Assembly: GCA_027493955.1 (NCBI GenBank)
Contig: JAOSJT010000001.1
Span: forward strand, 1,909,131 to 1,973,130
DNA length: 64,000 bases
Source of the DNA: Bacteroidia bacterium
GTDB taxonomy: Bacteria; Bacteroidota; Ignavibacteria; SZUA-365
Direction: 5' to 3'
Both the position numbers and the translations under genes were made by a program. Numbering within the stretch: position 1 is the stretch's first letter; every line of letters begins with the position of its first letter. The notes under the pieces are model-generated. The model had not been told where the DNA came from, ran no database searches, and saw only the letters and a program-made list of their open reading frames with translations. Positions 1 through 64,000 of the stretch are shown here, piece by piece.

Positions 1-1300
1 TCCACTGAATAAAATCGTCACTGGTTCCTCCAAAGTATGTGGCCCAGAGCCGCATGCCATTGGTGTCGAGCTTCACGACGACGCCATCCACACTACCATC
101 ATCCCCATCTCCATTGGTCGATTGCATCGCATTGAACACCGGGAAATCGACACTGGCTGTCCAACCTCCAATGATGACGTTTCCGATGCCATCCACCGAG
201 ACGGAGTTACCTCTTTCACGCAACCTGCTTCCTCCAAAGTAGGTCGCCCAACGGAGCTGTCCGGCGCTGTCGAACTTCATCGCGAACATGGTGTAGTTCG
301 ACGGGGTGTCAACGTAACTCGAGGGTGAGAACGAGGATTGCCAGGCCCTGTACACCGGAAAATCGACACTGGAGGTCCACCCCGTCGCGACCACGGCGTT
401 TCGGGGATCACATACGAGAGCAGTGAGGTAGTCGGCACGGCTACCGCCGTAATAGGTCGACCAGGGATCGATGATCAGGGTCTTGCCCTTGTCGTAGTCG
501 TCAACATCGAAGCGCAATTCATTTTGATCGAGCATGTACGAGGAAGCAATCTCAACCACACCATTTTCGCCCGTCTGAAAGCTGAACGGCTCGCCCTCCC
601 GCGTGTGGCCCTTCGACCAGTGCAGCCGAAGCGTGCCATCCGACAGCGCCTCCCTACGATCGTAGCCATCGAGGTTTAAACGAATGTCCTCCAGCCTCCC
701 TCCCGGCCGCACCTCGAACTCGTATTTCAATCCATCGATGGCCGCGTAAAGCACGAGATCGATATTCGGATACAGCTCCTTGTACCGCAATGCGGCGAAG
801 CTACGAACACGTGTAATCCCGTCCGGACAATGCGGGAAGTAGTAATTCAAATGCCTCGATAGTTCCTCGCCCGTTTCCAACTCGACATGCGGATTTGCTC
901 CGATAAAGGTGTGATCAAAGCGGTATCGGCGCAGGTTCCGGGTCGCGCGGTGATCATCCGCAGTTATGAGGGACCGCTCGTAACCGGTGTGCTTCGAGCC
1001 CCCCGTCGCCTCGCTTACCGCGTCGGGTTCCGTCTCATCCACGCTGTATACCACGCGCCAGCCGGTCGGCGTGAAATAAACCGTTGCCCCGTTAAAGAAC
1101 GCGTAATAGCGAACATCGTCAGCTTTCTGCTTCTCTGTTGTACGTATCTGTCCGAGATTTTCATAAAATGCGCCACCAAGGGGGTTATCCGCTACGAGCT
1201 TCCTCTGTTGAGGGTCCGGCCCGTCGTTGCCGGAATATGCGCAAAACGATGAGAGGAATAACACCATCAGTATGGTCGGAAAATGCTTATATCGTGCCAT
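1..1300 (-). CDS. Secreted SBBP-repeat protein, 3' part outside the window
   Basis: The reading frame opens with ATG at 1300, after a GAGG Shine-Dalgarno six bases upstream, and stays open to the left edge (433 codons visible). It begins with a signal peptide (MARYKHFPTILMVLFLSSF then CAYS). A DUF7948-like N-terminal domain follows, recognisable by ENLGQIR, YYAFFNGATVYFTPTGW and a later DPWSTYYGG. From about residue 335 there are SBBP beta-propeller repeats at a regular spacing, each with W(A/S)TY(F/Y)GG and a GWT(S/A)SVDFPV element. The architecture matches the N-terminal half of the 1652-residue protein at 39730-44688. It is probably a cell-surface or secreted adhesin-like protein, and a T9SS tail is expected beyond the edge but cannot be seen. 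The substrate or ligand is unknown. Confidence 0.85.
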   Translation of the reverse strand, partial: MARYKHFPTILMVLFLSSFCAYSGNDGPDPQQRKLVADNPLGGAFYENLGQIRTTEKQKADDVRYYAFFNGATVYFTPTGWRVVYSVDETEPDAVSEATGGSKHTGYERSLITADDHRATRNLRRYRFDHTFIGANPHVELETGEELSRHLNYYFPHCPDGITRVRSFAALRYKELYPNIDLVLYAAIDGLKYEFEVRPGGRLEDIRLNLDGYDRREALSDGTLRLHWSKGHTREGEPFSFQTGENGVVEIASSYMLDQNELRFDVDDYDKGKTLIIDPWSTYYGGSRADYLTALVCDPRNAVVATGWTSSVDFPVYRAWQSSFSPSSYVDTPSNYTMFAMKFDSAGQLRWATYFGGSRLRERGNSVSVDGIGNVIIGGWTASVDFPVFNAMQSTNGDGDDGSVDGVVVKLDTNGMRLWATYFGGTSDDFIQW

Positions 1301-1324
1301 CGGAGCCTCGGGATGATGTTGAAC

Positions 1325-1370
1325 TCACCCCCGGCCCCCTCTCTTACCAAAGAGGGGGGCAGGGGTGTGA
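1325..1370. terminator. GC-rich inverted repeat between two minus-strand genes
   Basis: The arms CACCCCCGGCCCCCTCTCTT and AAGAGGGGGGCAGGGGTG pair almost perfectly across a three-base loop. The element lies just past the stop of the 835-residue T9SS gene and before the start of the SBBP gene. It could terminate the upstream transcript, but no T-run follows on the minus strand, so it may instead be a dispersed REP-like palindrome. Confidence 0.45.
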
Positions 1371-1376
1371 ATGGAG

Positions 1377-3884
1377 TTATTTCGTGAGAAGTAAACGTCG
1401 TGTTTGCACGCTACTCGCGTTGCGCAGCACGACGTGATACATGCCCGAGGGCAGGCTGCCGGCATCGAAGGTGAGGCTGTACCGTCCTGCGTCGTAGTGC
1501 CCGTTGACAAGCGTTGCAACGGTGCGGCCCAGAACGTCGGTTACAAACAGGGTGATGTCCTGTCGCTCGAACAATGTTACCGCGATACTGGTCTGCGGAT
1601 TGAAGGGGTTCGGGTAGGGCTCGGCCAGGAACATCGTCACGGACCGTACGGCCGGGGTGCCGCCCGCCTCCGTGCGTACCTCGGGCGTTTGCATCAGTCC
1701 ACGGGTACGGCGGTAGCGAAGCAGGTCGCTGGTGTACGATCCGGACGGATCCGCCGCCCGCTTGCCGAACTCGATGCATCCAAGCGAATCGGTCTGAGAT
1801 TCGTCTGCATAATCCAGCGTCGATCCACCGTTCGCGATCAGATTCAGGTTCCAGGCCGTCAGACCATCCCACCAATTTTCACGAAAATAGCCGAACGAGG
1901 AGTTGTTGAGAATCACCTGTATCCCGCTCGACGGTGTAAAAATGCTGTTGACCGCGCCGAGTGTCACCGCTATGCCGCCATTGTTGAGGTACTCCCGGCC
2001 GAAATCCAGATACGAATCACCCGCCGAGCGGATATTCTCGTAATTGTCGAAGATACAGTTCCGTCCTTCGAACATCTTACGAACAACAATACTGTCGACA
2101 TCCACCGGGTTGCTCGCCGGATCCATACTCTGGTCCTCATGATACCAGCCGCGGATGCGGGCGGGATCGGCCTGCGTGCCCGAGGTATAGATACCGCGAT
2201 AGAGATTGCCGAACACGCGCGAGTAGCGCAGTGTGGTCCAATTCGAGCCGCCCTCCACATGGATTCCGATTTTATTGGAATCAATTCGTGTATAGTTGAT
2301 GAATGGACCGACGGTGTTATGGATGAAGTACCCGCAGCTATCGTTGGCGCGCACGGTACAGCTATCGAAATGCGCCTCGTCGCTGTCGACGATTTCAATT
2401 CCATGTCCGCCATAGCTTATTCCGCCCGCCTGAGGAAAGGTAAAGGCCGCCTTGGTGATTCCCGTCCAACTGAACGTCGGGTGGGATTGCGCACCTTCGA
2501 TGAGCACATTGCTGCTGCGCGCGGAGCTCGCGACCCCGCCCGTGTTGCTTATCAATGACACATCCACATCCGGGCTACAGTTGATGATGTGCATGCCATG
2601 ATCGCGCGATGAATCGATCTCCACGACTTCGAGCTTCACGTCGCTGCTCTCTTCAACCTTCATCCCGACAACGGCCGAGCTGATACGCGCGGAGTGCATA
2701 TAGATCGTCGCCCCCGTTTCACCGGCAATTCCCGTCCATGCGCCCTTGTCCGTGTTCTGGTAACAGAACCAGTCTGTTACGCCGTATGGATGGGTATGGG
2801 AAGTGCGGAACGTCCCGCCGTCCCGCACCGTCAGGCCTTTATCCCCAGCGAACATCACCTTTGTCTCCACGACCGTCGGCGCGTTGATGACATCCGGATC
2901 ACTGGTGACGCGCCAGGTGCTGCCGGAAGGGATGACGATATTGTCTTTCACAAGTGCGTGCACATCGAGACGGGCATCGGCCACTCCGTAGGGAATTGCA
3001 TCGCTGTTCGGTGCGCCTCCACTATTGGGGCCGGTGTAATTCGGATCGATGCTGAAGTTATGGCGGTCGCGGACGTAGGACTGCGCATTGGGATCGTTGC
3101 GGACGAGTTGCCAGTATTTCACCGATATACCATCCTGACCAAAGCTCCCGCAATCGATCATGTCAGGATCGTCCGGATCATCACTCGATACCCATATCCT
3201 GACCTCGTCATCGTTGTCGCCGCCTTCGGGATCAACGAGAATATTCCTGAACCCCGTGCCGCCGTCAGCCCATTTCCCGTCGGTCAAATCGAGCTGTATG
3301 GTGAAATCTTCATAATCATGTTCAATCCTGATGTTATACACGCCGGCTCCGAGCAACTCAGTAGTCATTCTCGTCACATCGCCTGAAACGAGCGGCGGTG
3401 TGGAGCTCCACTTCGAGTGGTAGATCCCGAGAATGTCGCTGGAAACCTGGTACCGGCCGAACGCATTCGAGCTCAGCTGGAGGCTATACTCGCGGGTGTG
3501 ATCAAAGACCATTCCGGCAACGCTGACCGTGACATAATAATTGGGGTCGGTTTGCGAAGGTTTGAACGCGAGAGTCGGGCAGGCGTCCCGGGCGACGGGA
3601 GGGTTTGTCAGGCTCGAAGAGCCAAAATCAACAGGCTGTTGTGCTCGCGCCGGCACAATCATCAATGCCATTGTAAGGAAGGCTATTGAGATAATCAATG
3701 CCGCGCAGCGGCGCTTGACGCGCAGCGGCGCTTGACGCGCAGCGGCGCTTGACGCGCAGCGGCGCTTGACGCGCAGCGGCGCTTGACGCGCAGCGGCGCT
3801 TGACGCGCAGCGGCGCTTGACGCGCAGCGGCGCTTGACGCGCAGCGGCTGGCGCCGCTGCGACGGGACGAGTTTCACATTGCAT
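1377..3884 (-). CDS. T9SS-secreted right-handed beta-helix protein with repeat-encoded N-terminus
   Basis: The protein has 835 residues. The start at 3884 is chosen because a perfect AAGGAG (3892-3897) lies seven bases upstream. The first ~65 residues are encoded largely by a 17-bp tandem repeat and give an Arg/Lys-rich n-region (unit RQAPLRVKRRCASSAAA). This runs straight into the hydrophobic core ALIISIAFLTMALMIVPARA and a likely cleavage before QQPVDF. The middle shows parallel beta-helix character, with many short GI/HVEGGSNW, CTVRAND and SRVFGN turns. The last ~80 residues are a type A T9SS sorting domain (PYPNPFNPQTS, LGRTV, LPSGMYHVVL, ending RRLLLTK). It is likely exported and surface-anchored or released; its ligand is unknown. 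The unusually long n-region, and the frame dependence on repeat number, are the odd points. Confidence 0.85.
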   Translation of the reverse strand: MQCETRPVAAAPAAARQAPLRVKRRCASSAAARQAPLRVKRRCASSAAARQAPLRVKRRCAALIISIAFLTMALMIVPARAQQPVDFGSSSLTNPPVARDACPTLAFKPSQTDPNYYVTVSVAGMVFDHTREYSLQLSSNAFGRYQVSSDILGIYHSKWSSTPPLVSGDVTRMTTELLGAGVYNIRIEHDYEDFTIQLDLTDGKWADGGTGFRNILVDPEGGDNDDEVRIWVSSDDPDDPDMIDCGSFGQDGISVKYWQLVRNDPNAQSYVRDRHNFSIDPNYTGPNSGGAPNSDAIPYGVADARLDVHALVKDNIVIPSGSTWRVTSDPDVINAPTVVETKVMFAGDKGLTVRDGGTFRTSHTHPYGVTDWFCYQNTDKGAWTGIAGETGATIYMHSARISSAVVGMKVEESSDVKLEVVEIDSSRDHGMHIINCSPDVDVSLISNTGGVASSARSSNVLIEGAQSHPTFSWTGITKAAFTFPQAGGISYGGHGIEIVDSDEAHFDSCTVRANDSCGYFIHNTVGPFINYTRIDSNKIGIHVEGGSNWTTLRYSRVFGNLYRGIYTSGTQADPARIRGWYHEDQSMDPASNPVDVDSIVVRKMFEGRNCIFDNYENIRSAGDSYLDFGREYLNNGGIAVTLGAVNSIFTPSSGIQVILNNSSFGYFRENWWDGLTAWNLNLIANGGSTLDYADESQTDSLGCIEFGKRAADPSGSYTSDLLRYRRTRGLMQTPEVRTEAGGTPAVRSVTMFLAEPYPNPFNPQTSIAVTLFERQDITLFVTDVLGRTVATLVNGHYDAGRYSLTFDAGSLPSGMYHVVLRNASSVQTRRLLLTK
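3702..3849. repeat. 17-bp tandem repeat inside a coding N-terminus
   Basis: The unit GCGCAGCGGCGCTTGAC recurs every 17 bp, with the CTTGA core at 3714, 3731, 3748, 3765, 3782, 3799, 3816 and 3833. That makes eight full copies followed by a partial one. All three minus-strand frames of the unit are free of stops and read the same 17-residue cycle. Because 17 is not a multiple of three, gain or loss of one copy shifts the downstream frame. Confidence 0.95.
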
Positions 3885-3891
3885 AACGCAT

Positions 3892-3897
3892 CTCCTT
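3892..3897 (-). promoter_or_regulatory. Shine-Dalgarno deciding the start of the beta-helix T9SS gene
   Basis: On the minus strand AAGGAG is followed by seven bases and then ATG at 3884. It places initiation upstream of the 17-bp repeat array, so translation has to cross the repeats in frame to reach the signal peptide. Confidence 0.75.
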
Positions 3898-5106
3898 GTG
3901 GATAAGTGAAGGGACTGTGCCGTTAATCGACGCACTATGACAAGACCATTTGGGACCTTGCTCTATAGGGAGGGGAGATTGCGTTATGAAGGCTGTAAAT
4001 ACTTTCTGCGTTTGTGAAAAGAAGCGCACCGCGGCGTACCGATCTCGCATGTGCGGGAAGGTCCCGCTTGCGGGCTTCGGAGCTGATGCCCCATGCAGGC
4101 GATTGCGGATCCCTGATTGTCGAACGCTGTCCGGCGTCCCTTTGCCGGTTGGGGTGGTTGCTGGCGAGAGCACTACCACATCATATTGCATCCAATGCCC
4201 TCGCGAGCGTAAAACACATGCGCGAGATGCTGCCGCTTCATCGCAGCAAATCCGGCTCATGTCAATGACTCGATAGAAGGTGCTGTTTACGCTCATGCCC
4301 ACGTCTCAGGCGAGATTGGAAACATTGGATGGAGCATATTTAGTGAATTGCTTTTTCAGATGCAAGCAAAATCGAACGGAGCTGTACGAATTTTTTCCCG
4401 TCGCGCCCCTCCATCCCGCATTTCGGGCCTGCTGGTGCGGATAGCGTACGCAAATTCATTTTTTGTCAGGTTGAGCGGAGGAGGACAGCGGAGCGACGTT
4501 GCCTCGGGGACGTTGGGGGGGACGGTATTTATTTTCCCTCCGCCGGTTAATGGCATCTTGGAGACAGTACCTGCTTTCTACGTGCGTAACGGAAAAAATC
4601 ATGCTTTTCCGTAGTAGCGGATCCGCTCTGCTGACAACAGATTGTCGACGCTGAGTCCGCCAAAGCTCGTCAACCTGAGTGTGCCCACCAGTCCGCCTCA
4701 GGCGGATACACTGGTCCAATTCGTGGTTGACATCAGCTTTTTCGCTCATTCACAAGTACCGTCACCCTGAGCGTAGCACCCGCGGCAAAATCTTGGTTTG
4801 AGGTACTCTCGTTTACAGGTGAGGAGTCGAAGGGCCTGCGTCCGGTTTCTACGACTTTCGCAAGCTCCGACTCCAAGATGTCATTAACAGGAGGCACGAC
4901 AAGAAAATCTGCAGGTGAAGTGAAATAGTCAGCAGAGTGCCGTCTCGAAGGTCGAAGACTCGCCGCGGCGGGGTGATTGGTTTCGCTCCAGCAAGCGGTT
5001 TGTAAGTCCGCTCGAGTCTACGAGTACGATGCGCAAGAAATCACCCTTCGAGACGCAGCCGCACACGATCAGTTCTTCGATCTGAAATCATCTTGCGGCT
5101 GCTCCT

Positions 5107-5544
5107 GTTAATGACATCTTGGAGACTGTGCGGACTTACTTGACTCGCGGATTCCGGACGCAGGCCCTTCGACTCCACGACCGTGAAAGTCTGTACCTCA
5201 GACTCAATCCGTACAGCGGTCGTTTCGCTCAGGGTGACGGGGTTTGTTGGCACTGCTGATACGACTCAGATGTCATCTCAGAAATGGGCCAGTGTATCCG
5301 CCTGAGGCGGACTGGTGGGCACACTGTTAATGACATCTTGGAGACTGTGCGGACTTACTTGACTCGCGGATTCCGGACGCAGGCCCTTCGACTCCACGAC
5401 CGTGAAAGTCTGTACCTCAGACTCAATCCGTACAGCGGTCGTTTCGCTCAGGGTGACGGGGTTTGTTGGCACTGCTGATACGACTCAGATGTCATCTCAG
5501 ACATGGGCCAGTGCATCCGCCTGAGGCGGACTGGTGGGCACACT
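5107..5544. repeat. Two tandem 219-bp direct repeats
   Basis: Copy 1 spans 5107-5325 and copy 2 spans 5326-5544. They are almost identical; the only differences seen are near the end (GAAATGGGCCAGTGTATCC against GACATGGGCCAGTGCATCC). Each starts GTTAATGACATCTTGGAGAC and ends with the palindrome TCCGCCTGAGGCGGA and then CTGGTGGGCACACT. The near-identity indicates a recent duplication. No coding potential was seen. Confidence 0.95.
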
Positions 5545-5716
5545 CAGGGTGACGGTGCTTTCTTTGATTGCCTAAATTCAATTTCACACTCGTTATAAAC
5601 CGTCCGCTTCGGGCGGACCGAATAACGATTCCCAATTAACGATTAACGAATCGCAGTCGAGACGTTGCCGCGGAGACGTTGAGGCAAGTCCGTGGGCGTC
5701 ACGCCGGATTCATCGC

Positions 5717-5800
5717 GCAACGTCTCTTCGCATGCAACGTCTCTTCGCATGCAACGTCTCTTCGCATGCAACGTCTCTACAAAGGCAACGTCTCTACAAT
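5717..5800. repeat. 17-bp minisatellite, about five units
   Basis: GCAACGTCTCTTCGCAT repeats at 5717, 5734 and 5751. Two diverged units with CTCTACAA follow from 5768 and 5785. It lies 3' of the M28 peptidase stop at 5857 and is non-coding. Confidence 0.85.
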
Positions 5801-5808
5801 CCGTCATA

Positions 5809-5854
5809 ATTATCCATTCTCCATTATCCATTGTCCATTATCAATTGTCCATTC
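5809..5854. repeat. AT-rich short repeat (ATTATCCATTGTCC type)
   Basis: ATTATCCATT, CTCCATT, ATCCATTGTCC and ATTATCAATTGTCC motifs follow one another just downstream of the M28 stop codon. No function is evident. Confidence 0.6.
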
Positions 5855-5856
5855 CA

Positions 5857-7632
5857 TCACAGTTCGACGATCAGCACGACTTTTTCACTGCCCCGGAGGA
5901 CTTCGATACTGATGCGCTGACCCGGAGTGAACTCGGCGAGGCGGCTCATGTAATCGTAGACGCCGGTGACGGGTTTGCCTTCCATGGCGACAATGATATC
6001 GCCCTTCTTCATACCGGCAAGATCGGCGGGACGGCCTTTCATTACCGCATCCGCCTTCAGACCCTTTCCATCACTGGAACTGACGTCGGGCATGATGCCG
6101 AGGGTGACTTTGAAGCGGCGGCTGCCTTCGGGACGGGACTTCGGTCCGGCTTCCTGAAACGCCAGCGCCCCGTCGCGGTTGGCCGCATCGCGTACAATGT
6201 CGAAGACAAGATCCGACACCAGCTTGTGTCCTTCATAATTCAGGCGGTCCGCATCATCATCGGGAGTATGGTAGTCGTCGTGCACGCCGGTGAAGAAAAA
6301 CAGCACCGGGATGTCCTTCGCGTAAAACGCCGCATGATCCGAGGGGCCGAAACCCTCCGGCGACATCGACGGACGGACCCCATGCCGATTCGCAGCGTCT
6401 TGAACCAGTTCCTGCAATCCTACCGCAGTACCCACGCCACCGATGCTGAGCGAGCGCGCGGTGTCCATTCTGCCTACCATGTCCAGATTGCACATAAGGC
6501 GTGCCTTCGTCAGGTCCAGAGGCGGATTGCGTGTAAATTCCTTCGCGCCCAACAAGCCCATTTCCTCGGCGGTGAATAGCGCGACGACGACACTGCGTCT
6601 GATATCCGATCGTGAAGCGGCGATACGCTCTATCACTTCTATCGCCGCCGCGGTGCCGGACGCATTGTCGTCCGCGCCATTGTGCACGGCGCTGGTGTCC
6701 GGCCGCCGTGACCCGCTTCCCGGCCCACCCATTCCAAGGTGATCGTAATGCGCACCGATGAGCACATATTCATCTTTCAGCACAGGATCGGATCCTTGCA
6801 CAAAACCGACCACATTGTGCGCAGTGATGCGCTGCGGAATCAAATCGACGAGTGCTTCGAATTCACCGCTGCATTCCGCGCGGACTGGTGCCTTCTCGCG
6901 GTTCAGCGCTGCCTCCAGTTCGCCGATGCTCTTTCCCGCCAGCAGCTTTTCCGCGATGGTGCGACGTACGCTGATAACCGGGATGTCCATGGGCGTGTCT
7001 TGCTGCTGAAAGACCAGCTCGACAAGCTTGTCCTCGGGATTCGCCGCCGGGCCGGACACGAACATGATGCCGGCCGCGCCGCGGTCCTTCGCCGCGAGGG
7101 CTTTCACACGCAGCGGTATAAATGGATCGTAGTCGCCGCTTTTGTCGTCGGGGCTGCCGCGCAGGATAATGACCCATTTGCCGGCGACATCGAGGCCCTC
7201 ATAATCGCGCCAGGAACTCTTGTCCTTCTCGAAGTCAAAGCCGTAGCCTGCCCATACCACAGGCGCGGAAATGGCTTCATTACCCGAAAAGGAAATCGGT
7301 CTGAAATCCTTATCCAGCATACCATCCTGCCCATCAATCCTGATGCGGCACTCGGTGGTTGCTTTAATACCAGTGGTGATCTCGAAGGACTGGAAGCCGT
7401 CGTTGCCGAGCAGCGTCACGCCTGCCTGGCGGAGTTCTTCGCGAATGTACGCGGCGGAGGAGTCGGCTCCCGGCGTACCGGGCTTCCTCCCTTTCAGCGC
7501 AGCGGAGGCGAGATAGGAGACATGCGCACGGAGTTCTTCAACGGCGATATCGGGATGTTGTACGACCTGTGCCGCAGCTGCTGAAACGAGCGTGATGGCA
7601 AGACAGACGAAGGAGAAAAATGATTTCATCAC
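5857..7632 (-). CDS. Secreted M28 zinc aminopeptidase with PA and PDZ domains
   Basis: The protein has 591 residues. A signal peptide (MMKSFFSFVCLAITLVSAAAA) is followed by a helical lead-in. A protease-associated insert comes next (about residues 110-240, with PVVWAGYGF and GKWVIILRG). The M28 core carries the di-zinc ligands in order: GAHYDHLG (His), NGADDNASG (bridging Asp), AEEMGLLGA (catalytic Glu and Glu ligand), NLDMVGR (Asp) and DDYHTPDDD (His). A C-terminal PDZ domain (about 505-591, DLAGMKKGDIIVAMEGKPV) ends the protein. All metal ligands are present, so it should be an active periplasmic or exported aminopeptidase. It is a paralog of the next gene upstream (7890-9674), separated by 257 bp, and probably arose by tandem duplication. 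Confidence 0.93.
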   Translation of the reverse strand: MMKSFFSFVCLAITLVSAAAAQVVQHPDIAVEELRAHVSYLASAALKGRKPGTPGADSSAAYIREELRQAGVTLLGNDGFQSFEITTGIKATTECRIRIDGQDGMLDKDFRPISFSGNEAISAPVVWAGYGFDFEKDKSSWRDYEGLDVAGKWVIILRGSPDDKSGDYDPFIPLRVKALAAKDRGAAGIMFVSGPAANPEDKLVELVFQQQDTPMDIPVISVRRTIAEKLLAGKSIGELEAALNREKAPVRAECSGEFEALVDLIPQRITAHNVVGFVQGSDPVLKDEYVLIGAHYDHLGMGGPGSGSRRPDTSAVHNGADDNASGTAAAIEVIERIAASRSDIRRSVVVALFTAEEMGLLGAKEFTRNPPLDLTKARLMCNLDMVGRMDTARSLSIGGVGTAVGLQELVQDAANRHGVRPSMSPEGFGPSDHAAFYAKDIPVLFFFTGVHDDYHTPDDDADRLNYEGHKLVSDLVFDIVRDAANRDGALAFQEAGPKSRPEGSRRFKVTLGIMPDVSSSDGKGLKADAVMKGRPADLAGMKKGDIIVAMEGKPVTGVYDYMSRLAEFTPGQRISIEVLRGSEKVVLIVEL

Positions 7633-7889
7633 AGTACACGAGAGTGTTGGTAATATTCACCATTCTCAATGTATGAAGAAATTGTGTTCCGTGGAGTGCG
7701 CCGCACACACTACCACGTCATTATGCCGCGGGATGAGCCTGAACCCGGGATCGCGAAGAAAACCGTTGCGTGATGCGCACCCACAGGATCTGATGCCTGC
7801 GGGACCTCGTCTTCGATTTCACAAACGGTATTCCGCAGCCGGAGGTATCGTTCTTCCGACGATGGATGAGGCGCTCTGCAGTGCCGCCA

Positions 7890-9674
7890 TTACTTACCGA
7901 CCAGTTCCACACGCAGCTCTATGGTCGTTTCGTCACGACGAACGAGGACGGGCACTGCTTCGCCTGCCTTGTGACGTCCCAATGCCGCCATGTAATCGTA
8001 AATGTTGCCCACGGTGGTCTCTCCGAACTTCACAATGATATCGCCTTCCTTCATACCGGCTTTTTCCGCCGGGCTGCCCGGGCTGGCGCCGCTTATACGG
8101 AAGCCCTCGCCGCTGTGCGCATAGTCGGGTATCGTCCCGACGTACACCGAGAAGCGCATATTCTGCTGTGCTTCCTTCCGTTCCACGCGTGTGAATGCCG
8201 GAGCGTCGCGCGTGCGATCGATTGCGCGCACCACTTCCGCCGTGAAACGCGTCACCTCTTCGAGACCGGTGTAGTTCAGTTTGTCCGCGTCGTCGCTCGG
8301 ACGGTGATAATCGCTGTGCAATCCCGTGAAGAAAAAAAGCACGGGAATATTTTTTCCGTAGAAGGACGAATGATCGCTGGATCCCTGCCCGTCCTCGATA
8401 CGCGCGAGGTCGAAGCCGAAATCGCCATTCGAGGATGTCACGAGGTCGTTCCACACAGGCGACGTACCCGTACCCTGCACATGTAGTCGCCGTGTACTGT
8501 CAGGCAGGCGGCCGATCATGTCGAGATTGATCATTGCGATGATGTTCTCGAGCGGCACGGTGGGATGGGACACCCAATGCGCGGAGCCCAGCAAGCCCAT
8601 CTCCTCCCCGCTGAACGCGAGAAAGAGCATGGAGCGTGAAGGACGTTGCGCAGCGAAATATTCCGCCAGTTCCAGCATGCCCGCTGTACCGGAAGCGTTG
8701 TCGTCCGCGCCATTATGTATCATCGGCTCGGTGCCACGGTACAGTGATCCTTCCTGTCCCCAACCCAGATGGTCGTAATGCGCGCCGACAACAATTGCCT
8801 GCGCACGCAGCGGCTCGCTGCTTCCGGGCAACAGACCGGCGACATTGCGCGTCTTCGCACGCACCAGCTCGATGGAAAAACGTCCCGACACTTCGGTCTG
8901 CTTCCGGGCGGACTGTGTCGGGACCGAGCTGCTTAATACTGCGCTGTCAATTCCCGCGGCGAGCAGCAGGCCTGCGGCAGCGGATCGCGAGATACGTCCG
9001 ACCGGAAGTCCTGCATTCGACGAAGAACCGTCCCAACGAAATTCGCGCGACGCGACGACCGCATCGTCAACCAGCAGCAATGCAGCAGCTCCCGCTTCGC
9101 GCGCGGCGAGGGCCTTGGCGCGCGACGTCGCCTGCATCACCCCGGGGTCGTGGGGATTCATGTCCGCCGGGACCCCATGGAGCGCAAGGACCACGGCACC
9201 CGAGGCATCGATGGAACCGTAATCGCCAGGCGTGCCGGGCGATCCCGCCATTCCGTAACCAGCGAACACGACAGGTCCTGAGAACCCGGCGTCAGCGGAG
9301 AAGGTCGCCGGGATGTAGGAGAGGGAATCGACAAAAACGCTGTTCCCATCGCGCAGGAGCGAGAGAGAAGAAGCGCCGCGACGGACGCCCTTGACCACCT
9401 CGAACTCCTGGAAGAAGCCGGCCGTCCCCGCCGGCTGCAGACCGTAGCGCGCGAACTCGCGCGCAATGTAGACCGCCGCGCTGTCAATGGCGGCTGTCCC
9501 GCTTCCGCGACCTTCGAGCGCATCCGAGGAAAGCCACGCGACATGTGCTTTGAGATTATCGGAGATAATTGCCGGATTACGCTGTATCGGCGCCGGCAGA
9601 GTCTGCGCCAGTACGGGATACGACGCAAGGGTGGATATAAAGAGCAGCAGGACTGTTGTACGACGTGTATGCAT
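7890..9674 (-). CDS. Secreted M28 zinc aminopeptidase with PA and PDZ domains (paralog)
   Basis: The protein has 594 residues and the same order of parts as the downstream neighbour: signal peptide (TVLLLFISTLASYPVLAQ), PA insert (PVVFAGYGM, GAVVLALHG), M28 core and PDZ tail (KAGMKEGDIIVKFGETTV). The zinc site is intact, with GAHYDHLGWG, NGADDNASGTAG, GEEMGLLGSAH, NLDMIGRL and SDYHRPSDD. Sequence identity to the neighbour is clear but moderate, so the duplication is old and the two may differ in substrate range. The family cleaves N-terminal residues from peptides; the PDZ domain suggests peptide or C-terminus recognition. Peptide scavenging outside the cytoplasm is the likely role. Confidence 0.93.
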   Translation of the reverse strand: MHTRRTTVLLLFISTLASYPVLAQTLPAPIQRNPAIISDNLKAHVAWLSSDALEGRGSGTAAIDSAAVYIAREFARYGLQPAGTAGFFQEFEVVKGVRRGASSLSLLRDGNSVFVDSLSYIPATFSADAGFSGPVVFAGYGMAGSPGTPGDYGSIDASGAVVLALHGVPADMNPHDPGVMQATSRAKALAAREAGAAALLLVDDAVVASREFRWDGSSSNAGLPVGRISRSAAAGLLLAAGIDSAVLSSSVPTQSARKQTEVSGRFSIELVRAKTRNVAGLLPGSSEPLRAQAIVVGAHYDHLGWGQEGSLYRGTEPMIHNGADDNASGTAGMLELAEYFAAQRPSRSMLFLAFSGEEMGLLGSAHWVSHPTVPLENIIAMINLDMIGRLPDSTRRLHVQGTGTSPVWNDLVTSSNGDFGFDLARIEDGQGSSDHSSFYGKNIPVLFFFTGLHSDYHRPSDDADKLNYTGLEEVTRFTAEVVRAIDRTRDAPAFTRVERKEAQQNMRFSVYVGTIPDYAHSGEGFRISGASPGSPAEKAGMKEGDIIVKFGETTVGNIYDYMAALGRHKAGEAVPVLVRRDETTIELRVELVGK

Positions 9675-9901
9675 AGGGCACCGGAATGGCTGTGATCACA
9701 TCTCCACCCAACGGATATCCACGCGGAGGAGTTCCCGCGCGACGTGGAATGACCGTGCGATCACACTGCGCGCCGAAAAATGAAACGCTTTCGAGTACTG
9801 ATTTTATTGACTGAAATGCATGTGCGATTGCATTCACGAAAGAAATGAGTATATTCGCACAATTGGTTATTACTACGTGAGCTCAATCACTGGAGGATTT
9901 T
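9675..9901. other. Divergent intergenic region
   Basis: This 227-bp gap separates the minus-strand M28 gene from plus-strand pspA and must hold both promoters. An AT-rich patch lies at 9795-9860, and a GGAGG Shine-Dalgarno sits just before the pspA ATG. No promoter match was good enough to call. Confidence 0.5.
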
Positions 9902-10570
9902 ATGGCAGGAATATTCGGACGGATTTCCGATATCATCAAAGCCAACGTCAACGATTTGATAGACCGCGCGGAAGATCCGGAGAAAATGATCAAGCAGATG
10001 GTGATCGAGATGGAGGAGGCAGTCAACAAGGCAACCACCGCCGTCGGTTCCGCGATCGCCAACGAGAAGCATCTCGAACGCCAGCACAACGAAAAGAAAA
10101 AGCTCGCCTCCGAGTGGCATGAACGAGCGGTCAAGGCCGTGAATGCCGGCAGAGACGACCTCGCGCGTCAGGCGCTCGAGAAGAAGAACATGTTCGACAA
10201 AGCCGCCAACGATGTGGAGGGACCTCTCGCGGAAGCGAAGAAGACTTCCACTGTTATGCGGCAACAACTCGAGCAGCTCAAAGTCAAGCTCGATGAGGCC
10301 CGTGTGCGCCAGGGAACATTGATCGCTCGCCACCAGGCCGCAAAAGCCAAGAAGCAGATTTCGCAAAGTTTGTCCGGTATCGGCGACGGCGCTTTCGCAA
10401 ACTTCGAAAAATACGAACAGAAGGTGCTGAAAGTGGAGTCCGAAGCCGAGGCCTTTGCGGAACTCGCCGGCGAAACCACGTCGCTCGACGACGAATTCCG
10501 AAAGCTGGAGGCCGGGAGCTCTGTCGAGGAGGAACTCGCATTGCTCAAGGCCGCGGCGAATAAAGAGTGA
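9902..10570 (+). CDS. pspA: PspA/IM30-family membrane-stress protein
   Basis: The 222-residue protein is almost entirely coiled coil, with the family opening MAGIFGRISDIIKANVNDLIDRAEDPEKM split by the usual amphipathic helix, then MVIEMEEAV. These are standard for PspA/Vipp1 (ESCRT-III-like) proteins, which bind stressed inner membrane and oligomerise. The length is normal. The start is fixed by a GGAGG seven to eight bases upstream. It is the first gene of a plus-strand run with a YbjN-like protein and a Lys/Ala/Pro-rich protein. PspF, PspB and PspC partners are not visible, so any regulation differs from the E. coli arrangement. Confidence 0.93.
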   Translation: MAGIFGRISDIIKANVNDLIDRAEDPEKMIKQMVIEMEEAVNKATTAVGSAIANEKHLERQHNEKKKLASEWHERAVKAVNAGRDDLARQALEKKNMFDKAANDVEGPLAEAKKTSTVMRQQLEQLKVKLDEARVRQGTLIARHQAAKAKKQISQSLSGIGDGAFANFEKYEQKVLKVESEAEAFAELAGETTSLDDEFRKLEAGSSVEEELALLKAAANKE

Positions 10571-10600
10571 TTGCGGAACACAATACAAGGAGCACGAATC

Positions 10601-11098
10601 ATGGCCAATTTTGTTGCCGCAACACAGAAAAAAGTCAAATCCTACCTCAAGCAGATCTACGGAAAACAGTATGCCAACATCGTGACGGAGATCGACGGCT
10701 CTTTCGTCGTCCGCCGCGGTTCCGCCGCCGTGCATGTTTCCGTCAAGGCCTGGGGCAAGGACGATTGTCTCGTGACCGCCCTCGCCTACGTTGTACAAAA
10801 CGCGAAAGTCGGTCCCAAACTTCTCACCACCCTGATGCGGCGCAATGCCTCCGAGAACATCGGAGCGTATGGGTTGCTGTTTGATGACACCATCGTCTTC
10901 AGCCACAGCATCGCCGGGGCGAACCTCGACATGAATGAACTTCGTGTCACCATCGGCACGGTTGCGTATGTAGCGGATGAATCTGACGACGAAATCCGCA
11001 AGATCGCAGGCGGTCTCCGCGCCGTTGACGCAAACGCGAGTCTGTTCGACCTACCGGTGGAGCAGCCTGCTGCAAGGACGAAAGCAAAAAAACCCTAG
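10601..11098 (+). CDS. YbjN-domain protein (type III chaperone-like fold)
   Basis: The 165-residue protein starts at the ATG at 10601, which has AAGGAG eight bases upstream; a TTG thirty bases earlier lacks such support. The fold suggested by alternating strands (GSFVVRRGSAAVHVSV, LLFDDTIVFSHSI) and the motif LDMNELRVTIGTVAYVADE fits the YbjN/T3SS-chaperone-like superfamily. Members in E. coli and Erwinia affect stress and motility, but the biochemistry is unclear. It lies 30 bp after pspA and is probably co-transcribed, so a role with PspA in envelope stress is a reasonable inference. The tail is basic (AARTKAKKP). Confidence 0.7.
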   Translation: MANFVAATQKKVKSYLKQIYGKQYANIVTEIDGSFVVRRGSAAVHVSVKAWGKDDCLVTALAYVVQNAKVGPKLLTTLMRRNASENIGAYGLLFDDTIVFSHSIAGANLDMNELRVTIGTVAYVADESDDEIRKIAGGLRAVDANASLFDLPVEQPAARTKAKKP

Positions 11099-11141
11099 AA
11101 GGGTCATTTCACTTCCTCACAACAATCGCGGAGATGTTCTA

Positions 11142-11519
11142 ATGGCAAAAACCCCGGCTCCCAAGAAGGCTGCCGCGCCGAAAAAAGCTGCTGCTCCCAA
11201 GGCCGCCGCACCCAAAAAGGCCGCCGCCCCCAAGGCTGCTGCTCCCAAAAAAGCCGCCGCACCCAAGGCCGCTGCTCCTAAAAAAGCCGCTGCTCCCAAG
11301 GCTGCTGCACCGAAAAAGGCTGCTGCCCCCAAGGCCGCCGCGCCGAAGAAAGCTGCTGCTCCGAAGGCTGCCGCACCCAAGAAAGCCGCTGCTCCCAAGG
11401 CCGCCGCGCCGAAGAAAGCCGCTGCTCCGAAGGCTGCCGCACCCAAGAAAGCCGCTGCTCCCAAGGCCGCCGCACCGAAAAAGGCCGCTGCACCCAAGAA
11501 AGCGGCTCCCAAGAAATAA
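11142..11519 (+). CDS. Lys/Ala/Pro-repeat protein, histone H1-like
   Basis: The 125-residue protein starts MAKTPAPKKAAAPKKAAA and consists almost entirely of an 11-residue unit (AAAPKKAAAPK) encoded by 33-bp DNA repeats. Third-position changes are scattered through the units, so the array is ancient or under selection for the protein sequence. The composition resembles AlgP-type and histone H1-like bacterial proteins that bind DNA through unstructured lysine-rich tails. It has no signal peptide. A weak GGAG precedes the ATG. It follows the YbjN gene by 43 bp and is followed by a hairpin, suggesting the end of a pspA operon. DNA binding is inferred from composition only. Confidence 0.75.
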   Translation: MAKTPAPKKAAAPKKAAAPKAAAPKKAAAPKAAAPKKAAAPKAAAPKKAAAPKAAAPKKAAAPKAAAPKKAAAPKAAAPKKAAAPKAAAPKKAAAPKAAAPKKAAAPKAAAPKKAAAPKKAAPKK

Positions 11520-11540
11520 TTTCGTTGACATACGTCCCCT

Positions 11541-11571
11541 CAACAGGCTTCCGGCATCCGGTGGCCTGTTG
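11541..11571 (+). terminator. Hairpin after the Lys/Ala/Pro-repeat gene
   Basis: CAACAGGC pairs perfectly with GCCTGTTG, with an inner CCGG/CCGG pair in the loop. It lies 21 bp past the stop codon. There is no clear T-run, so termination is probable but not certain. Confidence 0.5.
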
Positions 11572-11734
11572 TCATCTCTGGGCTGTCGGCGATCCCGCCT
11601 CCTTCCTGCCCGGCCTTTGAATTCTATTCAATCTTTTTTCACCGCGACCAGTATGTATGCAATTGAAAATCTCTCGAAGATGCACCATATTGAGAGAGTG
11701 AATCCCTTGGCCCGTAATAACCGAAGACCTACCC

Positions 11735-11983
11735 ATGACTGCTGAGATTCTGCAATGGCCGGAGGAAAGCCTTGAACGGAAAGCGTACGCCGCAGCGGCC
11801 GTCGTGCCCGCTCTGGAGCCGAATGATACCAACCGACTCGGGTATCATCTGTACCTTTTCCTGAAGGGTGACATCCCTTCATTACAGGACGCCGTGCATC
11901 TCGCGCAGGCCCGAACCCACGTCAGTACGCAGGAAGTGATGCGCTTGTTGGCGGCAGCCCTCGAAAGCAGTGGCGCTGAATGA
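11735..11983 (+). CDS. Small conserved-looking hypothetical protein (82 aa)
   Basis: The protein begins MTAEILQWPEESLERKAYAA and is predicted mostly helical, without signal peptide or membrane segment. I do not recognise a family. Its stop overlaps the next start by four bases (ATGA at 11980-11983), which argues that it is translated together with the 71-residue zinc-ribbon protein. The upstream ribosome site is weak. Confidence 0.6.
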   Translation: MTAEILQWPEESLERKAYAAAAVVPALEPNDTNRLGYHLYLFLKGDIPSLQDAVHLAQARTHVSTQEVMRLLAAALESSGAE

Positions 11984-12195
11984 ATGAAAATGATCGCACG
12001 CTCGAGGAACTGCACCGCGCGGAGCAACGCACCTGCCCTGAATGCGCGTATGCCGTACTCAATCCGCTTACGGACCGTTGCCCACGCTGTTTTGCCCTCG
12101 TGCCACGCGTAGAGACAAACTGCGGCTCCTGCACGCATCAAGGAAATTGCGAATTTGTGCACCTCGCACAGCACATAAAGACCAGAAATCAATGA
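11980..12195 (+). CDS. Small triple-CxxC zinc-ribbon protein (71 aa)
   Basis: Three CxxC pairs are visible (CPEC, CPRC, CGSC) plus a further Cys in GNCEF, so the protein should bind one or two zinc ions in rubredoxin-like knuckles. It starts inside the stop codon of the previous gene (ATGA overlap), which implies coupled translation. Its position before a STAS protein suggests a regulatory or adaptor role, but nothing in the sequence proves one. No family was recognised. Confidence 0.65.
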   Translation: MNENDRTLEELHRAEQRTCPECAYAVLNPLTDRCPRCFALVPRVETNCGSCTHQGNCEFVHLAQHIKTRNQ

Positions 12196-12217
12196 ACTTT
12201 CACATTTGAGGCTAGCA

Positions 12218-12586
12218 ATGACTATCACTGAAACATTCAACGGCGACGTGGTCGTCCTTGAACTGAAGGGGAACCTGATGGGAGACCCCGAGACAACGGA
12301 ACTCCGTGAGAAAATCCGCAGTCTGGTGGCTGACGGTTTTCTGAAGGTCGTCCTGGATATCGCGAAACTGAAGTGGGTGAACAGCTCCGGACTCGGTGCG
12401 CTGATCTCTTCCCTCGCCACCGTAAACAACGGAGGCGGAGACATGCGCATCGCAAACGTCACTGAAAAAATCAACAGCCTGTTCATGATTACCCAACTCA
12501 TCAAGGTATTCAAGAGCTTCGATTCCGTTGACCGGGCGGTCGCCAGCTTCATGGTGGACCCGCCGGCCGGAAAACCGGTCGAATGA
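12218..12586 (+). CDS. STAS-domain anti-sigma-factor antagonist
   Basis: The 122-residue protein covers a single STAS domain of normal length. The start at 12218 is preferred over an in-frame TTG because it matches the domain edge and has GAGG upstream. The phosphorylation loop reads WVNSSGLGALI (Ser56/Ser57), close to the canonical DSSGLG but with Asn in place of Asp. Such proteins are phosphorylated by a partner serine kinase of the RsbW/SpoIIAB type and release a sigma factor when unphosphorylated. No such kinase is in the window. A strong terminator follows at once, so this is the last gene of its transcript. Confidence 0.88.
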   Translation: MTITETFNGDVVVLELKGNLMGDPETTELREKIRSLVADGFLKVVLDIAKLKWVNSSGLGALISSLATVNNGGGDMRIANVTEKINSLFMITQLIKVFKSFDSVDRAVASFMVDPPAGKPVE

Positions 12587-12595
12587 ACGCTGTAG

Positions 12596-12635
12596 CAAAA
12601 ACACCGACGGGCCCGCAAGGGCCCGTCGGTGTTTC
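12596..12635. terminator. Strong bidirectional terminator
   Basis: ACACCGACGGGCCC (12601-12614) and GGGCCCGTCGGTGT (12619-12632) form a perfect 14-bp stem with a GCAA tetraloop. An A-run on the left gives a T-run for the minus strand, and a short T-run lies on the right. It separates the converging STAS and DUF2723 genes. Confidence 0.93.
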
Positions 12636-12717
12636 ATGTCTTTTTGCTTTGTGCGCCGGGATGCGAACAGCCGCCAATGCCTCTCCCGCTCCCGATCGTA
12701 CCGACTTCGGGAATGTC

Positions 12718-14679
12718 TTATTGCTCCGCTTCCTCGCCGCTCTGCGGCGGGACATCGGCAGGGTCACCGGCCATCCGTCCCGAACGCAGGGCCTGGTCGT
12801 TCCGCTGCTTCCACTGTAACAAACGAGAATCGCCCGGGACGAATGCCGCTGCACGTTCAAAAAATGGGACGGCTTCGCGGTAGTAGCCTGCGCGATGCGC
12901 ATAGACCGCGCGGTTCAGTAACATGCTTCCGTACATTCCGGGCAATGCCAGCGGCAAGCGTTCATCGGATGCGAAGGGACGATGCTGCAACTGTGGAAAA
13001 GGCAACGCCTCATAGCGCGGGACTTCGTCTGGTCTGTACAATCGGAACGCCAGCCCGACGGGAACCCGAATAAAATCCGGCGCGAACTGCTGCTCCATTT
13101 CTATGGTCACATACACCGGGCGCGACGCATAACTCTTCTCGATGATACTGTTGATCATACGGTTGAACGCGGCTTCGATGGTTGCCGGATCGTACGGAAG
13201 ATCATGTTCGAACTTGTACAATTCAACCTCAAACGCGGCGATGGCATCGACGGACTGCTCGTACACATCGGGGTAGTTGACACGCAGTTGCTCGATATAC
13301 CAGGATCTGCGAAAAAGCTCCTTATCGAGTACCACCACGTCCGTTCTGAAATTCTCTACCGCCTGATAGTACAAGGACGCCGACACCCAGTAATCCCACT
13401 GATACGAGAAAACAAGAGCGTGTTTCTCCAGCGAAGCGAACATGTTCTTTGTATAGTCCTCGACAAGATAATTTCCACGCTGCGAAACCCCTTGCGCATT
13501 GAGCGCCAGGGGAAGGATGAACACCACACCCACGACCGCAGGATGGCGAAACTTTACGGACATCGTTTGGGCGAGCCATTGAGTGATCGCCGCAATCCCT
13601 GTCGCGGTCCATGCGCCGAGAACGGCGAGCGCCAGCAGAAGGTAGGAATCGATATCGTGGATCTCATATCCGGCGGCCCAGACCACGCACGTCACGAACA
13701 GCAACAGGAGTACGGCGCCCGCAAGCGCATTGCGCCGGATGAGCACAATCATCCCCACTGCAGCGGCGAGCAGTGCGACATATTGCACATCGCCGGGCAG
13801 CAAGGAGGTGACGTTCGCGAACTGTTTTTTCCAGGCATCCGCACTGGAGAACATCCACACACTGTACTGTTTTCCCGACAGATGCCAGATGAAGCGTTCC
13901 CAGCTTTCCGGATTCCCCCAATTCAGCCAGGGATGCGCCGAGGCGCGCAGCGGCAGATAGAGATACGGCAGCAGTCCGGCGGCAAAGGATCCGGCGGCGG
14001 TAAGCGCCGTTCGTGCTGAGAGAAGCTTTTGTCTCAAGAGGACGGCAAGAAGAACGAATAGCGCGGGGAGCAAAAAAACCGTACTCATGTGATTGGAGAA
14101 GGACAGCCCGAGAAGCAAAGCCAGGACCACTATGTGCCGACGCACGGAGCCTTGCGACGGCGTGTCCTGCATTGCCAGCAACAGACGCGCCAGCGCCCAC
14201 ATGAGCAACGCAAGCATGAGCATATGCAACGCATACACCTCGATGGACAGAGCCGTGCGCCAGTAGGTGCGGCTGAAGGCGATGGCGAGCGCTCCTATCA
14301 CGGAGGCGATCAGTCGCGTACTGTCACTCATCGCGGCGTGTACTGCCTTTTTCTTGCCGGTCTTTTTCACCCCTTTCAGGCCAAGCAGATGCCAGAGCGC
14401 ATCAGTGAAAAATCCTGCGCCGAGTGCAGCGCAAAGCGCCGCAAAGACGTTCAGCCGTACGATGCCGTCGCCCAGCGGCAGCCACGACCAGACACCGGCA
14501 AGCAAGGTGAACAAGGGATAGCCCGTCGGATGTGCTATGCCAAAGGTATGTGCCACCGCCGCGAGTTCGCCGGCATCAATAAAATCCAGGGAGGGAGCGA
14601 GCGTAAGCAGATACACGAGAAATGCGAACCCGCCTGTTCCCGCCGCCGCCGCGATTCGTCGTCGGAGTGTGTCGTTCAT
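12718..14679 (-). CDS. DUF2723 (TMEM260-like) multi-pass membrane protein, GT-C type
   Basis: The 653-residue protein opens with a membrane segment and the DUF2723 signature LAPSLDFIDAGELAAVAHTFGIAHPTGYP (read in two parts: DFIDAGELAA and GIAHPTGYP). The Asp and Glu of this loop are at the position of the acidic catalytic residues of GT-C glycosyltransferases. About ten to twelve membrane helices follow, ending near residue 400, then a soluble C-terminal part with TPR-like character. The animal homologue is reported as a protein O-mannosyltransferase; a role in glycosylating exported proteins is an inference here. It overlaps the ABC ATPase gene by four bases, so the two are translationally coupled. 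Confidence 0.85.
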   Translation of the reverse strand: MNDTLRRRIAAAAGTGGFAFLVYLLTLAPSLDFIDAGELAAVAHTFGIAHPTGYPLFTLLAGVWSWLPLGDGIVRLNVFAALCAALGAGFFTDALWHLLGLKGVKKTGKKKAVHAAMSDSTRLIASVIGALAIAFSRTYWRTALSIEVYALHMLMLALLMWALARLLLAMQDTPSQGSVRRHIVVLALLLGLSFSNHMSTVFLLPALFVLLAVLLRQKLLSARTALTAAGSFAAGLLPYLYLPLRASAHPWLNWGNPESWERFIWHLSGKQYSVWMFSSADAWKKQFANVTSLLPGDVQYVALLAAAVGMIVLIRRNALAGAVLLLLFVTCVVWAAGYEIHDIDSYLLLALAVLGAWTATGIAAITQWLAQTMSVKFRHPAVVGVVFILPLALNAQGVSQRGNYLVEDYTKNMFASLEKHALVFSYQWDYWVSASLYYQAVENFRTDVVVLDKELFRRSWYIEQLRVNYPDVYEQSVDAIAAFEVELYKFEHDLPYDPATIEAAFNRMINSIIEKSYASRPVYVTIEMEQQFAPDFIRVPVGLAFRLYRPDEVPRYEALPFPQLQHRPFASDERLPLALPGMYGSMLLNRAVYAHRAGYYREAVPFFERAAAFVPGDSRLLQWKQRNDQALRSGRMAGDPADVPPQSGEEAEQ

Positions 14680-15605
14680 GCGACTGCCTGCGTATCCGGT
14701 CGTTCGGTGATGCGTAAAAAATAATCTTCCAGAGAGCGGCGGGGAGCGAAGGTGGCGACCTCGAGACCCGCCGATACCAGCCCGGCATTGGTCCTGGCGA
14801 GAGCGTCCTCGCCCATGACGCAGTGAATACTGTCATCGTATTCGCGAACGTCAGTCACCCATGCCATACCTCGAAGCAGATCGAGAGCGTGGTCGCGCGG
14901 CTGCGCCACGATGCGCACCGCAATGCTGTCGCGTCCCAAGAGTTCCTGCACCGCACCCTGCACTACAAGCTGTCCCTGATGGAGAATACACATGCGCGTA
15001 GCGACCTGCTCGATCTCGTGCAACAAATGCGAGGAAAGCAGAATCGTCATGTTGTCTTCGCGGTTCAAACGGCGGATCAGCTCACGAACTTCTTTCATAC
15101 CCTGCGGATCGAGCCCGTTCGTGGGCTCGTCCAATACGAGGAATTCCGGTCTGGGCAGCAGTGCTTGCGCGATGCCCAGGCGCTGCTTCATGCCGTGCGA
15201 GTACGCCTTGACGCGATCCCCGCCGCGATCCAGCAGGCCAACGACATCCAGTACCTCGTCAATACGCCGTTTGTCGACCTCACCATACAAGGCCGACACG
15301 ATCTCGAGATTTTTTCTGGCGCTGAGGTAAAGGTAAAAATCCGGTCGCTCGACGAGACCGCCGACGCGCGAGAGCACGACGCGATCCGTCGCGGCATCCT
15401 TGCCGAACAGGCGCACGCTGCCCGTTGTGGGTGCGATGAGAGACAGCACCATACGAATGGTGGTGCTTTTTCCCGCACCGTTCGGTCCGAGGAAACCGTA
15501 GATGTCCCCTCGGTGCACCTCCAGATTCAGTTCAGAAACGGCGAGACGCTTACCGAAGCGTTTGCTCAGTTGATGCGTACTCAGTATGACATGCTCATTC
15601 GTCAT
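14676..15605 (-). CDS. ABC transporter ATP-binding protein
   Basis: The 309-residue protein has Walker A (GPNGAGKST), a Q-loop region, the signature YSHGMKQRLG, Walker B (FLVLDEPTNGLDP) and the switch His (LLSSH). The family is the CcmA/NatA/DrrA type that pairs with an ABC-2 permease. The last ~90 residues form the usual C-terminal extension. No ABC-2 permease lies nearby: upstream is a PepSY-TM protein (6 bp away) and downstream, overlapping by four bases, the DUF2723 protein. Either the permease is encoded elsewhere or one of these neighbours is the membrane partner. Confidence 0.9.
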   Translation of the reverse strand: MTNEHVILSTHQLSKRFGKRLAVSELNLEVHRGDIYGFLGPNGAGKSTTIRMVLSLIAPTTGSVRLFGKDAATDRVVLSRVGGLVERPDFYLYLSARKNLEIVSALYGEVDKRRIDEVLDVVGLLDRGGDRVKAYSHGMKQRLGIAQALLPRPEFLVLDEPTNGLDPQGMKEVRELIRRLNREDNMTILLSSHLLHEIEQVATRMCILHQGQLVVQGAVQELLGRDSIAVRIVAQPRDHALDLLRGMAWVTDVREYDDSIHCVMGEDALARTNAGLVSAGLEVATFAPRRSLEDYFLRITERPDTQAVA

Positions 15606-15611
15606 GCGCTG

Positions 15612-16178
15612 TCACAGATAGATGATGAGGAAGATCGCCGGAATGAGGATGCCGATGGCGGTCAACCACGCACCGCGTCCGGTGATACCTTTTTTTCCTT
15701 TTAAAATGAACAAGCCACTGATGGCCATGATGATGAGGGCGCCCGCAAAAATATCGGAATACCAGGTAAACAACTGTCGCGGAGTGTTGTAATGCAGGAA
15801 GTTCACCTCGAAGAACACCGGTCTGCGCCGTGTGGTTTCGAGCAACCCCTCACCCGTCTCCATGTCAATGGCCACCGTTCCTCCCTGCAGAAACACCTTC
15901 AGTAGCCCCTCCTCGGGAAAGTAATGATTCTTGTAGTTTTCTTCCTGATCGAAGCGCGCGAGCATGGCGCGCACCTTGTCCTTCGTCAGTCCTTCCTCCG
16001 ATATCGGCGCGGGTACGGATACGTCCCGCGCCTCGATAATGTAGTTCGGATCCCAGTCCTTGAGATGATTGAGCGCAATGCCGGAGAGCGCGTAGATCAC
16101 CGTCATCGCGGCGAACAAATAGCCGAGATCCCGATGAATCGCCTGATTCCAGCGTCTGATTCTGTTGGAGAGCTTCAT
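15612..16178 (-). CDS. PepSY-associated transmembrane protein
   Basis: The 188-residue protein starts at MKLSNRIRRWNQAIHRDLG, since a further upstream start would add a low-complexity tail with no signal. It has one membrane helix near the N-terminus (FAAMTVIYALSGIAL), a periplasmic PepSY-like segment (KVFLQGGTVAIDMETGEG, FEVNFLHYN) and two more helices at the end. The family (PepSY_TM-like) is often linked to metal or haem uptake and respiratory proteins. It precedes the ABC ATPase by 6 bp, so co-transcription is very likely. Confidence 0.8.
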   Translation of the reverse strand: MKLSNRIRRWNQAIHRDLGYLFAAMTVIYALSGIALNHLKDWDPNYIIEARDVSVPAPISEEGLTKDKVRAMLARFDQEENYKNHYFPEEGLLKVFLQGGTVAIDMETGEGLLETTRRRPVFFEVNFLHYNTPRQLFTWYSDIFAGALIIMAISGLFILKGKKGITGRGAWLTAIGILIPAIFLIIYL

Positions 16179-16232
16179 TGTCTGTAGCGGATGTGGTGAA
16201 GTACGCTTTCGTGAACGGGGTATGTGCTGAAC

Positions 16233-16343
16233 GTGAAAAGGAAAAGGTGAAAGGAGGCTACCTGGCAAAGGTTACGCGATGAACGGACTTGCACGTGGAA
16301 CGCGTATCGATGCATCTCTCGCATTTCACCTTTCACTTTTCAC
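16233..16343. repeat. Purine/pyrimidine inverted repeat in a 180-bp gap
   Basis: GTGAAAAGGAAAAGGTGAAA (16233-16252) is nearly complementary to TTTCACCTTTCACTTTTCAC (16324-16343), with two mismatches over 20 nt and a ~70-bp loop. It sits between the lipoprotein gene and the PepSY-TM gene and may be a mobile intergenic repeat or weak terminator. Confidence 0.6.
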
Positions 16344-16358
16344 TCTTGCGCGAGCCTG

Positions 16359-16940
16359 TCAATGCGCGTGCTCTTGCTCTTCCTCTGCGGGTGCGTCTTT
16401 CGCGACGGGATTCGCGGAACCATCTTTCATCTTGTATGAGACGCACTGGACATGCCACATCGAAAGGTAGGCTTTCCCGCTGGCGGCCAGTTCCTCCCGC
16501 TTCGCGTTCACGGCTTCGAGGCCCTGCGGATCAACATGACCGGCGTCTTCATGTTCTTCCGTCGTTTCGGCAAGTACTTCCTGCTCCCACTCGTCGAGGT
16601 ACTGCTTGTCAATGCGCGTCTCACGCAGAATGCCGGTAACGATAATATCCGATCCTTCCAATTCACGCGCGAACGCCGGCATGTTCTCTCCGAGCTCGAC
16701 TTTCATGCGATCATTGGTTTTGGTATCGGTGAGATGCAGGCGCTTACCCCCGTGCTTGCACACGTGCGTAACGGTACCTTCCAGCACGACCTCCTTGTCA
16801 ATGAACTGTTCCGGTTTCTCCATGAACTTCGCGAGAGTCAGCGCGGCGGCACCCTCCGTTGCTTCCTGCTTCTGTCCACAAGCCGAGATCAGGACAACGC
16901 CGATGATGACGGCGAACACAATGCTCCATGTGCGTTTCAT
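16359..16940 (-). CDS. OB-fold lipoprotein with His/Glu-rich tail
   Basis: The 193-residue protein has a type II signal peptide with lipobox LISAC (Cys21). A 70-residue OB-fold-like region follows (VVLEGTVTHVCKHGGKRLHL, then IIVTGILRET), similar to the nucleic-acid-binding-fold lipoproteins and DUF4920 proteins of Bacteroidota. The VCKHGGKRLHL segment resembles the Cys-containing loop of those families. The C-terminal half is acidic and ends EEEQEHAH, a possible metal-binding tail. It precedes the PepSY-TM gene on the same strand with an inverted repeat between, so co-transcription is uncertain. Periplasmic metal or redox handling is an inference. Confidence 0.7.
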   Translation of the reverse strand: MKRTWSIVFAVIIGVVLISACGQKQEATEGAAALTLAKFMEKPEQFIDKEVVLEGTVTHVCKHGGKRLHLTDTKTNDRMKVELGENMPAFARELEGSDIIVTGILRETRIDKQYLDEWEQEVLAETTEEHEDAGHVDPQGLEAVNAKREELAASGKAYLSMWHVQCVSYKMKDGSANPVAKDAPAEEEQEHAH

Positions 16941-17100
16941 ACAGTGATTCCTTGTTGTAATGGGTTTCCGTGTAGTGTTTCAAACAATGACCGGCACAAG
17001 ACAAAACATTTTGACATCGGATACTCCGCACAGGTTTAGCCATGCGGAACGATTTCCCGGACGATGCGTCGCCGAGGCGCGGGCAGAGGACCGGCCGCTT

Positions 17101-18360
17101 TCACGCATTCGCGTAGCGCTTTTCCATCACCACCATGCCGTTCTTGATCACCGTGTTGAGGTGATTGACGCCGTAGTGATAGAGGATGCGTTGCCATACC
17201 GGGACATCGAAGATCAGAAGATCCGCCTGTTTGCCGACCTCGATGCTTCCAAGACGGTCGGCGCGGTGCAACGCCGCAGCCGCATTGAGCGTCACGGCGG
17301 TGATGACCTCTTCCATGGTCATGCGCATCTGCATGGCGGCGAGACTCATCATGAGCTGTATATTTTCGCTCATGCAGGATCCGGGATTCATATCCGTCGC
17401 GATGGCGACGGGCAGCCCCGCGTCGATGAGACGCCGGGCGTCGGGCATCGGTTCACCGAGGAAGAGCGATACGCCGGGAAGCAGCGTAGCGATGCTGCCT
17501 GCAGCCTTCATGCGCTCGATGCCTTCGTCGCTGATATGATCGAGGTGATCGGCTGAGGCCGCCTGCATGTCCGCAGCCAACTCCGAGCCGCCGCCCGCCG
17601 TGATCTGATCGGCATGGACGCGCACAGACAGACCCAACGCACGGGCGCGCTCGAACAGCACCCTCCCCTCATCCACGGTAAAAGCGCCGCGCTCCACGAA
17701 AACATCACAGTACTCGGCCAGACCCCGCTGTGCGACTTCGGGAAGCATGCGGTCGAGCACGAGGGCAAGATATTCGTCGCGACGCTCCTTGTAATCGAAA
17801 GGGATGGTGTGCGCGCCCAGAAAGGTGGGCACGATGTCCACGACGTGCAGATCTTTCAGCTCATTGATGACTTCGAGCAACTTGATCTCACTTTCATACT
17901 CGAGGCCGTAGCCGCTCTTGATCTCCACCGTCGTGCTGCCGAAACCCAGACAACTGTCCAGACGATGCAGCGCGTACTCCGTCAGTTCGACCTTGCTGGC
18001 GGCACGCGTTGCCTTCACCGTGGTGTTGATACCCCCACCCGACGCGGCAATCTCGGCATAGGTCGCGCCGGCGATGCGTCGCGCAAATTCCTCCTCACGC
18101 GCGCCGGCGAACACGAGATGCGTGTGACTGTCGATGAAACCCGGCAACACCACCTTGCCGTATGCATTGATGCTGCGCTCCGCATCGGAGATGTCGATGT
18201 CGTCGGATGCGCCGACAAAAGCGATACGGCCATCCTTTACGGCGACAGCCCCATCATGGATCACACCGATATCGCGCATGTCGCGCCCGCATTTTCGCTG
18301 CGCTCCCCTGCCGGCGACGGTCACAATCTGGCTGGCGTTATAAAGGATGAGATCCATCAT
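17101..18360 (-). CDS. hutI: Imidazolonepropionase
   Basis: The 419-residue protein converts 4-imidazolone-5-propanoate to N-formimino-glutamate, the third step of histidine breakdown. Family landmarks are GFIDSHTHLVFAGAREEEF with its metal-binding His pair, SGGGINTTVKATR, KSGYGLEYESEIKLL, VHADQI, SADHLDHIS and ATDMNPGSC. The length is typical. The start at 18360 is one base past the aspS stop, so the two genes are adjacent and probably co-transcribed; an upstream in-frame start would overlap aspS. The other hut genes are not in the window. Confidence 0.95.
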   Translation of the reverse strand: MMDLILYNASQIVTVAGRGAQRKCGRDMRDIGVIHDGAVAVKDGRIAFVGASDDIDISDAERSINAYGKVVLPGFIDSHTHLVFAGAREEEFARRIAGATYAEIAASGGGINTTVKATRAASKVELTEYALHRLDSCLGFGSTTVEIKSGYGLEYESEIKLLEVINELKDLHVVDIVPTFLGAHTIPFDYKERRDEYLALVLDRMLPEVAQRGLAEYCDVFVERGAFTVDEGRVLFERARALGLSVRVHADQITAGGGSELAADMQAASADHLDHISDEGIERMKAAGSIATLLPGVSLFLGEPMPDARRLIDAGLPVAIATDMNPGSCMSENIQLMMSLAAMQMRMTMEEVITAVTLNAAAALHRADRLGSIEVGKQADLLIFDVPVWQRILYHYGVNHLNTVIKNGMVVMEKRYANA

Positions 18361-18361
18361 G

Positions 18362-20134
18362 TCACTGCCTGATGCTGATGTGCAACTCACGGAGCTGTTC
18401 TTCGGAAACAGGGGACGGCGCGGTGTCCATGAGAGACAGCGCGCTGTTGGTTTTCGGAAAAGCGACGACGTCGCGGATACTGGCGAGCCCGGCGATGATG
18501 GTCACGATGCGGTCCAGTCCCAACGCGATTCCACCGTGCGGCGGAGCGCCGTAACGGAAGGCATCGATGAGAAAACCGAATTTCTCCCGAATTTCCTCAG
18601 GCGCGAAGCCGAGCAGGGAAAAGATTTTCGCCTGTAACGCGCTGTCGTGAATACGGATGCTGCCGCTGCCCACTTCATTGCCATTCCACACCAGGTCGTA
18701 GCAGTCCGCACGCGCGGCTTTCGGGTCGGTGTCCAGCAAGGGAATATCCGTGGCCTTGGGCGAGGTAAAGGGATGGTGTTCGGCGTAGTAGCGTCGCGTC
18801 TCTTCATCCCACTGGAAGAGCGGGAAATCCGTAACCCACAGCAGTTTGTGCTCGTTTGCTTTGATGAGGCCGAGATCGCGACCGATCTCGAGGCGCAACG
18901 TCCCCATGGCCAGAAGTGCTGCCCGGCGCTTCGCATCCGCGAGAATGAGAATGAGATCACCTTCCTCTGCCCGCATTGCCGTCGTAAGCGAAGATTGTTG
19001 TGCTTCGTTGAGGAATTTCGCGGCGGGGCCCTGAAGCGTTCCTTCGGACACTTTGAGCCAGACCAGTCCGCCCATACCCAATGCTTTTGCGCGCTCGGTC
19101 AGTTCATCCAGTTTCTTTCTGCTGAAATCCGTCGCCGCACCCTTCACGGTGATGCCGGTGACTATTCCGCCATGATCCAGCGCGTTACGGAATACCATGA
19201 ATTCGCTGTCGGCCAGCGTTTCATTCAGCGTGACCATCTCCATGCCGAAACGCAGATCCGGTTTGTCCGAACCATAGCGCTCCAGGGCCTCGTAATAATC
19301 CATCACCGGAATCGGCAGCTCCAACTCCACCCCTATCGTTTCCCGGAGCATTCTCTGTACAAGACCTTCTATCAAACGATAAATATCGTTGGCCGTGACG
19401 AAGGTCATTTCCACGTCTATCTGTGTGAACTCCGGCTGCCGGTCCGCGCGCAAATCCTCGTCGCGGAAACATTTGACAATTTGCACGTAGCGGTCGAACC
19501 CTGCCACCATGAGCAATTGCTTGTACTGCTGCGGCGATTGAGGCAGAGCGAAAAAGCGTCCCGGATGTACGCGGCTGGGAACGAGATAGTCACGTGCGCC
19601 CTCCGGCGTACTTTTCATGAGCACAGGGGTTTCCACCTCCACGAAATTCTGCTCGTCGAAGTAGCGGTGCACGACCTGATAGATACGATGGCGCAGAAGT
19701 AGATTTTTCTGGAGGCTCGGACGCCGGAGATCCAGGTAGCGATACTTCAGCCGCAAATCTTCGTTCGCGTCCACATCGTCGCGGATTTCGAAAGGCGTGA
19801 TTTCGGACGGGTTCAGAATCTGGAAACTGTCCACCAAAACCTCGACCTCTCCGGTCGGCATGGATGTGTTCGTCATGCCTTCAGGCCTGTGCTGCACCAA
19901 CCCGGTGACGGAAAGCACAAACTCCGATCGCAGATCGTGCGCCGCTTTGTGCACCTCCGCATTATGCTGTGGCGCGAAGGTCGTTTGCGTAATACCGTAG
20001 CGATCGCGGAGATCGATGAAAATCATGCCCCCGAGGTCACGGCGTACATGGACCCAGCCGTTAAGCGTGACGGTATTTCCGATATCGGAGGCGCGGAGCT
20101 CTCCGCAGGTATGGGTTCGTTGTGCAAAGATCAT
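18362..20134 (-). CDS. aspS: Aspartyl-tRNA synthetase
   Basis: The 590-residue protein has the N-terminal OB anticodon-binding domain (TVTLNGWVHVRRDLGGMIFI), class II motif 2 (CFRDEDLRADRQPEFTQID), the bacterial GAD insertion in the middle, and motif 3 (GIALGLDRIVTIIAG). It charges tRNA with aspartate. The length and domain set are those of bacterial-type AspRS. Whether it is discriminating or also charges tRNA-Asn cannot be read from this window. A structured intergenic element lies upstream at 20183-20279 and would be in the aspS leader if transcription begins beyond it. Confidence 0.97.
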   Translation of the reverse strand: MIFAQRTHTCGELRASDIGNTVTLNGWVHVRRDLGGMIFIDLRDRYGITQTTFAPQHNAEVHKAAHDLRSEFVLSVTGLVQHRPEGMTNTSMPTGEVEVLVDSFQILNPSEITPFEIRDDVDANEDLRLKYRYLDLRRPSLQKNLLLRHRIYQVVHRYFDEQNFVEVETPVLMKSTPEGARDYLVPSRVHPGRFFALPQSPQQYKQLLMVAGFDRYVQIVKCFRDEDLRADRQPEFTQIDVEMTFVTANDIYRLIEGLVQRMLRETIGVELELPIPVMDYYEALERYGSDKPDLRFGMEMVTLNETLADSEFMVFRNALDHGGIVTGITVKGAATDFSRKKLDELTERAKALGMGGLVWLKVSEGTLQGPAAKFLNEAQQSSLTTAMRAEEGDLILILADAKRRAALLAMGTLRLEIGRDLGLIKANEHKLLWVTDFPLFQWDEETRRYYAEHHPFTSPKATDIPLLDTDPKAARADCYDLVWNGNEVGSGSIRIHDSALQAKIFSLLGFAPEEIREKFGFLIDAFRYGAPPHGGIALGLDRIVTIIAGLASIRDVVAFPKTNSALSLMDTAPSPVSEEQLRELHISIRQ

Positions 20135-20182
20135 GTAAGCTTCCAGAATTCATTCGAACGTAGTCTATAAATATACCGATTC

Positions 20183-20196
20183 CCGCCAGATGGCGG
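20183..20196. repeat. Short palindrome CCGCC-AGAT-GGCGG
   Basis: This is a perfect 5-bp stem with a four-base loop in the divergent region before aspS. It resembles the CCGCC..GGCGG palindromes at 4694 and 5298 and may be part of the same dispersed family. Confidence 0.6.
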
Positions 20197-20220
20197 AAAT
20201 ACTATCAGCCAAACACGACG

Positions 20221-20279
20221 GGTCTGTATTGCGAAAGGTTCGAACCGTGGGGACGCCAGGCCATCGCTCCCCACAGACC
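20221..20279. other. Candidate structured element in the aspS/outer-membrane operon gap
   Basis: GGTCTGT (20221-20227) pairs with ACAGACC (20273-20279). Inside lie GGTTCGAACC (20238-20247) and a GGGGA/TCCCC stem (20249-20253 with 20268-20272, extendable by GT/AC). The nested pairs look like a small multibranch RNA or a regulatory site. It is not a tRNA. Either strand could be the functional one. Confidence 0.4.
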
Positions 20280-20416
20280 GCGACCACGATGCTTTCGTGC
20301 GTGAAATTTGCAGATGTCGAATTCTCTTGCTACAATCGTTTTATTGTGGTGGCGATGATTTTCGTGGGCTTCCGGAATCGCATGGGACCGGAGCACCATA
20401 GCGACGCAGACGAGAA

Positions 20417-21145
20417 ATGCACATGCGCACAATGCAAACCCGGAAGTGGATTGGTACGGCCTTGCGGCTGTGCCTGATTCTCGTTGTGACGCAATCGGCC
20501 AGATCTCAAGAAGCGGCACCATCGGTGTTTTTCCCGCGTCCGAAAAACACGGGCGCCTTCGATGCCTCGCTCGGTCTGCGCGTACTCGCCGTTCCCAGAG
20601 ATATTTCCGAAGAAGAACTGAACCGCGCTCCCGCCCTCGATGCGCAGATTACCGTCGGGCTGCCGCTGCAATTCACCGTCCTCTCCTCGGCGGATCTGCA
20701 ATTCATTACCAATCAGGTAAAGGGCGGTCTGCGATGGTCGCATTGCATCGGCGATTTCTGTGTCGGAGCGGGTGACGAGTTTGGATTTTGGTTTGGTTCT
20801 ATCTATCTCGAGGGCTTCGATAATTCCGTCCGCGGCTGGATGCATTATCCGCATGTGCTGCTGGGGTACGAAACGGGGGATGTGCGCTTGTCACTGCGCG
20901 GAGAATGGCTGTACACATTATCCGAGAGAACGTTCACCGGCGAGAACGAACTGTCCTCGACAAAAAACCGCCTTGTGGGATTTGCGGGATCATTTATGAT
21001 GGAGCAGCCACTGCTGCGAAATCTGCACGTCGTTCTCGGTGTGCGCCTCTCCTCTACCGAATTCCATCATCAGACCTGGTTTGCATTTTCCGCATTCAAA
21101 CGGAAACTACTGTATTCGGAATTACTTTTTGCGGTGCTGCTATGA
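20417..21145 (+). CDS. Exported outer-membrane barrel-like protein (operon gene 1)
   Basis: The 242-residue protein has a signal peptide after one of three clustered Met codons (20417, 20423 or 20432; core ALRLCLILVVTQSARSQ). The rest alternates short amphipathic strands (LPLQFTVLSSADLQF, HVLLGYETGDVRLSLRGEW) and ends in an aromatic/hydrophobic strand ELLFAVLL, typical of small barrels. No named family was recognised. Its stop overlaps the next start (ATGA at 21142-21145), so the three genes 20417-23036 form a coupled operon. Location in the outer membrane is inferred. Confidence 0.7.
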   Translation: MHMRTMQTRKWIGTALRLCLILVVTQSARSQEAAPSVFFPRPKNTGAFDASLGLRVLAVPRDISEEELNRAPALDAQITVGLPLQFTVLSSADLQFITNQVKGGLRWSHCIGDFCVGAGDEFGFWFGSIYLEGFDNSVRGWMHYPHVLLGYETGDVRLSLRGEWLYTLSERTFTGENELSSTKNRLVGFAGSFMMEQPLLRNLHVVLGVRLSSTEFHHQTWFAFSAFKRKLLYSELLFAVLL

Positions 21146-22386
21146 CACGAGCGTGGTTCTTCCTCATTCTCCTCCTGCTGTGCTGCAACGGTTGCGACAC
21201 GGAGGTAGAGGTCCTGGTCCCGGATTACCATGCCGCGGGATTATTAAACGGTACGGCTGCCGTTCCCTGGTCCGCGCTGGATGCAATGGAGGGAGTCTAC
21301 GAGGTAACCGAGGGGAATGCGCTTCTTGGCAGGCAGGTCGTTATCCGACACACACGTAATGTCCTTTCCATCTTTGGCGAGCGGGACGCGGTGTATTGCA
21401 TCCTCGAATCGGGAATGGCTGATTCCTCCCTGCTGTTTGCGGGGTATTGGCGCAAGCAGGTCGGGACCGAAACCGGTATCTTCCAGGTCTCCGTAGCTGC
21501 GGATGAGGGCGGACGCGCGTTGTTAACCGGCGGACAGGCGGTACCAGGCAGTATCATCCTTGCAGGCGATCTCGGGAATGCCATCGGCAGCGGGAAGCGA
21601 CCGGTGCGCTGCATCTATCGCCGTCCGCTGTACACGTCAGATACTCCCTTCCTCATTCTCGCACACAGGGCGGGAGGGAGAAATTCAGACTATCTCCCCG
21701 CGTCGGAAAATTCGGCCGAGCTTGTGAAACTCGCCGAATTTTTCGGAGCGAACGGTGTCGAAATAGATGTGCAGCTGACCAAAGACGGCGTACCCGTCAT
21801 CTATCATGACGAGGATATGAACCTGCGGCTCAATCAGAAAAGCGGGCTTGTGGGCTCCGTGAGCGAGTACACCCTTGCGCAGATCGAGAGTTTCGTCCGC
21901 CTGCGAAACGGCGAACGCATCCCGACACTCCGGCGCATGCTGGCCACCATACTCCGGCAAACCTCGCTCAAGGTCGTGTGGCTCGATATCAAGCCCTCTG
22001 TCCCTCTCTCGATGCTCACCAATCTCCAGCGTGAGTATGCGGACAGTGCGCGAACTCTGGGGCGGGATCTCACCATCGTAATTGGCATACCCGACGCAGA
22101 GAAAGCACAGGAATTGCAGCAACTTCCTGATTACCGTCGCGCGAATGTCCTCTGTGAACTGGACATGGAGACGACACGGGCGTTGGATGCGGATGTTTGG
22201 GCTCCGCGATGGACACTCGGCACGCAAAACGAGCGAGTGGCCGAGATGCAGAACGAGGGACGCCGCGTGCTGACCTGGACGCTCGATCAGGCCGCGTACA
22301 TAGAGCAGTTCATCCGGACAGGACGATTCGACGGCATTCTCACCAACTATCCCGCCCTGGTCGCCTATTACTATTACTCACAATGA
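21142..22386 (+). CDS. Lipoprotein glycerophosphodiester phosphodiesterase (GDPD)
   Basis: The 414-residue protein starts at 21142, inside the stop of the previous gene. A hydrophobic signal ends LLLLCCNGC with a probable lipid-modified Cys, although the lipobox is imperfect. Residues ~20-165 form a unique N-terminal domain that I cannot assign. The GDPD barrel starts at ILAHRAGG (catalytic HR) and continues with ENSAELVKLA, EIDVQLTKDGVPVIYHDED (metal Glu/Asp and second catalytic His) and WLDIKP, ending FDGILTNYP. Such enzymes split glycerophosphodiesters into glycerol-3-phosphate and alcohol. The catalytic residues appear complete. The two flanking barrel proteins suggest lipid turnover or uptake at the outer membrane. 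Confidence 0.88.
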   Translation: MTRAWFFLILLLLCCNGCDTEVEVLVPDYHAAGLLNGTAAVPWSALDAMEGVYEVTEGNALLGRQVVIRHTRNVLSIFGERDAVYCILESGMADSSLLFAGYWRKQVGTETGIFQVSVAADEGGRALLTGGQAVPGSIILAGDLGNAIGSGKRPVRCIYRRPLYTSDTPFLILAHRAGGRNSDYLPASENSAELVKLAEFFGANGVEIDVQLTKDGVPVIYHDEDMNLRLNQKSGLVGSVSEYTLAQIESFVRLRNGERIPTLRRMLATILRQTSLKVVWLDIKPSVPLSMLTNLQREYADSARTLGRDLTIVIGIPDAEKAQELQQLPDYRRANVLCELDMETTRALDADVWAPRWTLGTQNERVAEMQNEGRRVLTWTLDQAAYIEQFIRTGRFDGILTNYPALVAYYYYSQ

Positions 22387-23036
22387 TGCGCCATCTTCAA
22401 TACACGATCTGCGCCTGTTGCCTGCTCCTGGTTGTTTCGGAGGGAAGCGCGGCGGTTTTCACATCGTCGCCGGTGGACGATACTGCTGCCGCGCACATAT
22501 CATCCACCGGCATCAGCGAACCGGACACTTTCACGGTGATGGCGACGCTCGCCGGCGGCTACGCGCAGTACATAATGCCGTATCCGTCAGGTCTGGAAAT
22601 TGACCGACGCGGTTGGGCATTCAGCGCGCGACTGCTGTGGCATCCGGATCACCGACTGCGCCTCGGAGTGGAGAGCGGATGGACTTCACTATACTCCTAT
22701 GATTTGCGTGATGTCGAGACATCGTTCGGCCGGACGGATGCGTCGTTGTCCCTGAGCGCCATCCCCGCTCTCGTCGTGTTTTCGATGCAGGTGCTCGGCC
22801 CCGTTTCATTGTCGGCGGGCGTGGGCGGCTACTTTGTGCGCTCGCACGCGCGTTCATTCGGTGAAACGGTGGACGTCTCGCGCTTCAGTCAGGGATGGAT
22901 GGGTGCCGTTACCGTGTCGCGCGTACTGCCATTCGCACCGGTGTCCGGACTGGAACTCAAATGGTACGGCGCCACCGAATTCGGTGACGGCGTGCTCACC
23001 GCGCAGCTTCTCGTGCAACTCAATGTCTTGCGATGA
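22383..23036 (+). CDS. Exported outer-membrane barrel-like protein (operon gene 3)
   Basis: The 217-residue protein starts at 22383, overlapping the GDPD stop by four bases (ATGATG). A signal peptide (YTICACCLLLVVSEGSAA) is followed by antiparallel-strand pattern residues, including GLEIDRRGWAFSARLLWHP, LRLGVESGWTSLYSY and a closing strand LTAQLLVQLNVL. It looks like an outer-membrane beta-barrel of 8-10 strands but matches no family I know. Coupled translation with the GDPD and the first barrel gene argues for one complex or pathway. Confidence 0.7.
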   Translation: MMRHLQYTICACCLLLVVSEGSAAVFTSSPVDDTAAAHISSTGISEPDTFTVMATLAGGYAQYIMPYPSGLEIDRRGWAFSARLLWHPDHRLRLGVESGWTSLYSYDLRDVETSFGRTDASLSLSAIPALVVFSMQVLGPVSLSAGVGGYFVRSHARSFGETVDVSRFSQGWMGAVTVSRVLPFAPVSGLELKWYGATEFGDGVLTAQLLVQLNVLR

Positions 23037-23099
23037 AGACTCGCCCCGTAAACAACATTCAGTGAGACCTGGTCAACATTTTCACCCACAGGAGAAAAA

Positions 23100-23357
23100 A
23101 TGGAATACGACAAGGACAAAGTTGATGACATGACACTTGCACTGATGTGGCTGGTCAGCAGCAAGGACCGATATGGAGTGCGCGCATGGAAGGGCTTTGA
23201 CTGGGATACGCTGAACCGACTGCATGAAAAGGGGTTGATAAGCAATCCTGTCGGAAAGGCGAAATCCGTCGCCCTCACCGACGCCGCGTACGATAGGGCA
23301 CGAGAGCTATTCCAGCGTGAATTCGGCAGCGCGGCGGAGGCACGGGAATCCCATTGA
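23100..23357 (+). CDS. DUF6429 family protein
   Basis: The 85-residue protein shows the DUF6429 core: MEYDKDKVDDMTLALMWL, RAWKGFDWDTLNRLHEKGLI and SNPVGKAKSVALTD. It has no signal peptide and looks like a small helical, possibly winged-helix-like cytoplasmic protein. The family is widespread, and its function is not established. GGAG precedes the ATG by six bases. It lies 63 bp after the barrel operon and may be a separate unit. Confidence 0.85.
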   Translation: MEYDKDKVDDMTLALMWLVSSKDRYGVRAWKGFDWDTLNRLHEKGLISNPVGKAKSVALTDAAYDRARELFQREFGSAAEARESH

Positions 23358-23425
23358 CGTTCTGTGACTTCCTGGGGAGGAGAAGTGAGACAGGGCGACA
23401 GACGTACCTCAGTCCCTGAAACGGG

Positions 23426-23455
23426 GGTCGGTACGGATAACTCCGTACTCCGACC
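23426..23455. other. Bulged hairpin before a T9SS cargo gene
   Basis: GGTCGG-TACGG pairs with CCGTA-CT-CCGACC: 11 bp with a two-base bulge and an ATAACT loop. It lies 69 bp past the DUF6429 stop and 78 bp before the next start. It may terminate the former or regulate the latter. No T-run is visible. Confidence 0.4.
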
Positions 23456-23532
23456 ATCCGAACGTGTCGGGATATCTCCTCTCGCGGGTATTGTGTATAT
23501 TGTCCTATTATTTCACATTCTTCGGCACCTCC

Positions 23533-24660
23533 ATGAGACACCTCGCACCTCTCCTCTTCGCCCTGTTGGCGGTATTGCCGTCCCGCTTGTACACACAGAA
23601 TGCGATCATTATTGATCATCACTGCACGGATCTCTCCGCTGTGCCGACGCAGTACATCAATCAGGCGAAACAGCAGTTCCGTGTTTCGTACGGACACACC
23701 TCGCACGGCAGCCAGATCGTAAGCGGTATGCAGCTCCTCCGCGCCCTGCCGCAATCCGTCTACAACTACTCCACTTCCGGCGGGACAGGTATACTGTCCC
23801 TGCACGACGGTACACCGTCCGGTGATCTCGGTCACAACGGTGATCTATCGTGGGCAGCAGCCACTCGAGTGCTTTTAGGGCAGAGCGGTTGCAACCGCAA
23901 CCTTATCATGTGGTCGTGGTGCGGCGGCTGTTCGGATAATACCGTCGAAGGTATTGACGCGTATCTCCAGGCAATGGCAGCGCTCGAACAGGAATACCCG
24001 CAAGTGCGGTTCATTTACATGACCGGTCACCTCGATGGCAGCGGTGTTGCGGGAAATCTTCATCAGCGGAATGAGCAGATCAGAGCTTTTTGCCGCGCGC
24101 ACGCCAAGGTACTCTTTGATTTCGCGGATATCGAAAGCTACGATCCCGACGGAAATTCCTTCCTCGACAAAGCCGCCAACGACAACTGTGATTACCGTGA
24201 CGCGCAAGGCCGCAGCAGGAACTGGGCGCAGGAATGGTGTGAGCGCAATCCGGGACAATGCGACGATTGCTCCTGCGCGCATTCGCAGTGTTTGAACTGT
24301 CAACAAAAGGGCAAGGCGTTTTGGTGGATGCTTGCGCGTCTCGCGGGCTGGGATGGGCTGACTTCCGCAGAGAAAGTGGCGGCAGTCCCTCTTACATCGC
24401 CGCTATTGCACGCTTGCCATCCGAATCCGACGGACGGACGGACGACCGTCGAATTTTCTCTTCCCGCACCAACGGATGTCAGACTCAGCATAATGGATGC
24501 CGCCGGTCGCCGTGTCGTTGCACTGCTGGATGGGCAATGGATGGCTGCGGGGGTACACAATCACTCCTGCGATGTGAGCGCGCTGCCGCGAGGATTATAC
24601 TTCTTCGAGTTGCACGCAAACGGAGCACGGTCGCATCGCCCCTTGCTTCTGCTCCGATGA
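23533..24660 (+). CDS. T9SS-secreted protein of unknown function, Cys-rich
   Basis: The 375-residue protein is started at 23533, where the signal peptide MRHLAPLLFALLAVLPSRL begins; a start 69 bases upstream would bury it. The mature part has conserved-looking motifs: IIIDHHCTDL, VSYGHTSHGSQIVSGM, MWSWCGGCSD and FIYMTGHLDGSG. It also has a dense Cys cluster (CERNPGQCDDCSC followed by CLNC). I recall similar His-containing secreted proteins in Bacteroidota but cannot name a function. The tail is a type A T9SS domain (HPNPTDGRTTVEF, AAGRRVVALLDG, LPRGLYFFEL). The GHTSHG and GHLDG histidines could be catalytic or metal ligands. Confidence 0.75.
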   Translation: MRHLAPLLFALLAVLPSRLYTQNAIIIDHHCTDLSAVPTQYINQAKQQFRVSYGHTSHGSQIVSGMQLLRALPQSVYNYSTSGGTGILSLHDGTPSGDLGHNGDLSWAAATRVLLGQSGCNRNLIMWSWCGGCSDNTVEGIDAYLQAMAALEQEYPQVRFIYMTGHLDGSGVAGNLHQRNEQIRAFCRAHAKVLFDFADIESYDPDGNSFLDKAANDNCDYRDAQGRSRNWAQEWCERNPGQCDDCSCAHSQCLNCQQKGKAFWWMLARLAGWDGLTSAEKVAAVPLTSPLLHACHPNPTDGRTTVEFSLPAPTDVRLSIMDAAGRRVVALLDGQWMAAGVHNHSCDVSALPRGLYFFELHANGARSHRPLLLLR

Positions 24661-25100
24661 GTTCCATCACGTGAGGACACCAACGGCGGCGACACTATCC
24701 GTTCACGGACCTGCCCCTTCACGTCAGGCAGGTCACTCCGTGGATGACGGACGATGGCGGTTTGACGAACACCGGGTACGCCATAGCAGCGTAGAACGGC
24801 GATGTACCGCACTATCTCCTCCATGCGAACGCCTCTCATGATTTCATGCACAGCGTCTTTGCACTACCCGCACGAAAATACGGCAGTGGTGCAAGGGGTG
24901 CGACTGTGGAGGCCGCTCGAAACACAGCTCCCGCCGAGGTGAGACTCGTTGTTCGCTCGTTTCCGGCGACCTCTGCAGACGGTTCGTCGCCCCGGAATGA
25001 CTGCTCGATTCCGCTACGCCCATCGGCGATTGCATACTCCGCATGGCGGCGCCGAGCCGCTCTCCTGATCGAAGAGAGCTGATCCGCGATCCGTCTTCGT
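24661..25100. other. Intergenic stretch without recognisable features
   Basis: These 440 bp lie between two converging genes. Several short frames are open, but none resembles a protein. No clear terminator hairpin, repeat or RNA was seen. Confidence 0.6.
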
Positions 25101-25733
25101 TTACTCGGTTTTCTCGCCCGCCTGTTTCGCCGCTTCAGCAAAGCGCTGACGCAGCGCATCGATCTCATTTTTCAGCTCCGGCTTCTTCGACGCGAGTTTT
25201 TCGAGATCATCAACCGCACCCTTGATGTCGTCCTCACCGGTAACCTTTTCCATCGCGGTATTGTAGGCTTTCATCGCCGCGTCTTTGTTGCCGAGATCCA
25301 AATGGTATAACCCGAGATTCGCCCAGGCGTACATCATGGATTCATCGAACGCGAGACCTTTTTCGGTAGAGACGATGGCCTCTTTGATATCACCGAGGAG
25401 ATACTGGCTCCAACCCAGGTTCGCCCAGACGGATCCCTCTTCCGGCAGGAGTTCCAGGACCATTTTCCAGGTTTCCGCGGCTTTCTTTTCATTACCGAGA
25501 CCGGAATACGAGTAGGCCAGACGGAACAGCACTCCGGGACGGATCTGCTCCGGCAGCGCATCATTCGCGAGCATATTTTGCAGCAAGGTGACCGCCTCGC
25601 TGAATTTTTCCTGCTCGATCAGTTTTGCGCTTTCGTTCCACTGCTCCTTCAGTTCCTGCGCATGGGTAATGGTCACCACTCCGGACACGAAGAGGAGAAG
25701 CGCTGTGACGAGAAAGACACGAACCGACTTCAT
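25101..25733 (-). CDS. Exported TPR-repeat protein
   Basis: The 210-residue protein has an excellent Shine-Dalgarno (AGGAGGTTGAA then ATG). A signal peptide follows (VFLVTALLLFVSGVVTITHA). Three to four TPR units come next, with the hallmark W-LG-Y/A-F patterns (PGVLFRLAYSYSGLGNEKKA, SVWANLGWSQYLLGDIKEA, MYAWANLGLYHLDLGNKDA). It ends in a charged helix. It should act as a periplasmic scaffold; partners are unknown and no operon neighbour is close. Confidence 0.85.
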   Translation of the reverse strand: MKSVRVFLVTALLLFVSGVVTITHAQELKEQWNESAKLIEQEKFSEAVTLLQNMLANDALPEQIRPGVLFRLAYSYSGLGNEKKAAETWKMVLELLPEEGSVWANLGWSQYLLGDIKEAIVSTEKGLAFDESMMYAWANLGLYHLDLGNKDAAMKAYNTAMEKVTGEDDIKGAVDDLEKLASKKPELKNEIDALRQRFAEAAKQAGEKTE

Positions 25734-26287
25734 TTCAACCTCCTATATACGATGATTAGGTACTGGATAAAGAGACGACGCGCACGGTGTTCCACGAAGT
25801 GCGCACGAAGCTCCAAGGGATTGCGGATGTATCCGATTGATCATTCACCCTGGTACCGCAAACCGTTTGCCACGATACGGTATGCGGAAAACAACGAGAG
25901 GGGATGGAAATACTGCTGAGAATCTACATTCTTTTACATCCGAAATCAATAACCCGGCGTTGGTGCGCGGCGAACGTTCGTTGCATCATAAATATGTTAC
26001 CAAGGCGCTCTCGAAAAACAAGTCGTTGCCTCATAATTGTATTACCAACAGCACGAGGCACGATTCATGGTGCGTTGGTTCATACACAATAATGTCGAGG
26101 GTCTTTCACAGGAGTCGTTGCGGTACGATTGGACCGTATCCGATTGATGGCGAAAGAGGCGAGTTCGAGAGTCCTTGTGTTTGACAGGTGCGTATTTTAT
26201 ATCCGGGAATCGAGGCGAGCGCTGATTACGGAGTGGCGTTTGTGGGCTCGGTGGTACGCAATCCGAGATCGTTTGGGAGATGATGTG
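25734..26287. other. Intergenic region upstream of the palindrome array
   Basis: This ~550-bp region carries no credible gene. It contains the promoter side of the TPR gene and leads into the palindrome array at 26288. Nothing else was recognised. Confidence 0.55.
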
Positions 26288-26577
26288 GGCGATTCATGTA
26301 TCGCCATCCGAGCGCGTCCTGAAAACCGAAATTGGGTGATTCATGTATCGCCACGCGAAGGAGATCTAAACAGGATGTGGGCGATTCATGTATCGCCACG
26401 CGAAGGAGATCTGAACAGGATGTGGGCGATTCATGTATCGCCACGCGAAGGAGATCTAAACAGGATGTGGGCGATTCATGTATCGCCACGCGAAGGAGAT
26501 CTGAACAGGATATGGGCGATTCATGTATCGCCATCTGATGGAGGCCCGAATCGGATTTGGGCGATTCATGTATCGCC
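26288..26577. repeat. Array of seven palindromes GGCGATTCATGTATCGCC
   Basis: An 18-bp perfect palindromic hairpin (GGCGAT-TCATGT-ATCGCC) occurs at 26288, 26335 (one base changed), 26380, 26425, 26470, 26515 and 26560. The last six are spaced exactly 45 bp. The intervening 27 bases are nearly identical in the central copies (ACGCGAAGGAGATCT then A/GAACAGGAT) and drift at the ends. The 45-bp unit keeps plus-strand frames open, giving an apparent repeat peptide, but no start signal or family supports a gene. It lies 3' of an IS200/RAYT-like gene. Confidence 0.93.
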
Positions 26578-26797
26578 CACTTGCTCTCCAGGACCCGGAA
26601 ACACCCCCGCCACACCAGGTCCCAGCCTTAAAACCACCACCCAAACCACCACACTCCTCCCTTTCGGACCATCATCCCTCAACAGACGGACCCAAATCCA
26701 GACAAATGCACAGAGCTTCCCCTCTCCGCCTGACGTCCGTCGTCCCGGAGCGCTGTCCCTGTCCCTTGCGATGAAAAAATGTCCTCTTCGCTTCCGC

Positions 26798-27610
26798 TTA
26801 CTCGGATAGAAAGATCCGGGCCGGACCAAGGTTCCGGACCACCGAGCCTCGCCCGCCCGCCATGCCACCGGCGCCTCCCCCACGCGCGACGCCCTTCTTG
26901 GATGCAGTGCGTACCGCCTCATCTCTCCGCGCTCCCGTCAGCAGCAGAACGCGGCCGAGAAGCATCGCCCCTGCGAGCTGACCCGATACCGCGCGCCCCT
27001 TGCTTCCATAGACGGACAGCGCACCCGTACCGCCGAATTCCGATGCCAGAACATCGGCCAAGGTGGAGGCCTGCTTCCCCTTCTTCGTCTGCTGCGCGGG
27101 ATCCACCACCACATGGCTCCACTCCTCCCGCAACTCCGCGTACACGCGGGCCAAGACCACCTCATCCTCCAGAACGCATGATGCGTAACGCCGCGCCCAG
27201 ACTTCGCCGCCGCCTTTGCCGGACAACGCGTTGATGCGATGCGCGCTGTTCATCTTCAGATACCCCATGAACTCCGGCAGTGTCATGATGCGCCGGTAGT
27301 ATATCCATTCGTCGCTGCCCTCCGGCGGCGCTTTCCGGGGATTCCGGACTTCAGTGATCTCCAACGCCAGCTCCACCTCGGAGGGACGAATGCTCAGTTC
27401 ATGAAGCCGGATGCACGGGAAATTCTGCAACGCCTGACCGAGCACATCGAGGAATGCGCGTCCGGCGTCGCTGAGCGTGGTGATGCCGTCCTTCGTCGTT
27501 CCGAGAATTTCGGCATTCTTCCTGGTCTTGAACACGACCAGATGCTTCGACAGCTTCGAATAGTCGTACTCCCGCACACGGCGGGTACTGAGTTCTTTAA
27601 GTCGTTTCAC
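26798..27610 (-). CDS. IS200/RAYT-like Y1 transposase homologue lacking the HUH motif
   Basis: The start is a GTG at 27610 with GGGAG six bases upstream (270 residues); a longer frame exists without such support. The order of blocks matches the Y1/IS200 fold. SKHLVVFKTR corresponds to the first strand, usually yHvvf. LHELSIRPSEVELALEI falls where the family has the MPxHVH catalytic strand. LPEFMGYLKMNSAHRIN corresponds to the LK..sar helix, EVWARRYASCVL to the WargY block, and ARVYAELREEW is where the nucleophilic Tyr is expected. The HxH pair is E78-V-E80 here, so metal-dependent nicking should be lost. The tail is basic and glycine-rich. It is probably a domesticated or decayed DNA-binding relative. 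It adjoins a palindrome array, as RAYT genes adjoin REPs. Confidence 0.7.
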   Translation of the reverse strand: MKRLKELSTRRVREYDYSKLSKHLVVFKTRKNAEILGTTKDGITTLSDAGRAFLDVLGQALQNFPCIRLHELSIRPSEVELALEITEVRNPRKAPPEGSDEWIYYRRIMTLPEFMGYLKMNSAHRINALSGKGGGEVWARRYASCVLEDEVVLARVYAELREEWSHVVVDPAQQTKKGKQASTLADVLASEFGGTGALSVYGSKGRAVSGQLAGAMLLGRVLLLTGARRDEAVRTASKKGVARGGGAGGMAGGRGSVVRNLGPARIFLSE

Positions 27611-27820
27611 AAAATGCTCCCTAAGCAGTGAAAAGAACGAACTTAAAGATAGGCACCCGTTCGCTGTCTGTTCAATGCAGAAAACCGCCGCTGCTCGTGA
27701 GCGTACCATACGATCAGGCACCCGACATCCGTACAGGAATTGCCCTTCGTCAAGTCTGTATGCTGTCATGCGACGGTCGTGTGCCGGCGGTCGCCGGAGT
27801 ACCCGCAGGACAGTGCTCCG

Positions 27821-28120
27821 TCAGAGTTCTATGGTGAAAATTTCCCGCTTCCCATCTTCGAGGAAGGGCAGGAAATTCTTGTACCATTCCTGCCACTTGG
27901 CGGTCGCCATCTCGCTATGGCTCATGCTTTCCCATGCGGCAAGATTCTCGAACGTGGATTCGAGGACAAGGGTATAGTACGGACCCGTAACGTCTGTGAG
28001 TACACGCATGGGGAATTCTTCACCCGACTCGGTCAGATCCGACGAGAACGCTTTCAGCGACGCCAGGGCGCCTTTCATCTGTCCAAAACGAATACGAAAT
28101 ATATCACGAACAAGTATCAT
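27821..28120 (-). CDS. NIPSNAP-like dimeric alpha/beta-barrel protein
   Basis: The 99-residue protein has the ferredoxin-like dimeric-barrel pattern: strand FRIRFGQMKGAL, a helix, then YYTLVLESTFENLAAWESM, SEMATAKWQEWYKNF and a closing strand KREIFTIEL. The size fits a single NIPSNAP/antibiotic-biosynthesis-monooxygenase-type domain. There is no signal peptide. Such small domains may be oxygenases or ligand binders, and the catalytic role here cannot be read. It stands alone between two gaps of 210 and 412 bp. Confidence 0.65.
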   Translation of the reverse strand: MILVRDIFRIRFGQMKGALASLKAFSSDLTESGEEFPMRVLTDVTGPYYTLVLESTFENLAAWESMSHSEMATAKWQEWYKNFLPFLEDGKREIFTIEL

Positions 28121-28532
28121 GATCAGGCCCTTTCATGGTGGTTAGTGCAGGAATGATGTTGCGCCGGAATATAGGATATTCGCTATCCGATTTCAAGCCC
28201 AATCAACGAATACTGCCTTGCAAGAACAGTGCCTTGCAAGGGCGGGATATGAGGTCGCACGCAGTCGGCACGCTTGAATCAGGGGCAATCGAATCCCAAT
28301 GCGACCGCGATGTCGCGCGGATCGCCGCTTGGACGAGTGGAAAGCGCAGCATTGTCGCGAGATGGATGCAGCAGCTACCGCGAGCATCGTGCCGATCCAC
28401 ACCCATCCGCGTACGGACTCGTACGCGGAAAGGCGCGGATTCACGGATTACCCGGACAGAGAGCGGAGCGAAAGGATTGCCGGTCGCGACCTAATGCCGT
28501 TGCGGACGAGCCACTCGACCGTCGTGCGCCAA
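28121..28532. other. Intergenic stretch without recognisable features
   Basis: This stretch is 412 bp long. A short direct repeat (CCTTGCAAG twice near 28213-28240) is the only structure seen. No credible reading frame or terminator was found. Confidence 0.5.
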
Positions 28533-29111
28533 TCACAATTTGACGACAAGCGTCATGAAGCCCTCTCCGGTACCGGCCCTGATGGAGCGATTGCCATGTT
28601 CTCCCGAAAGGATTGAAACGGAGATACCGTACTCTGCAAGGAGTGACAACTGTTCATGAAAGGAATATGCGACACCGATCTTCCCGCTGATGCCGGCGGT
28701 ATAGTACTTCGACGAACTGCTGTTGCTGTTGTACTGGTAGCCGATGCCCAGCCCCGGACTTGCGAAGAAGGAGATTTCCTCCCAGGACTTGAGCTTGTAG
28801 ACCGGGGATACGGACAGGGAAATTCTGTGAGAGTTCTGGATCGACGCGAAATATCCGGTCGTCTCTTGGTACTCAATCGTGCCGGTCAGCGACAGCCGCC
28901 ACAGCGTGGTTGGCGAAGTCAGGAAACCGAGCCCGATTCCTCCGCCGTAGGCCGAGGCTGTCAGATTCGATATGCTGAAAAGCATGCAGGTCGAGTTCCC
29001 GCTTTCCCAGAATTGAGCGGCGGGACTTTTATCCTGCGCCCGCGCCAGTGTGGAAAGAAAAACGACAATCAACGCTGTCATGCCGCCCTTGAGCATCCTG
29101 CTTGCACGCAT
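28533..29111 (-). CDS. Outer-membrane beta-barrel protein
   Basis: The 192-residue protein starts at 29111, with a strong AAGGAGG (29116-29122) upstream. The signal peptide (GGMTALIVVFLSTLARA) is followed by a run of amphipathic strands (GGGIGLGFLTSPTTLWRLSLTG, ISFFASPGLGIGYQYN, GKIGVAYSFHEQLSLLAEYG). It closes with FMTLVVKL, consistent with an OmpA/OprF-like or PorT-like eight-stranded barrel. A Ser/Asn-rich loop (YNSNSSSSKYY) is probably surface exposed. Function unknown. Confidence 0.75.
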   Translation of the reverse strand: MRASRMLKGGMTALIVVFLSTLARAQDKSPAAQFWESGNSTCMLFSISNLTASAYGGGIGLGFLTSPTTLWRLSLTGTIEYQETTGYFASIQNSHRISLSVSPVYKLKSWEEISFFASPGLGIGYQYNSNSSSSKYYTAGISGKIGVAYSFHEQLSLLAEYGISVSILSGEHGNRSIRAGTGEGFMTLVVKL

Positions 29112-29316
29112 ACTGCCTCCTTCTGAAGTGATGGGAACAACGCCCCTCCCGGAGCCGAGCTGCTGCAAGTTTACGAAAGTCGGCGTAAAAAGTCAATCTG
29201 CTCTGATAAAATACTTTTTCGCCGTAATACCGGCGCACACCCTGCGCGGATGCACAGTAACCTCCCCAGTCACGGCGAGGGATGCGCGGTCCGCCAACCG
29301 CATGCGAGCACCGTCC

Positions 29317-31395
29317 TCAATGCACGAGGACGCGCCGCAGCGCCTGCTCTCCGCCCGACCGCAAGCGGAGATAATACACACCGGAGGACATCCCCCGTGT
29401 GTCGATAGTCATCGTCTGTCTGCCGGAAGTGCGCATCTCGTCCGTATGCGTGCGGATCGTGCGCCCGAGTACATCCAATACTTCGGCATGGACCGTCCCG
29501 CTTTGCGGGCCGCTCCACTCTACGCTGAAGGTAGATCCGGCCGGAGATGGCCAGGTGCCGTGTATCCGCAGCTGCGCCGGTTGTGCCGCGGGGAAATCCG
29601 CCGTGGTAATCGACGTCAGATCGAGCGAGAACAATCCCGGCAGGCTGCACGCGCCCAGGTACAGCCGCCCGTTTATCTCCTTCAGTTCGGCACGGCAGAC
29701 GGTGGGATCCACAAAACTGGCCGGTGGAATTCCCTGGCTGTACGGTTCATACGAAGCGAAATCCGGAGAGAGGCGAATAACTCTGTCGTCGCGTGTGAGA
29801 GCGAACACACCAGCCCCCGTGGCCGCGACTGCGAACGCAGGTTTGCCGTATACCGTGCGCCACTTCGAGAGCGAGGGATCAAACGTGTGCACGCCGTTCT
29901 GCGCCGCAGCGATGAGGAGTCCGTTTGCGAAAGCCAGACGGTAAATGTACGTCGGAAAGCCACCGCTGGTCTCCAGATCCCAGGTAGCGCCGTGGTCGCG
30001 GGAGATGAATAAGCCCATGGGATGCCCGGCATAGAGCGCGTCCCCGACATCGAGAAAATCGAAACACTGCCAGAAATCCCAGATGCGTACATGCTCCCAA
30101 TCGCCTGTGCCGGTCTTCGAGCGCGCAATGCCGAAGCCGTTGATGCTCACGATAAGGTATTCGCCGCTGCGAACCAGCACGCCAAGCATCTCGTGGCTTT
30201 CCCAACCCGCGCTGTTGCGCTCCCAACTCCGTCCGAGATCGGACGACATGAGCAGCGCGCCGGTGTTGGAGAGATATAACCGTCCCCGATCAAAAAGAAA
30301 ACCCATGGGTGTCTCGTCAACTGGATAGTGTCGCATATCCCAGGTGCCAGACTGTGCGTCGCGCATATATATTTGATTATCCTTCAGGCTGTGCGCAAGC
30401 AGCCCTTCCGCTGTAGAAACGACATTTGCCACACCGATAGGAAACACGCCATGCGAGACGTACGTCCATTCCCCGCCGCCGATGCTCTGCCACAGTCCCA
30501 GATTGGCGACACCAGCGAGCAGAGTATCGCCTGAAGCCTCGATGGAAAGTACCGCGCGGGCGTAGGGCGTGATCGCGGAGGCCCGCGTCCAATGTACCCC
30601 GTCGTCGTCCGAATGGAACACACCAGTGCCGGTGGCCACACTCCACCTGCCGTTCGACCAGGTGATGTCATTGACGTTCTGCCCCGCCAACATGGTGGCG
30701 TGCCACGAAAAACCGCTGTCCACAGACCGATAGATCACGGCGGTGGGTGCGGACACACCGCTGCCGCTCTGTGTGCTCAGCAGTACAGTCCCTTGCGGCG
30801 CCGCGTGCAAACGGAGCGGCTTGAGCGACAGTCCTTCGTAGCGCTGCCAGGTCGATCCATGGTCACTGCTCCGTTGCACACCGCCGGCGTCGCCCGCAAG
30901 CAACCACGCTCCGAGCGAGACCATCGTCCGCGGAATAACGGTGCCGGACATCTTTGACCACCCTTCCCCGTTGTTCGTTGAGCGGTACAGATACGAGTAA
31001 TTCGCCGCAAAAAGGTCGCCACCGTGTCGGATTATGGTCCTGATGTCGCTGGCGTCCTCCCAGTCCACCCGTCTGGTACGCCAGCGCACTCCACCGTCGT
31101 CGCTGAGAAAGACGCGCCCATCTCCGCCGACAAGCAACCTGCCATCGGTTTCAAAAAGTCCGTTCGCGACGGCGTCTCCATCGGGGATGTCGCTTCGCAC
31201 CCATTGACGGGCGTCATGCGAACCAAGCAGGACGAACGTTCTCCGGGACGGAAGAGCGACAAAGCCGTTCGCACTTTTCATGATCTCAACGATGGATCCG
31301 CCGTACGGACCACCTTCATCCACCCACAGCGGTTGCGCGTCGAGTAATACGGGGAACAGGAGCATCGGCAGGAAAGTCAGTCTCACCAGCATCAT
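29317..31395 (-). CDS. T9SS-secreted BNR/propeller-type protein
   Basis: The protein has 692 residues. GGAGGT lies four bases before the first of two adjacent ATGs and seven before the second (31392), which may be the true start. The signal peptide is MLVRLTFLPMLLFPVLLDA. The body has many Asp-box-like repeats of the sialidase/PSII-stability type (VFLSDDGGVRW, LYRSTNNGEGWSKM, VQRSSDHGSTW, IYRSVDSGFSWHA, LMSSDLGRSW, LFISRDHGATW), consistent with one or two beta-propellers. The last ~85 residues are a T9SS type A domain (VLDVLGRTI, MSSGVYYLRL). The start PLWVDEGGPYGG suggests no enzymatic domain. It is probably a surface or secreted scaffold protein. Confidence 0.85.
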   Translation of the reverse strand: MMLVRLTFLPMLLFPVLLDAQPLWVDEGGPYGGSIVEIMKSANGFVALPSRRTFVLLGSHDARQWVRSDIPDGDAVANGLFETDGRLLVGGDGRVFLSDDGGVRWRTRRVDWEDASDIRTIIRHGGDLFAANYSYLYRSTNNGEGWSKMSGTVIPRTMVSLGAWLLAGDAGGVQRSSDHGSTWQRYEGLSLKPLRLHAAPQGTVLLSTQSGSGVSAPTAVIYRSVDSGFSWHATMLAGQNVNDITWSNGRWSVATGTGVFHSDDDGVHWTRASAITPYARAVLSIEASGDTLLAGVANLGLWQSIGGGEWTYVSHGVFPIGVANVVSTAEGLLAHSLKDNQIYMRDAQSGTWDMRHYPVDETPMGFLFDRGRLYLSNTGALLMSSDLGRSWERNSAGWESHEMLGVLVRSGEYLIVSINGFGIARSKTGTGDWEHVRIWDFWQCFDFLDVGDALYAGHPMGLFISRDHGATWDLETSGGFPTYIYRLAFANGLLIAAAQNGVHTFDPSLSKWRTVYGKPAFAVAATGAGVFALTRDDRVIRLSPDFASYEPYSQGIPPASFVDPTVCRAELKEINGRLYLGACSLPGLFSLDLTSITTADFPAAQPAQLRIHGTWPSPAGSTFSVEWSGPQSGTVHAEVLDVLGRTIRTHTDEMRTSGRQTMTIDTRGMSSGVYYLRLRSGGEQALRRVLVH

Positions 31396-31492
31396 GCGTA
31401 CCTCCAATTGCAATGGCGAATGCAGGAGCGAATTCCGAAATATCCCTATCCCCGGACTAAAGCGCAATGCAAAAAAAAGCGTAGAGTGTAGT

Positions 31493-31685
<193 letters not shown>

Positions 31686-31712
<27 letters not shown>

Positions 31713-32141
31713 CACCGACACGATATCCGGCATGAGGGATTTCCGTCGCAGGGCGTCGCTGCCGAGGAAAACGAGCAGATAGTACACCGCTGCGAGTCCG
31801 ATGCCCAATGTGAAGGCCCACAATTCCTGACGCATTATTCCAGGATCGAAGAGATAGGTACCGGTCAGAATCCCCGCAAGGATGAGCAGCAGCGGAATAC
31901 CGTAGAGTAAACCCGCCGCCGCGAATAGCGATTCTCCCCGGATGCGAATGCGCACTTCGTCTCCGACATGCACACCGAAGGGATCCACGGCCTCGACGTG
32001 GTTCTCGTTCTGATCACCGACGCCGCAGATAATTTTGGCAGTACATTCTTCGCAGTGATCCGAACGCAACACGGCGACGGTGGCGTTACCCTGCCCCGTC
32101 GCCGTCACAATACCATGTTCGTAAATGTCTTCGCCGCGCAT
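31686..32141 (-). CDS. rseC: RseC/MucC-type SoxR-reducing system protein
   Basis: The 151-residue protein has an N-terminal cytoplasmic region with Cys residues (SDHCEECTAKIICG) and the OB-like segment VGDEVRIRIRGESLF. Two membrane helices follow (GLLYGIPLLLILAGILTGTYL and LWAFTLGIGLAAVYYLLVFL). This is the RseC family, which accompanies Rnf/Rsx in SoxR reduction or sigma-E control. It follows rnfB by 7 bp and closes the Rnf operon. Its last residues (ESGEQRA) are encoded by the heptad repeat, so the C-terminus may vary with repeat number. No SoxR is in the window. Confidence 0.9.
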
Positions 32142-32148
32142 GGCCGCG

Positions 32149-33003
32149 TCAGTTCGCCTGTTCCGGCGTAGTCTCGGTCAGCCCGGCCTGATGTTGCGCG
32201 AACGCGTCTTTCAGATAGCAGATCGCGCTGGTCTTGCACTTGTCGAAGGGAATTTTGTCGGGATCGAAATTGTCCCAGTTGATCACGGCCAGACCATCCT
32301 GCATCACGATACCGCCGTCGGATTTACGCGCGCAGATGCCGCAGCCGATGCAGGCCACATCGCACACCGCCTGCGCGGTCTTCGGATCGTAGTGATTCTT
32401 GCAGAACACGAACACTTCCCGGTCAATCGGGTGCATCTCGATGATATTGCGCGGACAGACCTTGGCGCACATGCCACAGCCGGTACACAACGCGTCAATG
32501 ACGATGGGTAAACCGTTCTCGTTGAGATGAATGGCGTTAAAGGTGCACGCGTCCACACAGTCGCCGCCGCCCATGCAGCCGTACTGGCAGAGCTTCGTGC
32601 CACCGCTGACGAGATCCATGGTCGCACAGCTCTGCGGGCCGCGGTACTCCACCATTTTTTTCGCGGCTTCGATATTGCCACCGCGGCAGAGCACGCGGGC
32701 GACGATTTTCACTGCCGCGCCCGCTTCGACACCCATGACGGTGGCAATGGCATTGGCCACGTCCTGCCCGCCGACGGGACAACCATTGACGGCTGCGGTG
32801 CCTTCTACGATATTGACGGCAAAGTCGTAACAGCCGGCCTTGCCGCAGGCGCCGCAGTTGGCGCCGGGAAGTACGTCGTTGACCTCGCCGATGAGCGGGT
32901 TTTCCTCAACCCGGAGTTTTTTATCCGCTATAGCGAGCGCCCCGGCGAAAAAGAAACCCAGGCCGCCCATTGTTGCTACTGCGATCAGGAGATTGACATC
33001 CAT
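32149..33003 (-). CDS. rnfB: Rnf complex ferredoxin-like subunit RnfB
   Basis: The 284-residue protein starts with a membrane anchor (LLIAVATMGGLGFFFAGALA). A four-Cys FeS domain comes next (GANCGACGKAGC and GCPVGG), then further Cys motifs (CATMD, CQYGCMGGGDCVDAC, CTGCGMCAKVCP, CDVACIGCGICAR). These should hold several 4Fe-4S clusters, as in the long RnfB of Bacteroidota and clostridia. RnfB takes electrons from ferredoxin at the cytoplasmic face. GAGG lies six bases before the ATG. It is separated from rnfC-D-G-E-A by the NusG-II protein and apbE but is in the same tight run (3 bp after apbE). Confidence 0.96.
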   Translation of the reverse strand: MDVNLLIAVATMGGLGFFFAGALAIADKKLRVEENPLIGEVNDVLPGANCGACGKAGCYDFAVNIVEGTAAVNGCPVGGQDVANAIATVMGVEAGAAVKIVARVLCRGGNIEAAKKMVEYRGPQSCATMDLVSGGTKLCQYGCMGGGDCVDACTFNAIHLNENGLPIVIDALCTGCGMCAKVCPRNIIEMHPIDREVFVFCKNHYDPKTAQAVCDVACIGCGICARKSDGGIVMQDGLAVINWDNFDPDKIPFDKCKTSAICYLKDAFAQHQAGLTETTPEQAN

Positions 33004-33006
33004 GTG

Positions 33007-34035
33007 CTACCTCGAACTATGCTTGTCGAATCCGGGCGTCGTATACACAGCGCCCCGGTCGTCGATGATCATTCCGTCAATATGTTTCTGTTGTGTCAAA
33101 AATTCCATGCCTTTCGCCGGCCCCATCACAAACACCGCGGTCGCAAGTGCGTCAGCGGTTGTGTTGTCCGGTGCGAGAACGGTCACGCTGCGACAACCGC
33201 TCGCAGGTTTGCCCGAGGCAGGATCGAAAATGTGGTGATAACGCTTGCCGTCTTCCTCGAAAAACTGCTCATAGTCTCCGGAGGTGGCAATGGATCGCGA
33301 GTCGATTCTCACGCTTGCCGCGAGACGACGCTCTTCCCGGGGGTGCTGCACGCCGATAGTCCATGTACCTCCGACCGAACGAATTTCCCCGCCGGCATTG
33401 ACCAGCCCTTCGCGTACGTCATGCGCTGCGAGCACCGCCACGGCTCTGTCCACGGCGTAGCCCTTCGCGATGGCACCGAAGTTCAGCGCCGCTCCCCCGT
33501 TCAGACGCACACGCGCGCTGTCGAGAATTTCTACATGACGCCATCCGCTGCGGGACAGAGCTTCTGTCAGGCGCTGGGCATCCGGTATTGCGGGCGCGTC
33601 ATCGTCGAAGCCCCAGACCTGCACCAGCGGCTCGATCGCGACATCGAAGGCGCCCCCGGTGTTGCGATACAACGTATCGCAACGACGGAGCAAAGCATAC
33701 ACCTCGTCAGGGAGCGTCACCACGTCGCCGCCGGAACGATTTGCTCTCCACACCGGGCTGTTACGCAGGTAGGTGGAAAACAGTGTGTCAACGCGCCGGA
33801 CCTCTGCGAATGCCGCCGTCATGGCCCGGTCCGCAGCTTCGACATCCATACCGCGTATCTGCATTTCGATAACGGTACCCATGGCGATTTGTGTGCGGAC
33901 GCGTTCCTCATCGGCCGGGCCGCCCCATTCGCGGACAACGATAAAACTGATGATGAACACCACGACGAGATACGCCGCAAGCATGATTGCCCGACGGGTG
34001 GTGCTTCGGCGTGGTTGCATCACTTCCTTGCCCAT
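33007..34035 (-). CDS. apbE: FAD:protein FMN transferase
   Basis: The 342-residue protein has one N-terminal membrane anchor (AAYLVVVFIISFIVV) and then the ApbE domain: GTVIEMQI, GAIAKGYAVDRAV, NAGGEIRSVG, ATSGDYEQFF, HHIFDPASGKPA and DALATAVFVMG. The metal and FAD-binding residues look complete. It transfers FMN from FAD to a Ser/Thr of target proteins outside the cytoplasm. The targets are probably RnfG (TITGATISS) and RnfD (SKATPLA) of the same operon. It lies 3 bp from rnfB and 21 bp from the NusG-II protein. Confidence 0.96.
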   Translation of the reverse strand: MGKEVMQPRRSTTRRAIMLAAYLVVVFIISFIVVREWGGPADEERVRTQIAMGTVIEMQIRGMDVEAADRAMTAAFAEVRRVDTLFSTYLRNSPVWRANRSGGDVVTLPDEVYALLRRCDTLYRNTGGAFDVAIEPLVQVWGFDDDAPAIPDAQRLTEALSRSGWRHVEILDSARVRLNGGAALNFGAIAKGYAVDRAVAVLAAHDVREGLVNAGGEIRSVGGTWTIGVQHPREERRLAASVRIDSRSIATSGDYEQFFEEDGKRYHHIFDPASGKPASGCRSVTVLAPDNTTADALATAVFVMGPAKGMEFLTQQKHIDGMIIDDRGAVYTTPGFDKHSSR

Positions 34036-34056
34036 GCGGTGCTCACCGTGCCTTTC

Positions 34057-34803
34057 TCAGGCCTTCTCCACGCGCAACAGAATCCGGTTCGGCGCGCAGG
34101 CAATGACGTCGCCCGAACGGCTGGCGCTGCCGCGACGGCACAAGGCATGCCGGCAGGTGGAGGAATGGACATGCGCTCCGTGTTCACTGATCGTGACACC
34201 AGTGGCACCCTGCGGCCCGCGTACGGTAAGCGTACGATGACGGTTCATGGTGATTTTGTCCACCAGACCCTGTTCGTTTTCTATCACGAGCACCTGTCCG
34301 CCCGAAAGCAACCCGGCCAGCGGAGCGGATTCCGTATATTCCGCGGAGATCTGCCACCGAGCGGCGCTGCCATGCAGTTTATCGCGAACCGTCGAAAGAT
34401 TGCTCGTGAAATCACGCTCGGGCGCGTACATGCGTTTGCGATCGTCGAGCACGAGAACGTCCGCCGGTACGGGGTCCGTGAGCGGCTGCATGCGCAACAC
34501 GATGTTGCCTCCGCCAAACAGCGGACCGCTGCTGTGCGACGCACCGCGCATGGCAGACCGGATCACGCCCGTCCAACGCGCATCGGCATGGATGACGGGT
34601 GTGAGCGCGCGCGCATCCTCCGGAAGTTCGGCGAGAAATGCGCGGAGCACATCCGCGGTGAGTTGATCGCTGTCGGGTACGAAGCCGTGCATGGCGAAGC
34701 GTCGCGCAGACGCGTCACGGAACAGACTTCCCGTACCCGCGCCCGCGCCGATGGCGACAGCGGTAAGGCCGGAGAGTTTCAAGAAAGAACGGCGAGAGAT
34801 CAT
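34057..34803 (-). CDS. Tat-exported protein with C-terminal NusG-II domain
   Basis: The 248-residue protein starts at 34803 (AGGAG six bases upstream). A twin-arginine signal (SRRSFLKLSGLTAVAIGAGA) predicts folded export. Residues ~35-170 (for example ALTPVIHADARWTGVIRSAM and NIVLRMQPLTDPV) match nothing I know. The end is a NusG domain II-like module (GVTISEHGAHVHSSTCRHAL, GDVIACAPNRILLRVE) with the conserved Cys pair of this extracytoplasmic version. NusG-II proteins are known near ApbE and flavinylated proteins in other phyla. Its place between rnfA and apbE suggests a periplasmic accessory or electron-transfer role in Rnf flavinylation. Tat export suggests cofactor or disulfide acquisition before export. 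Confidence 0.75.
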   Translation of the reverse strand: MISRRSFLKLSGLTAVAIGAGAGTGSLFRDASARRFAMHGFVPDSDQLTADVLRAFLAELPEDARALTPVIHADARWTGVIRSAMRGASHSSGPLFGGGNIVLRMQPLTDPVPADVLVLDDRKRMYAPERDFTSNLSTVRDKLHGSAARWQISAEYTESAPLAGLLSGGQVLVIENEQGLVDKITMNRHRTLTVRGPQGATGVTISEHGAHVHSSTCRHALCRRGSASRSGDVIACAPNRILLRVEKA

Positions 34804-34831
34804 TATATACTCCTGTAACATTTTTCGCTGT

Positions 34832-35410
34832 TTACACGGTAATCATTCCGGCGAAGCCCATGAAGGCCAGCGCGAGCAGACCCGCGACGAGCAGGGTAAT
34901 CGGAGCACCCCGAAAGGAGGTGGGGACTTCCGCAAGATCGAGTTCCTCACGTATCCCGGCCATGATACTGATGGCCAGCGTGAAGCCCGCGCCGGCTCCT
35001 ATACCGAATACGAGACTTTCGATAAAGCTGTAGTCCTTCAATACCAAAAAGAGCGCAAGCCCGAGTATGGCGCAATTGGTGGTGATCAACGGAAGGAATA
35101 TACCGAGAGCGCGATACAACGGCTGACTCACCTTCTTGATCACCATTTCCACGAATTGCACCAGGGAGGCGATGATGAGGATGAAGGAGACATACTGCAA
35201 ATACTCGACCTGAAACGGAACCAGCACAAGATGGTATATCAGCCAACTCACCGTTGCGGTAATCACCATGACGAAGGTCGTGGCGAGCCCCATGGGAAAC
35301 GCGGACGAGAGCTTGTTCGACACCCCGATGAACGGACAGATGCCGAGGAAGTACGCCAACACGAAGTTATTGACCAGCGCGGCGGAAAGAAAGATCAAAA
35401 TGAGTTCCAT
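34832..35410 (-). CDS. rnfA: Rnf complex membrane subunit RnfA
   Basis: The 192-residue protein has six membrane helices and the RnfA/NqrE signatures NNFVLAYFLGICPFIGVS and PLITTNCAILGLALF, whose Cys residues bind an FeS cluster at the RnfA/RnfE interface. The length is typical. It follows rnfE by 3 bp. Confidence 0.97.
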   Translation of the reverse strand: MELILIFLSAALVNNFVLAYFLGICPFIGVSNKLSSAFPMGLATTFVMVITATVSWLIYHLVLVPFQVEYLQYVSFILIIASLVQFVEMVIKKVSQPLYRALGIFLPLITTNCAILGLALFLVLKDYSFIESLVFGIGAGAGFTLAISIMAGIREELDLAEVPTSFRGAPITLLVAGLLALAFMGFAGMITV

Positions 35411-35413
35411 CGT

Positions 35414-36094
35414 CTATCCCTCCTGTACGCTTGCGGTGGAGACAGTCTCTTTTTCCATGTACCCCGTCACGATCGCCTTTTCCGCCTTTTTCTTGCGTGA
35501 CTCGAGGAACGCATTGATTGTCCCCATCATCACACCAAGAGTGAGAAAGGCACCTGCCGGGAGAATCATGATCAGCCAGGGTTCGAAGGCATTCGGCAGC
35601 ACCTGCATGCCCAGGATGGTCCGTGATCCGATGATCTCGCGAATACCGCCGAGGGCAAACAGCGCAAGCAGGAAGCCCGACCCCATGCCAAGCGCGTCGA
35701 GCACCGAACGCAGAGGATTGTTCTTGGACGCAAATGCCTCCGCGCGACCCAGGATGACGCAGTTGACCACGATCAACGGAATGTAGGGACCGAGGGACTT
35801 GCTCAGGTCGGGGAACTGCGCCCGCATCACCAGATCCACGATAGTCACGAAGGTGGCGATGATCACGATGTAGGCCGCAATGCGCACCTGCGTCGGTATG
35901 ACTTTACGGACGAGAGAAATGATGAGACTGGAGAACACCAGCACGAAGGTCGTTGCCAGGGCCATCGCGATACCGTTCATAGCGGATACGGTGACGGCCA
36001 GTGTGGGGCACATGCCCAGCACTTGTTTGAATACGGGATTGTTGTCCCAGATTCCCTTGCTGTACTCTGTGAAGAGCGAGGTCTGCTTTTTCAT
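35414..36094 (-). CDS. rnfE: Rnf complex membrane subunit RnfE
   Basis: The 226-residue protein is an RnfE/NqrD homologue with FTEYSKGIWDNNPVFKQVLG, CPTLAVTVSAMNG and VVNCVILGRAEAFAS, including the two Cys shared with RnfA for the intramembrane cluster. Six helices are expected. It overlaps rnfG by four bases. The C-terminal ~30 residues are charged and extend beyond the usual end. Confidence 0.97.
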   Translation of the reverse strand: MKKQTSLFTEYSKGIWDNNPVFKQVLGMCPTLAVTVSAMNGIAMALATTFVLVFSSLIISLVRKVIPTQVRIAAYIVIIATFVTIVDLVMRAQFPDLSKSLGPYIPLIVVNCVILGRAEAFASKNNPLRSVLDALGMGSGFLLALFALGGIREIIGSRTILGMQVLPNAFEPWLIMILPAGAFLTLGVMMGTINAFLESRKKKAEKAIVTGYMEKETVSTASVQEG

Positions 36095-36654
36095 TTCGTA
36101 CCTCCGGGCAACGCCGCTTTCAGTTTCGCCATACCATCGTTCACAATCGCGACGATAGCTTTGGACGAAATGGTGGCGCCGGTGATGGTCTGAATTTCAT
36201 TTTCCTTTGTCGGTGGAGCGCCTTTCACCCAGGCCACGTCCGGATCGACGGTCAGATCCTTGAACTGGGACGTGAACGGTTCTTCGGTGACCTTGGTGCC
36301 CAGCCCGGGCGTTTCGACCTGCTCAAGCACTTCGATGGAGGTGATGGTGTTGACATCCTCTGACAGACCAATCATCATGCGGATCTTTCCCTGGAATCCA
36401 TTGCCTTCCCAGGGCAGCGCATAGCCGATGGGCTGCTGCGCGGCGTCGAACACCTTGTACAGCTCGAATTTCACCGCTTCCACTTTTTCGTAACTCTTGC
36501 CGTCGGGTTGTACCAGAAATATGGCACGCTCTGTGTCGGCCTTTTTATTCGCCGCGATCAGTGGATTGGCCCAACTATTGATCATGGACAATCCGCCGCC
36601 GGACACGATGCCGATGATGCTGAGCACCACGAGCATGGAGATGATCGTTTTCAT
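36091..36654 (-). CDS. rnfG: Rnf complex FMN-binding subunit RnfG
   Basis: The 187-residue protein has one N-terminal membrane anchor (ISMLVVLSIIGIVSGGGLS) and a periplasmic FMN-binding domain. The flavinylation motif reads TITGATISS, with the Thr after GA as the probable ester link to FMN added by ApbE. VEQ..TPGLGTKV (in EVLEQVETPGLGTKVTEEPF) is another family mark. It overlaps rnfD and rnfE by four bases on each side. Confidence 0.97.
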   Translation of the reverse strand: MKTIISMLVVLSIIGIVSGGGLSMINSWANPLIAANKKADTERAIFLVQPDGKSYEKVEAVKFELYKVFDAAQQPIGYALPWEGNGFQGKIRMMIGLSEDVNTITSIEVLEQVETPGLGTKVTEEPFTSQFKDLTVDPDVAWVKGAPPTKENEIQTITGATISSKAIVAIVNDGMAKLKAALPGGTK

Positions 36655-37625
36655 TTGCCTGCCTCCCCGAATATCGCGGGTCGTGTATACCGATTGATCA
36701 ACGGCACGAAGGCGTTCATGAAAAGAATGGAATACATAACACCTTCAGGCAAACCGCCGTACACGCGGATCACGACAATGATCAACGATATGGCGAGTCC
36801 GTATATCCACATTCCCAGACCCGTCACCGGTGAGGTGACATAATCGGTGGCCATGAACATCGCGCCGAAGAGGAAGCTGCCGGCGAAGATGTGAAACAGC
36901 GGATTCGGCGCGGCCGGATCTATGAGCCAAATGGCGCCTCCGAATACCAGAACGCCGACGAGCATGGACAGCGGGATGCGCCAATTAGCGACGCCGGTCA
37001 CGAGCAGAAAACCCCCACCGAGCAACACGGCGATTGCCGATGTCTCCCCCAGCGAGCCGCCGACATTGCCGACGAAAAGTGATTCAAAACCGGTGAGCAC
37101 GTGATCGAATTTGAACGCCGCGAGCGGCGTAGCCTTGGAAACGGAGTCCACCGCGAAATTCGGTATCGTCCATGTGGTGATGGCAACCGGAAAAGCGGCC
37201 TGCAGAAATGCGCGGCCGGCCAGCGCGGGGTTGAAAATGTTGTAGCCCAGACCACCGAACACCATTTTCCCCAACGCGATGGCGAACACCGAGCCCAGCG
37301 CGGTGAAGACCAGCGAGAAATTCGGCGGCAGAATCAGCCCGAGCAGCAGGCCGGTTATGACCGCGCTGCCGTCGCTGACCGTGACGGGTTTTTTCATGAG
37401 GTACTGGATCAACGCTTCGGTACCCGCCGCAAAGACCACCGCCGTGGCGATCAGCAGCAACTGCGTGAAGCCGAAATAAACCACGGCCGAAATCACGCAG
37501 GGGAGCAGCGAAAGAACCACGAACCACATGATCTGCTTCGTCGTCCAGCGGGAATGCATGTGAGGCGACGACGTGATCAGCAGATCGCGTCCACTTGGTG
37601 CCTCTGTCACTGTGACTGTTGACAT
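36651..37625 (-). CDS. rnfD: Rnf complex membrane subunit RnfD
   Basis: The 324-residue protein is an NqrB/RnfD homologue with about ten helices. Key motifs are SSPHMHSRWTTKQIMW, LPPNFSLVFTALGSVFAI, GGLGYNIFNPALAGRAFL, and a covalent flavin site in SVSKATPLAAF. In most relatives this site reads SGATPL; here Lys replaces Gly before AT, but the acceptor Thr is kept. FMATDYVTSPVT matches the second conserved loop. It starts 57 bp after the rnfC stop. Confidence 0.97.
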   Translation of the reverse strand: MSTVTVTEAPSGRDLLITSSPHMHSRWTTKQIMWFVVLSLLPCVISAVVYFGFTQLLLIATAVVFAAGTEALIQYLMKKPVTVSDGSAVITGLLLGLILPPNFSLVFTALGSVFAIALGKMVFGGLGYNIFNPALAGRAFLQAAFPVAITTWTIPNFAVDSVSKATPLAAFKFDHVLTGFESLFVGNVGGSLGETSAIAVLLGGGFLLVTGVANWRIPLSMLVGVLVFGGAIWLIDPAAPNPLFHIFAGSFLFGAMFMATDYVTSPVTGLGMWIYGLAISLIIVVIRVYGGLPEGVMYSILFMNAFVPLINRYTRPAIFGEAGK

Positions 37626-37682
37626 ACGTTTGTGTATCGTGTTCGTGAAAAAAGTTGCTTCAAGCCGTACTTTACCGTGCCG

Positions 37683-39026
37683 CTACGCTGTCGCGCGTTT
37701 GCGCTGCATCTGAATGACGCGTTGCTTGCCGAGGCGCAGCCATTGGACCAACGGGATATGCGCCGGACAGGTGAAGGCGCAGCTCCCGCATTCCATACAC
37801 ACGGTGATCCCCTCCGTTTCCGCCTCCTCGAGCTTATTGACCTGCGCCAGGCGCGCCAGGCGCGTGGGTAAAAGATGTAACGGACAGGCGTCGATGCATT
37901 TGCCGCAGCGCAGGCAGGAAGTTTCCTGTTCACCTTTCGCTTCGGCCATGGTCAGCACCACAATGCCCGAGGTCGCCTTCATGACCGGTGCGCTCAAATC
38001 GTGCTGCGCCACACCCATCATGGGACCGCCCACAATGACCTTGGCGGCGTCGTCCGTCAGACCGCCGCAAAAATCGATGACATCCTTCAACGGTGTGCCG
38101 ACAGGAACGATGAGGTTCTTGGGATTGCGAATTCCGCGACCGGTCACTGTCAGCGCGGCGGTGATGGAGGGCTCGCCTTTCGTCACCGCGTCCCAAATCG
38201 CGACAGCGGTGCCGATGTTTTGAATTACCGCGCCCACATCGAGCGGAAGTTTTCCGGGCGGGACCTCGCGGCCGTTCCAAGCCTTGATCAGCATTTTTTC
38301 CGCGCCCTGCGGGTACTTGGTCTTCAGTGGACACACGATGATGCCGTTCTCGCCCGCGGACGCCTTCTGCATCGATTCAAGGGCGGCGGGTTTATTGTTC
38401 TCGATACCGATTACGCCGGACGCAACGCCGAGGGCTTTCATGATCAGTTTCAGACCACCGACAATCGCCTCGGGGCGCTCGATCATGAAACGATCATCGC
38501 GCGTCAGGTATGGCTCGCACTCGCAGCCGTTGAGAATGACGACCTCGATGTGTTTCCCTTCCGGCGGACTCAGTTTCACGAAAGTCGGGAAGGCGGCGCC
38601 TCCCTGACCGACGATGCCGGCATCCTTGACGCGCTGGCGAATCTGATCGGGAGTGATGCTGTCCACGTCAAGAGGCGGCAGGAGTATGGGGGCTGGGGCT
38701 TCTTCGCCTTCCGCGGGAGCGGTGGGCGTAATAACCAGCGCCTCTTTTACGAAACCGCTGCTGTTGCTTTCGCGTCCGATACTTTTCACGGTGCCGTTTA
38801 CCGGGCTGTGCACCGGTGCGGAAATGAAGCCATCCGCCTCGGCCACGACCTGCCCTTTGACCACCGCGGCGCGTTTTTCCACGAGTGGTTTCGCCTGCTT
38901 GCCGAGATGCTGCGACAGCGGCAGAATAATCACACCCGGATCGGGCATGATTTCGAAGGCGCAATGTTCGCTGAGTTCTTTTTCTTCCCGGGGATGAACC
39001 CCGCCTGGAAATGTTTTAAGATTCAT
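37683..39026 (-). CDS. rnfC: Rnf complex NADH-side subunit RnfC
   Basis: The 447-residue protein starts at the ATG 39026 (MNLKTFPGGVHPREEKELS), where family alignments begin; an upstream ATG at 39101 would add an unlike segment. It contains the Gly-rich Complex1-51K-like flavin/NADH domain (GIVGQGGAAFPTFVKL, NGCECEPYLTRDDRFM) and two 4Fe-4S sites (CLRCGKCIDACPLHLLP and CMECGSCAFTCPAHIP). The C-terminal Ala-rich extension of gamma-proteobacterial RnfC is absent. It is the promoter-proximal gene of the operon. The 250 bp upstream are AT-rich and end in a heptad repeat element. Confidence 0.97.
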   Translation of the reverse strand: MNLKTFPGGVHPREEKELSEHCAFEIMPDPGVIILPLSQHLGKQAKPLVEKRAAVVKGQVVAEADGFISAPVHSPVNGTVKSIGRESNSSGFVKEALVITPTAPAEGEEAPAPILLPPLDVDSITPDQIRQRVKDAGIVGQGGAAFPTFVKLSPPEGKHIEVVILNGCECEPYLTRDDRFMIERPEAIVGGLKLIMKALGVASGVIGIENNKPAALESMQKASAGENGIIVCPLKTKYPQGAEKMLIKAWNGREVPPGKLPLDVGAVIQNIGTAVAIWDAVTKGEPSITAALTVTGRGIRNPKNLIVPVGTPLKDVIDFCGGLTDDAAKVIVGGPMMGVAQHDLSAPVMKATSGIVVLTMAEAKGEQETSCLRCGKCIDACPLHLLPTRLARLAQVNKLEEAETEGITVCMECGSCAFTCPAHIPLVQWLRLGKQRVIQMQRKRATA

Positions 39027-39282
39027 GATGCGCAGGAAGTGTGATGAGGTCGATTCGGTTGGAGGTGCGTGTATTGATTTTGAAAACGGAACCTGTTTCA
39101 TCCCGAGGGATCGTTACAAAAATCACAATTTCAGCAATGATTTCAAAACCAAATCGTCCGCTATTTCGTCGGATTTGGATTTTATTCCCGGGAGGAGCCG
39201 GGGTGGGGTACTCTGACAGCCGCAGGAGAGCACGGGTGGACGGGAGTGCGCGAATCGTAGAAGCGCCTCGTTCCGAGAGGAG

Positions 39283-39816
39283 AGCAGAGAGCACGGCCGT
39301 GCGGGGGCGCTCGCACGGTACAAGTGCCTCGGTTCGGGAGGAGGCAGAGAGCGAAGAGCGGAGAGCACGGTCGTGCTGGGGGCGCGGCGCAAAGAGCAGA
39401 GAGCAGAGAGCAGAGAGCAGAGAGCACGGTCGTGCGTTACGGATGTCCGCACAAAGAACTATAACCGCTGCCTGGCTCTTGTGTGTATCCGACGCCACCC
39501 GCCTCCCAAACAAAGGCACTTGTGCAATTCGAGCGATCTTGCACGGCCGTGCTCTCTGCTCTCTGCTCTCTGCTCTCGGCTCTCTGCTCTCGGCTCTCTG
39601 CTCTCGGCTCTCTGCTCTCGGCTCTCTGCTCTCGGCTCTCTGCTCTCGGCTCTCTGCTCTCTGCTCTCTGTTCTCGGCTCTCTGCTCTCGGCCGCACCAC
39701 CGCCCGTACAGACGCCCGACCGGGCGTCTCTACCGCACCACCACCGCCCGTGTTGCCTGGGCCCCCGCACCGATCATGCGAATGAAATACATCCCGGGCC
39801 GCAAACGCAATGCCGA
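39283..39816. repeat. Heptad-armed duplicated element, copy A
   Basis: The left part has purine heptads (GAGAGCA type) punctuated by the palindrome GCACGG(C/T)CGTGC near 39290, 39365 and 39424. A ~105-bp central spacer (39436-39540) follows, then GCACGGCCGTGC and pyrimidine heptads (GCTCTCT/GCTCTCG, 39551-39690), so the arms can pair. The right end includes the last ~30 codons of the T9SS gene that stops at 39730. Copy B lies at 48714-49213 in the same orientation with near-identical spacer and end; only the heptad numbers differ clearly. Confidence 0.93.
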
Positions 39817-42800
39817 TGGCACGATACGCAGCACGGAATCCGCCTCGGGCATCACGCCTTCCTTCACCACCGCCACCTCTCTGCCCAGCGCGTCATACAG
39901 CATGATGCGCACATACTCGCCCGCGGGGACATTGATGGGAATGCGCGCTTCGCCGTTGAGCGGCACGGGCTGCGGCCAGACGGGACCGAGGCCGAATGAT
40001 ATGAGCGGAGCCGGCGACTCGACACCCACCAATCCTTTGATGAGGTACGTCACCGCCACATCCTTCGGGAGGTTCGGTGCTTGCCCCGCGATGGTCAGTG
40101 CCGTTGCGTGCAGGCCGACGGGCAGCGCGGTGCTGTTGGGTTGCACGGCGATGCGGGCGGCGTGATCGCCGGAGACGGGATCGGCATTGAGCCACCACTG
40201 GCCGCCTTGCGCGATCCACGGCATGGAGAGGCCGCCGCCCGTCCAGAGCTGCACGTGCTGCGCGGCGGGGAGCGGATCGTTTTGCTCGGCCTCGAAATGC
40301 AGATGCAAGGGCGTGAACACCATGCCGCCGGAGGCGTCTTTGAGCACATGCACGGTGTGATCGCAGCCAGTGCTACTGCCCTGTTCGTCGCTATACCAGG
40401 TGAAGTTCACGGCATACGCTCCGAAGTCCGCCAGCGCGGGTGTGGTCTTGAGCGTCCACCAGCGCGTGTTGCCGTCGCCTGGACGCAACTCGCCGAAGCT
40501 GAGCGTGGCGCTGTCGCTCACGAGCTCGAATTCCGGAGGCAGCGTAATCGTAGCCGCGCAGTTGTGCAGCGCCACGGTGCCCGTGTTGGTGGCGATGTAG
40601 GAGATTTCGAAGGGCTCGGGGATGATGCGTTCGTAGGCCTCATCGGCGTGCAATGAGTCATGACCGGAGACAACGCAGTGCGTTGTCTTTACAGGAGGCC
40701 ATTCCTCGACGATGATCGATGTCGTGCACTCCTTCCATTCGCCTTGCTCAAGGGAGCGGTAGCGGATGGTGATGTGCTGCGCTTCGGTTGCGGAGGCTGG
40801 CAGTGGCCGCAGCAGCCATTGCAGTTGTGCGCTGCTGTTGCTGTCGATGGAAGCGAGCGTCTTGATCGGCGTCTCGCCCGACGCGAGTCCGAAGCGCGGG
40901 GCGGCGGTGAGATCGATCTCGGCCTCGATGCCCGTCTCCGGTGTATCGAGAATATTGTGCAGTTCCAGCGTTATTGGTACGGGATCGGGGTTGTAACCCA
41001 GCGGTTCGCGGACGAAGCGAACGGTGTCGGGTGCAGTGATGTCGCAGCGCAACCCGTCTATGCCGGGTATATGCATGTCGTGCGTGCACACCGAGAGCAA
41101 GCTGTCGGCGGCGCCGTAGGCGGTGACTTCGAAAGTGGCCGTACGCTCGTTGCGCAGGACCAGTGGACGCAGGTGCCATTGCCTGCTAATCTTGCCGCTA
41201 GGCGCGAGCGTGCCGCCGGGTTGCGAGAGAGGGTCGAGCGGGAGGACGCCGGCACCGGATGAGATTGCGAGATCGACGCGGGTGATGGTGACGGGAACGG
41301 TTCCTACGTTTGAGAGCGTGTAAGCTAATTGTACATTTTCATGATATTCGAGTTGCTGTTCCGTCAAGACTTGCGGAGCGGCGATATCGCAGACGAGGGA
41401 TTGATCGAGTATGCACAGCGGAATACGCACGCCGCATTCACGCCAGGTGGTATCGAGCGCGTCGCGGTACTCCCAGCGGATATGCTGTCCGGTATCGCTG
41501 GATGGCGCCTGAGCGAGCTCGAACACCCAACGCGACGCGTGAGCTGACCGTGCGGGGATGCTGAACGCGTCCAACTCCGCTTCCTGTCCCGCGCGGAGAC
41601 GCAGATGTGGAGCGGCGGAGAGATCGCAGCGCAATTGCACATTTGCCAGCAACGTGTCGCAGGCGTTATCCAGTGAGAGCAGCAGGACCAGACTATCAGG
41701 CAGCAGGACATTTCGCCGAATATCGTACATGGCCGCGCTGTCGCCCGCGACCGAGCATAGCGGCGCGGGCACGGCGGGTATATACATTTCCATCTCGCAG
41801 ACGGATACATCGAAGCCCCATTGATCATCCGCCTGAACGCGTATGCGCACGGTGCGCGGATAAGGACGCGCTTCGGCCTCCAGTTGCCAGACCTGTTCCT
41901 GCGCGCCACCCGGCAACAATGTCCGTCCCGGACGCGATGCGGGTGTAATAGAACGCACACCCATGCCCATTCCCACGCTCAGTTTGAGCATGGCCACGAC
42001 GGCGGTGTCCCCGCCGATATTGCTGAGCCGATAGCGCAGTTCGAAGGGGTTGGGCGCGAGAGTCGTTCGCGACACGGTAAGCGAGTCCGGACCCTCCAGC
42101 GTGCAGCGGAGCATCGGTTCCTTGTCTTCGTAGAGCCGGATGGGCAGCTCCGCTTCGCAGGTACCGATACCGGGCGGACAGTCTCCGGCCGCCTCGGGCT
42201 CGGCGTAATGTATGCGCACGCGTACGGTACCATGCCTGAGCGCATACCCCCGCCGCACATGCACGCGCCAAGAGTAACGCAGCTTCGCGCCGTACACGAC
42301 AATATCGGGCGTGGGCTGTACCAGCAGACTTTGATCGGTACTATCGAGCGCAAGACCATCGGGTAATTCCAGCTCAAGGTAACGCGCCCGATAGGGCTGA
42401 TAGTCGAGCGTATTCTCCACCTCCACGGTGACCAAAAAACTATCCGGGTCGGCAAAGCCACGCCTGGATGCGACGCGGATGGAGTCGGGAAGGATGATGG
42501 AGCAGGTGAGCGGATTGCAGAGGCCGTCGATGCGGAAGCGGGAGAGGAATACGTCCAGGACGCCACCCCGGAACTCGGGAAGTGCAGCATTTTTTATGGC
42601 GAAACCGAAACACTCGGCGCGGTATAATCCGGTGGTGTCGAAGTACTTGTGGAGTGCGTAGAAGTTGCTTCGTTTGTCGCCAGCGATCTGATAGGTAGGA
42701 TTGGTGCTAGGATTCTTTAGCCATGTGATCATTGCAGGTTCATTAGCGCTATTGTCCAGATACACAAGGTAGGAGTAACTGCAGAGAGTCCAGGGCGAAG

Positions 42801-44688
42801 TAGTGATCGGGTTCAGCAACGGTAAGGTTACAGTTTGTTCGGCAACACCAAACAATAATGCATTGGAGCACGCATCATGATTTATCACAAGACCAGCATT
42901 CACCTGTCCGCGAAATCCGTAGGAACTTTGCAGAATAACCCCTGTTGGAGATAGTTTTAAATAAACTGGTTGGGGGTGTCCGTCTATTGATGTTTGGAAG
43001 GACTTAATCGGATGCCAGTTCGGTGAAGTTGTGCTTCCAGTCACATGAAGATTGTCAAAGTGATCGATTCGTACGTTTTCCAAACTGGATTTCCAGTCTC
43101 CGCTACCAAGAAGTTTCGAGAACGAAATGCTTTTTCCATCCGGAGACAGCTTGGTTGCAAACAACGACCCTAGTGATGAAGTATCACTTGGGTGATTCAC
43201 TAACGGAATATCGTTCATTCCAGCAAATCCTGTCAATATTATATTCCCTTTCGAATCGACCATCGGAATCATATCTATGCCTCGCATCGCCTGGAGCGGT
43301 TCAAGTATTGCAGATGATTCCTGATACCAATTCGGGCGTTCAGGGTTTCGCATTGGGAAGCGGGAATTGTTGCCATCAGGTGCAAGCCAATAGCTCCCAA
43401 ACACGATATTCCGGAGATCTGGCGTCAGCTTCACCACGGCGGCCGCAAGCAAAGCGGGATACCCCGTATTCTGAATGGTGGACTGAACGCTCCCAGGCGT
43501 GATGAACCAGAGAGAATCATGCATTACCGCACCCGTGATGATAACATCCCCCGAGGCATCAACACAGAGTGCTTCGGGGGCGAACAAGCCCGGACCGCTC
43601 AGATAAGTGCTCGCCGAAAGTGTTCCGTTCGAGTTGAAAACAACAACTGTGGCTATCGAATCAGATGAGCGAGTTGTTTGCACTACAGCAGGAGTGATGG
43701 GAAAATCCTTTGAGTCCGTAGCTATTATTGTATATATTCGTGAACCACACACACTGAGTCGGTAAGTGTCGGAGGGAAATGTATATACAGCGCTTCGGCC
43801 CCACCCCCAGTAAAAAATTCCTCGCTCCTCCATGCCGCTCCCGCCGATATACGTCGAAAACAATATTCGTCGTCCGTCGCAACTCAGCTTCAGCAAGTAA
43901 CGGTCATATCCACCTTTCATAACAGATTGATATGAATTCGCGAGAGGAAAATCCACGCTGTTGGTCTCGCCGGTCACATAGATACTGCCCGCGTCGTCGA
44001 GCGCCATGCCGTACGAATACTCGATGCCGCCTCCGCCGATGTATGTACCCAGATTCACACTGAATGTGAAGGAAAGCGAATCAGCCGAGCGTGATATCGT
44101 ATTATTTGATTGCCCGGGTATGAGCAGGCGGCCTGAGGGATTCTCTGGACTCTGCTCCAGAAGACGGACACTCTCAAGACTCTCCTTCGACTGAGCACTG
44201 AATGTCAGCGCTAACCCTCGAGCTGTGTTCTCCATTTCCGCGTTGACCCCGGGCCACAACTCGGTATATCCGACGCGTCGATGGGTGCTCACATGTTCAT
44301 GCCAGGTATTGTTGTCGGAACCACGATAGAAATGTGCAACGCCCTCGCTGGTGTCGAGCGCCCGGATATGACTATGCTTTGACGGCCGGATAAAACTGAT
44401 TCGCCGGACATCGTAAAAGGGACCATCATCCGCTGAGCGCACCTCCCTTTCAATGCTCGCATTCTCCGCAAACCGCTTTGAACGTGTGTACAACGTGATA
44501 CAATCGTCTGTGAGCATCGCGGCGTTGCCACGTACCAGCAGTCCATACTTTACGCTCGCATCCCATTGCCCGACGTTGCGGATAAATTCTGCGGGTGGTG
44601 CGAGCACCTCCGGATGACTGATTTGTGCGAGGAGATCGGTAGCATTTACCCATAGAAGCAAAATACACAACGTGAGTAAGCGCAGCAT
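39730..44688 (-). CDS. Giant T9SS-secreted SBBP-repeat protein (1652 aa)
   Basis: The signal peptide MLRLLTLCILLLWVNATDLLA follows a GAGGTG site. Residues ~35-230 form a DUF7948-like domain (FIRNVGQWDASVKYGLLVRG). SBBP propeller repeats come next (TYIGGGGIEYSYGMA, VTGETNSVDFPL). From ~residue 700 there are at least five repeats of an Ig-like module with a CTLEGPDSL / CVVSGHDSL / CDITAPDTV start and an E..DL or W.L pattern. The last ~90 residues are a T9SS domain (YDALGREVAVVK, LRPGMYFIRMI, ending RAVVVR). The first ~700 codons are visibly more AT-rich than the rest, suggesting a mosaic origin. It is probably a large surface adhesin or matrix protein. It lies between direct repeats with the next gene. 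Confidence 0.88.
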   Translation of the reverse strand: MLRLLTLCILLLWVNATDLLAQISHPEVLAPPAEFIRNVGQWDASVKYGLLVRGNAAMLTDDCITLYTRSKRFAENASIEREVRSADDGPFYDVRRISFIRPSKHSHIRALDTSEGVAHFYRGSDNNTWHEHVSTHRRVGYTELWPGVNAEMENTARGLALTFSAQSKESLESVRLLEQSPENPSGRLLIPGQSNNTISRSADSLSFTFSVNLGTYIGGGGIEYSYGMALDDAGSIYVTGETNSVDFPLANSYQSVMKGGYDRYLLKLSCDGRRILFSTYIGGSGMEERGIFYWGWGRSAVYTFPSDTYRLSVCGSRIYTIIATDSKDFPITPAVVQTTRSSDSIATVVVFNSNGTLSASTYLSGPGLFAPEALCVDASGDVIITGAVMHDSLWFITPGSVQSTIQNTGYPALLAAAVVKLTPDLRNIVFGSYWLAPDGNNSRFPMRNPERPNWYQESSAILEPLQAMRGIDMIPMVDSKGNIILTGFAGMNDIPLVNHPSDTSSLGSLFATKLSPDGKSISFSKLLGSGDWKSSLENVRIDHFDNLHVTGSTTSPNWHPIKSFQTSIDGHPQPVYLKLSPTGVILQSSYGFRGQVNAGLVINHDACSNALLFGVAEQTVTLPLLNPITTSPWTLCSYSYLVYLDNSANEPAMITWLKNPSTNPTYQIAGDKRSNFYALHKYFDTTGLYRAECFGFAIKNAALPEFRGGVLDVFLSRFRIDGLCNPLTCSIILPDSIRVASRRGFADPDSFLVTVEVENTLDYQPYRARYLELELPDGLALDSTDQSLLVQPTPDIVVYGAKLRYSWRVHVRRGYALRHGTVRVRIHYAEPEAAGDCPPGIGTCEAELPIRLYEDKEPMLRCTLEGPDSLTVSRTTLAPNPFELRYRLSNIGGDTAVVAMLKLSVGMGMGVRSITPASRPGRTLLPGGAQEQVWQLEAEARPYPRTVRIRVQADDQWGFDVSVCEMEMYIPAVPAPLCSVAGDSAAMYDIRRNVLLPDSLVLLLSLDNACDTLLANVQLRCDLSAAPHLRLRAGQEAELDAFSIPARSAHASRWVFELAQAPSSDTGQHIRWEYRDALDTTWRECGVRIPLCILDQSLVCDIAAPQVLTEQQLEYHENVQLAYTLSNVGTVPVTITRVDLAISSGAGVLPLDPLSQPGGTLAPSGKISRQWHLRPLVLRNERTATFEVTAYGAADSLLSVCTHDMHIPGIDGLRCDITAPDTVRFVREPLGYNPDPVPITLELHNILDTPETGIEAEIDLTAAPRFGLASGETPIKTLASIDSNSSAQLQWLLRPLPASATEAQHITIRYRSLEQGEWKECTTSIIVEEWPPVKTTHCVVSGHDSLHADEAYERIIPEPFEISYIATNTGTVALHNCAATITLPPEFELVSDSATLSFGELRPGDGNTRWWTLKTTPALADFGAYAVNFTWYSDEQGSSTGCDHTVHVLKDASGGMVFTPLHLHFEAEQNDPLPAAQHVQLWTGGGLSMPWIAQGGQWWLNADPVSGDHAARIAVQPNSTALPVGLHATALTIAGQAPNLPKDVAVTYLIKGLVGVESPAPLISFGLGPVWPQPVPLNGEARIPINVPAGEYVRIMLYDALGREVAVVKEGVMPEADSVLRIVPSALRLRPGMYFIRMIGAGAQATRAVVVR

Positions 44689-44714
44689 TTTTCACACCTC
44701 TCGAATATATACAA

Positions 44715-44745
44715 GCCCGCCGGGATCAGTGCGATCCCGGCGGGC
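44715..44745 (-). terminator. Perfect-stem terminator between two giant T9SS genes
   Basis: GCCCGCCGGGATC (44715-44727) and GATCCCGGCGGGC (44733-44745) form a 13-bp perfect stem with an AGTGC loop. It lies just past the stop of the 44753-48106 gene on its strand, followed by TTGTATATATT. Confidence 0.88.
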
Positions 44746-44752
44746 AAGGTGA

Positions 44753-47700
44753 TTAACGTAGGACGATAAAGGAAGTTAGAGTGCGACCGCCCGCGGTGAT
44801 CGCGCTCACGAAATACGTGCCGGAAGGTAGCTGTCCGCGCGGCAGACCGGCGGCTATCGACGTCAAACCTTCGCGCAAGACTCCGTCATGCAACTGGGCC
44901 ACGGTGCGCCCGAGGGCATTCGTGATAAAGACTCGCGTATACTGTTCACGTTCGCTCGAGAGAAGAACGGTAATAGCACCGTCGGTGCCCACCGGATTCG
45001 GGTACACTGATGCGGTGAGGTTCAGTGGCGATGCTTTCTCGCTCCGCTTCTTCCAACCGATGTTATCGTCGTCGATACGATACATGCGCGTACCCATGGG
45101 GCTGGCGGTGCCGCCCCAGGTGTCGAGCCAGAAGGTCGAGAATGTACCATCGTCGGAAGGTTGGATGGTCGGACGGAGTTGATGGTACATTCCCGGACCC
45201 GGCGCGACCATCATTTCCTGTGTCCAATACAACCCGCGATCGACATTAACCTCGTATCCCGCCAGTTGACTGTAGATTTCAGTCGGGCGGGGAGGAGAGC
45301 AGCTTGAGGTTTCTCCACCTCCCTGCCAGACAACCATGCCCAACGGTTCCTGTCCCGGTATGGGATACTCCATCCTTGCGATGTCGGGCCAGGTTTTTTC
45401 CGTAAGGTCCATGCTCAGTACGAGCGGTCCACCCTGCGGAACCGAGTGGGTATTCGAATAGAAGTAGACATGCTCGGACAGCACGCGATTGCGCAATTGC
45501 GACATTCCATTGACATACTCCTGATTCCAGGCGATGAGCATACCGCCTACATTCCCGCGGTCATAGTTGTCCGAAACGATGCTGGGTTGCGAAGCGGTGG
45601 CTATACCACCATCCGGCCAGGGGATACCGATAAAACGCGTGCCGGCGTTCGCCTGTGAACCATCGTAGGATGAGATGATCAATTCCGGGTCCAGGCTGGG
45701 CAAGGCCATCGCGTAGACCAGTATCGGTCTGTGCGGAACCGGCCAGGCAAGGTCCACGTCTATGTCGTAACCGTTGAACTCGGTGTATTGTAAACCCTCA
45801 TCCTGGTATGCGACGAAATATGGGTAAACATTGTCCTCCACCATCGAAGTGACATTAATGTACTTGGTGGGTGGAACTGTCGTACTTTCTGTTCGCGAAA
45901 GGATGTGAACTCCACCGTCACCATCCGAAACTATTTTAATTTCGAAGTACTCCGGTATTGTACCGCCCATCGGGATCGGGGGAGGGGACGCAACCGGAGC
46001 GAAGGAAACGACATCCATCCGATACAACACTCGTTCGCGCGCCGCTCCAGTCTGATTGATCGCGACGATTATAGCTCCCTCATCCCACGAGTTCTGTATC
46101 GAGGGAGGAGTGAAAACAATGCTCGGTTCAATCATACCCAGACTGGTCGCTGGTGGGGTGAGGGTAAGCCTGCTCACCACACCATCGTAGCGTATGTGTC
46201 CATAGACTACTTCCTCGATGCTTCCGGCGAGATTGTACTGCTGCCAGGCCACCTGAGCGCCGCGGCTTCCGTCAATCGAAACATCCGCGTGTCTGGCGTT
46301 ATCCGTGACGCTCGGGTCGCTCACGAGGACTCCGCCAAGATCCCACCTCGGCACGCCGTGCTTGTCGAATTTCTGTATGTACACCTGACGTCCTTGGTTG
46401 GGATATCGGATTTCATCCCAAACCACAAAGACGTTGTGTTCTTCGTCGGTGGCCATGCGGTAACTCTGTGCGTCGCTGATGTTCGTGACCTTGGCCCACA
46501 TATCGCGCCAGCGCATGGCCGCGGGACCAACACATTCGCCGGAAAGTTGACAGTGGATATCCCAGTCGTTGCGATTGTCGTTTACTATAGGCTGTCTGCG
46601 GCGGTCCTGGAACACCATCACCTCGCCGCTGACTTCCGGCAGGACTTGGTCGCCCTTGGCCTCCGTCACCGGCCAGCCGTTGTACGGGCGCTGAAAACTC
46701 CACGATGGTATCGTCGCTTTTTGGTGATGAATATCCGCATTCGCATACCCACCCTGATACTGGCCGGGCGTGCGCCAGGCGATGTTCACCTCGTCGCCGC
46801 CGTTGATATGATCGAGCGCGTGCTCGGTCTGATCGCCGCCGAGAGCGCACACAAGCTCGCCCGCGGAGCCGGAGGGATTGGCCAGAGTGATGAATCGGGT
46901 ATCGAACGTGCCCCCATACAGATCGATGCCGCTGGTCTGCGCATCGCGCAAATCCTGCCACACCACGCTCACGTAGGGGATGTACGGATCGCCGTAGTTG
47001 GGTGAATGCTGTGGATTTTCATAGATAACCGGGATGGGGAGGATTTGCGAATCCCCCATGTCGCAGATCACCTCGCCGGTACCCGGATTGCTCACCGTGC
47101 CGCTGGCGTAGATCACCTGGGCCATGATATCGTAGAGCGGCGCATTCGGATCCTGCCGTGCATCCTGCCATACCACGATTGCGCGCGGCTGATCGGCTGT
47201 TGCCTCGGCTCCGCCGCAGACGATGCGGGGATGCAGCTGATCGGCGTCTATCGCGGCCATGGGAATGTCGTTGCCGCCGTACTGTCGGACTCCGTCCGCG
47301 TCGATGTTCGTGGCCATCACATTCCAGTAATCGACGCCGTTGCCGTGGCGCGTCTGGTCCTGATACGCTATCACGCAGCCGGCTTTGACCACCTGATTCG
47401 CGTCGAGTTTGAAAATGTAATCGCGGGCGATTTCGGGATACTCCTGATCGTTTCCCGGACTTGCCGATACCGGTATACCGTTCTGCACCCAGTTGACGCC
47501 CTGCGGCCAATTGCCGGTGGCGCTGAGAATGTACTGCGCGTACACCAGCCGTCCGCCGGAACCCGCCGTTGCGGAGCGGTGATCAAGCCAGGTAATGTAC
47601 GCCCCGTCGCTGTTACCCGCGATGCGCACATGCTCCACGTTGCCATCGAGATCGCGCACGGGCATACCGTCCGCCAGCCAGTTCGGGTCCAGCGCGCCGG

Positions 47701-48106
47701 TGGTCGCATCGAGCCGCTGCGCATAGATGGAGGTGTAGTAGCCGTTTCTGGCGTCCAGCCAGGTAACGATCACGCCGCCGAGCGAATCATACGCCGCCCG
47801 GGGTTCGATCTGCGCTTCCGCGGCGCCGCATACGAGAACGCCCTCCGGAGGCAGCCACTGCGGCAGGCCGGTGAAGTTGTCGATCTTCTGACAATAGATG
47901 TCGAAATCCGATCCCTGACCTCTGTCGTCCTGCCAGAAAACGATGGTGTAGTCGGCTTGCGACGGCCGGGCGACGGTGGGATTGATCTGATCGCCGATGG
48001 CGCCGCAGGTGAGCGGATCCTTCCACTCCACTTGAGCAATTGCGCTATGATCCGGGATGATCGCCATCAGGCAGAGGAGGAAGGCGACACCGCAGAGGCA
48101 TCGCAC
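44753..48106 (-). CDS. Giant T9SS-secreted protein with repeated DxR blocks, apparently phase-variable
   Basis: The protein has 1117 residues from the GTG at 48106, which lacks a ribosome site. A better start (ATG 48200 with GAGGAG seven bases upstream) lies beyond a CAGTA repeat and is out of frame in this sequence. The signal peptide is CLCGVAFLLCLMAIIPDHSAIA. The body repeats a ~50-residue block with IVFWQDDRGQGSDFDIYCQ, VIVTWLDARNGYYTSIYAQ and AIVVWQDARQDPNAPLYDI, probably a propeller of blades rich in W.D.R motifs. The T9SS tail (SVYPNPVGTDGAITVLL, NALGRTVAQL, LPSGTYFVSAI) closes it. No catalytic site was seen; a binding or matrix role is likely. Confidence 0.85.
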   Translation of the reverse strand: MRCLCGVAFLLCLMAIIPDHSAIAQVEWKDPLTCGAIGDQINPTVARPSQADYTIVFWQDDRGQGSDFDIYCQKIDNFTGLPQWLPPEGVLVCGAAEAQIEPRAAYDSLGGVIVTWLDARNGYYTSIYAQRLDATTGALDPNWLADGMPVRDLDGNVEHVRIAGNSDGAYITWLDHRSATAGSGGRLVYAQYILSATGNWPQGVNWVQNGIPVSASPGNDQEYPEIARDYIFKLDANQVVKAGCVIAYQDQTRHGNGVDYWNVMATNIDADGVRQYGGNDIPMAAIDADQLHPRIVCGGAEATADQPRAIVVWQDARQDPNAPLYDIMAQVIYASGTVSNPGTGEVICDMGDSQILPIPVIYENPQHSPNYGDPYIPYVSVVWQDLRDAQTSGIDLYGGTFDTRFITLANPSGSAGELVCALGGDQTEHALDHINGGDEVNIAWRTPGQYQGGYANADIHHQKATIPSWSFQRPYNGWPVTEAKGDQVLPEVSGEVMVFQDRRRQPIVNDNRNDWDIHCQLSGECVGPAAMRWRDMWAKVTNISDAQSYRMATDEEHNVFVVWDEIRYPNQGRQVYIQKFDKHGVPRWDLGGVLVSDPSVTDNARHADVSIDGSRGAQVAWQQYNLAGSIEEVVYGHIRYDGVVSRLTLTPPATSLGMIEPSIVFTPPSIQNSWDEGAIIVAINQTGAARERVLYRMDVVSFAPVASPPPIPMGGTIPEYFEIKIVSDGDGGVHILSRTESTTVPPTKYINVTSMVEDNVYPYFVAYQDEGLQYTEFNGYDIDVDLAWPVPHRPILVYAMALPSLDPELIISSYDGSQANAGTRFIGIPWPDGGIATASQPSIVSDNYDRGNVGGMLIAWNQEYVNGMSQLRNRVLSEHVYFYSNTHSVPQGGPLVLSMDLTEKTWPDIARMEYPIPGQEPLGMVVWQGGGETSSCSPPRPTEIYSQLAGYEVNVDRGLYWTQEMMVAPGPGMYHQLRPTIQPSDDGTFSTFWLDTWGGTASPMGTRMYRIDDDNIGWKKRSEKASPLNLTASVYPNPVGTDGAITVLLSSEREQYTRVFITNALGRTVAQLHDGVLREGLTSIAAGLPRGQLPSGTYFVSAITAGGRTLTSFIVLR

Positions 48107-48135
48107 GATAAAATCAGTACAGCGGACAGCAAAGG

Positions 48136-48180
48136 CACTGTACTGTACTGTACTGTACTGTACTGTACTGTACTGTACTG
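48136..48180. repeat. Pentanucleotide repeat TACTG x8 in the leader of a T9SS gene
   Basis: On the plus strand CACTG (48136-48140) is followed by eight perfect TACTG units (48141-48180). Read on the minus strand these are CAGTA x8 and lie between a good ATG (48200) and the signal peptide. With eight copies the ATG frame meets a TGA soon after the repeats. Nine or six copies would join it to the 1117-residue frame. Confidence 0.95.
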
Positions 48181-48197
48181 CTGGAAGGTTTTCGGTT

Positions 48198-48213
48198 CAT
48201 CAAGGTACTCCTC
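48198..48213 (-). promoter_or_regulatory. Ribosome binding site and candidate alternate start upstream of the pentanucleotide repeat
   Basis: GAGGAG (48208-48213) is spaced seven bases from ATG (48198-48200) on the minus strand. The first residues would be MNRKPSSSTVQYS, a basic n-region suited to a signal peptide. This is a better initiation site than the GTG at 48106. Confidence 0.7.
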
Positions 48214-48713
48214 GTAAAGAGAATGGTAGGTAAAAGTGTGATAATTTGCAAACCGTCTTTTTGGACCGGTATGCGTGCAATCGGGTTTTGAGCGGTATCC
48301 GCAGGGGTAAGAGCGCATTATTGTCGCGCTTCGCCGCATGAAGTTTTCCGCTCATCAGTCCGGACGGTCACTCCCGGACTCCTCGGGTTGGGCGCGCATT
48401 ATCCGCGCGATCAGGTTGACGGTTTTGTTGCGACCGCGGGGCGGCCACAACCGGGAGAGCGAGGCGGCGGGAGCATGAATGATTCCATCACAACATCACA
48501 CGAGAGCATGACTCCGCGCCTCCGGCGTCAGGCTGAGCGCCGCGTTCATAGTGCGTCACGGCGCTCTATCCCATAAATAGAACCACTCGGGTCCGGTGCT
48601 GAAAATGTCTTGAAAAAAAAAGAGGTCACTTTTTCGTCCCCATCGAAAATGGGCCGGAATGGGCGGTTTTGTCTTTTACGGACGCACGGAAATGACAAAT
48701 AGCGGAGAGCAAA
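48214..48713. other. Intergenic region upstream of the phase-variable T9SS gene
   Basis: About 500 bp hold the promoter side of the 1117-residue gene. AT-rich patches lie at 48230-48260 and 48600-48640 (A-run). No gene, RNA or clear promoter was recognised. Confidence 0.5.
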
Positions 48714-49213
48714 GAGCGGAGAGCACGGCCGTGTGGGGGCGCTCGCACCGTACAAGTGCCTCAGTTCGGGAGGAGGCAGAGAGCGAAGAGCGGAGAGCAC
48801 GGTCGTGCTGGGGGCGCGGCGCAAAGAGCAGAGAGCAGAGAGCAGAGAGCACGGTCGTGCGTTACGGATGTCCGCACAAAGAACTATAACCGCTGCCTGG
48901 CTCTTGTGTGTATCCGACGCCACCCGCCTCCCAAACAAAGGCACTTGTGCAATTCGAGCGATCTTGCACGGCCGTGCTCTCTGCTCTCAGCTCTCTGCTC
49001 TTTGCTCTCTGCTCTCGGCTCTCGGCTCTCTGCTCTCGGCTCTCTGCTCTCTGCTCTCTGCTCTCTGTTCTCGGCTCTCTGCTCTCGGCCGCACCACCGC
49101 CCGTACAGACGTCCGGCCGGGCGTCTCTACCGCACCACCACCGCGCGCGTTGCCAGGGCCCCCGCACCGATCATGCGAATGAAATACATTCCCGCCCGCA
49201 GCTGCAATGCCGA
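48714..49213. repeat. Heptad-armed duplicated element, copy B
   Basis: This is the direct copy of 39283-39816. The central spacer (GTTACGGATGTCCGCACAAA and onward) and the right end are near identical. The pyrimidine array (48976-49088) is shorter and differs in a few heptads. The copy carries with it the end of a T9SS sorting domain but no gene body. Confidence 0.93.
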
Positions 49214-49225
49214 CTGGATGCTCTC
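49127..49225 (-). pseudogene. Orphan tail of a T9SS sorting domain
   Basis: In frame and ending at a TAG (49127-49129), the minus strand reads QSALQLRAGMYFIRMIGAGA followed by LATRAVVVR. This matches the last residues of the 1652-residue protein (SALRLRPGMYFIRMIGAGA, then QATRAVVVR). Upstream of ~49225 the similarity ends and there is no gene body or start. It is the remnant of a deleted or recombined paralog left beside copy B of the repeat. Confidence 0.8.
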
Positions 49226-49346
49226 CGCACCCCGCTTCGGCCACGATGTGAAGACCGCGCGATACTCCGCCGTCCGATGATTATCCGCGAAATTCCGTAT
49301 TTTTATGATTCACCCGAACGGGTGCTTTGAACATGGATATGAGAAC

Positions 49347-50729
49347 ATGATCATCATGAAATTCGGCGGGACGTCCGTGGAGGACGCGAACGCCATCTCC
49401 AACGTTTGCGAAATCGTCAAGGGACGTCTGAAACGCAGGCCTGTCGTCGTACTGTCGGCGGCGTCCGGTATCACCAATGCGCTGATTCGCTGCGGCGAGC
49501 TGGCGGCCACCGGCAAACGCAGCGAAGCCCAGGCGGTGCTGAAGGAAAAGATTATTGACCGCCATTACGAAATCATCCTGAATCTTATCCAGGGACTCAA
49601 GGAGCAGGATGCGCTGATCCGCCAATTCAAGGGATTGGACGAGGAACTCAGCAGTCTGCTCTACGGCATTTCCATCACCGGCGACCTCTCGCCGCGCGTG
49701 CTGGATTTCGTCATGTCGTATGGCGAACGCATGTCCACGGCGATCGCCGCCATAGCAATGCGCGAGCACGGAGTCAAGGCCGAGCTCTTCGACGCGCGTA
49801 AATGCATGATCACCAACAGCGGTTTCGGGAAGGCTGAGCCGATGCTCGCCGACATCGCCGAGGCCTGTACCACGCACATCCGTCCCCGTGTGGAGAAAGG
49901 CATTGTCCCCGTCCTGCAAGGGTTTATCGGCGCAGACCGGCAGGGTGTGACCACCACGCTCGGTCGTGGCGGATCGGATTACTCGGCGGCCATTTTCGGC
50001 GCGGTGATGGACGCGGAAGACATCGAAATCTGGACTGATGTGGACGGGATTCTCTCCGCGGATCCCAACATCGTGCCCAACGCCCTGCGCATCCGGGAGA
50101 TGTCCTTTCAGGAAGCGGCCGAGCTGGCCTATTTCGGCGCAAAGGTACTGCACCCCAGCACGCTGCTCCCGGCCATAGAAAAAGACATTCCGGTGTACAT
50201 TTTCAACTCACGCCGGCCCCAGACCAGCGGCACGCTCATTCGCCGGCAGGTCGCGTCCTCGAGTGTCGCGGTAAAATCCATTTCCTACAAGCGCGGCATC
50301 ACCATTCTCAACATCTCCTCGACGCGGATGTTGGGCAGCTATGGTTTCATGAAAAAGATCTTCGACATTTTCGCCGAGTATCACACCTCGGTGGATCTGG
50401 TGACGACGTCGGAGGTCAGTCTTTCCCTCAGTATCGAGTCCACTCCCTCGCTGGAGCCGCTCATCCGTAAACTTGAGGAATACGGACAAATTTCGGTGCA
50501 GAAACACAAGGCGATTATCTGCATCGTGGGCGAACGGCTTAAATCCGAGCGCGGGATCGCGGGGCGGGTGTTCGGTCGTCTGCGCGACATTCCCATCGAC
50601 ATGATCAGCCATGGCGCATCGGAGATCAATCTGACCATGGTGATCGACGATGCGCGCGTACCCGAAGCCGTACTCGAATTGCATGACGAATTTTTCTCCA
50701 CGATTTCGGAACCGGGCATTTTTGAATAA
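49347..50729 (+). CDS. lysC: Aspartate kinase
   Basis: The 460-residue protein phosphorylates L-aspartate, the first step to lysine, threonine and methionine. It begins IIMKFGGTSVEDANAI, has the catalytic loop VLQGFIGADRQGVTTTLGRGGSDYSAA and IWTDVDGILSADPNIV, and ends with two ACT domains (about 300-460) for feedback control. It is a monofunctional long-type enzyme without a homoserine dehydrogenase part. The start at 49347 fits the family; an ATG at 49305 would add 14 unlike residues. A small hairpin CACCCGAACGGGTG lies at 49310-49323. lysA follows on the same strand, so this is a lysine-pathway pair. Confidence 0.96.
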   Translation: MIIMKFGGTSVEDANAISNVCEIVKGRLKRRPVVVLSAASGITNALIRCGELAATGKRSEAQAVLKEKIIDRHYEIILNLIQGLKEQDALIRQFKGLDEELSSLLYGISITGDLSPRVLDFVMSYGERMSTAIAAIAMREHGVKAELFDARKCMITNSGFGKAEPMLADIAEACTTHIRPRVEKGIVPVLQGFIGADRQGVTTTLGRGGSDYSAAIFGAVMDAEDIEIWTDVDGILSADPNIVPNALRIREMSFQEAAELAYFGAKVLHPSTLLPAIEKDIPVYIFNSRRPQTSGTLIRRQVASSSVAVKSISYKRGITILNISSTRMLGSYGFMKKIFDIFAEYHTSVDLVTTSEVSLSLSIESTPSLEPLIRKLEEYGQISVQKHKAIICIVGERLKSERGIAGRVFGRLRDIPIDMISHGASEINLTMVIDDARVPEAVLELHDEFFSTISEPGIFE

Positions 50730-50810
50730 ATGCAACGGCTCGGTATTTTCTTCAATCAGCCGCAGTACAGCACGCCGCACCTTCTTCACTGAACATTGAA
50801 AGGCCTCGCT

Positions 50811-52085
50811 ATGACCTTCGCAGACGGCTTCTCCTACCGTGACGGATCGCTGCACTGCGGACCTGTCCGTATCGCCGACATTACACGGGAGACCGGCACT
50901 CCGGTGTGGGTGTATCATTTCGATTCCATCGTCGCACGGTACCACGAACACCGCGACGCTTTCGCGGGGCTGACGCATCAGACCTGCTATGCGGTGAAGG
51001 CGAATTCTTCGCTCGCGTTGCTGCGGATGCTTGCGCGCGCGGGTTGCGGTTTCGATGCGAACTCCCGCGGCGAATTACATCGCTGCCTCACAGCGGGCGC
51101 CGATCCCACGCGTATCATCATGACTGGTGTGGGTAAATCCTCCGCCGACATCGCCGCAGCCCTCGACGCGGGCATCGCCTATTTCAACGTCGAATCCGCC
51201 AGCGAATGCCGACTCATCAGCGAATTAGCAACCCGGCGCGGGGTGCGCGCCAACATTGTCCTGCGCCTGAATCCCGACATCGAGACGGACACGCACCCCT
51301 ACATTTCCACCGGCGAGGCATCGCATAAATTCGGACTCAATCCCGCCGATATCCGTACGCTGGCATCGCAGGAAAGCTGGCTGCCGGGCGTGCGCATCGC
51401 GGGTCTGTCCTTCCATCTCGGATCGCAACTCGTCAGTACCGATCCCTACCGCGACGCGCTCCGCCTGTTGCTCAAAGTCCTCGACGATATCACACCGCTG
51501 CTCCCCGAAGCACCGGACGTGGTGGATGTGGGCGGCGGCTTCGGGGTGCCGTATGCGGCGGACGAATCCGCACTGTCACCGGAGTCTCTGGCCGATGTCA
51601 TACGCGATGTTCTTGGCGACCGCGCCGCGTCCATACAGCTGATCACGGAGCCGGGGAGGTCGTTCGTGGCCAACGCAGGTGCCCTTTTCTGCTCGGTCGA
51701 GCATTTGAAACCCTCGGCACCGAACCGCACCTTCGTCATCCTGGATGCAGGCATGAACGACCTTATGCGGCCCGCGCTGTATCAGGCCCGTCACGCCATC
51801 ATTCCCGTGCAACGCGACGAGAATGCGGAGCCGATGCTTTGCGACGTGGTCGGACCTGTGTGTGAAAGCAGCGACGTCTTTGTAGCGGGAACGGAGCTTC
51901 CCTCCTCTCTGCAACGCGGCCAGCTTGTGGCGATTCTCTCCGCAGGCGCATATGGGTCAAGTATGAGTTCCACCTACAACTCCCGGCCCCTCGCAACCGA
52001 GGTAGCCGTCGTGGGCGACGCATGGACAGTCATACGTGAGCGCCAGACGCTGGACGATATGCTCCGCGGGGAAAAGCTGCGCTGA
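50811..52085 (+). CDS. lysA: Diaminopimelate decarboxylase
   Basis: The 424-residue PLP enzyme converts meso-diaminopimelate to lysine. The PLP lysine is in CYAVKANSSLALL. Other marks are FDANSRGEL, HKFGL, FHLGSQL, VDVGGGFGVPY, ITEPGRSFVANAG, GPVCESSDVF and GAYGSSMSSTYNSRP. The ATG at 50811 has AAAGG upstream and is preferred to a TTG fifteen bases before. It lies 81 bp after lysC and is probably co-transcribed. Confidence 0.96.
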   Translation: MTFADGFSYRDGSLHCGPVRIADITRETGTPVWVYHFDSIVARYHEHRDAFAGLTHQTCYAVKANSSLALLRMLARAGCGFDANSRGELHRCLTAGADPTRIIMTGVGKSSADIAAALDAGIAYFNVESASECRLISELATRRGVRANIVLRLNPDIETDTHPYISTGEASHKFGLNPADIRTLASQESWLPGVRIAGLSFHLGSQLVSTDPYRDALRLLLKVLDDITPLLPEAPDVVDVGGGFGVPYAADESALSPESLADVIRDVLGDRAASIQLITEPGRSFVANAGALFCSVEHLKPSAPNRTFVILDAGMNDLMRPALYQARHAIIPVQRDENAEPMLCDVVGPVCESSDVFVAGTELPSSLQRGQLVAILSAGAYGSSMSSTYNSRPLATEVAVVGDAWTVIRERQTLDDMLRGEKLR

Positions 52086-52425
52086 TGCGATTATTGGCAG
52101 GTACCCTGTCCTGAATACCGTCGGGACATGATCCCTGAACTCAGGGATAGGCGCCCGTGAGCAGATCGGGTCAAGTTCCATTTCCGTCACTGACATCCTG
52201 AATCAGCCGGTCTCGCAGCCCCGCCATAGTTGGCCAATCCTAATTCGGATATTGTTGACACGGGCCGCTTCGTACATCTCCGTTGGTTGGTGTGATACGA
52301 GCCGAGGCCAACACGTCGAAGTGAAAAGCCGGCATTACGAGCAATGAGACGTGCGTGTACGCTGCTTCACATTCTCTTCAACGACCGCAGCGGTACGATA
52401 CGCGCGGCTTTTACCCTGCGTGCTC
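52086..52425. other. Intergenic region with a short hairpin
   Basis: These 340 bp lie between lysA and the converging barrel gene. ATCCCTGA-AC-TCAGGGAT (52131-52148) is a perfect 8-bp stem with a two-base loop, 46 bp past lysA. No T-run follows. Nothing else was seen. Confidence 0.5.
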
Positions 52426-53163
52426 TTACAGCCCTACATACATCCCGAGTGTGATCTGAAATCCGGCCACGGACCATGAGGACGCGGTACGGACATTCGA
52501 AAGGGCTATCGAATAGAGAACCTCCGGATTCACATACATCCCTCGTGTGACAGGCAACAACGCACCCGCGCCGAGACGCAGGGAAAGCCAGGGAGAGGCG
52601 TCCGGGATCTCTCCGTCCACCAGCGTTCTGCTTGTCGATCCATCGAGAAATCGCACATCGGAGGGCGAGGTTATCGTCGTGGTATGCGTCCACTCACGTG
52701 TCAGGGGGATATGCAACGCGGGACCGGCTGACAGATACAGGCCCGGGCTCAGCACGAGATACTGCATTTCCGCTTCCAGCGTCAAGGTGGAGAGGCGGGT
52801 GTCGAGAGCCTCGTCCAGATCCACATATTCGATGGAGTTGGCACTGGATAACATGGGGTAGGCCAGACGGACACTGGAGAATTCTCCGTCATGCCGCTCC
52901 ATGCCAATACCGGCGCGCAGGGAGAACGGGCCACTCAGGTGAAATATACCCCTCGCACCGAGTACCAGGCCCGCACCGGTACCATCGGCGAAGGTACAAC
53001 ACTCGTACGCGCCTTCGTATGTTGTGATGGCTCCGCTGTGCCAGGCGAACTGAACTCCGCCGCCTATCCCGAGCAGCAGAGGAGGAACACCCTCGTCAGG
53101 TGATTGTGCATACACGGAATGACTGAGCGTGTACAGAACAACGATAATGATCAGCTTTTTCAT
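52426..53163 (-). CDS. Outer-membrane beta-barrel protein
   Basis: The 245-residue protein has a short signal peptide (KKLIIIVVLYTLSHSVYAQ) and repeated amphipathic strands (LLLGIGGGVQFAWHSG, GAGLVLGARGIFHLSG, YLVLSPGLYLSAGPALHIP, LSLRLGAGALLPVTRGMYVNP), ending GFQITLGMYVGL. It resembles PorT-like barrels of Bacteroidota. It starts 8 bp after the stop of the multi-vWA T9SS gene, so the two are probably co-transcribed and may work together at the cell surface. Confidence 0.75.
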   Translation of the reverse strand: MKKLIIIVVLYTLSHSVYAQSPDEGVPPLLLGIGGGVQFAWHSGAITTYEGAYECCTFADGTGAGLVLGARGIFHLSGPFSLRAGIGMERHDGEFSSVRLAYPMLSSANSIEYVDLDEALDTRLSTLTLEAEMQYLVLSPGLYLSAGPALHIPLTREWTHTTTITSPSDVRFLDGSTSRTLVDGEIPDASPWLSLRLGAGALLPVTRGMYVNPEVLYSIALSNVRTASSWSVAGFQITLGMYVGL

Positions 53164-53171
53164 GTTTCCTC

Positions 53172-56100
53172 CTACCGTGCCAGAATCAGTCGTACTGTGC
53201 TCACCTGCCCTCCCGCGACCATGCGACAGAGGTACACACCACTGGGCCAGGCAACGGCATCAATGGTGAATACATACCGGCCCTCTTGGAGCCAGGAATG
53301 TACCGGTTCGGCGACAACGCGACCCATGATATCGAGGAGCGTGATATGGACGTCACAAGCACTCACTACTGTGACGCCGATCACGGTGCTGCCGTTGAAG
53401 GGATTCGGGGACACACCGGTGATTTTTGCCGGTCCCCTGTGGGCCGCATCAAGCAAGCGCTGCTCGATGAAGCAGATACTGTCCACTCGGAATACGCCGT
53501 TGACGGCGACACCGGCGCGCGGCAGTCCGTCATTGAAGCGAATGTCGGTGATGCGCAGCGGCGTCCGCAATGCGTCGCCCAACAGCACGAGGTACGGCAG
53601 GCGTAGCATGACGGCACCGGGCGTCGGATTATTCAACGGCACACCGCGCGTGAAGCGGTAGCGCGTCGTGACTGTGGTATCACCGTAACTCGGCTGCATC
53701 GAAAGCGTCTCTATCTGCTGCGTGCCCATGAGCGTACCCTGCTGTGCAATCCGGGCTTCCAGCGGATACAGCATGGTCTTGTTGTGCTCTACTGCAATTT
53801 CCACACTGCGGACATCGTATTCCGATGGAAGCTGTGCGTAGAGTTGGATGGGGATGTGCACGACGCTGCCGGGTTTACCGACAAACTCGCCGCTGATACC
53901 GACAGTCAGGCTGTCGCTGCCGAAGGCCGTCATGGCAATGCGCACGGTGTCGAGCGGACATCCGTCGTACACGACAAGCGCGGTGGCGGTTGCTTCGCCG
54001 AAGCCGGTTGCGTTGAAGCAAAGGCTGATGGTCGCCTGCGAATTCGGCGGAATCTCGGCGGGGATCTCTACGGGGACGGGATCGGCCGGATTGATGATGG
54101 ACACGATCCGCAGCGGTGCCGATCCGGTATTGCGCAATTGCACAGGCAGGCAGCGGTCGCTGCCGACAGTGACGGAGCCAAAGGACAGCTGTGTCGGTTG
54201 AACTTCGAGGTTCGGAACGTCGACGCGGGCGAAGAGCGCTGTGGTATCATACCGCACGGCAAGCCCGCTCAAGGTCGCGGCGTGGAGATCCGCTGACAAC
54301 GCTTCCATATTCGAGTACTCCGCGTAACTCCACAGCGACCCGGCATATTTACGCAGAGAATCGCTGCTTTGGGGAGAGAAGAGCAGATGATGCAACCGCA
54401 CACCCTGTGCACTGGCATACGCGTACAGCGCGGCAGCATCGAATCCGCCAGCCGTCAGCACCTCCGAAGCGAAAAGTATGACATGCCGACTGCCGTCCAA
54501 CTGCGCAGCAAGGTCTATCGCCTGCTCCAGAGCGGGTCGCAATTCCGCAGGAGTGCCCGACGGAGCCGGCGGCGGCCAGCGGACTTCCCTCACGCCCGTA
54601 TCTGTGTACTCGATGCCGAGTTCGGGTGCACCGTTGCCCAGAGTATAGACCTGCAAAACGTCGCCGTCCGTCGTATCGCGCCGCAGGTTCTCACCGAGAA
54701 TACGGACAGCCGCCATTGCCGCCGCGTCCACCTCCAGCCCCTCGGGCAGAGAGGCGCTCATAGAGGCGTCCCGCGCCAGAAGAGCGACAATGCCGAATTG
54801 CGGACGTATACTGGTGGCAACAATGATGGTGTCGTTGTTTTCACCGCCGGCGGAAGGATCGAAACAGAGTTCCATCGAAGCGAAGCCACCCGCAGGGATA
54901 CGCAGAGAATCGTCAGGTGTGACCGACCACGGCGGTGAGGGACCGCGCAGCAGTCGCACCACGTTATCCATTCCGCCGGGATTGCTGAATGTGTACGGCC
55001 AGCATTGCACCGGGCCGCAGGGGAGATTATGATGTGACGACGTGGGGACGACAAGCGGCGAAGGGTAGGTCCACATGACGGCGGGGCGTGCGATGCCGAA
55101 CCCCTTCAAAACAATGCGCTGCTCAGGCTGCATACAGCCGTTGTGGAACAAGGTGATGGTGTCGGTGGCCGCGCCATGGCGTATCGGTCTGAAGGTGATG
55201 CAGTACACCACCGAATCTCCGGGCATGACAACAACGGTATCCGGATCCGCATCGGCCGTCAGGCTCATCCCCCGGAAACCGGAACCCGGCGTGCTCAACG
55301 AATCATAATGAAAAGGCGCCGTCGGAGCGTACGGATCAAAGAAGCGCAATGGCGCCGTGCCGCGGTTGTACACGGTGAAGCAGCGTCTGACTTCCGATGA
55401 GGTGTCCGCGGCACCAAAATCAATTTCTGTGACGCTTGTTGTAAGGATCGGTGTCACAGCGTGTGCGATGGCATGCATTTCGCTCCGCACAAGTCCTGTC
55501 ATTCGGGTGTTGAGATCACGCAGGGTGAGGATGAGATCGAACAGATCACCCGGACGGTAGTACTCACCACCGGACAAAGCAACCATGTCGGCGATGTCGC
55601 TGCTGTCGGCATCGCCCAGCTGCAGAACGATGATCGGCACACCCTTCGACGCGGCGTACTGACCGGCGCGCTGCGCGCTCGAGCCACCACAGCCATTTGT
55701 GGCGCTGATCCCGGCGGTGAACAGCAGCAGCTTTCGTGAACCTGCTTGCGTGGCGACGGAATCCACGGCCTGCTCTACGGCATCGTAGATACAGGATGCT
55801 TTATCGCGGGTCAGACTGCTCAACGACGCTTGCAGGAGTGCGCGATCGGTGCTCATACCCGTGCTCGCCAGCGGCATACCGGAGGAGAAGTGCATGACCG
55901 CGGCGTGGTCGGGATCCGTTTCATTGAACAGCAAACCATCAATAAAGTCGCTGGCCCCGGAAATGGCCGCTGTCAGGCGCGAGACGCCAGGCAGGAATTC
56001 TTCTTCCATCTCCCTCCCCTCGTCAAACAGCAGACCGATGTGTTGCGGTGGTCGCAATTCCGCCTCGAAGCCGACCCGCAAGGTATCATCGCGCGGGGCT

Positions 56101-57605
56101 TCCTCGGGATAATAACACACGGTGAAGCGTCGTTCGCCATCGGGCTCTATACTGAAGGGGGCCGGAATACTTCCGCGGAACGGCGGCTGGATGGGATCGA
56201 CGGATTGTATCGTGAGAATTGTATCCCCGGTATTACGGAATACCATCTCCAGACATTCCGTCGTGCGACACAGGGTGGTGTCAAACACCGGTGAAGTATA
56301 GCTCAGCATCGGCCGGGGCGGGATCACGCGCGGCAGAAGATAACTTTGCGCTCCGGCGCGTATCGTGTCGTTGAACACTTCACACGGAGACGCGAGAAAG
56401 GTTATGGCCTGCGTGTAATCCCTCGGCAACGTCGGCGAAAAACACAATGTGGCGGGGACTGTTTGATACGGCAGGATAAAGGCCGGGATCAGGTCGTGTA
56501 GGGAAAATGGAGCTTTGAATAATTTTCGTACGGAATCCGCGTGCAACGGCATATTGCCCCCATTGCGTATGCTGATCGGCAGGCATTTCGTTTGTCCGAC
56601 GCGCACACTGTCGAACTGCAGATCCTTTGGTTCGATTTCTATACGCGGTCCGATGGCCGTTCCCTTGGTCCGGAAATCCATAACATTGTTTTTGCTCAGC
56701 TCCGTGGCGATCTGCCGATAAATGGCGAGAAGATCGAGACTATTACTGGCATTGAAGTAGGCTCCTCCTGTGGAGGTGGCGATACGGGCCAGTTGCGACT
56801 GGTCCACATTCCCGATGGTGACAACGTAGACGCGGGTATTGGTCTCCGCTGCTTTCTGCAACACGTCGTCCACCCCGATGGAACCACAGGTCGGACCACT
56901 ATCGTCTCCATCGGTGAGAATAACCACGAAGCGGGCATTGGATCTTCTGTTCAGTGTATCGATAACCCGCGCGATCGCGTTGTAGGTGCAGGTTGAGGTG
57001 CCGGTCACCACCGTTGGAATTGCCGCGCGCAGCGCCGCCGTATCCTTTGTGAAATCCTGGACACGTTTGAAGTTCTGGGTGGCGTCATAGGTGAAAACCG
57101 CCGCCTCGTCCTCGATGCCAAGCGTGTCGAGCAGGTAACCGACGAATTCCCGACCAGCCTTGTTCGTCCCGTCGATGCGCCGCTTCCCATCGGGCATAAT
57201 CGTGATCATGCTGAAACTCACGTCGAAGAGCATACCGATGGACATCGGCACGCGCGAATCCACGCGGAGTTTCACGCGCTGACTGTCCTTACTCCAGGTG
57301 AGCGGGGTATAGCAATACTCGAACGTCCGTGCCTCTCCGGGTTGGAGCGTAAACGGCGTGTCGATGCGCGCATAGAACGGTCTGTTGATCTTGTCGAGGT
57401 TGTGGACAACGAGAGTGGTATCGCCGATATTCCTGAAGGTGATCGGCGTGCAGTGACGCTGCCGGCAATACACGGAGTCGAAATCAACCGGATCCGGGGT
57501 GATTTTCAGAACCGGACCGACGGCCTTGGTCTGTGCCTGTACCGTAGTCCACAAAGCAGCGACACAGAGCATCGGCAGCAAGACACGTAGCCAACTCCGT
57601 ACCAT
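53172..57605 (-). CDS. Giant T9SS-secreted protein with three vWA-like domains (1477 aa)
   Basis: The signal peptide is MVRSWLRVLLPMLCVAALWT. Ig-like HYDIN/ASPM-type modules with paired Cys (FDSVYCRQRHCTPITFRN near 42, FDTTLCRTTECLEMVF near 442, and others near 860 and 1170) alternate with vWA-like domains. The first vWA (about 121-305) has an intact MIDAS, with DVSFS at 128-132, TSTCTYNA and TDGDD. The second (about 523-700) begins LLFDEGREM and has lost the MIDAS serines. The third (about 938-1120) has DASMS but lacks the later Asp. A cohesin-like domain (about 1235-1370) precedes the T9SS tail (GVSPNPFNGSTV, LLDIMGRVVAEP, WPSGVYLCRMV). It is probably a surface adhesion scaffold. The ligand is unknown. 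Confidence 0.85.
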   Translation of the reverse strand: MVRSWLRVLLPMLCVAALWTTVQAQTKAVGPVLKITPDPVDFDSVYCRQRHCTPITFRNIGDTTLVVHNLDKINRPFYARIDTPFTLQPGEARTFEYCYTPLTWSKDSQRVKLRVDSRVPMSIGMLFDVSFSMITIMPDGKRRIDGTNKAGREFVGYLLDTLGIEDEAAVFTYDATQNFKRVQDFTKDTAALRAAIPTVVTGTSTCTYNAIARVIDTLNRRSNARFVVILTDGDDSGPTCGSIGVDDVLQKAAETNTRVYVVTIGNVDQSQLARIATSTGGAYFNASNSLDLLAIYRQIATELSKNNVMDFRTKGTAIGPRIEIEPKDLQFDSVRVGQTKCLPISIRNGGNMPLHADSVRKLFKAPFSLHDLIPAFILPYQTVPATLCFSPTLPRDYTQAITFLASPCEVFNDTIRAGAQSYLLPRVIPPRPMLSYTSPVFDTTLCRTTECLEMVFRNTGDTILTIQSVDPIQPPFRGSIPAPFSIEPDGERRFTVCYYPEEAPRDDTLRVGFEAELRPPQHIGLLFDEGREMEEEFLPGVSRLTAAISGASDFIDGLLFNETDPDHAAVMHFSSGMPLASTGMSTDRALLQASLSSLTRDKASCIYDAVEQAVDSVATQAGSRKLLLFTAGISATNGCGGSSAQRAGQYAASKGVPIIVLQLGDADSSDIADMVALSGGEYYRPGDLFDLILTLRDLNTRMTGLVRSEMHAIAHAVTPILTTSVTEIDFGAADTSSEVRRCFTVYNRGTAPLRFFDPYAPTAPFHYDSLSTPGSGFRGMSLTADADPDTVVVMPGDSVVYCITFRPIRHGAATDTITLFHNGCMQPEQRIVLKGFGIARPAVMWTYPSPLVVPTSSHHNLPCGPVQCWPYTFSNPGGMDNVVRLLRGPSPPWSVTPDDSLRIPAGGFASMELCFDPSAGGENNDTIIVATSIRPQFGIVALLARDASMSASLPEGLEVDAAAMAAVRILGENLRRDTTDGDVLQVYTLGNGAPELGIEYTDTGVREVRWPPPAPSGTPAELRPALEQAIDLAAQLDGSRHVILFASEVLTAGGFDAAALYAYASAQGVRLHHLLFSPQSSDSLRKYAGSLWSYAEYSNMEALSADLHAATLSGLAVRYDTTALFARVDVPNLEVQPTQLSFGSVTVGSDRCLPVQLRNTGSAPLRIVSIINPADPVPVEIPAEIPPNSQATISLCFNATGFGEATATALVVYDGCPLDTVRIAMTAFGSDSLTVGISGEFVGKPGSVVHIPIQLYAQLPSEYDVRSVEIAVEHNKTMLYPLEARIAQQGTLMGTQQIETLSMQPSYGDTTVTTRYRFTRGVPLNNPTPGAVMLRLPYLVLLGDALRTPLRITDIRFNDGLPRAGVAVNGVFRVDSICFIEQRLLDAAHRGPAKITGVSPNPFNGSTVIGVTVVSACDVHITLLDIMGRVVAEPVHSWLQEGRYVFTIDAVAWPSGVYLCRMVAGGQVSTVRLILAR

Positions 57606-57784
57606 TCAAACCTCCATTGATGCCAGGATAATACGTCATGAGTACTCGGCGAATAGTGCAACTTCGCTATCCGTCAGGTAAAAGTCAAGCTGCTCCGGAT
57701 AATCTTGATCTATAATCGTCCCCGGCAGTGCGGCTATGTGCAGGCAGCGATACCATGCACGCACAGAGGACAGCTCCCCGGCGA

Positions 57785-59023
57785 CTACCACAGCAGTAAC
57801 GGGACGTGAAGCATCGCCCAGAGAGCATAGCGCAACAGCGTCTGTCTTCTCGCGTCCCTGTTCAGCACCGCCACGTAGATTCCCTTCGCAGCGGTGTTGC
57901 TCATCATCGCCAGCAGGATCGGCAGCACCATTGTCGCAACGTGGGTCTGCTCCTGCACGAGACTCACGATAAAGGGATCGATGTCCACTAAACCCACAAT
58001 CACCGCTAAAAACAGCAGTCCTGCCGCTCCGAAGCTTTCGCGTGCCAATGAGGTGCCGATGATGAGCAGGACGAACACCGCGGCAAATATGAGGGCGGGA
58101 CGCAGTTCAAAGGGATTGCGCAGTGTCGCCAGATGTGCCGGATCGGTCTGTACCCTGCTCTTCCCAGGCTGCATCGCGAGCAGCGCACCCGCAACAGCCA
58201 GCAAGGCACAGCGCCACCACAGCGAAACTCCGACCACGGGATTGATCGCCCACACAATGACCAGGATGCGAACGTACATCACTGCGCCGGCCAGCATGGC
58301 CATGCGGAGGGCTTGAAAGGAAAGTTCCGGCGCGCGCTGCGCGATGCGTCCGGCCGCGATGCTCACCGCCGTACTGGACACGATACCACCGAGCAGACCG
58401 GAGAGCCATAATCCCATTCTGTCTCCCAGGCGCTTTGTGAGCACATAGCCGACGAAGCCCAGCGAGGACACGAGAATCACAATTTGCCATACGCGCACAG
58501 GATTGATACCGAAACGCGTGTACCCGCGGTCAGGAAGCGCGGGGAGAATGATGGCCGTGATGAGGAGGAATTTCAGTACGGCAAGAAACTCGGCCTTGTC
58601 CAGCCGGTCCACGAAATGCTCCAGCTCCCCTTTTTCGGACAAAAGCATCGTACTGACGACGCCGAGGGTGATGGGGACCCACACATCGGTGAGAAGAGCG
58701 AGCGTTCCGGTCACGAACGTCAGCATCGCCGCGATCTCGCTCGTCCAGCCCACACGTCCCTCGCGTACTTTGGCGATGTAGCCCATCAGAGCGATAGCGC
58801 CGACGGAGAGCATGCCCACCGGTAACGCATACACGGCGCCGATGGAATAGAGCCAGGCACAGGCAAAACCGTAGAGACTGATGATGGTGTAGGTCCGCAC
58901 ACCGGCGAACACCTTCCCCGTCGCACGATCGGCGCCCGAGCTTTCCCGCTCAAGACCGATCAGTAAGCCCAGACCCAGGGCCACGACGAAGCGCAACTCC
59001 TGTGTCCATTCAATGCCGCCCAT
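57785..59023 (-). CDS. MgtC/DUF4010 multi-pass membrane protein
   Basis: The 412-residue protein begins with the MgtC/SapB-like block (LGLGLLIGLERESSG, VFAGVRTYTIISLYG). The DUF4010 part follows (LPDRGYTRFGINPVRVWQIV, GLLGGIVSSTAVSIAAGRIA and LPILLAMMSNTAAKGIYVAV). About twelve helices are expected. The family is found in many bacteria without established transport substrate; a Mg2+ link comes only from the MgtC part. The TPR protein upstream ends 15 bp away, so co-transcription is likely. Confidence 0.88.
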   Translation of the reverse strand: MGGIEWTQELRFVVALGLGLLIGLERESSGADRATGKVFAGVRTYTIISLYGFACAWLYSIGAVYALPVGMLSVGAIALMGYIAKVREGRVGWTSEIAAMLTFVTGTLALLTDVWVPITLGVVSTMLLSEKGELEHFVDRLDKAEFLAVLKFLLITAIILPALPDRGYTRFGINPVRVWQIVILVSSLGFVGYVLTKRLGDRMGLWLSGLLGGIVSSTAVSIAAGRIAQRAPELSFQALRMAMLAGAVMYVRILVIVWAINPVVGVSLWWRCALLAVAGALLAMQPGKSRVQTDPAHLATLRNPFELRPALIFAAVFVLLIIGTSLARESFGAAGLLFLAVIVGLVDIDPFIVSLVQEQTHVATMVLPILLAMMSNTAAKGIYVAVLNRDARRQTLLRYALWAMLHVPLLLW

Positions 59024-59038
59024 GACGGCCTCCTTGTG

Positions 59039-62000
59039 CTATTCGAGCAGGGCCCGGACGCGCGCGAGATTTTTCTCGGCTTCCGCGCGGAAACGCGGAT
59101 CAACGCCCGGTGTGTCGATGATCTTTTGATACATTTCCACCGCAAGCGCGGGGCGCGACAACTCTTCATAGGCACGACCCGCCATATAGTAGGAACTCGC
59201 CGACCAGTCAATTTCCGTTTTACCGATGACGAGATACGGCACCTTCAGAAACTCGAGCGCTGCCTGATTGAAGTCACCTTTGTAGAAATAACTCTCGCCG
59301 ATGTAGTAGCGGATTTCCGCTTGATCGTCCGGGGCGGCCTCGGAAAGGAGACTCTCGAGATGCGTAATCGCTCTGTCAAAGTAGCGCAACTGATAGTAGT
59401 ACACACCGAGATTCACCTTCTTGCGAAATGCCGTGGGATCCTCGGGCCAGGTTTCGATGAATTTCCGCGTCATTTCGGCGGCGGCATCGTTCACGCTGAG
59501 TCCCTCGTACGCCTTGATCAATCCATTCAGCGCTTCCTTGAGCACGGCGTCGGGAACGCTCCCGGCGTCCACGACACTTTTGAACTGCGTGGCCGCTTCC
59601 TGATAATTTTCCGCGCGCATGCTCATGCGGGCAAGCGACATCATCGCTTCCACGGCCGCTTCGGTGCGCGGGTATTTCTTAACAACATCATTGAACTGCT
59701 TGACTGCATCGCTGTTTTTGCTCTGGGCCTCCAGCGTTTTCCCGAGCCAGAACATACCGAGGGCCGCCAGGTCGGGCAAATCGCTGTCCTCGACGTCGTC
59801 GAAGAAATCGGCTGCCTTTCGGTAGTCGCTCTGCCGGAAGTAAAGCTTTCCTTTTTCCAGAGCGAATTCATCCTTTGCAGCTTCGAGGCCGGAATGGGCG
59901 GAAAGGAAGTCCGCCGCCGCTTTGTCGGCATCCTGCAGCTTGCCGGCCCGGTAGAGAGACACGACGATACGCGACTGCGCGTACTGTCGCTCCTGCGGAA
60001 GCGTAGCGGCTGCCGCGAGTTTTTCATACTGGGCGGTTGCCGCGTCGAAGCGGCCGCTTTCCAACAGCATATCCGCCGCGGAGCGACGAGCCTCGGGACT
60101 TTCGCGCAGCGTCGCCGCCTGTTGCAGGTAGGACGAAGCCAGATCCACCTTTCCCTCGTCGCGATACATCTGTCCGAGCGCGAAATACACATCCGCTGTA
60201 TGCTGTCCGTCGGGGTATTCACGCAGATAGCGGGTCAGCGCTTTCCGCGCTCCGGCGCGGTCACGTGCCTGCGCCATGGTCACCGCGTAATTGTACAGGT
60301 ACTCGGGTCCGAGCGCGCTTCTCAGGAATGGATTGTCCTCAACCTCACGCAGAGAGCGGAACGCGCGTGCCGAGGCACGTTCCGCGTCGCCGGCGGCAAC
60401 GAGGGCACGCGGTTCGGCCAAACGTGCACTGTCGGCATAGGCGCTGTACACGAAGCGGGAAGCGAGCCGCTGATACACATCCACTGCTTCCGCGTAGCGG
60501 CCCGTTCGTTCGAGCAATTGCGCGCGCAAATGCATGGCCTCCGCAGCCTTCACACCATCCGGTGCGGCGCTTTCATAGGCCGCGAGGTCGCTCAAGGCTT
60601 CCTCGAAACGGCGCTGCGCCTGACGGACACGCGCACGCCCGTACCAGGCTTCCGCTCCGCGCAGAGTCTGGCCTGAGGTCCCCAGAATCGCGCTGTACTC
60701 CTTATCCGCTTCGTCAATACGCCCGAGCGCGAGCAATGCATCTCCCGAAATCAAACGGGCGTCTTCGCGGTATTTTTCCGGCTGCAACGCGAGAAAGCGC
60801 GACGCTGCGGCGAGCGCATCGGCGGGTTGCGCGGAAATGGTTTGCAATTGCAGCAAGGCCCATCCCAATTCGTCGCGGCGTTCACCCCCACTGAACGATG
60901 TAAAGAACGACTCACAGCGTTGTGCGGCTTCCGCCACCGGGCGTTGGCCCGCTTCCGCCATGCGTATCGCAGCCATGGCGCTGCCCCAGGCGGCCTCCTC
61001 CGCATCGCTGCCGGTCACACCACGACTCCCCGCCCGTTCGAAAGAGCGAGCGGCCTTTTCATACTGCTTGAGATCGAAGAGATAGAGATGCCCGAGCAGC
61101 AGATCCACTCGTCCGTCACCGGGTTTGTCTTGCAGCGCCGCGATGGCCTCCGCGACCCGCTCGAGTCCGCTCGCCGCTCCTGTTCCACCGCGCAGTGCCG
61201 ATGCGCGGCGCAGCGCCTCACGGGCGTGCTCCGAAGCGGGATACTGGGCGGCAAGCTGTGCATAGGCCTCGGCGGCAATATCACCGCGTCCCTGCGCTTC
61301 GAGGGCGCGAGCCCTGGCAAATTGCGCATCGTCGGCTACCCGCGTCGTACCGAAGCGCTCGATCACCGAGGCGTACAGTGTGAGGGCTTCACTGTTGTTC
61401 CGCAGATCTTTTTCGTTGATTTCTGCGATGCGGAGCAGTGCGAAGGGCGCTCCCGGGTCCGCGGGATACTGCTGCACGTAGCGGCGGTACCATGCCACAG
61501 CCGCGGCGAAGGAGCGTCCATCGCGCGCAATGTCTCCCAGTTCCGCCATCACGGCACGACGGTCCACGGCCACCAACGTGTCCGCCAGCAGATTTTCGAG
61601 CAGTCCCTGGGCGCGCATGTGGTCGCCCGCGTGCCGCGCGGCCTGCGCCGCCGAGCGTATCATCGAAGGTTCGATCTGCCCGGACGAGAATTGTTTGAAC
61701 AAGGCGTCGTAGGCGGCAAGAGCGCCGGCACTGTTTTTGTTTGCCATCGCGGCATCAGCCGTACCGATAAAGGCACGCATGCGCAATTCTGCGGGAGCGG
61801 CGGAGTTCTCCGCAACGGCGCGATAGTTCTGCGCGGCTTTATCGAACTCACGGAAATTCTTCTGCAGATCCGCCAAAAGGACACGCGCTTCCTGTGCGGC
61901 CGCGGTCGCGGGATAGGTTGTCACGACTTCGTTGAGACGCGCCTCTGCCTCACTGCGATTGCCGAGTTCGCTCTGCGCCTGCCCGATCGCGGCCAGGGTG

Positions 62001-62647
62001 CGGGCTCGAAGCTCGGCGGGGATGGTCTCCGTCTGCAGGCGCCGGAATTCCCGCATTGCACGATCGGGATCGCCGGCGGCGAGATACATGCGTCCGAGCT
62101 CGAACTGTGCTTCGGCCCGCACCGCGGATTGCGGATACTCGATAAGGACGGCATTGAGTACGGTACGCGCGTTATCGGTATCACCGGTTCTGAGAAAATG
62201 CCTGCTTGCCAGCAACAGCGCTTCAGCGGCTTTGGGACTGCGGGGATGAAAGCTTTTCAGCTTTGCGAGCGCTTGCCCTGCTTCCGGATAATTGTGCTCG
62301 GCGGCATAGACTTCCGCAAGATTCCACCAGGCATCCGGTGCCTTGCTGTGATCACTGAAACGCAGGGCGAAGTCCTGGAAGGTGGATTTCGCCTCGCCGT
62401 ATTTTTTTGCTTCCTTCTGCAAAAGACCGAGATAGAATCGCGCCTCGATGCTGCTTGCCGAGTTCGGGAAACGATTGATAAAACTCTTGAATTGCTCTTC
62501 CGCCTGGCCATAGAGTTTATCGTTGTACAGCCGTACCGCCAGCTTGAAGTCCGCGCTTTCCCGCGTGTCCTGCGCCGGGAGTGCTGCGGTGAGGTGTAAA
62601 AGTAAGACGATGGTTGCCAGTATTCCGTGCGCGAAGGATAGGTTCAT
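59039..62647 (-). CDS. Large exported TPR protein (1202 aa)
   Basis: The signal peptide (ILATIVLLLHLTAALPAQ) is followed by ~30 TPR-type helix pairs with typical A..LG..Y...G...A spacing (KFSEA-like YNDKLYGQAEEQFKSFINRFP at the start). Examples are AEAQFELGRMYLAAGDPDRAM, VYFALGQMYRDEGKVDLASS and AMMSLARMSMRAENYQEA. The early part resembles YbgF/BamD-type periplasmic TPR proteins, the rest a long superhelix. Such a protein probably scaffolds envelope assembly or T9SS components. No other domain was seen. Confidence 0.88.
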   Translation of the reverse strand: MNLSFAHGILATIVLLLHLTAALPAQDTRESADFKLAVRLYNDKLYGQAEEQFKSFINRFPNSASSIEARFYLGLLQKEAKKYGEAKSTFQDFALRFSDHSKAPDAWWNLAEVYAAEHNYPEAGQALAKLKSFHPRSPKAAEALLLASRHFLRTGDTDNARTVLNAVLIEYPQSAVRAEAQFELGRMYLAAGDPDRAMREFRRLQTETIPAELRARTLAAIGQAQSELGNRSEAEARLNEVVTTYPATAAAQEARVLLADLQKNFREFDKAAQNYRAVAENSAAPAELRMRAFIGTADAAMANKNSAGALAAYDALFKQFSSGQIEPSMIRSAAQAARHAGDHMRAQGLLENLLADTLVAVDRRAVMAELGDIARDGRSFAAAVAWYRRYVQQYPADPGAPFALLRIAEINEKDLRNNSEALTLYASVIERFGTTRVADDAQFARARALEAQGRGDIAAEAYAQLAAQYPASEHAREALRRASALRGGTGAASGLERVAEAIAALQDKPGDGRVDLLLGHLYLFDLKQYEKAARSFERAGSRGVTGSDAEEAAWGSAMAAIRMAEAGQRPVAEAAQRCESFFTSFSGGERRDELGWALLQLQTISAQPADALAAASRFLALQPEKYREDARLISGDALLALGRIDEADKEYSAILGTSGQTLRGAEAWYGRARVRQAQRRFEEALSDLAAYESAAPDGVKAAEAMHLRAQLLERTGRYAEAVDVYQRLASRFVYSAYADSARLAEPRALVAAGDAERASARAFRSLREVEDNPFLRSALGPEYLYNYAVTMAQARDRAGARKALTRYLREYPDGQHTADVYFALGQMYRDEGKVDLASSYLQQAATLRESPEARRSAADMLLESGRFDAATAQYEKLAAAATLPQERQYAQSRIVVSLYRAGKLQDADKAAADFLSAHSGLEAAKDEFALEKGKLYFRQSDYRKAADFFDDVEDSDLPDLAALGMFWLGKTLEAQSKNSDAVKQFNDVVKKYPRTEAAVEAMMSLARMSMRAENYQEAATQFKSVVDAGSVPDAVLKEALNGLIKAYEGLSVNDAAAEMTRKFIETWPEDPTAFRKKVNLGVYYYQLRYFDRAITHLESLLSEAAPDDQAEIRYYIGESYFYKGDFNQAALEFLKVPYLVIGKTEIDWSASSYYMAGRAYEELSRPALAVEMYQKIIDTPGVDPRFRAEAEKNLARVRALLE

Positions 62648-63311
62648 AATCCCGAAAACACTTTGATGAATAAAAAGGAAAAGTACCGAAACCCCGCTGG
62701 AGAGACAAGGTGAATCGGTGACGCCATCTGCCGGGAAGGAGGCGATTTATGAATCAACATCGCTGCAACCTGCATTGCACAATCGAGGCATGCGCAGAAA
62801 CTGTCTGCCAGGGTGCATGCCCTTCCTCTCGCTCTTTCCTGCCCCCCCCACCGCTGCCCTCGACAATCCACCAATTCCACTCCCGCAATATCTCTCATCC
62901 AGCCCGGTAAGGAGAAAATCATGCAGCTCAAAGCTACGCCCGTACCGAGGATTCGATGCATCTCGCCGAATAAAATAGCGCCTGCGGAACACACGATGTC
63001 TCGACGCACTCCCGATCCGCAGCGTATTTCTCGCTCTGTCAAGCGTGTTTGTGTACCATTTTCACTATGCGCGCCACCTCCGATTACAGCGGTGCAGAAC
63101 TTGCAACGCATTGTCATTAAACGACTTAGCAGGCACATGGGTACACTGTTCCCTATTTCTTTCAAAAACGTAATGAAAGTGTAAGCTCCCTGTAATGGAG
63201 AATTCAGTCCTCTGTAAGGTTCGCCCGATAAATTGACCTGTGGATCTTGAATGAACCCGAATGGAAAATCAAGGACACTTCAATCATAATCGAATCGCCC
63301 TGGAGGACACC
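62648..63311. other. Divergent intergenic region
   Basis: About 660 bp separate the TPR gene and the protease-like lipoprotein. It should hold promoters for both. A long minus-strand frame (62644-63165) lacks protein character and was not called. No RNA or repeat was recognised. Confidence 0.5.
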
Positions 63312-64000
63312 ATGAACATTCTCAGCAACATCCGCACCCTGACCCGCGCCGCTCTGACGGTGCTCACGCTTTCCGTGCTTCTCACCGCCTGCGGCGAGCA
63401 ACCCGATACCGCTCTCGCACCCGACCAACCCGCCTTCAGCGCCATGAAGCAGGATGCGCCGGGCTTACAACGCGCTATGGAGGTGCAGACCCGCAACACG
63501 GAACGCTTTCTTGAAATGAAAGGCGTCGTGGGTACTGGCACGGGCATGGACGAGGAAGGGAATCCCACCATGATCATTTTCACCGAGCGCGCTCTCGGTA
63601 AGGGAAAGATCCCTGAGCATGTCGAGGATATTCCCGTCCGTGAGGAAGTCGTTGGTGTCGTCGAAGCGCTTTCATGGGGTGGCAAGCCGACGAACTCGAA
63701 AAAAAATCCAACAGGTACTCCCTCCTCCACGACCGGCTCGCCGACTGATCGTCTCTCACGTCCCGTACCCATCGGCTCTGCGACGAGCAACTGGTACGAA
63801 TGCGGTTCCGCCACGCTTGGTGTGCGTGTTCGTCGCGGTGATGCCGTGTTCGTGCTGAGCAACAATCATGTGTTTGGTCGTATGAACAATGCCCTCAGCG
63901 GCGAAATCATTCTCCAGCCGGGGCGCTCGGACGTGAGCTGCACGCAGAACACTACCGACGAGGTCGGACGTGTCGCCGACGTACAGAGCATCGTGTTTTC
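63312..64000 (+). CDS. Trypsin-like (Nal1-type) lipoprotein, truncated by the window edge
   Basis: The ATG at 63312 has GGAGG five bases upstream. The frame runs open to the window end (229 codons seen). The lipobox is LLTAC, giving a lipoprotein. After a low-complexity linker (SSTTGSPTDRLSRPVP), the block IGSATSNWYECGSATLGVRV and FVLSNNHVFGRMN resembles the His-containing strand of trypsin-like proteases of the Nal1/Deg-like type, with the catalytic His in NNHVFG. The Asp and Ser would lie beyond the edge. Activity therefore cannot be judged. Surface processing is a possible role. Confidence 0.75.
   Translation, partial: MNILSNIRTLTRAALTVLTLSVLLTACGEQPDTALAPDQPAFSAMKQDAPGLQRAMEVQTRNTERFLEMKGVVGTGTGMDEEGNPTMIIFTERALGKGKIPEHVEDIPVREEVVGVVEALSWGGKPTNSKKNPTGTPSSTTGSPTDRLSRPVPIGSATSNWYECGSATLGVRVRRGDAVFVLSNNHVFGRMNNALSGEIILQPGRSDVSCTQNTTDEVGRVADVQSIVF

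Follow-up and report, generated by a model that had tools for sequence, protein, structure and literature searches.

A frame-shifting 17-bp tandem array ahead of the signal peptide in a T9SS cargo gene as a probable translational phase-variation locus

We analyzed a stretch of 64,000 nucleotides (the window) containing a gene for an 835-aa T9SS cargo protein, in which a perfect 17-bp tandem array separates the start codon from the putative signal peptide. From its sequence and context, we propose, with a probability of about three in four, that this array is a translational phase-variation (contingency) locus. Through slipped-strand mispairing or unequal recombination, the array would gain or lose one or more units, changing its unit number (n). 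The ribosome would begin at the strong Shine-Dalgarno (SD) sequence and ATG upstream, and the translated array would form an N-terminal extension of the protein. Only with n = 2 mod 3 would the ribosome reach the frame of the signal peptide and produce a secreted T9SS beta-helix protein, and with any other n translation would end shortly past the array. We infer a variable unit number in the population, initiation at the ATG at 3882-3884, and selection for, or a benefit from, switching of the locus. The features of the gene are as follows.

3892..3897, minus strand: AAGGAG Shine-Dalgarno sequence, with a 7-nt spacer to the ATG
3882..3884, minus strand: ATG start codon of the 835-aa ORF, from ORF reconstruction
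3705..3840, minus strand: eight perfect 17-bp units GCGTCAAGCGCCGCTGC (TRF extent 3702-3848)
3642..3698, minus strand: putative signal-peptide hydrophobic core and cleavage region, LIISIAFLTMALMIVPARA followed directly by QQ, from hydropathy and an A-X-A motif
1377..3884, minus strand: T9SS cargo gene, 835 aa, with the stop ending at 1377
1389..1616, minus strand: Por_Secre_tail C-terminal sorting domain (PF18962, TIGR04183), from a profile match
Residues 396-571 of the 835-aa protein: right-handed beta-helix
Residues 757-832 of the 835-aa protein: type A sorting domain, from a domain match

Analysis of the window with TRF gave a period of 17, 8.6 copies, 100% matches and a score of 294 at 3702-3848. 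On the minus strand, the AAGGAG (3897-3892) and the ATG (3884-3882) are followed by the eight exact units, GCGGCATTGATTATC and the signal-peptide-like segment, and the description in an earlier note on this DNA, of an AAGGAG seven nucleotides from an ATG upstream of eight 17-bp units, was therefore correct. A run of eight perfect 17-mers is far beyond chance. Elsewhere in the 5.24-Mb genome the unit was found as one single copy with one mismatch and nothing more, ruling out a dispersed genome repeat and leaving the unit unique to this T9SS cargo locus. A DNA hairpin was also rejected as a driver of instability, as the array did not fold better than shuffled sequences (z = 0.35). The units had been described as open in all frames, and this holds for the gene strand, which is stop-free, but not for the opposite strand of the unit, which has a stop. 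The openness of the gene strand is itself uninformative, because 79% of shuffled 17-bp units are equally stop-free.

At the protein level the array has a period of 17 residues, SSAAARQAPLRVKRRCA, and its last copy provides the basic n-region (RVKRRC) of the putative signal peptide. The hydrophobic core and A-X-A motif, as read from hydropathy and motif, sit behind an extension of 62 residues. A repeat-encoded extension of 58 residues ahead of a signal peptide is unusual, and counts against reading the array as a switch. At the other end of the protein, the sorting domain scored 30.4 bits in Pfam, above a cut-off of 27, and 30.2 bits in NCBIfam, above one of 23, which confirms the earlier assignment of the gene as T9SS cargo. 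More than 140 Por_Secre_tail matches above cut-off were present in the genome, implying that it probably encodes the T9SS machinery (PorV, SprA and others).

We then rebuilt the reading frame for n = 0-13. The full 835-aa protein was obtained only at n = 2, 5, 8 and 11, and every remaining unit number in this range led to a stop codon after 17-113 codons. Since 17 = -1 mod 3, the frame is shifted at two of every three unit numbers, and as the assembly has n = 8, the gene is ON at present. The reconstruction thus agrees with what the earlier note had read from the repeat, namely that each unit gained or lost shifts the frame, that the gene is currently ON, and that out-of-frame readings end soon after the repeats. 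Termination occurs 24 codons past the array when n = 1 mod 3, and at a TGA immediately behind the array (after ...AARH) when n = 0 mod 3. This TGA lies in the sequence CATTGA and shares bases with a TTG that is in frame with the signal peptide; because of this overlap, we hypothesize that the n = 0 mod 3 OFF state could leak by coupled restart at the TTG.

A different reading of the same region puts the start of translation behind the array, for example at this TTG, with the number of units tuning expression through coupling or RNA structure and not turning it ON and OFF. Initiation at the in-frame TTG right behind the array would yield a short hydrophobic signal peptide, a start caller based on coding score places the start past the array, and the RNA of the region is more stably folded than shuffled sequences (z = -3.5). 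However, neither the TTG nor the next ATG has a Shine-Dalgarno sequence, whereas the upstream ATG has a strong AAGGAG; a protein started at the TTG would lack the basic n-region, and the sibling loci described below share the upstream SD-ATG layout. We therefore consider a downstream start very unlikely. It is hardly credible that the unit number was collapsed or expanded in assembly and that the ON frame is accidental, for although the 147-bp array is close to the length of a short read, the genome is a single contig with 100% completeness, and the array is present whatever its exact number of units, its sensitivity to frame being independent of the exact count.

Three further cargo genes in the genome carry frame-shifting tracts in or ahead of the signal peptide.

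48208..48213, minus strand: GAGGAG Shine-Dalgarno sequence of the CAGTA locus
48137..48180, minus strand: (CAGTA)8CAGT tract, between the ATG (48198-48200) and the signal peptide
44753..48136, minus strand: intact T9SS cargo frame of 1127 codons behind the CAGTA tract (TIGR04183 27.7 bits, cut-off 23)
G000:C1:1072943-1076353 (L161:12943-16353): (CCAC)10 T9SS cargo gene, 1136 aa, ON
G000:C1:1473659-1477142 (L181): T9SS M6-protease gene, 1160 codons, with a G11 tract at 1473695 in the signal peptide

The (CAGTA)8CAGT tract lies 20 nt past the ATG at 48200 and at its present length gives a 28-aa product. The frame requires 6, 9 or 12 units and the tract has 8, indicating that this gene is OFF now; the start of the gene (44753-48200, minus strand) would escape standard annotation. 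The (CCAC)10 tract, at genome position 1072954, lies 11 nt behind its ATG, and since the gene is ON at 7, 10 or 13 units, it is ON now. The M6-protease gene is OFF with G11 and would be ON with G10, and the G11 tract could be a homopolymer sequencing error. TIGR04183 scored over its cut-off in each of the CCAC, CAGTA and G11 genes. The genome therefore holds frame-shift tracts on T9SS cargo genes in a mixture of states, with the 17-mer and CCAC genes ON and the CAGTA and G11 genes OFF. Downstream frames of more than 1100 codons are intact in the two OFF siblings, as expected of switches and not of pseudogenes. Taken together, these loci suggest a set of at least four switches of this kind among the T9SS cargo genes of the genome. 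The earlier note's proposal of a contingency locus thus gains from siblings of the same layout, both ON and OFF, in this genome and in one relative, while the variation in copy number is still presumed.

In order to place these loci in their genomic context, we surveyed genome positions 1-2,840,000 (2.84 Mb, 54% of the single-contig 5.24-Mb genome), a joined sequence that is identical to the 64-kb window where the two overlap. Tandem arrays in the surveyed sequence were mostly intergenic, and frame-shifting arrays within genes were otherwise rare. Only three perfect 4-bp or 5-bp tracts were found. Those with at least five units were the CCAC and CAGTA tracts alone, each placed between SD-ATG and signal peptide in a T9SS cargo gene. 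The remaining one, (GACG)4, was internal. G/C runs of at least 11 were seen twice, against 0.2 expected. In a placement test that was partly post hoc and used a generous set of 188 cargo genes with a 5' zone of 250 nt, the presence of two of the three perfect 4-5-bp tracts in this zone had a P of about 8e-4, and that of three of 25 hypermutable tracts, with the 17-bp array left out, a P of about 0.008.

A systematic scan for an SD-preceded start, a frame-shifting array and a long ORF returned ten loci, among which the only perfect arrays were the 17-mer, CCAC and CAGTA. The other seven were imperfect arrays of 7-, 8- or 14-bp units, and were left uncounted as switches, being heptamer and similar arrays that are mostly intergenic; at least one of them, at 1563118, leads into a long frame that contains a segment resembling a signal peptide. 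Further 17-bp arrays in the genome were intergenic or within a doubtful ORF. A perfect (CAGCC)7 tract (G000:C1:4724189-4724225) was set aside, with no sorting domain found nearby among the 150 of 347 candidates scored.

Other repeats were recorded in the course of this work. Runs of ten G/C at G000:C1:1312301-1312310, inside a histidine-kinase-like gene, and at G000:C1:2071960-2071969, upstream of an acyltransferase-like gene, are possible further switch candidates. A T9SS cargo gene at G000:C1:2691415-2691463 has its likely start codon and the start of its signal peptide within an ATTATCC-type repeat. Perfect heptamer tracts numbered 73 in the surveyed 2.84 Mb. Within the window, tandem repeats of 7-bp or 17-bp units are abundant between genes, at 5717-5795, 31600-31710, 39389-39692 and 48975-49086. 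Upstream of the gene with the 17-bp array, an intergenic region of 2 kb contains two 219-bp tandem copies, 99% identical, at 5105-5544.

We also looked for the gene and its siblings in related genomes. The genus of the source bacterium comprises one genome only, and the nearest named records to its RpoB were Bacteroidetes and Ignavibacteria MAGs at 70-71% identity. Among 61 relatives, no full-length orthologue of the 835-aa protein was found, matches being confined to the C-terminal domain. The search for orthologues with other unit numbers in the same 61 relatives was likewise negative, and 79 named loci matched the C-terminal domain or the C-terminal end. The M6-protease gene could be followed further. 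Its orthologue in G002 (50% identical) has GGGAGGGGGG at the corresponding site of the signal peptide, and a homologue in G005, a relative of the same family (29% identical), has an SD-ATG, AAATTAAT and (AAGC)6, followed by the signal peptide.

L258 (G005:C164), from 1389, reverse strand: (AAGC)6 M6-protease homologue

This gene is OFF at the six units present in the MAG, and would be ON at five or eight. A comparison of the G11 gene with its G002 and G005 homologues thus indicates that different tracts occur at homologous positions of cargo genes within one family. A control scan for simple sequence repeats, covering 758 kb in cargo-bearing loci of relatives and of other phyla, revealed no tract of 4-5-bp units ahead of a long ORF. 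A (GCTT)7 tract in the relative G010 was rejected as a cargo switch, as the same contig has no detectable Por_Secre_tail.

These results bear on an alternative that would need no switching role, in which the array is a neutral minisatellite, expanded by chance in the tolerant N-terminus of a dispensable secreted protein, and stays in frame because lengths that break the frame are removed by purifying selection. The genome carries many, mostly intergenic, tandem arrays, so that one could be at this site by chance; the 835-aa gene, without full-length orthologues, may be dispensable, and a stop-free unit is common by chance. However, four different repeat types occur independently at the same position of T9SS cargo genes, two of the four tract genes are OFF and yet have intact frames, and arrays that shift the frame are rare within genes otherwise. 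We therefore regard neutral expansion as unlikely, and favor a phase-variation locus.

On a broader scale, it is an evenly balanced possibility that this Bacteroidota-lineage bacterium (of an uncultured type and probably environmental) and its family have a combinatorial T9SS secretome, in which unrelated cargos would have independently gained 17-mer, CCAC, CAGTA, poly-G or AAGC tracts between the start codon and the signal peptide, giving each cell its own ON/OFF mosaic. The overlap of the n = 0 mod 3 stop with an in-frame TTG, as a site of restart, may give the 17-bp locus a third state.

ON/OFF switching driven by slippage is known mainly in host-adapted pathogens. A full-text search of open-licence literature, judged mostly by title and abstract, returned no report of phase-variable T9SS cargo. 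The mechanism is already known, and the novelty, which we rate as moderate, lies in the unusual 17-bp unit, the T9SS class of cargo, and a lineage for which we found no earlier report. Should switching be confirmed, T9SS secretomes would vary stochastically in this lineage. In single assemblies, OFF cargos would then be mis-annotated as truncated genes or genes without a start, and a frame-shifting unit of 17 bp would widen the known range of units in translational switches.

The layout described here resembles that of the autA/autB autotransporter genes of Neisseria and Haemophilus, in which AAGC repeats follow the start codon (immediately so in autB), ahead of or inside the signal sequence of a large secreted protein, and turn this protein ON or OFF by frame shift, with many loci OFF and yet intact (PMC5118866). 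The M6-protease homologue in G005 even carries the AAGC unit. Differences lie in the 17-bp unit, in export by T9SS in place of autotransport, and in the phylum; moreover, switching is proven for autA/autB and inferred from sequence here. The opa genes of Neisseria, likewise proven to be phase-variable and with pentanucleotide (CTCTT) repeats in the region of the signal sequence, similarly provide surface proteins from multiple loci, every locus having a tract and an ON/OFF state of its own, and recall the G11 and CAGTA siblings (PMC13183285). Unlike opa, which is one gene family with one unit, the cargos here are unrelated, as are their units (17-mer, CCAC, CAGTA and G). Long units are shared with tandem repeats in promoters of M. 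tuberculosis, where high variation in copy number has been measured, at 1e-2 to 1e-3 per chromosome (PMC12817950). The M. tuberculosis repeats, however, tune transcription, whereas the 17-bp array is coding and shifts the reading frame.

Follow-up and report, generated by a model that had tools for sequence, protein, structure and literature searches.

REP-associated tyrosine transposases (RAYTs) are, in published accounts, mostly single-copy HUH enzymes without signs of mobility of their own (PMC8266576, PMC2817692). The RAYTs described there keep both HUH and Tyr, and no multi-copy mobility is reported for them (PMC2817692, PMC3733652). The main survey set aside sequences without HuH or Y as probably non-functional (PMC6006769), and copy numbers in class 2 are given as low except in subclass 2.3 (PMC6006769, PMC8266576, PMC2817692, PMC3733652). 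The IS200/IS605 enzymes are characterised as homodimers with hybrid active sites (PMC2817692). No description of a dead, multi-copy RAYT family was found in the literature searched, which leaves most subscription journals outside its coverage.

We analysed a 64,000-nucleotide stretch of DNA (the window) in which a sequence-only reading had singled out a RAYT/IS200-like gene with HUH changed to E-V-E. The span proposed for this minus-strand gene is right: it coincides with the GTG-started 270-aa frame common to the close paralogues, with AGGGAGC just before the start of the window copy, and a longer ATG frame of 323 aa is not conserved among them (Table 1). The genome is a single contig of 5.24 Mb (100% complete), in which the protein has 17 matches at E ≤ 10. 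RPSEVE proteins (EVE), 68–100% identical, are encoded at nine loci; in one of these copies (L019) codon 3 is an in-frame TGA. A sister group (xVE, L026–L030) of four full-length proteins and one truncated one (L030) reads RPTSIE or RPRCVE at the same place. Also matched are an outlier with LPASAH (L031), in which neither the first His nor the Tyr and Asn remain, a remnant (L032) consisting of first codons and two palindromes, and a canonical RAYT (L033), the weakest of the 17. A RAYT profile and PF01797 each revealed another canonical RAYT (L035), and PF01797 also an IS200-like HxH gene (L034).

None of the 14 multi-copy paralogues (9 EVE and 5 xVE) retains either His, the nucleophilic Tyr or the third metal ligand; other residues stand in all four columns. 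In a joint alignment, canonical rows show MP[ND]HxH and Y---N, and the family motif is R-P-x-[ESC]-[VI]-E, with EVE in 9/9 and SIE or CVE in 5/5 at the HUH position. The Tyr column is occupied by Glu in seven EVE copies, Ala in two and Arg in the five sister copies, and the Asn column by Glu, Arg or Gly (Glu159 and Glu163 in the window copy), leaving no nucleophilic Tyr with a Y---NP signature. Counted over 43 canonical rows, which exclude ten duplicates or fragments, and disregarding gaps, M75, P76 and H80 have a frequency of 1.0, R11, K119 and W138 of 0.98, and D16 and Y17 of 0.95; all 13 full-length rows of the family retain R11, D16, Y17, P76, K119 and W138, and every one has R for M75 and E for H80. 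S18 is also among the scaffold residues retained in the 14 multi-copy paralogues. Because the H, H, Y and N columns are replaced and the scaffold residues kept, the catalytic centre, as judged from the alignment, is replaced as a whole while the frame of the fold stays.

The claim that both metal-binding His had become Glu is correct for the window copy, in which E-V-E aligns on the HxH column. Collecting homologues, the check proposed at the time, found E-V-E conserved in 9/9 close paralogues, among which both Glu codons vary synonymously between GAG and GAA. The two Glu differ in importance, however, since only E80 is invariant across both clades and the first position (78) is E, S or C. A metal site formed by E-V-E in partnership with the old Tyr, which would be one form of the repurposed active site suggested earlier, is unlikely given that neither that Tyr nor the third ligand survives; a rebuilt site is weighed below.

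The window protein is homologous to RAYTs far beyond chance by profile comparison. A profile built from five HxH RAYTs, the kind of search that had been called for, finds the window copy at E 6.4e-18 (66.5 bits) and scores the nine EVE copies at 65.5–67.1 bits, and hhalign of the family against seven HxH RAYTs gives a probability of 99.8 (E 1.4e-27, residues 7–160) with E-V-E placed on HxH. Pfam and NCBIfam alone miss the relationship, with 0 families for the window protein; PADLOC and PHROGs searches likewise returned 0 families, and a known domain or defence protein was rejected on these four results. Y1_Tnp is matched weakly by 7/12 family members (best E 0.031), and the family falls short of the curated cut-off of PF01797 that serves as the IS200/IS605 criterion. 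Against PDB sequences the family profile gives weak matches to unrelated chains (Disks large, E 0.083), and the HxH profile finds TnpA-REP at E 2.9e-5.

An AlphaFold2 model was built from five sequences, four of them HxH RAYTs, so that its fold is partly imposed by these relatives; its pLDDT is approximately 74–88 over residues 21–130 and below 50 beyond residue 165. Foldseek and VIA-align comparisons of the model rank Y1 transposases first, with IS608 at Z 14.0 (rmsd 2.2 over 103) and E. coli TnpA-REP (4er8) at Z 12.7 (rmsd 2.0 over 120), and the best row that is not a Y1 transposase at Z 8.5. The Y1/RAYT fold recognised from the letters alone is therefore backed by both the profile matches and the model, and the absence of any Y1 match that would have spoken against it was not seen. 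The family has this fold and core sequence homology to RAYTs but fails the defining HUH and Tyr tests, and is for that reason not filed as a RAYT proper, though descended from one. The basic, glycine-rich tail noted by the same reading is present beyond the fold (20 Gly in 106 residues), and its end, GP.RI, is also found in the sister clade.

Pairwise dN/dS (NG86 script, values uncorrected for the tree) is 0.11–0.33 in 41/42 pairs, comprising 35/36 EVE pairs at 0.11–0.30 and 6/6 sister pairs at 0.11–0.33 (L030 left out). The exception, L024/L025 (dN/dS 0.66), is separated by 4 nonsynonymous and 2 synonymous differences, a number too small for a verdict. Values of dS extend up to about 1.2 within EVE and beyond 2 in one sister pair, the largest being saturated. 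By these estimates the family is under purifying selection; random decay, which the sequence-only reading had discounted, is rejected by the same ratios. In a tree of 53 rows (fragments, duplicates and L030 left out; midpoint root, for drawing), the nine EVE and the four sister proteins each form one side of a branch (100/98 and 99/97, respectively) and join at 100/98. L031 joins both at 95/93, with a program warning of long branches, and the nearest HxH rows, L036 and L037, come from the same taxonomic family.

Matches were found in 12 of 61 genomes in a search of relatives (E ≤ 1e-3), in 43 of 391 in a search of the class (E ≤ 1e-10) and in 11 of 395 in a search of the phylum (E ≤ 1e-15); the counts include the genome itself, the searches overlap in genomes, and none other of the genus is among them. 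All foreign loci read (12 from relatives, 28 from the class, of which three or more had already been read, 11 from the phylum, L056 and the viral-contig loci) are HxH where the motif is covered, except a 54-residue fragment, L128, that reads NHIR. A scan of genome contigs, which needs one of two short peptides and would miss divergent members, returned 16 stretches, one of them confirmed as an HxH RAYT of a Chloroflexi MAG (L056). Viral contigs searched with the family profile gave 66 candidate stretches with 0 confirmed, and plasmid and phage records gave no match at E 0.01. The best reading of these searches is that the HUH-less family is genome-restricted, with one genome known. The sequence-only reading had named HxH-keeping homologues, with this copy an isolated mutant, as grounds for giving it up. 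Homologues in other genomes are indeed HxH, but the window copy is not isolated, and nine RPSEVE loci in the same genome reject the isolated mutant.

An array of palindromes, overlooked in the sequence-only reading, sits 3′ of the window gene (Table 1). The EVE clade has the palindrome GGCGATTCATGTATCGCC and the sister clade TTTCGATTCATGAATCG, each arrayed 3′ of its genes. Searched as GGCGATNCATGNATCGCC, the EVE palindrome occurs at 48 places in the genome and the reversed control at 0, by which chance palindromes were rejected; all 48 have an asymmetric centre, reading TCATGT on one strand and ACATGA on the other. The nine EVE genes account for 31 of them, all on the 3′ side, the remnant L032 for 2 and six other places for 15, which are singles or form arrays with periods of ~118–151 bp and one interval about double. 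REP-like palindromes are found both near the genes and away from them. At L084–L087, EVE palindromes stand in larger tandem units (~118–151 bp) without a gene. The sister palindrome occurs at 9 places, 9/9 within ~0.6 kb 3′ of the five xVE genes. Because the palindromes are clade-specific, protein clade and palindrome have evidently changed in step, as the main survey describes for RAYT/REP pairs (PMC6006769).

Intervals in the EVE arrays are exactly 45 bp in 24/28 cases, and the 24 spacers of 27 nt (18 distinct) are 37–100% identical between loci (median 52%). Exact EVE palindromes lie 3′ of the gene only, in 9/9 copies read with ~2.4–3 kb of upstream flank, and the RAYT arrangement of REPs in inverted orientation on both sides of the gene is not seen in EVE copies. 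Where RAYT hairpins have a GT[AG]G foot, some units read GTGG...CCAC and others ATGG or GCGG. DNA folding of three single EVE units gave two weak hairpins (z -1.6 and -1.2) and one good one (z -4.6), and the sister and L036 units fold into good hairpins (z -4.5 and -7.9). An Rfam scan of positions 25800–28200 found no known RNA family at gathering score. The wider class GGCRATNCATGNATYGCC occurs in 4/60 other genomes with 1–3 copies each, some beside or inside HxH RAYTs (L045, L099), and the nearest HxH relative, L036, has GTAG-footed GTAGGGCGGATTCATGAATCCGCCC-type repeats with the same GATTCATGAATC core. No HxH RAYT with the EVE palindrome was found in the genome: its canonical RAYTs adjoin another palindrome type, GTAGAGAC...GTCTCTAC (11 places), and the IS200-like L034 adjoins CCCCACAC-type palindromes. 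In the oriented copy of L034 (3546–4260), a 3′ array of CCCCACACTTACGTATGGGG-type palindromes, many ~46 bp apart, resembles the EVE arrays.

The window holds further repeats. Positions 39350–39700 and 48780–49090 are two repeat copies with a ~150-nt common core and inverted heptamer arrays (GAGAGCA / TGCTCTC), 11166–11498 is a 33-bp tandem repeat of AAGGCCGCCGCACCGAAAAAAGCC type that could encode a Lys/Ala/Pro-rich stretch, and 5105–5544 contains a 219-bp unit as two repeats (99%).

DNA similarity between copies begins at most ~100 nt upstream of the start and stops in the array, with unrelated flanks on either side, defining a gene-plus-array unit of about 1.2–1.4 kb. EVE units stand at intergenic positions. 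The identity of L024 and L025 reaches 98.6% across 1.1 kb bounded by AGGGAGC and the second palindrome and goes no further, and their promoter regions are dissimilar; the appearance of recent dispersal in this pair could also stem from conversion between older gene copies. In EVE copies L018–L023, 62 nt separate GGGAG from an upstream TTTCTGCCTTG-like motif (0–2 mismatches); the distance is 67 in L025, 64 in L032 and 64 in L024 (3 mismatches), with a divergent spacer. The motif is likely a promoter or left end. GGGAG[CT] stands just 5′ of the start in 17/18 Y1-type genes of the genome (L017–L030, L033, L034, L035), the exception being L031 with GGGAAA, and in 0/38 long window ORFs by a crude start rule. 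It may be either a Shine-Dalgarno sequence or an insertion-site preference. Joining the flanks of the nine copies revealed no convincing interrupted gene at the insertion sites; frames of 667 (L020), 634 (L021) and 1034 codons (L024) cross the joins and reach only 50–130 nt to one side, and are read as chance extensions of a neighbouring gene.

Table 1. Features of the window copy and its surroundings (positions in the window).
Feature	Positions	Strand	Remark
RAYT-derived gene without HUH, 270 aa, GTG start	26798..27610	-	9 genome loci encode RPSEVE proteins
RPSEVE (residues 75-80) where RAYTs have MP[ND]HxH	27371..27388	-	joint alignment
Residues 159-163, E-L-R-E-E: columns of nucleophilic Tyr (159) and third metal ligand Asn (163)	27122..27136	-	
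Basic Gly-rich C-terminal tail, residues 165-270, pI 11.3, pLDDT < 50	26801..27118	-	
GGGAGC just 5′ of start codon, Shine-Dalgarno-like	27616..27621	-	also left edge of L024/L025 homology
TTTCTGCATTG, 62 nt upstream of GGGAG in window copy (distance worked out from coordinates)	27673..27683	-	likely promoter or left-end element
Seven-palindrome array: six match GGCGATTCATGTATCGCC exactly, one (26335-26352) differs at one position; spacing 45 bp (once 47)	26288..26577	.	

Our main reading, to which we give a probability of about 0.55, is that these dispersed gene-plus-array units carry a family, restricted to this genome, of palindrome-binding proteins that descend from RAYTs and are non-catalytic. 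A RAYT descendant would have kept the Y1 fold while its whole catalytic centre was replaced, and the protein, most likely dimeric, would bind the 45-bp-phased array 3′ of its own gene as well as the scattered copies of the palindrome. Continued selection on the proteins and clade-specific arrays suggest palindrome binders, not enzymes. Once catalysis was gone, the unit of gene and array would have spread to unrelated loci, relying for strand cleavage on another enzyme in trans or on replication or repair by the host; catalysis in trans is our leading guess for the route of spread. Since searches of the genome turned up no HxH enzyme with the EVE palindrome, spread would call for a trans enzyme that acts despite a different palindrome, a recently lost helper, host copying or a new active site. 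A broader proposition, that a mobile element family kept spreading and split into two palindrome-specific clades after losing HUH and Tyr, through either a rebuilt and so far undescribed site or binding to its array combined with a borrowed enzyme, is tentative and falls somewhat below even odds.

Were the active site rebuilt, the family would still cut DNA through E80 together with, for example, C66, R75 and D149, and move its own unit. These four residues are invariant in 12/12 aligned copies and mostly differ from the canonical ones, selection is strong, dispersal appears to have gone on after the loss of HUH and Tyr, and no HxH RAYT paired with the EVE palindrome turned up in the genome. 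Such a site has no evident nucleophile, however; the first Glu varies (E, S or C), E, A or R has taken the place of the old Tyr, and Tyr157 of the window copy, close to that column, is H, C or I in other copies, which makes us regard it as unlikely. Slightly better placed, though still improbable, is a host-domesticated array-binding protein (nucleoid, replication or RNA 3′-end) whose copies spread by recombination or gene conversion and not by transposition. Intergenic positions, phased arrays, strong purifying selection and long persistence in the genome (as judged from dS within EVE) agree with it, but the scattered units, nine in one clade and five in the other, end sharply amid unrelated flanks and have the look of mobile units, and each clade has its own palindrome, like RAYT/REP pairs. 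The sequence-only reading had likewise proposed a domesticated DNA-binding protein; we retain the predicted binding, but simple domestication does not sit easily with a multi-copy gene dispersed in sharply bounded units. The least likely of the alternatives is a parasitic or regulatory partner, a dead subunit that directs or dampens a canonical RAYT or IS200 enzyme in mixed dimers. Two canonical RAYTs and one IS200-like enzyme are at hand in the genome, and the hybrid active sites of IS200/IS605 homodimers would suit such a role, but these enzymes adjoin palindromes other than that of EVE.

If the main reading holds, this family, multi-copy, under selection and matched to palindromes of its own, would separate REP recognition from cleavage, and it raises the question of palindrome binding by a dead RAYT and of what moves the units.

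Compared with RAYT/TnpA-REP (class 2 TnpAY1; NCBIfam NF047646), the family has the same core fold, scaffold residues and palindromes near the gene, but differs in the loss of H, H, Y and N, in being multi-copy, in its one-sided 3′ array at 45 bp and in its long basic tail. With IS200/IS605 TnpA (subclass 1.1) it shares the fold and multi-copy units ending in hairpins, whereas it has no HUH or Tyr, matches RAYT profiles and stays below the PF01797 cut-off. TldRs are nuclease-dead TnpB regulators, derived from transposons, that have lost catalysis and kept recognition. The family resembles them as a transposon-derived, dead protein with (here predicted) recognition, and differs in stemming from another protein and in its palindrome arrays.
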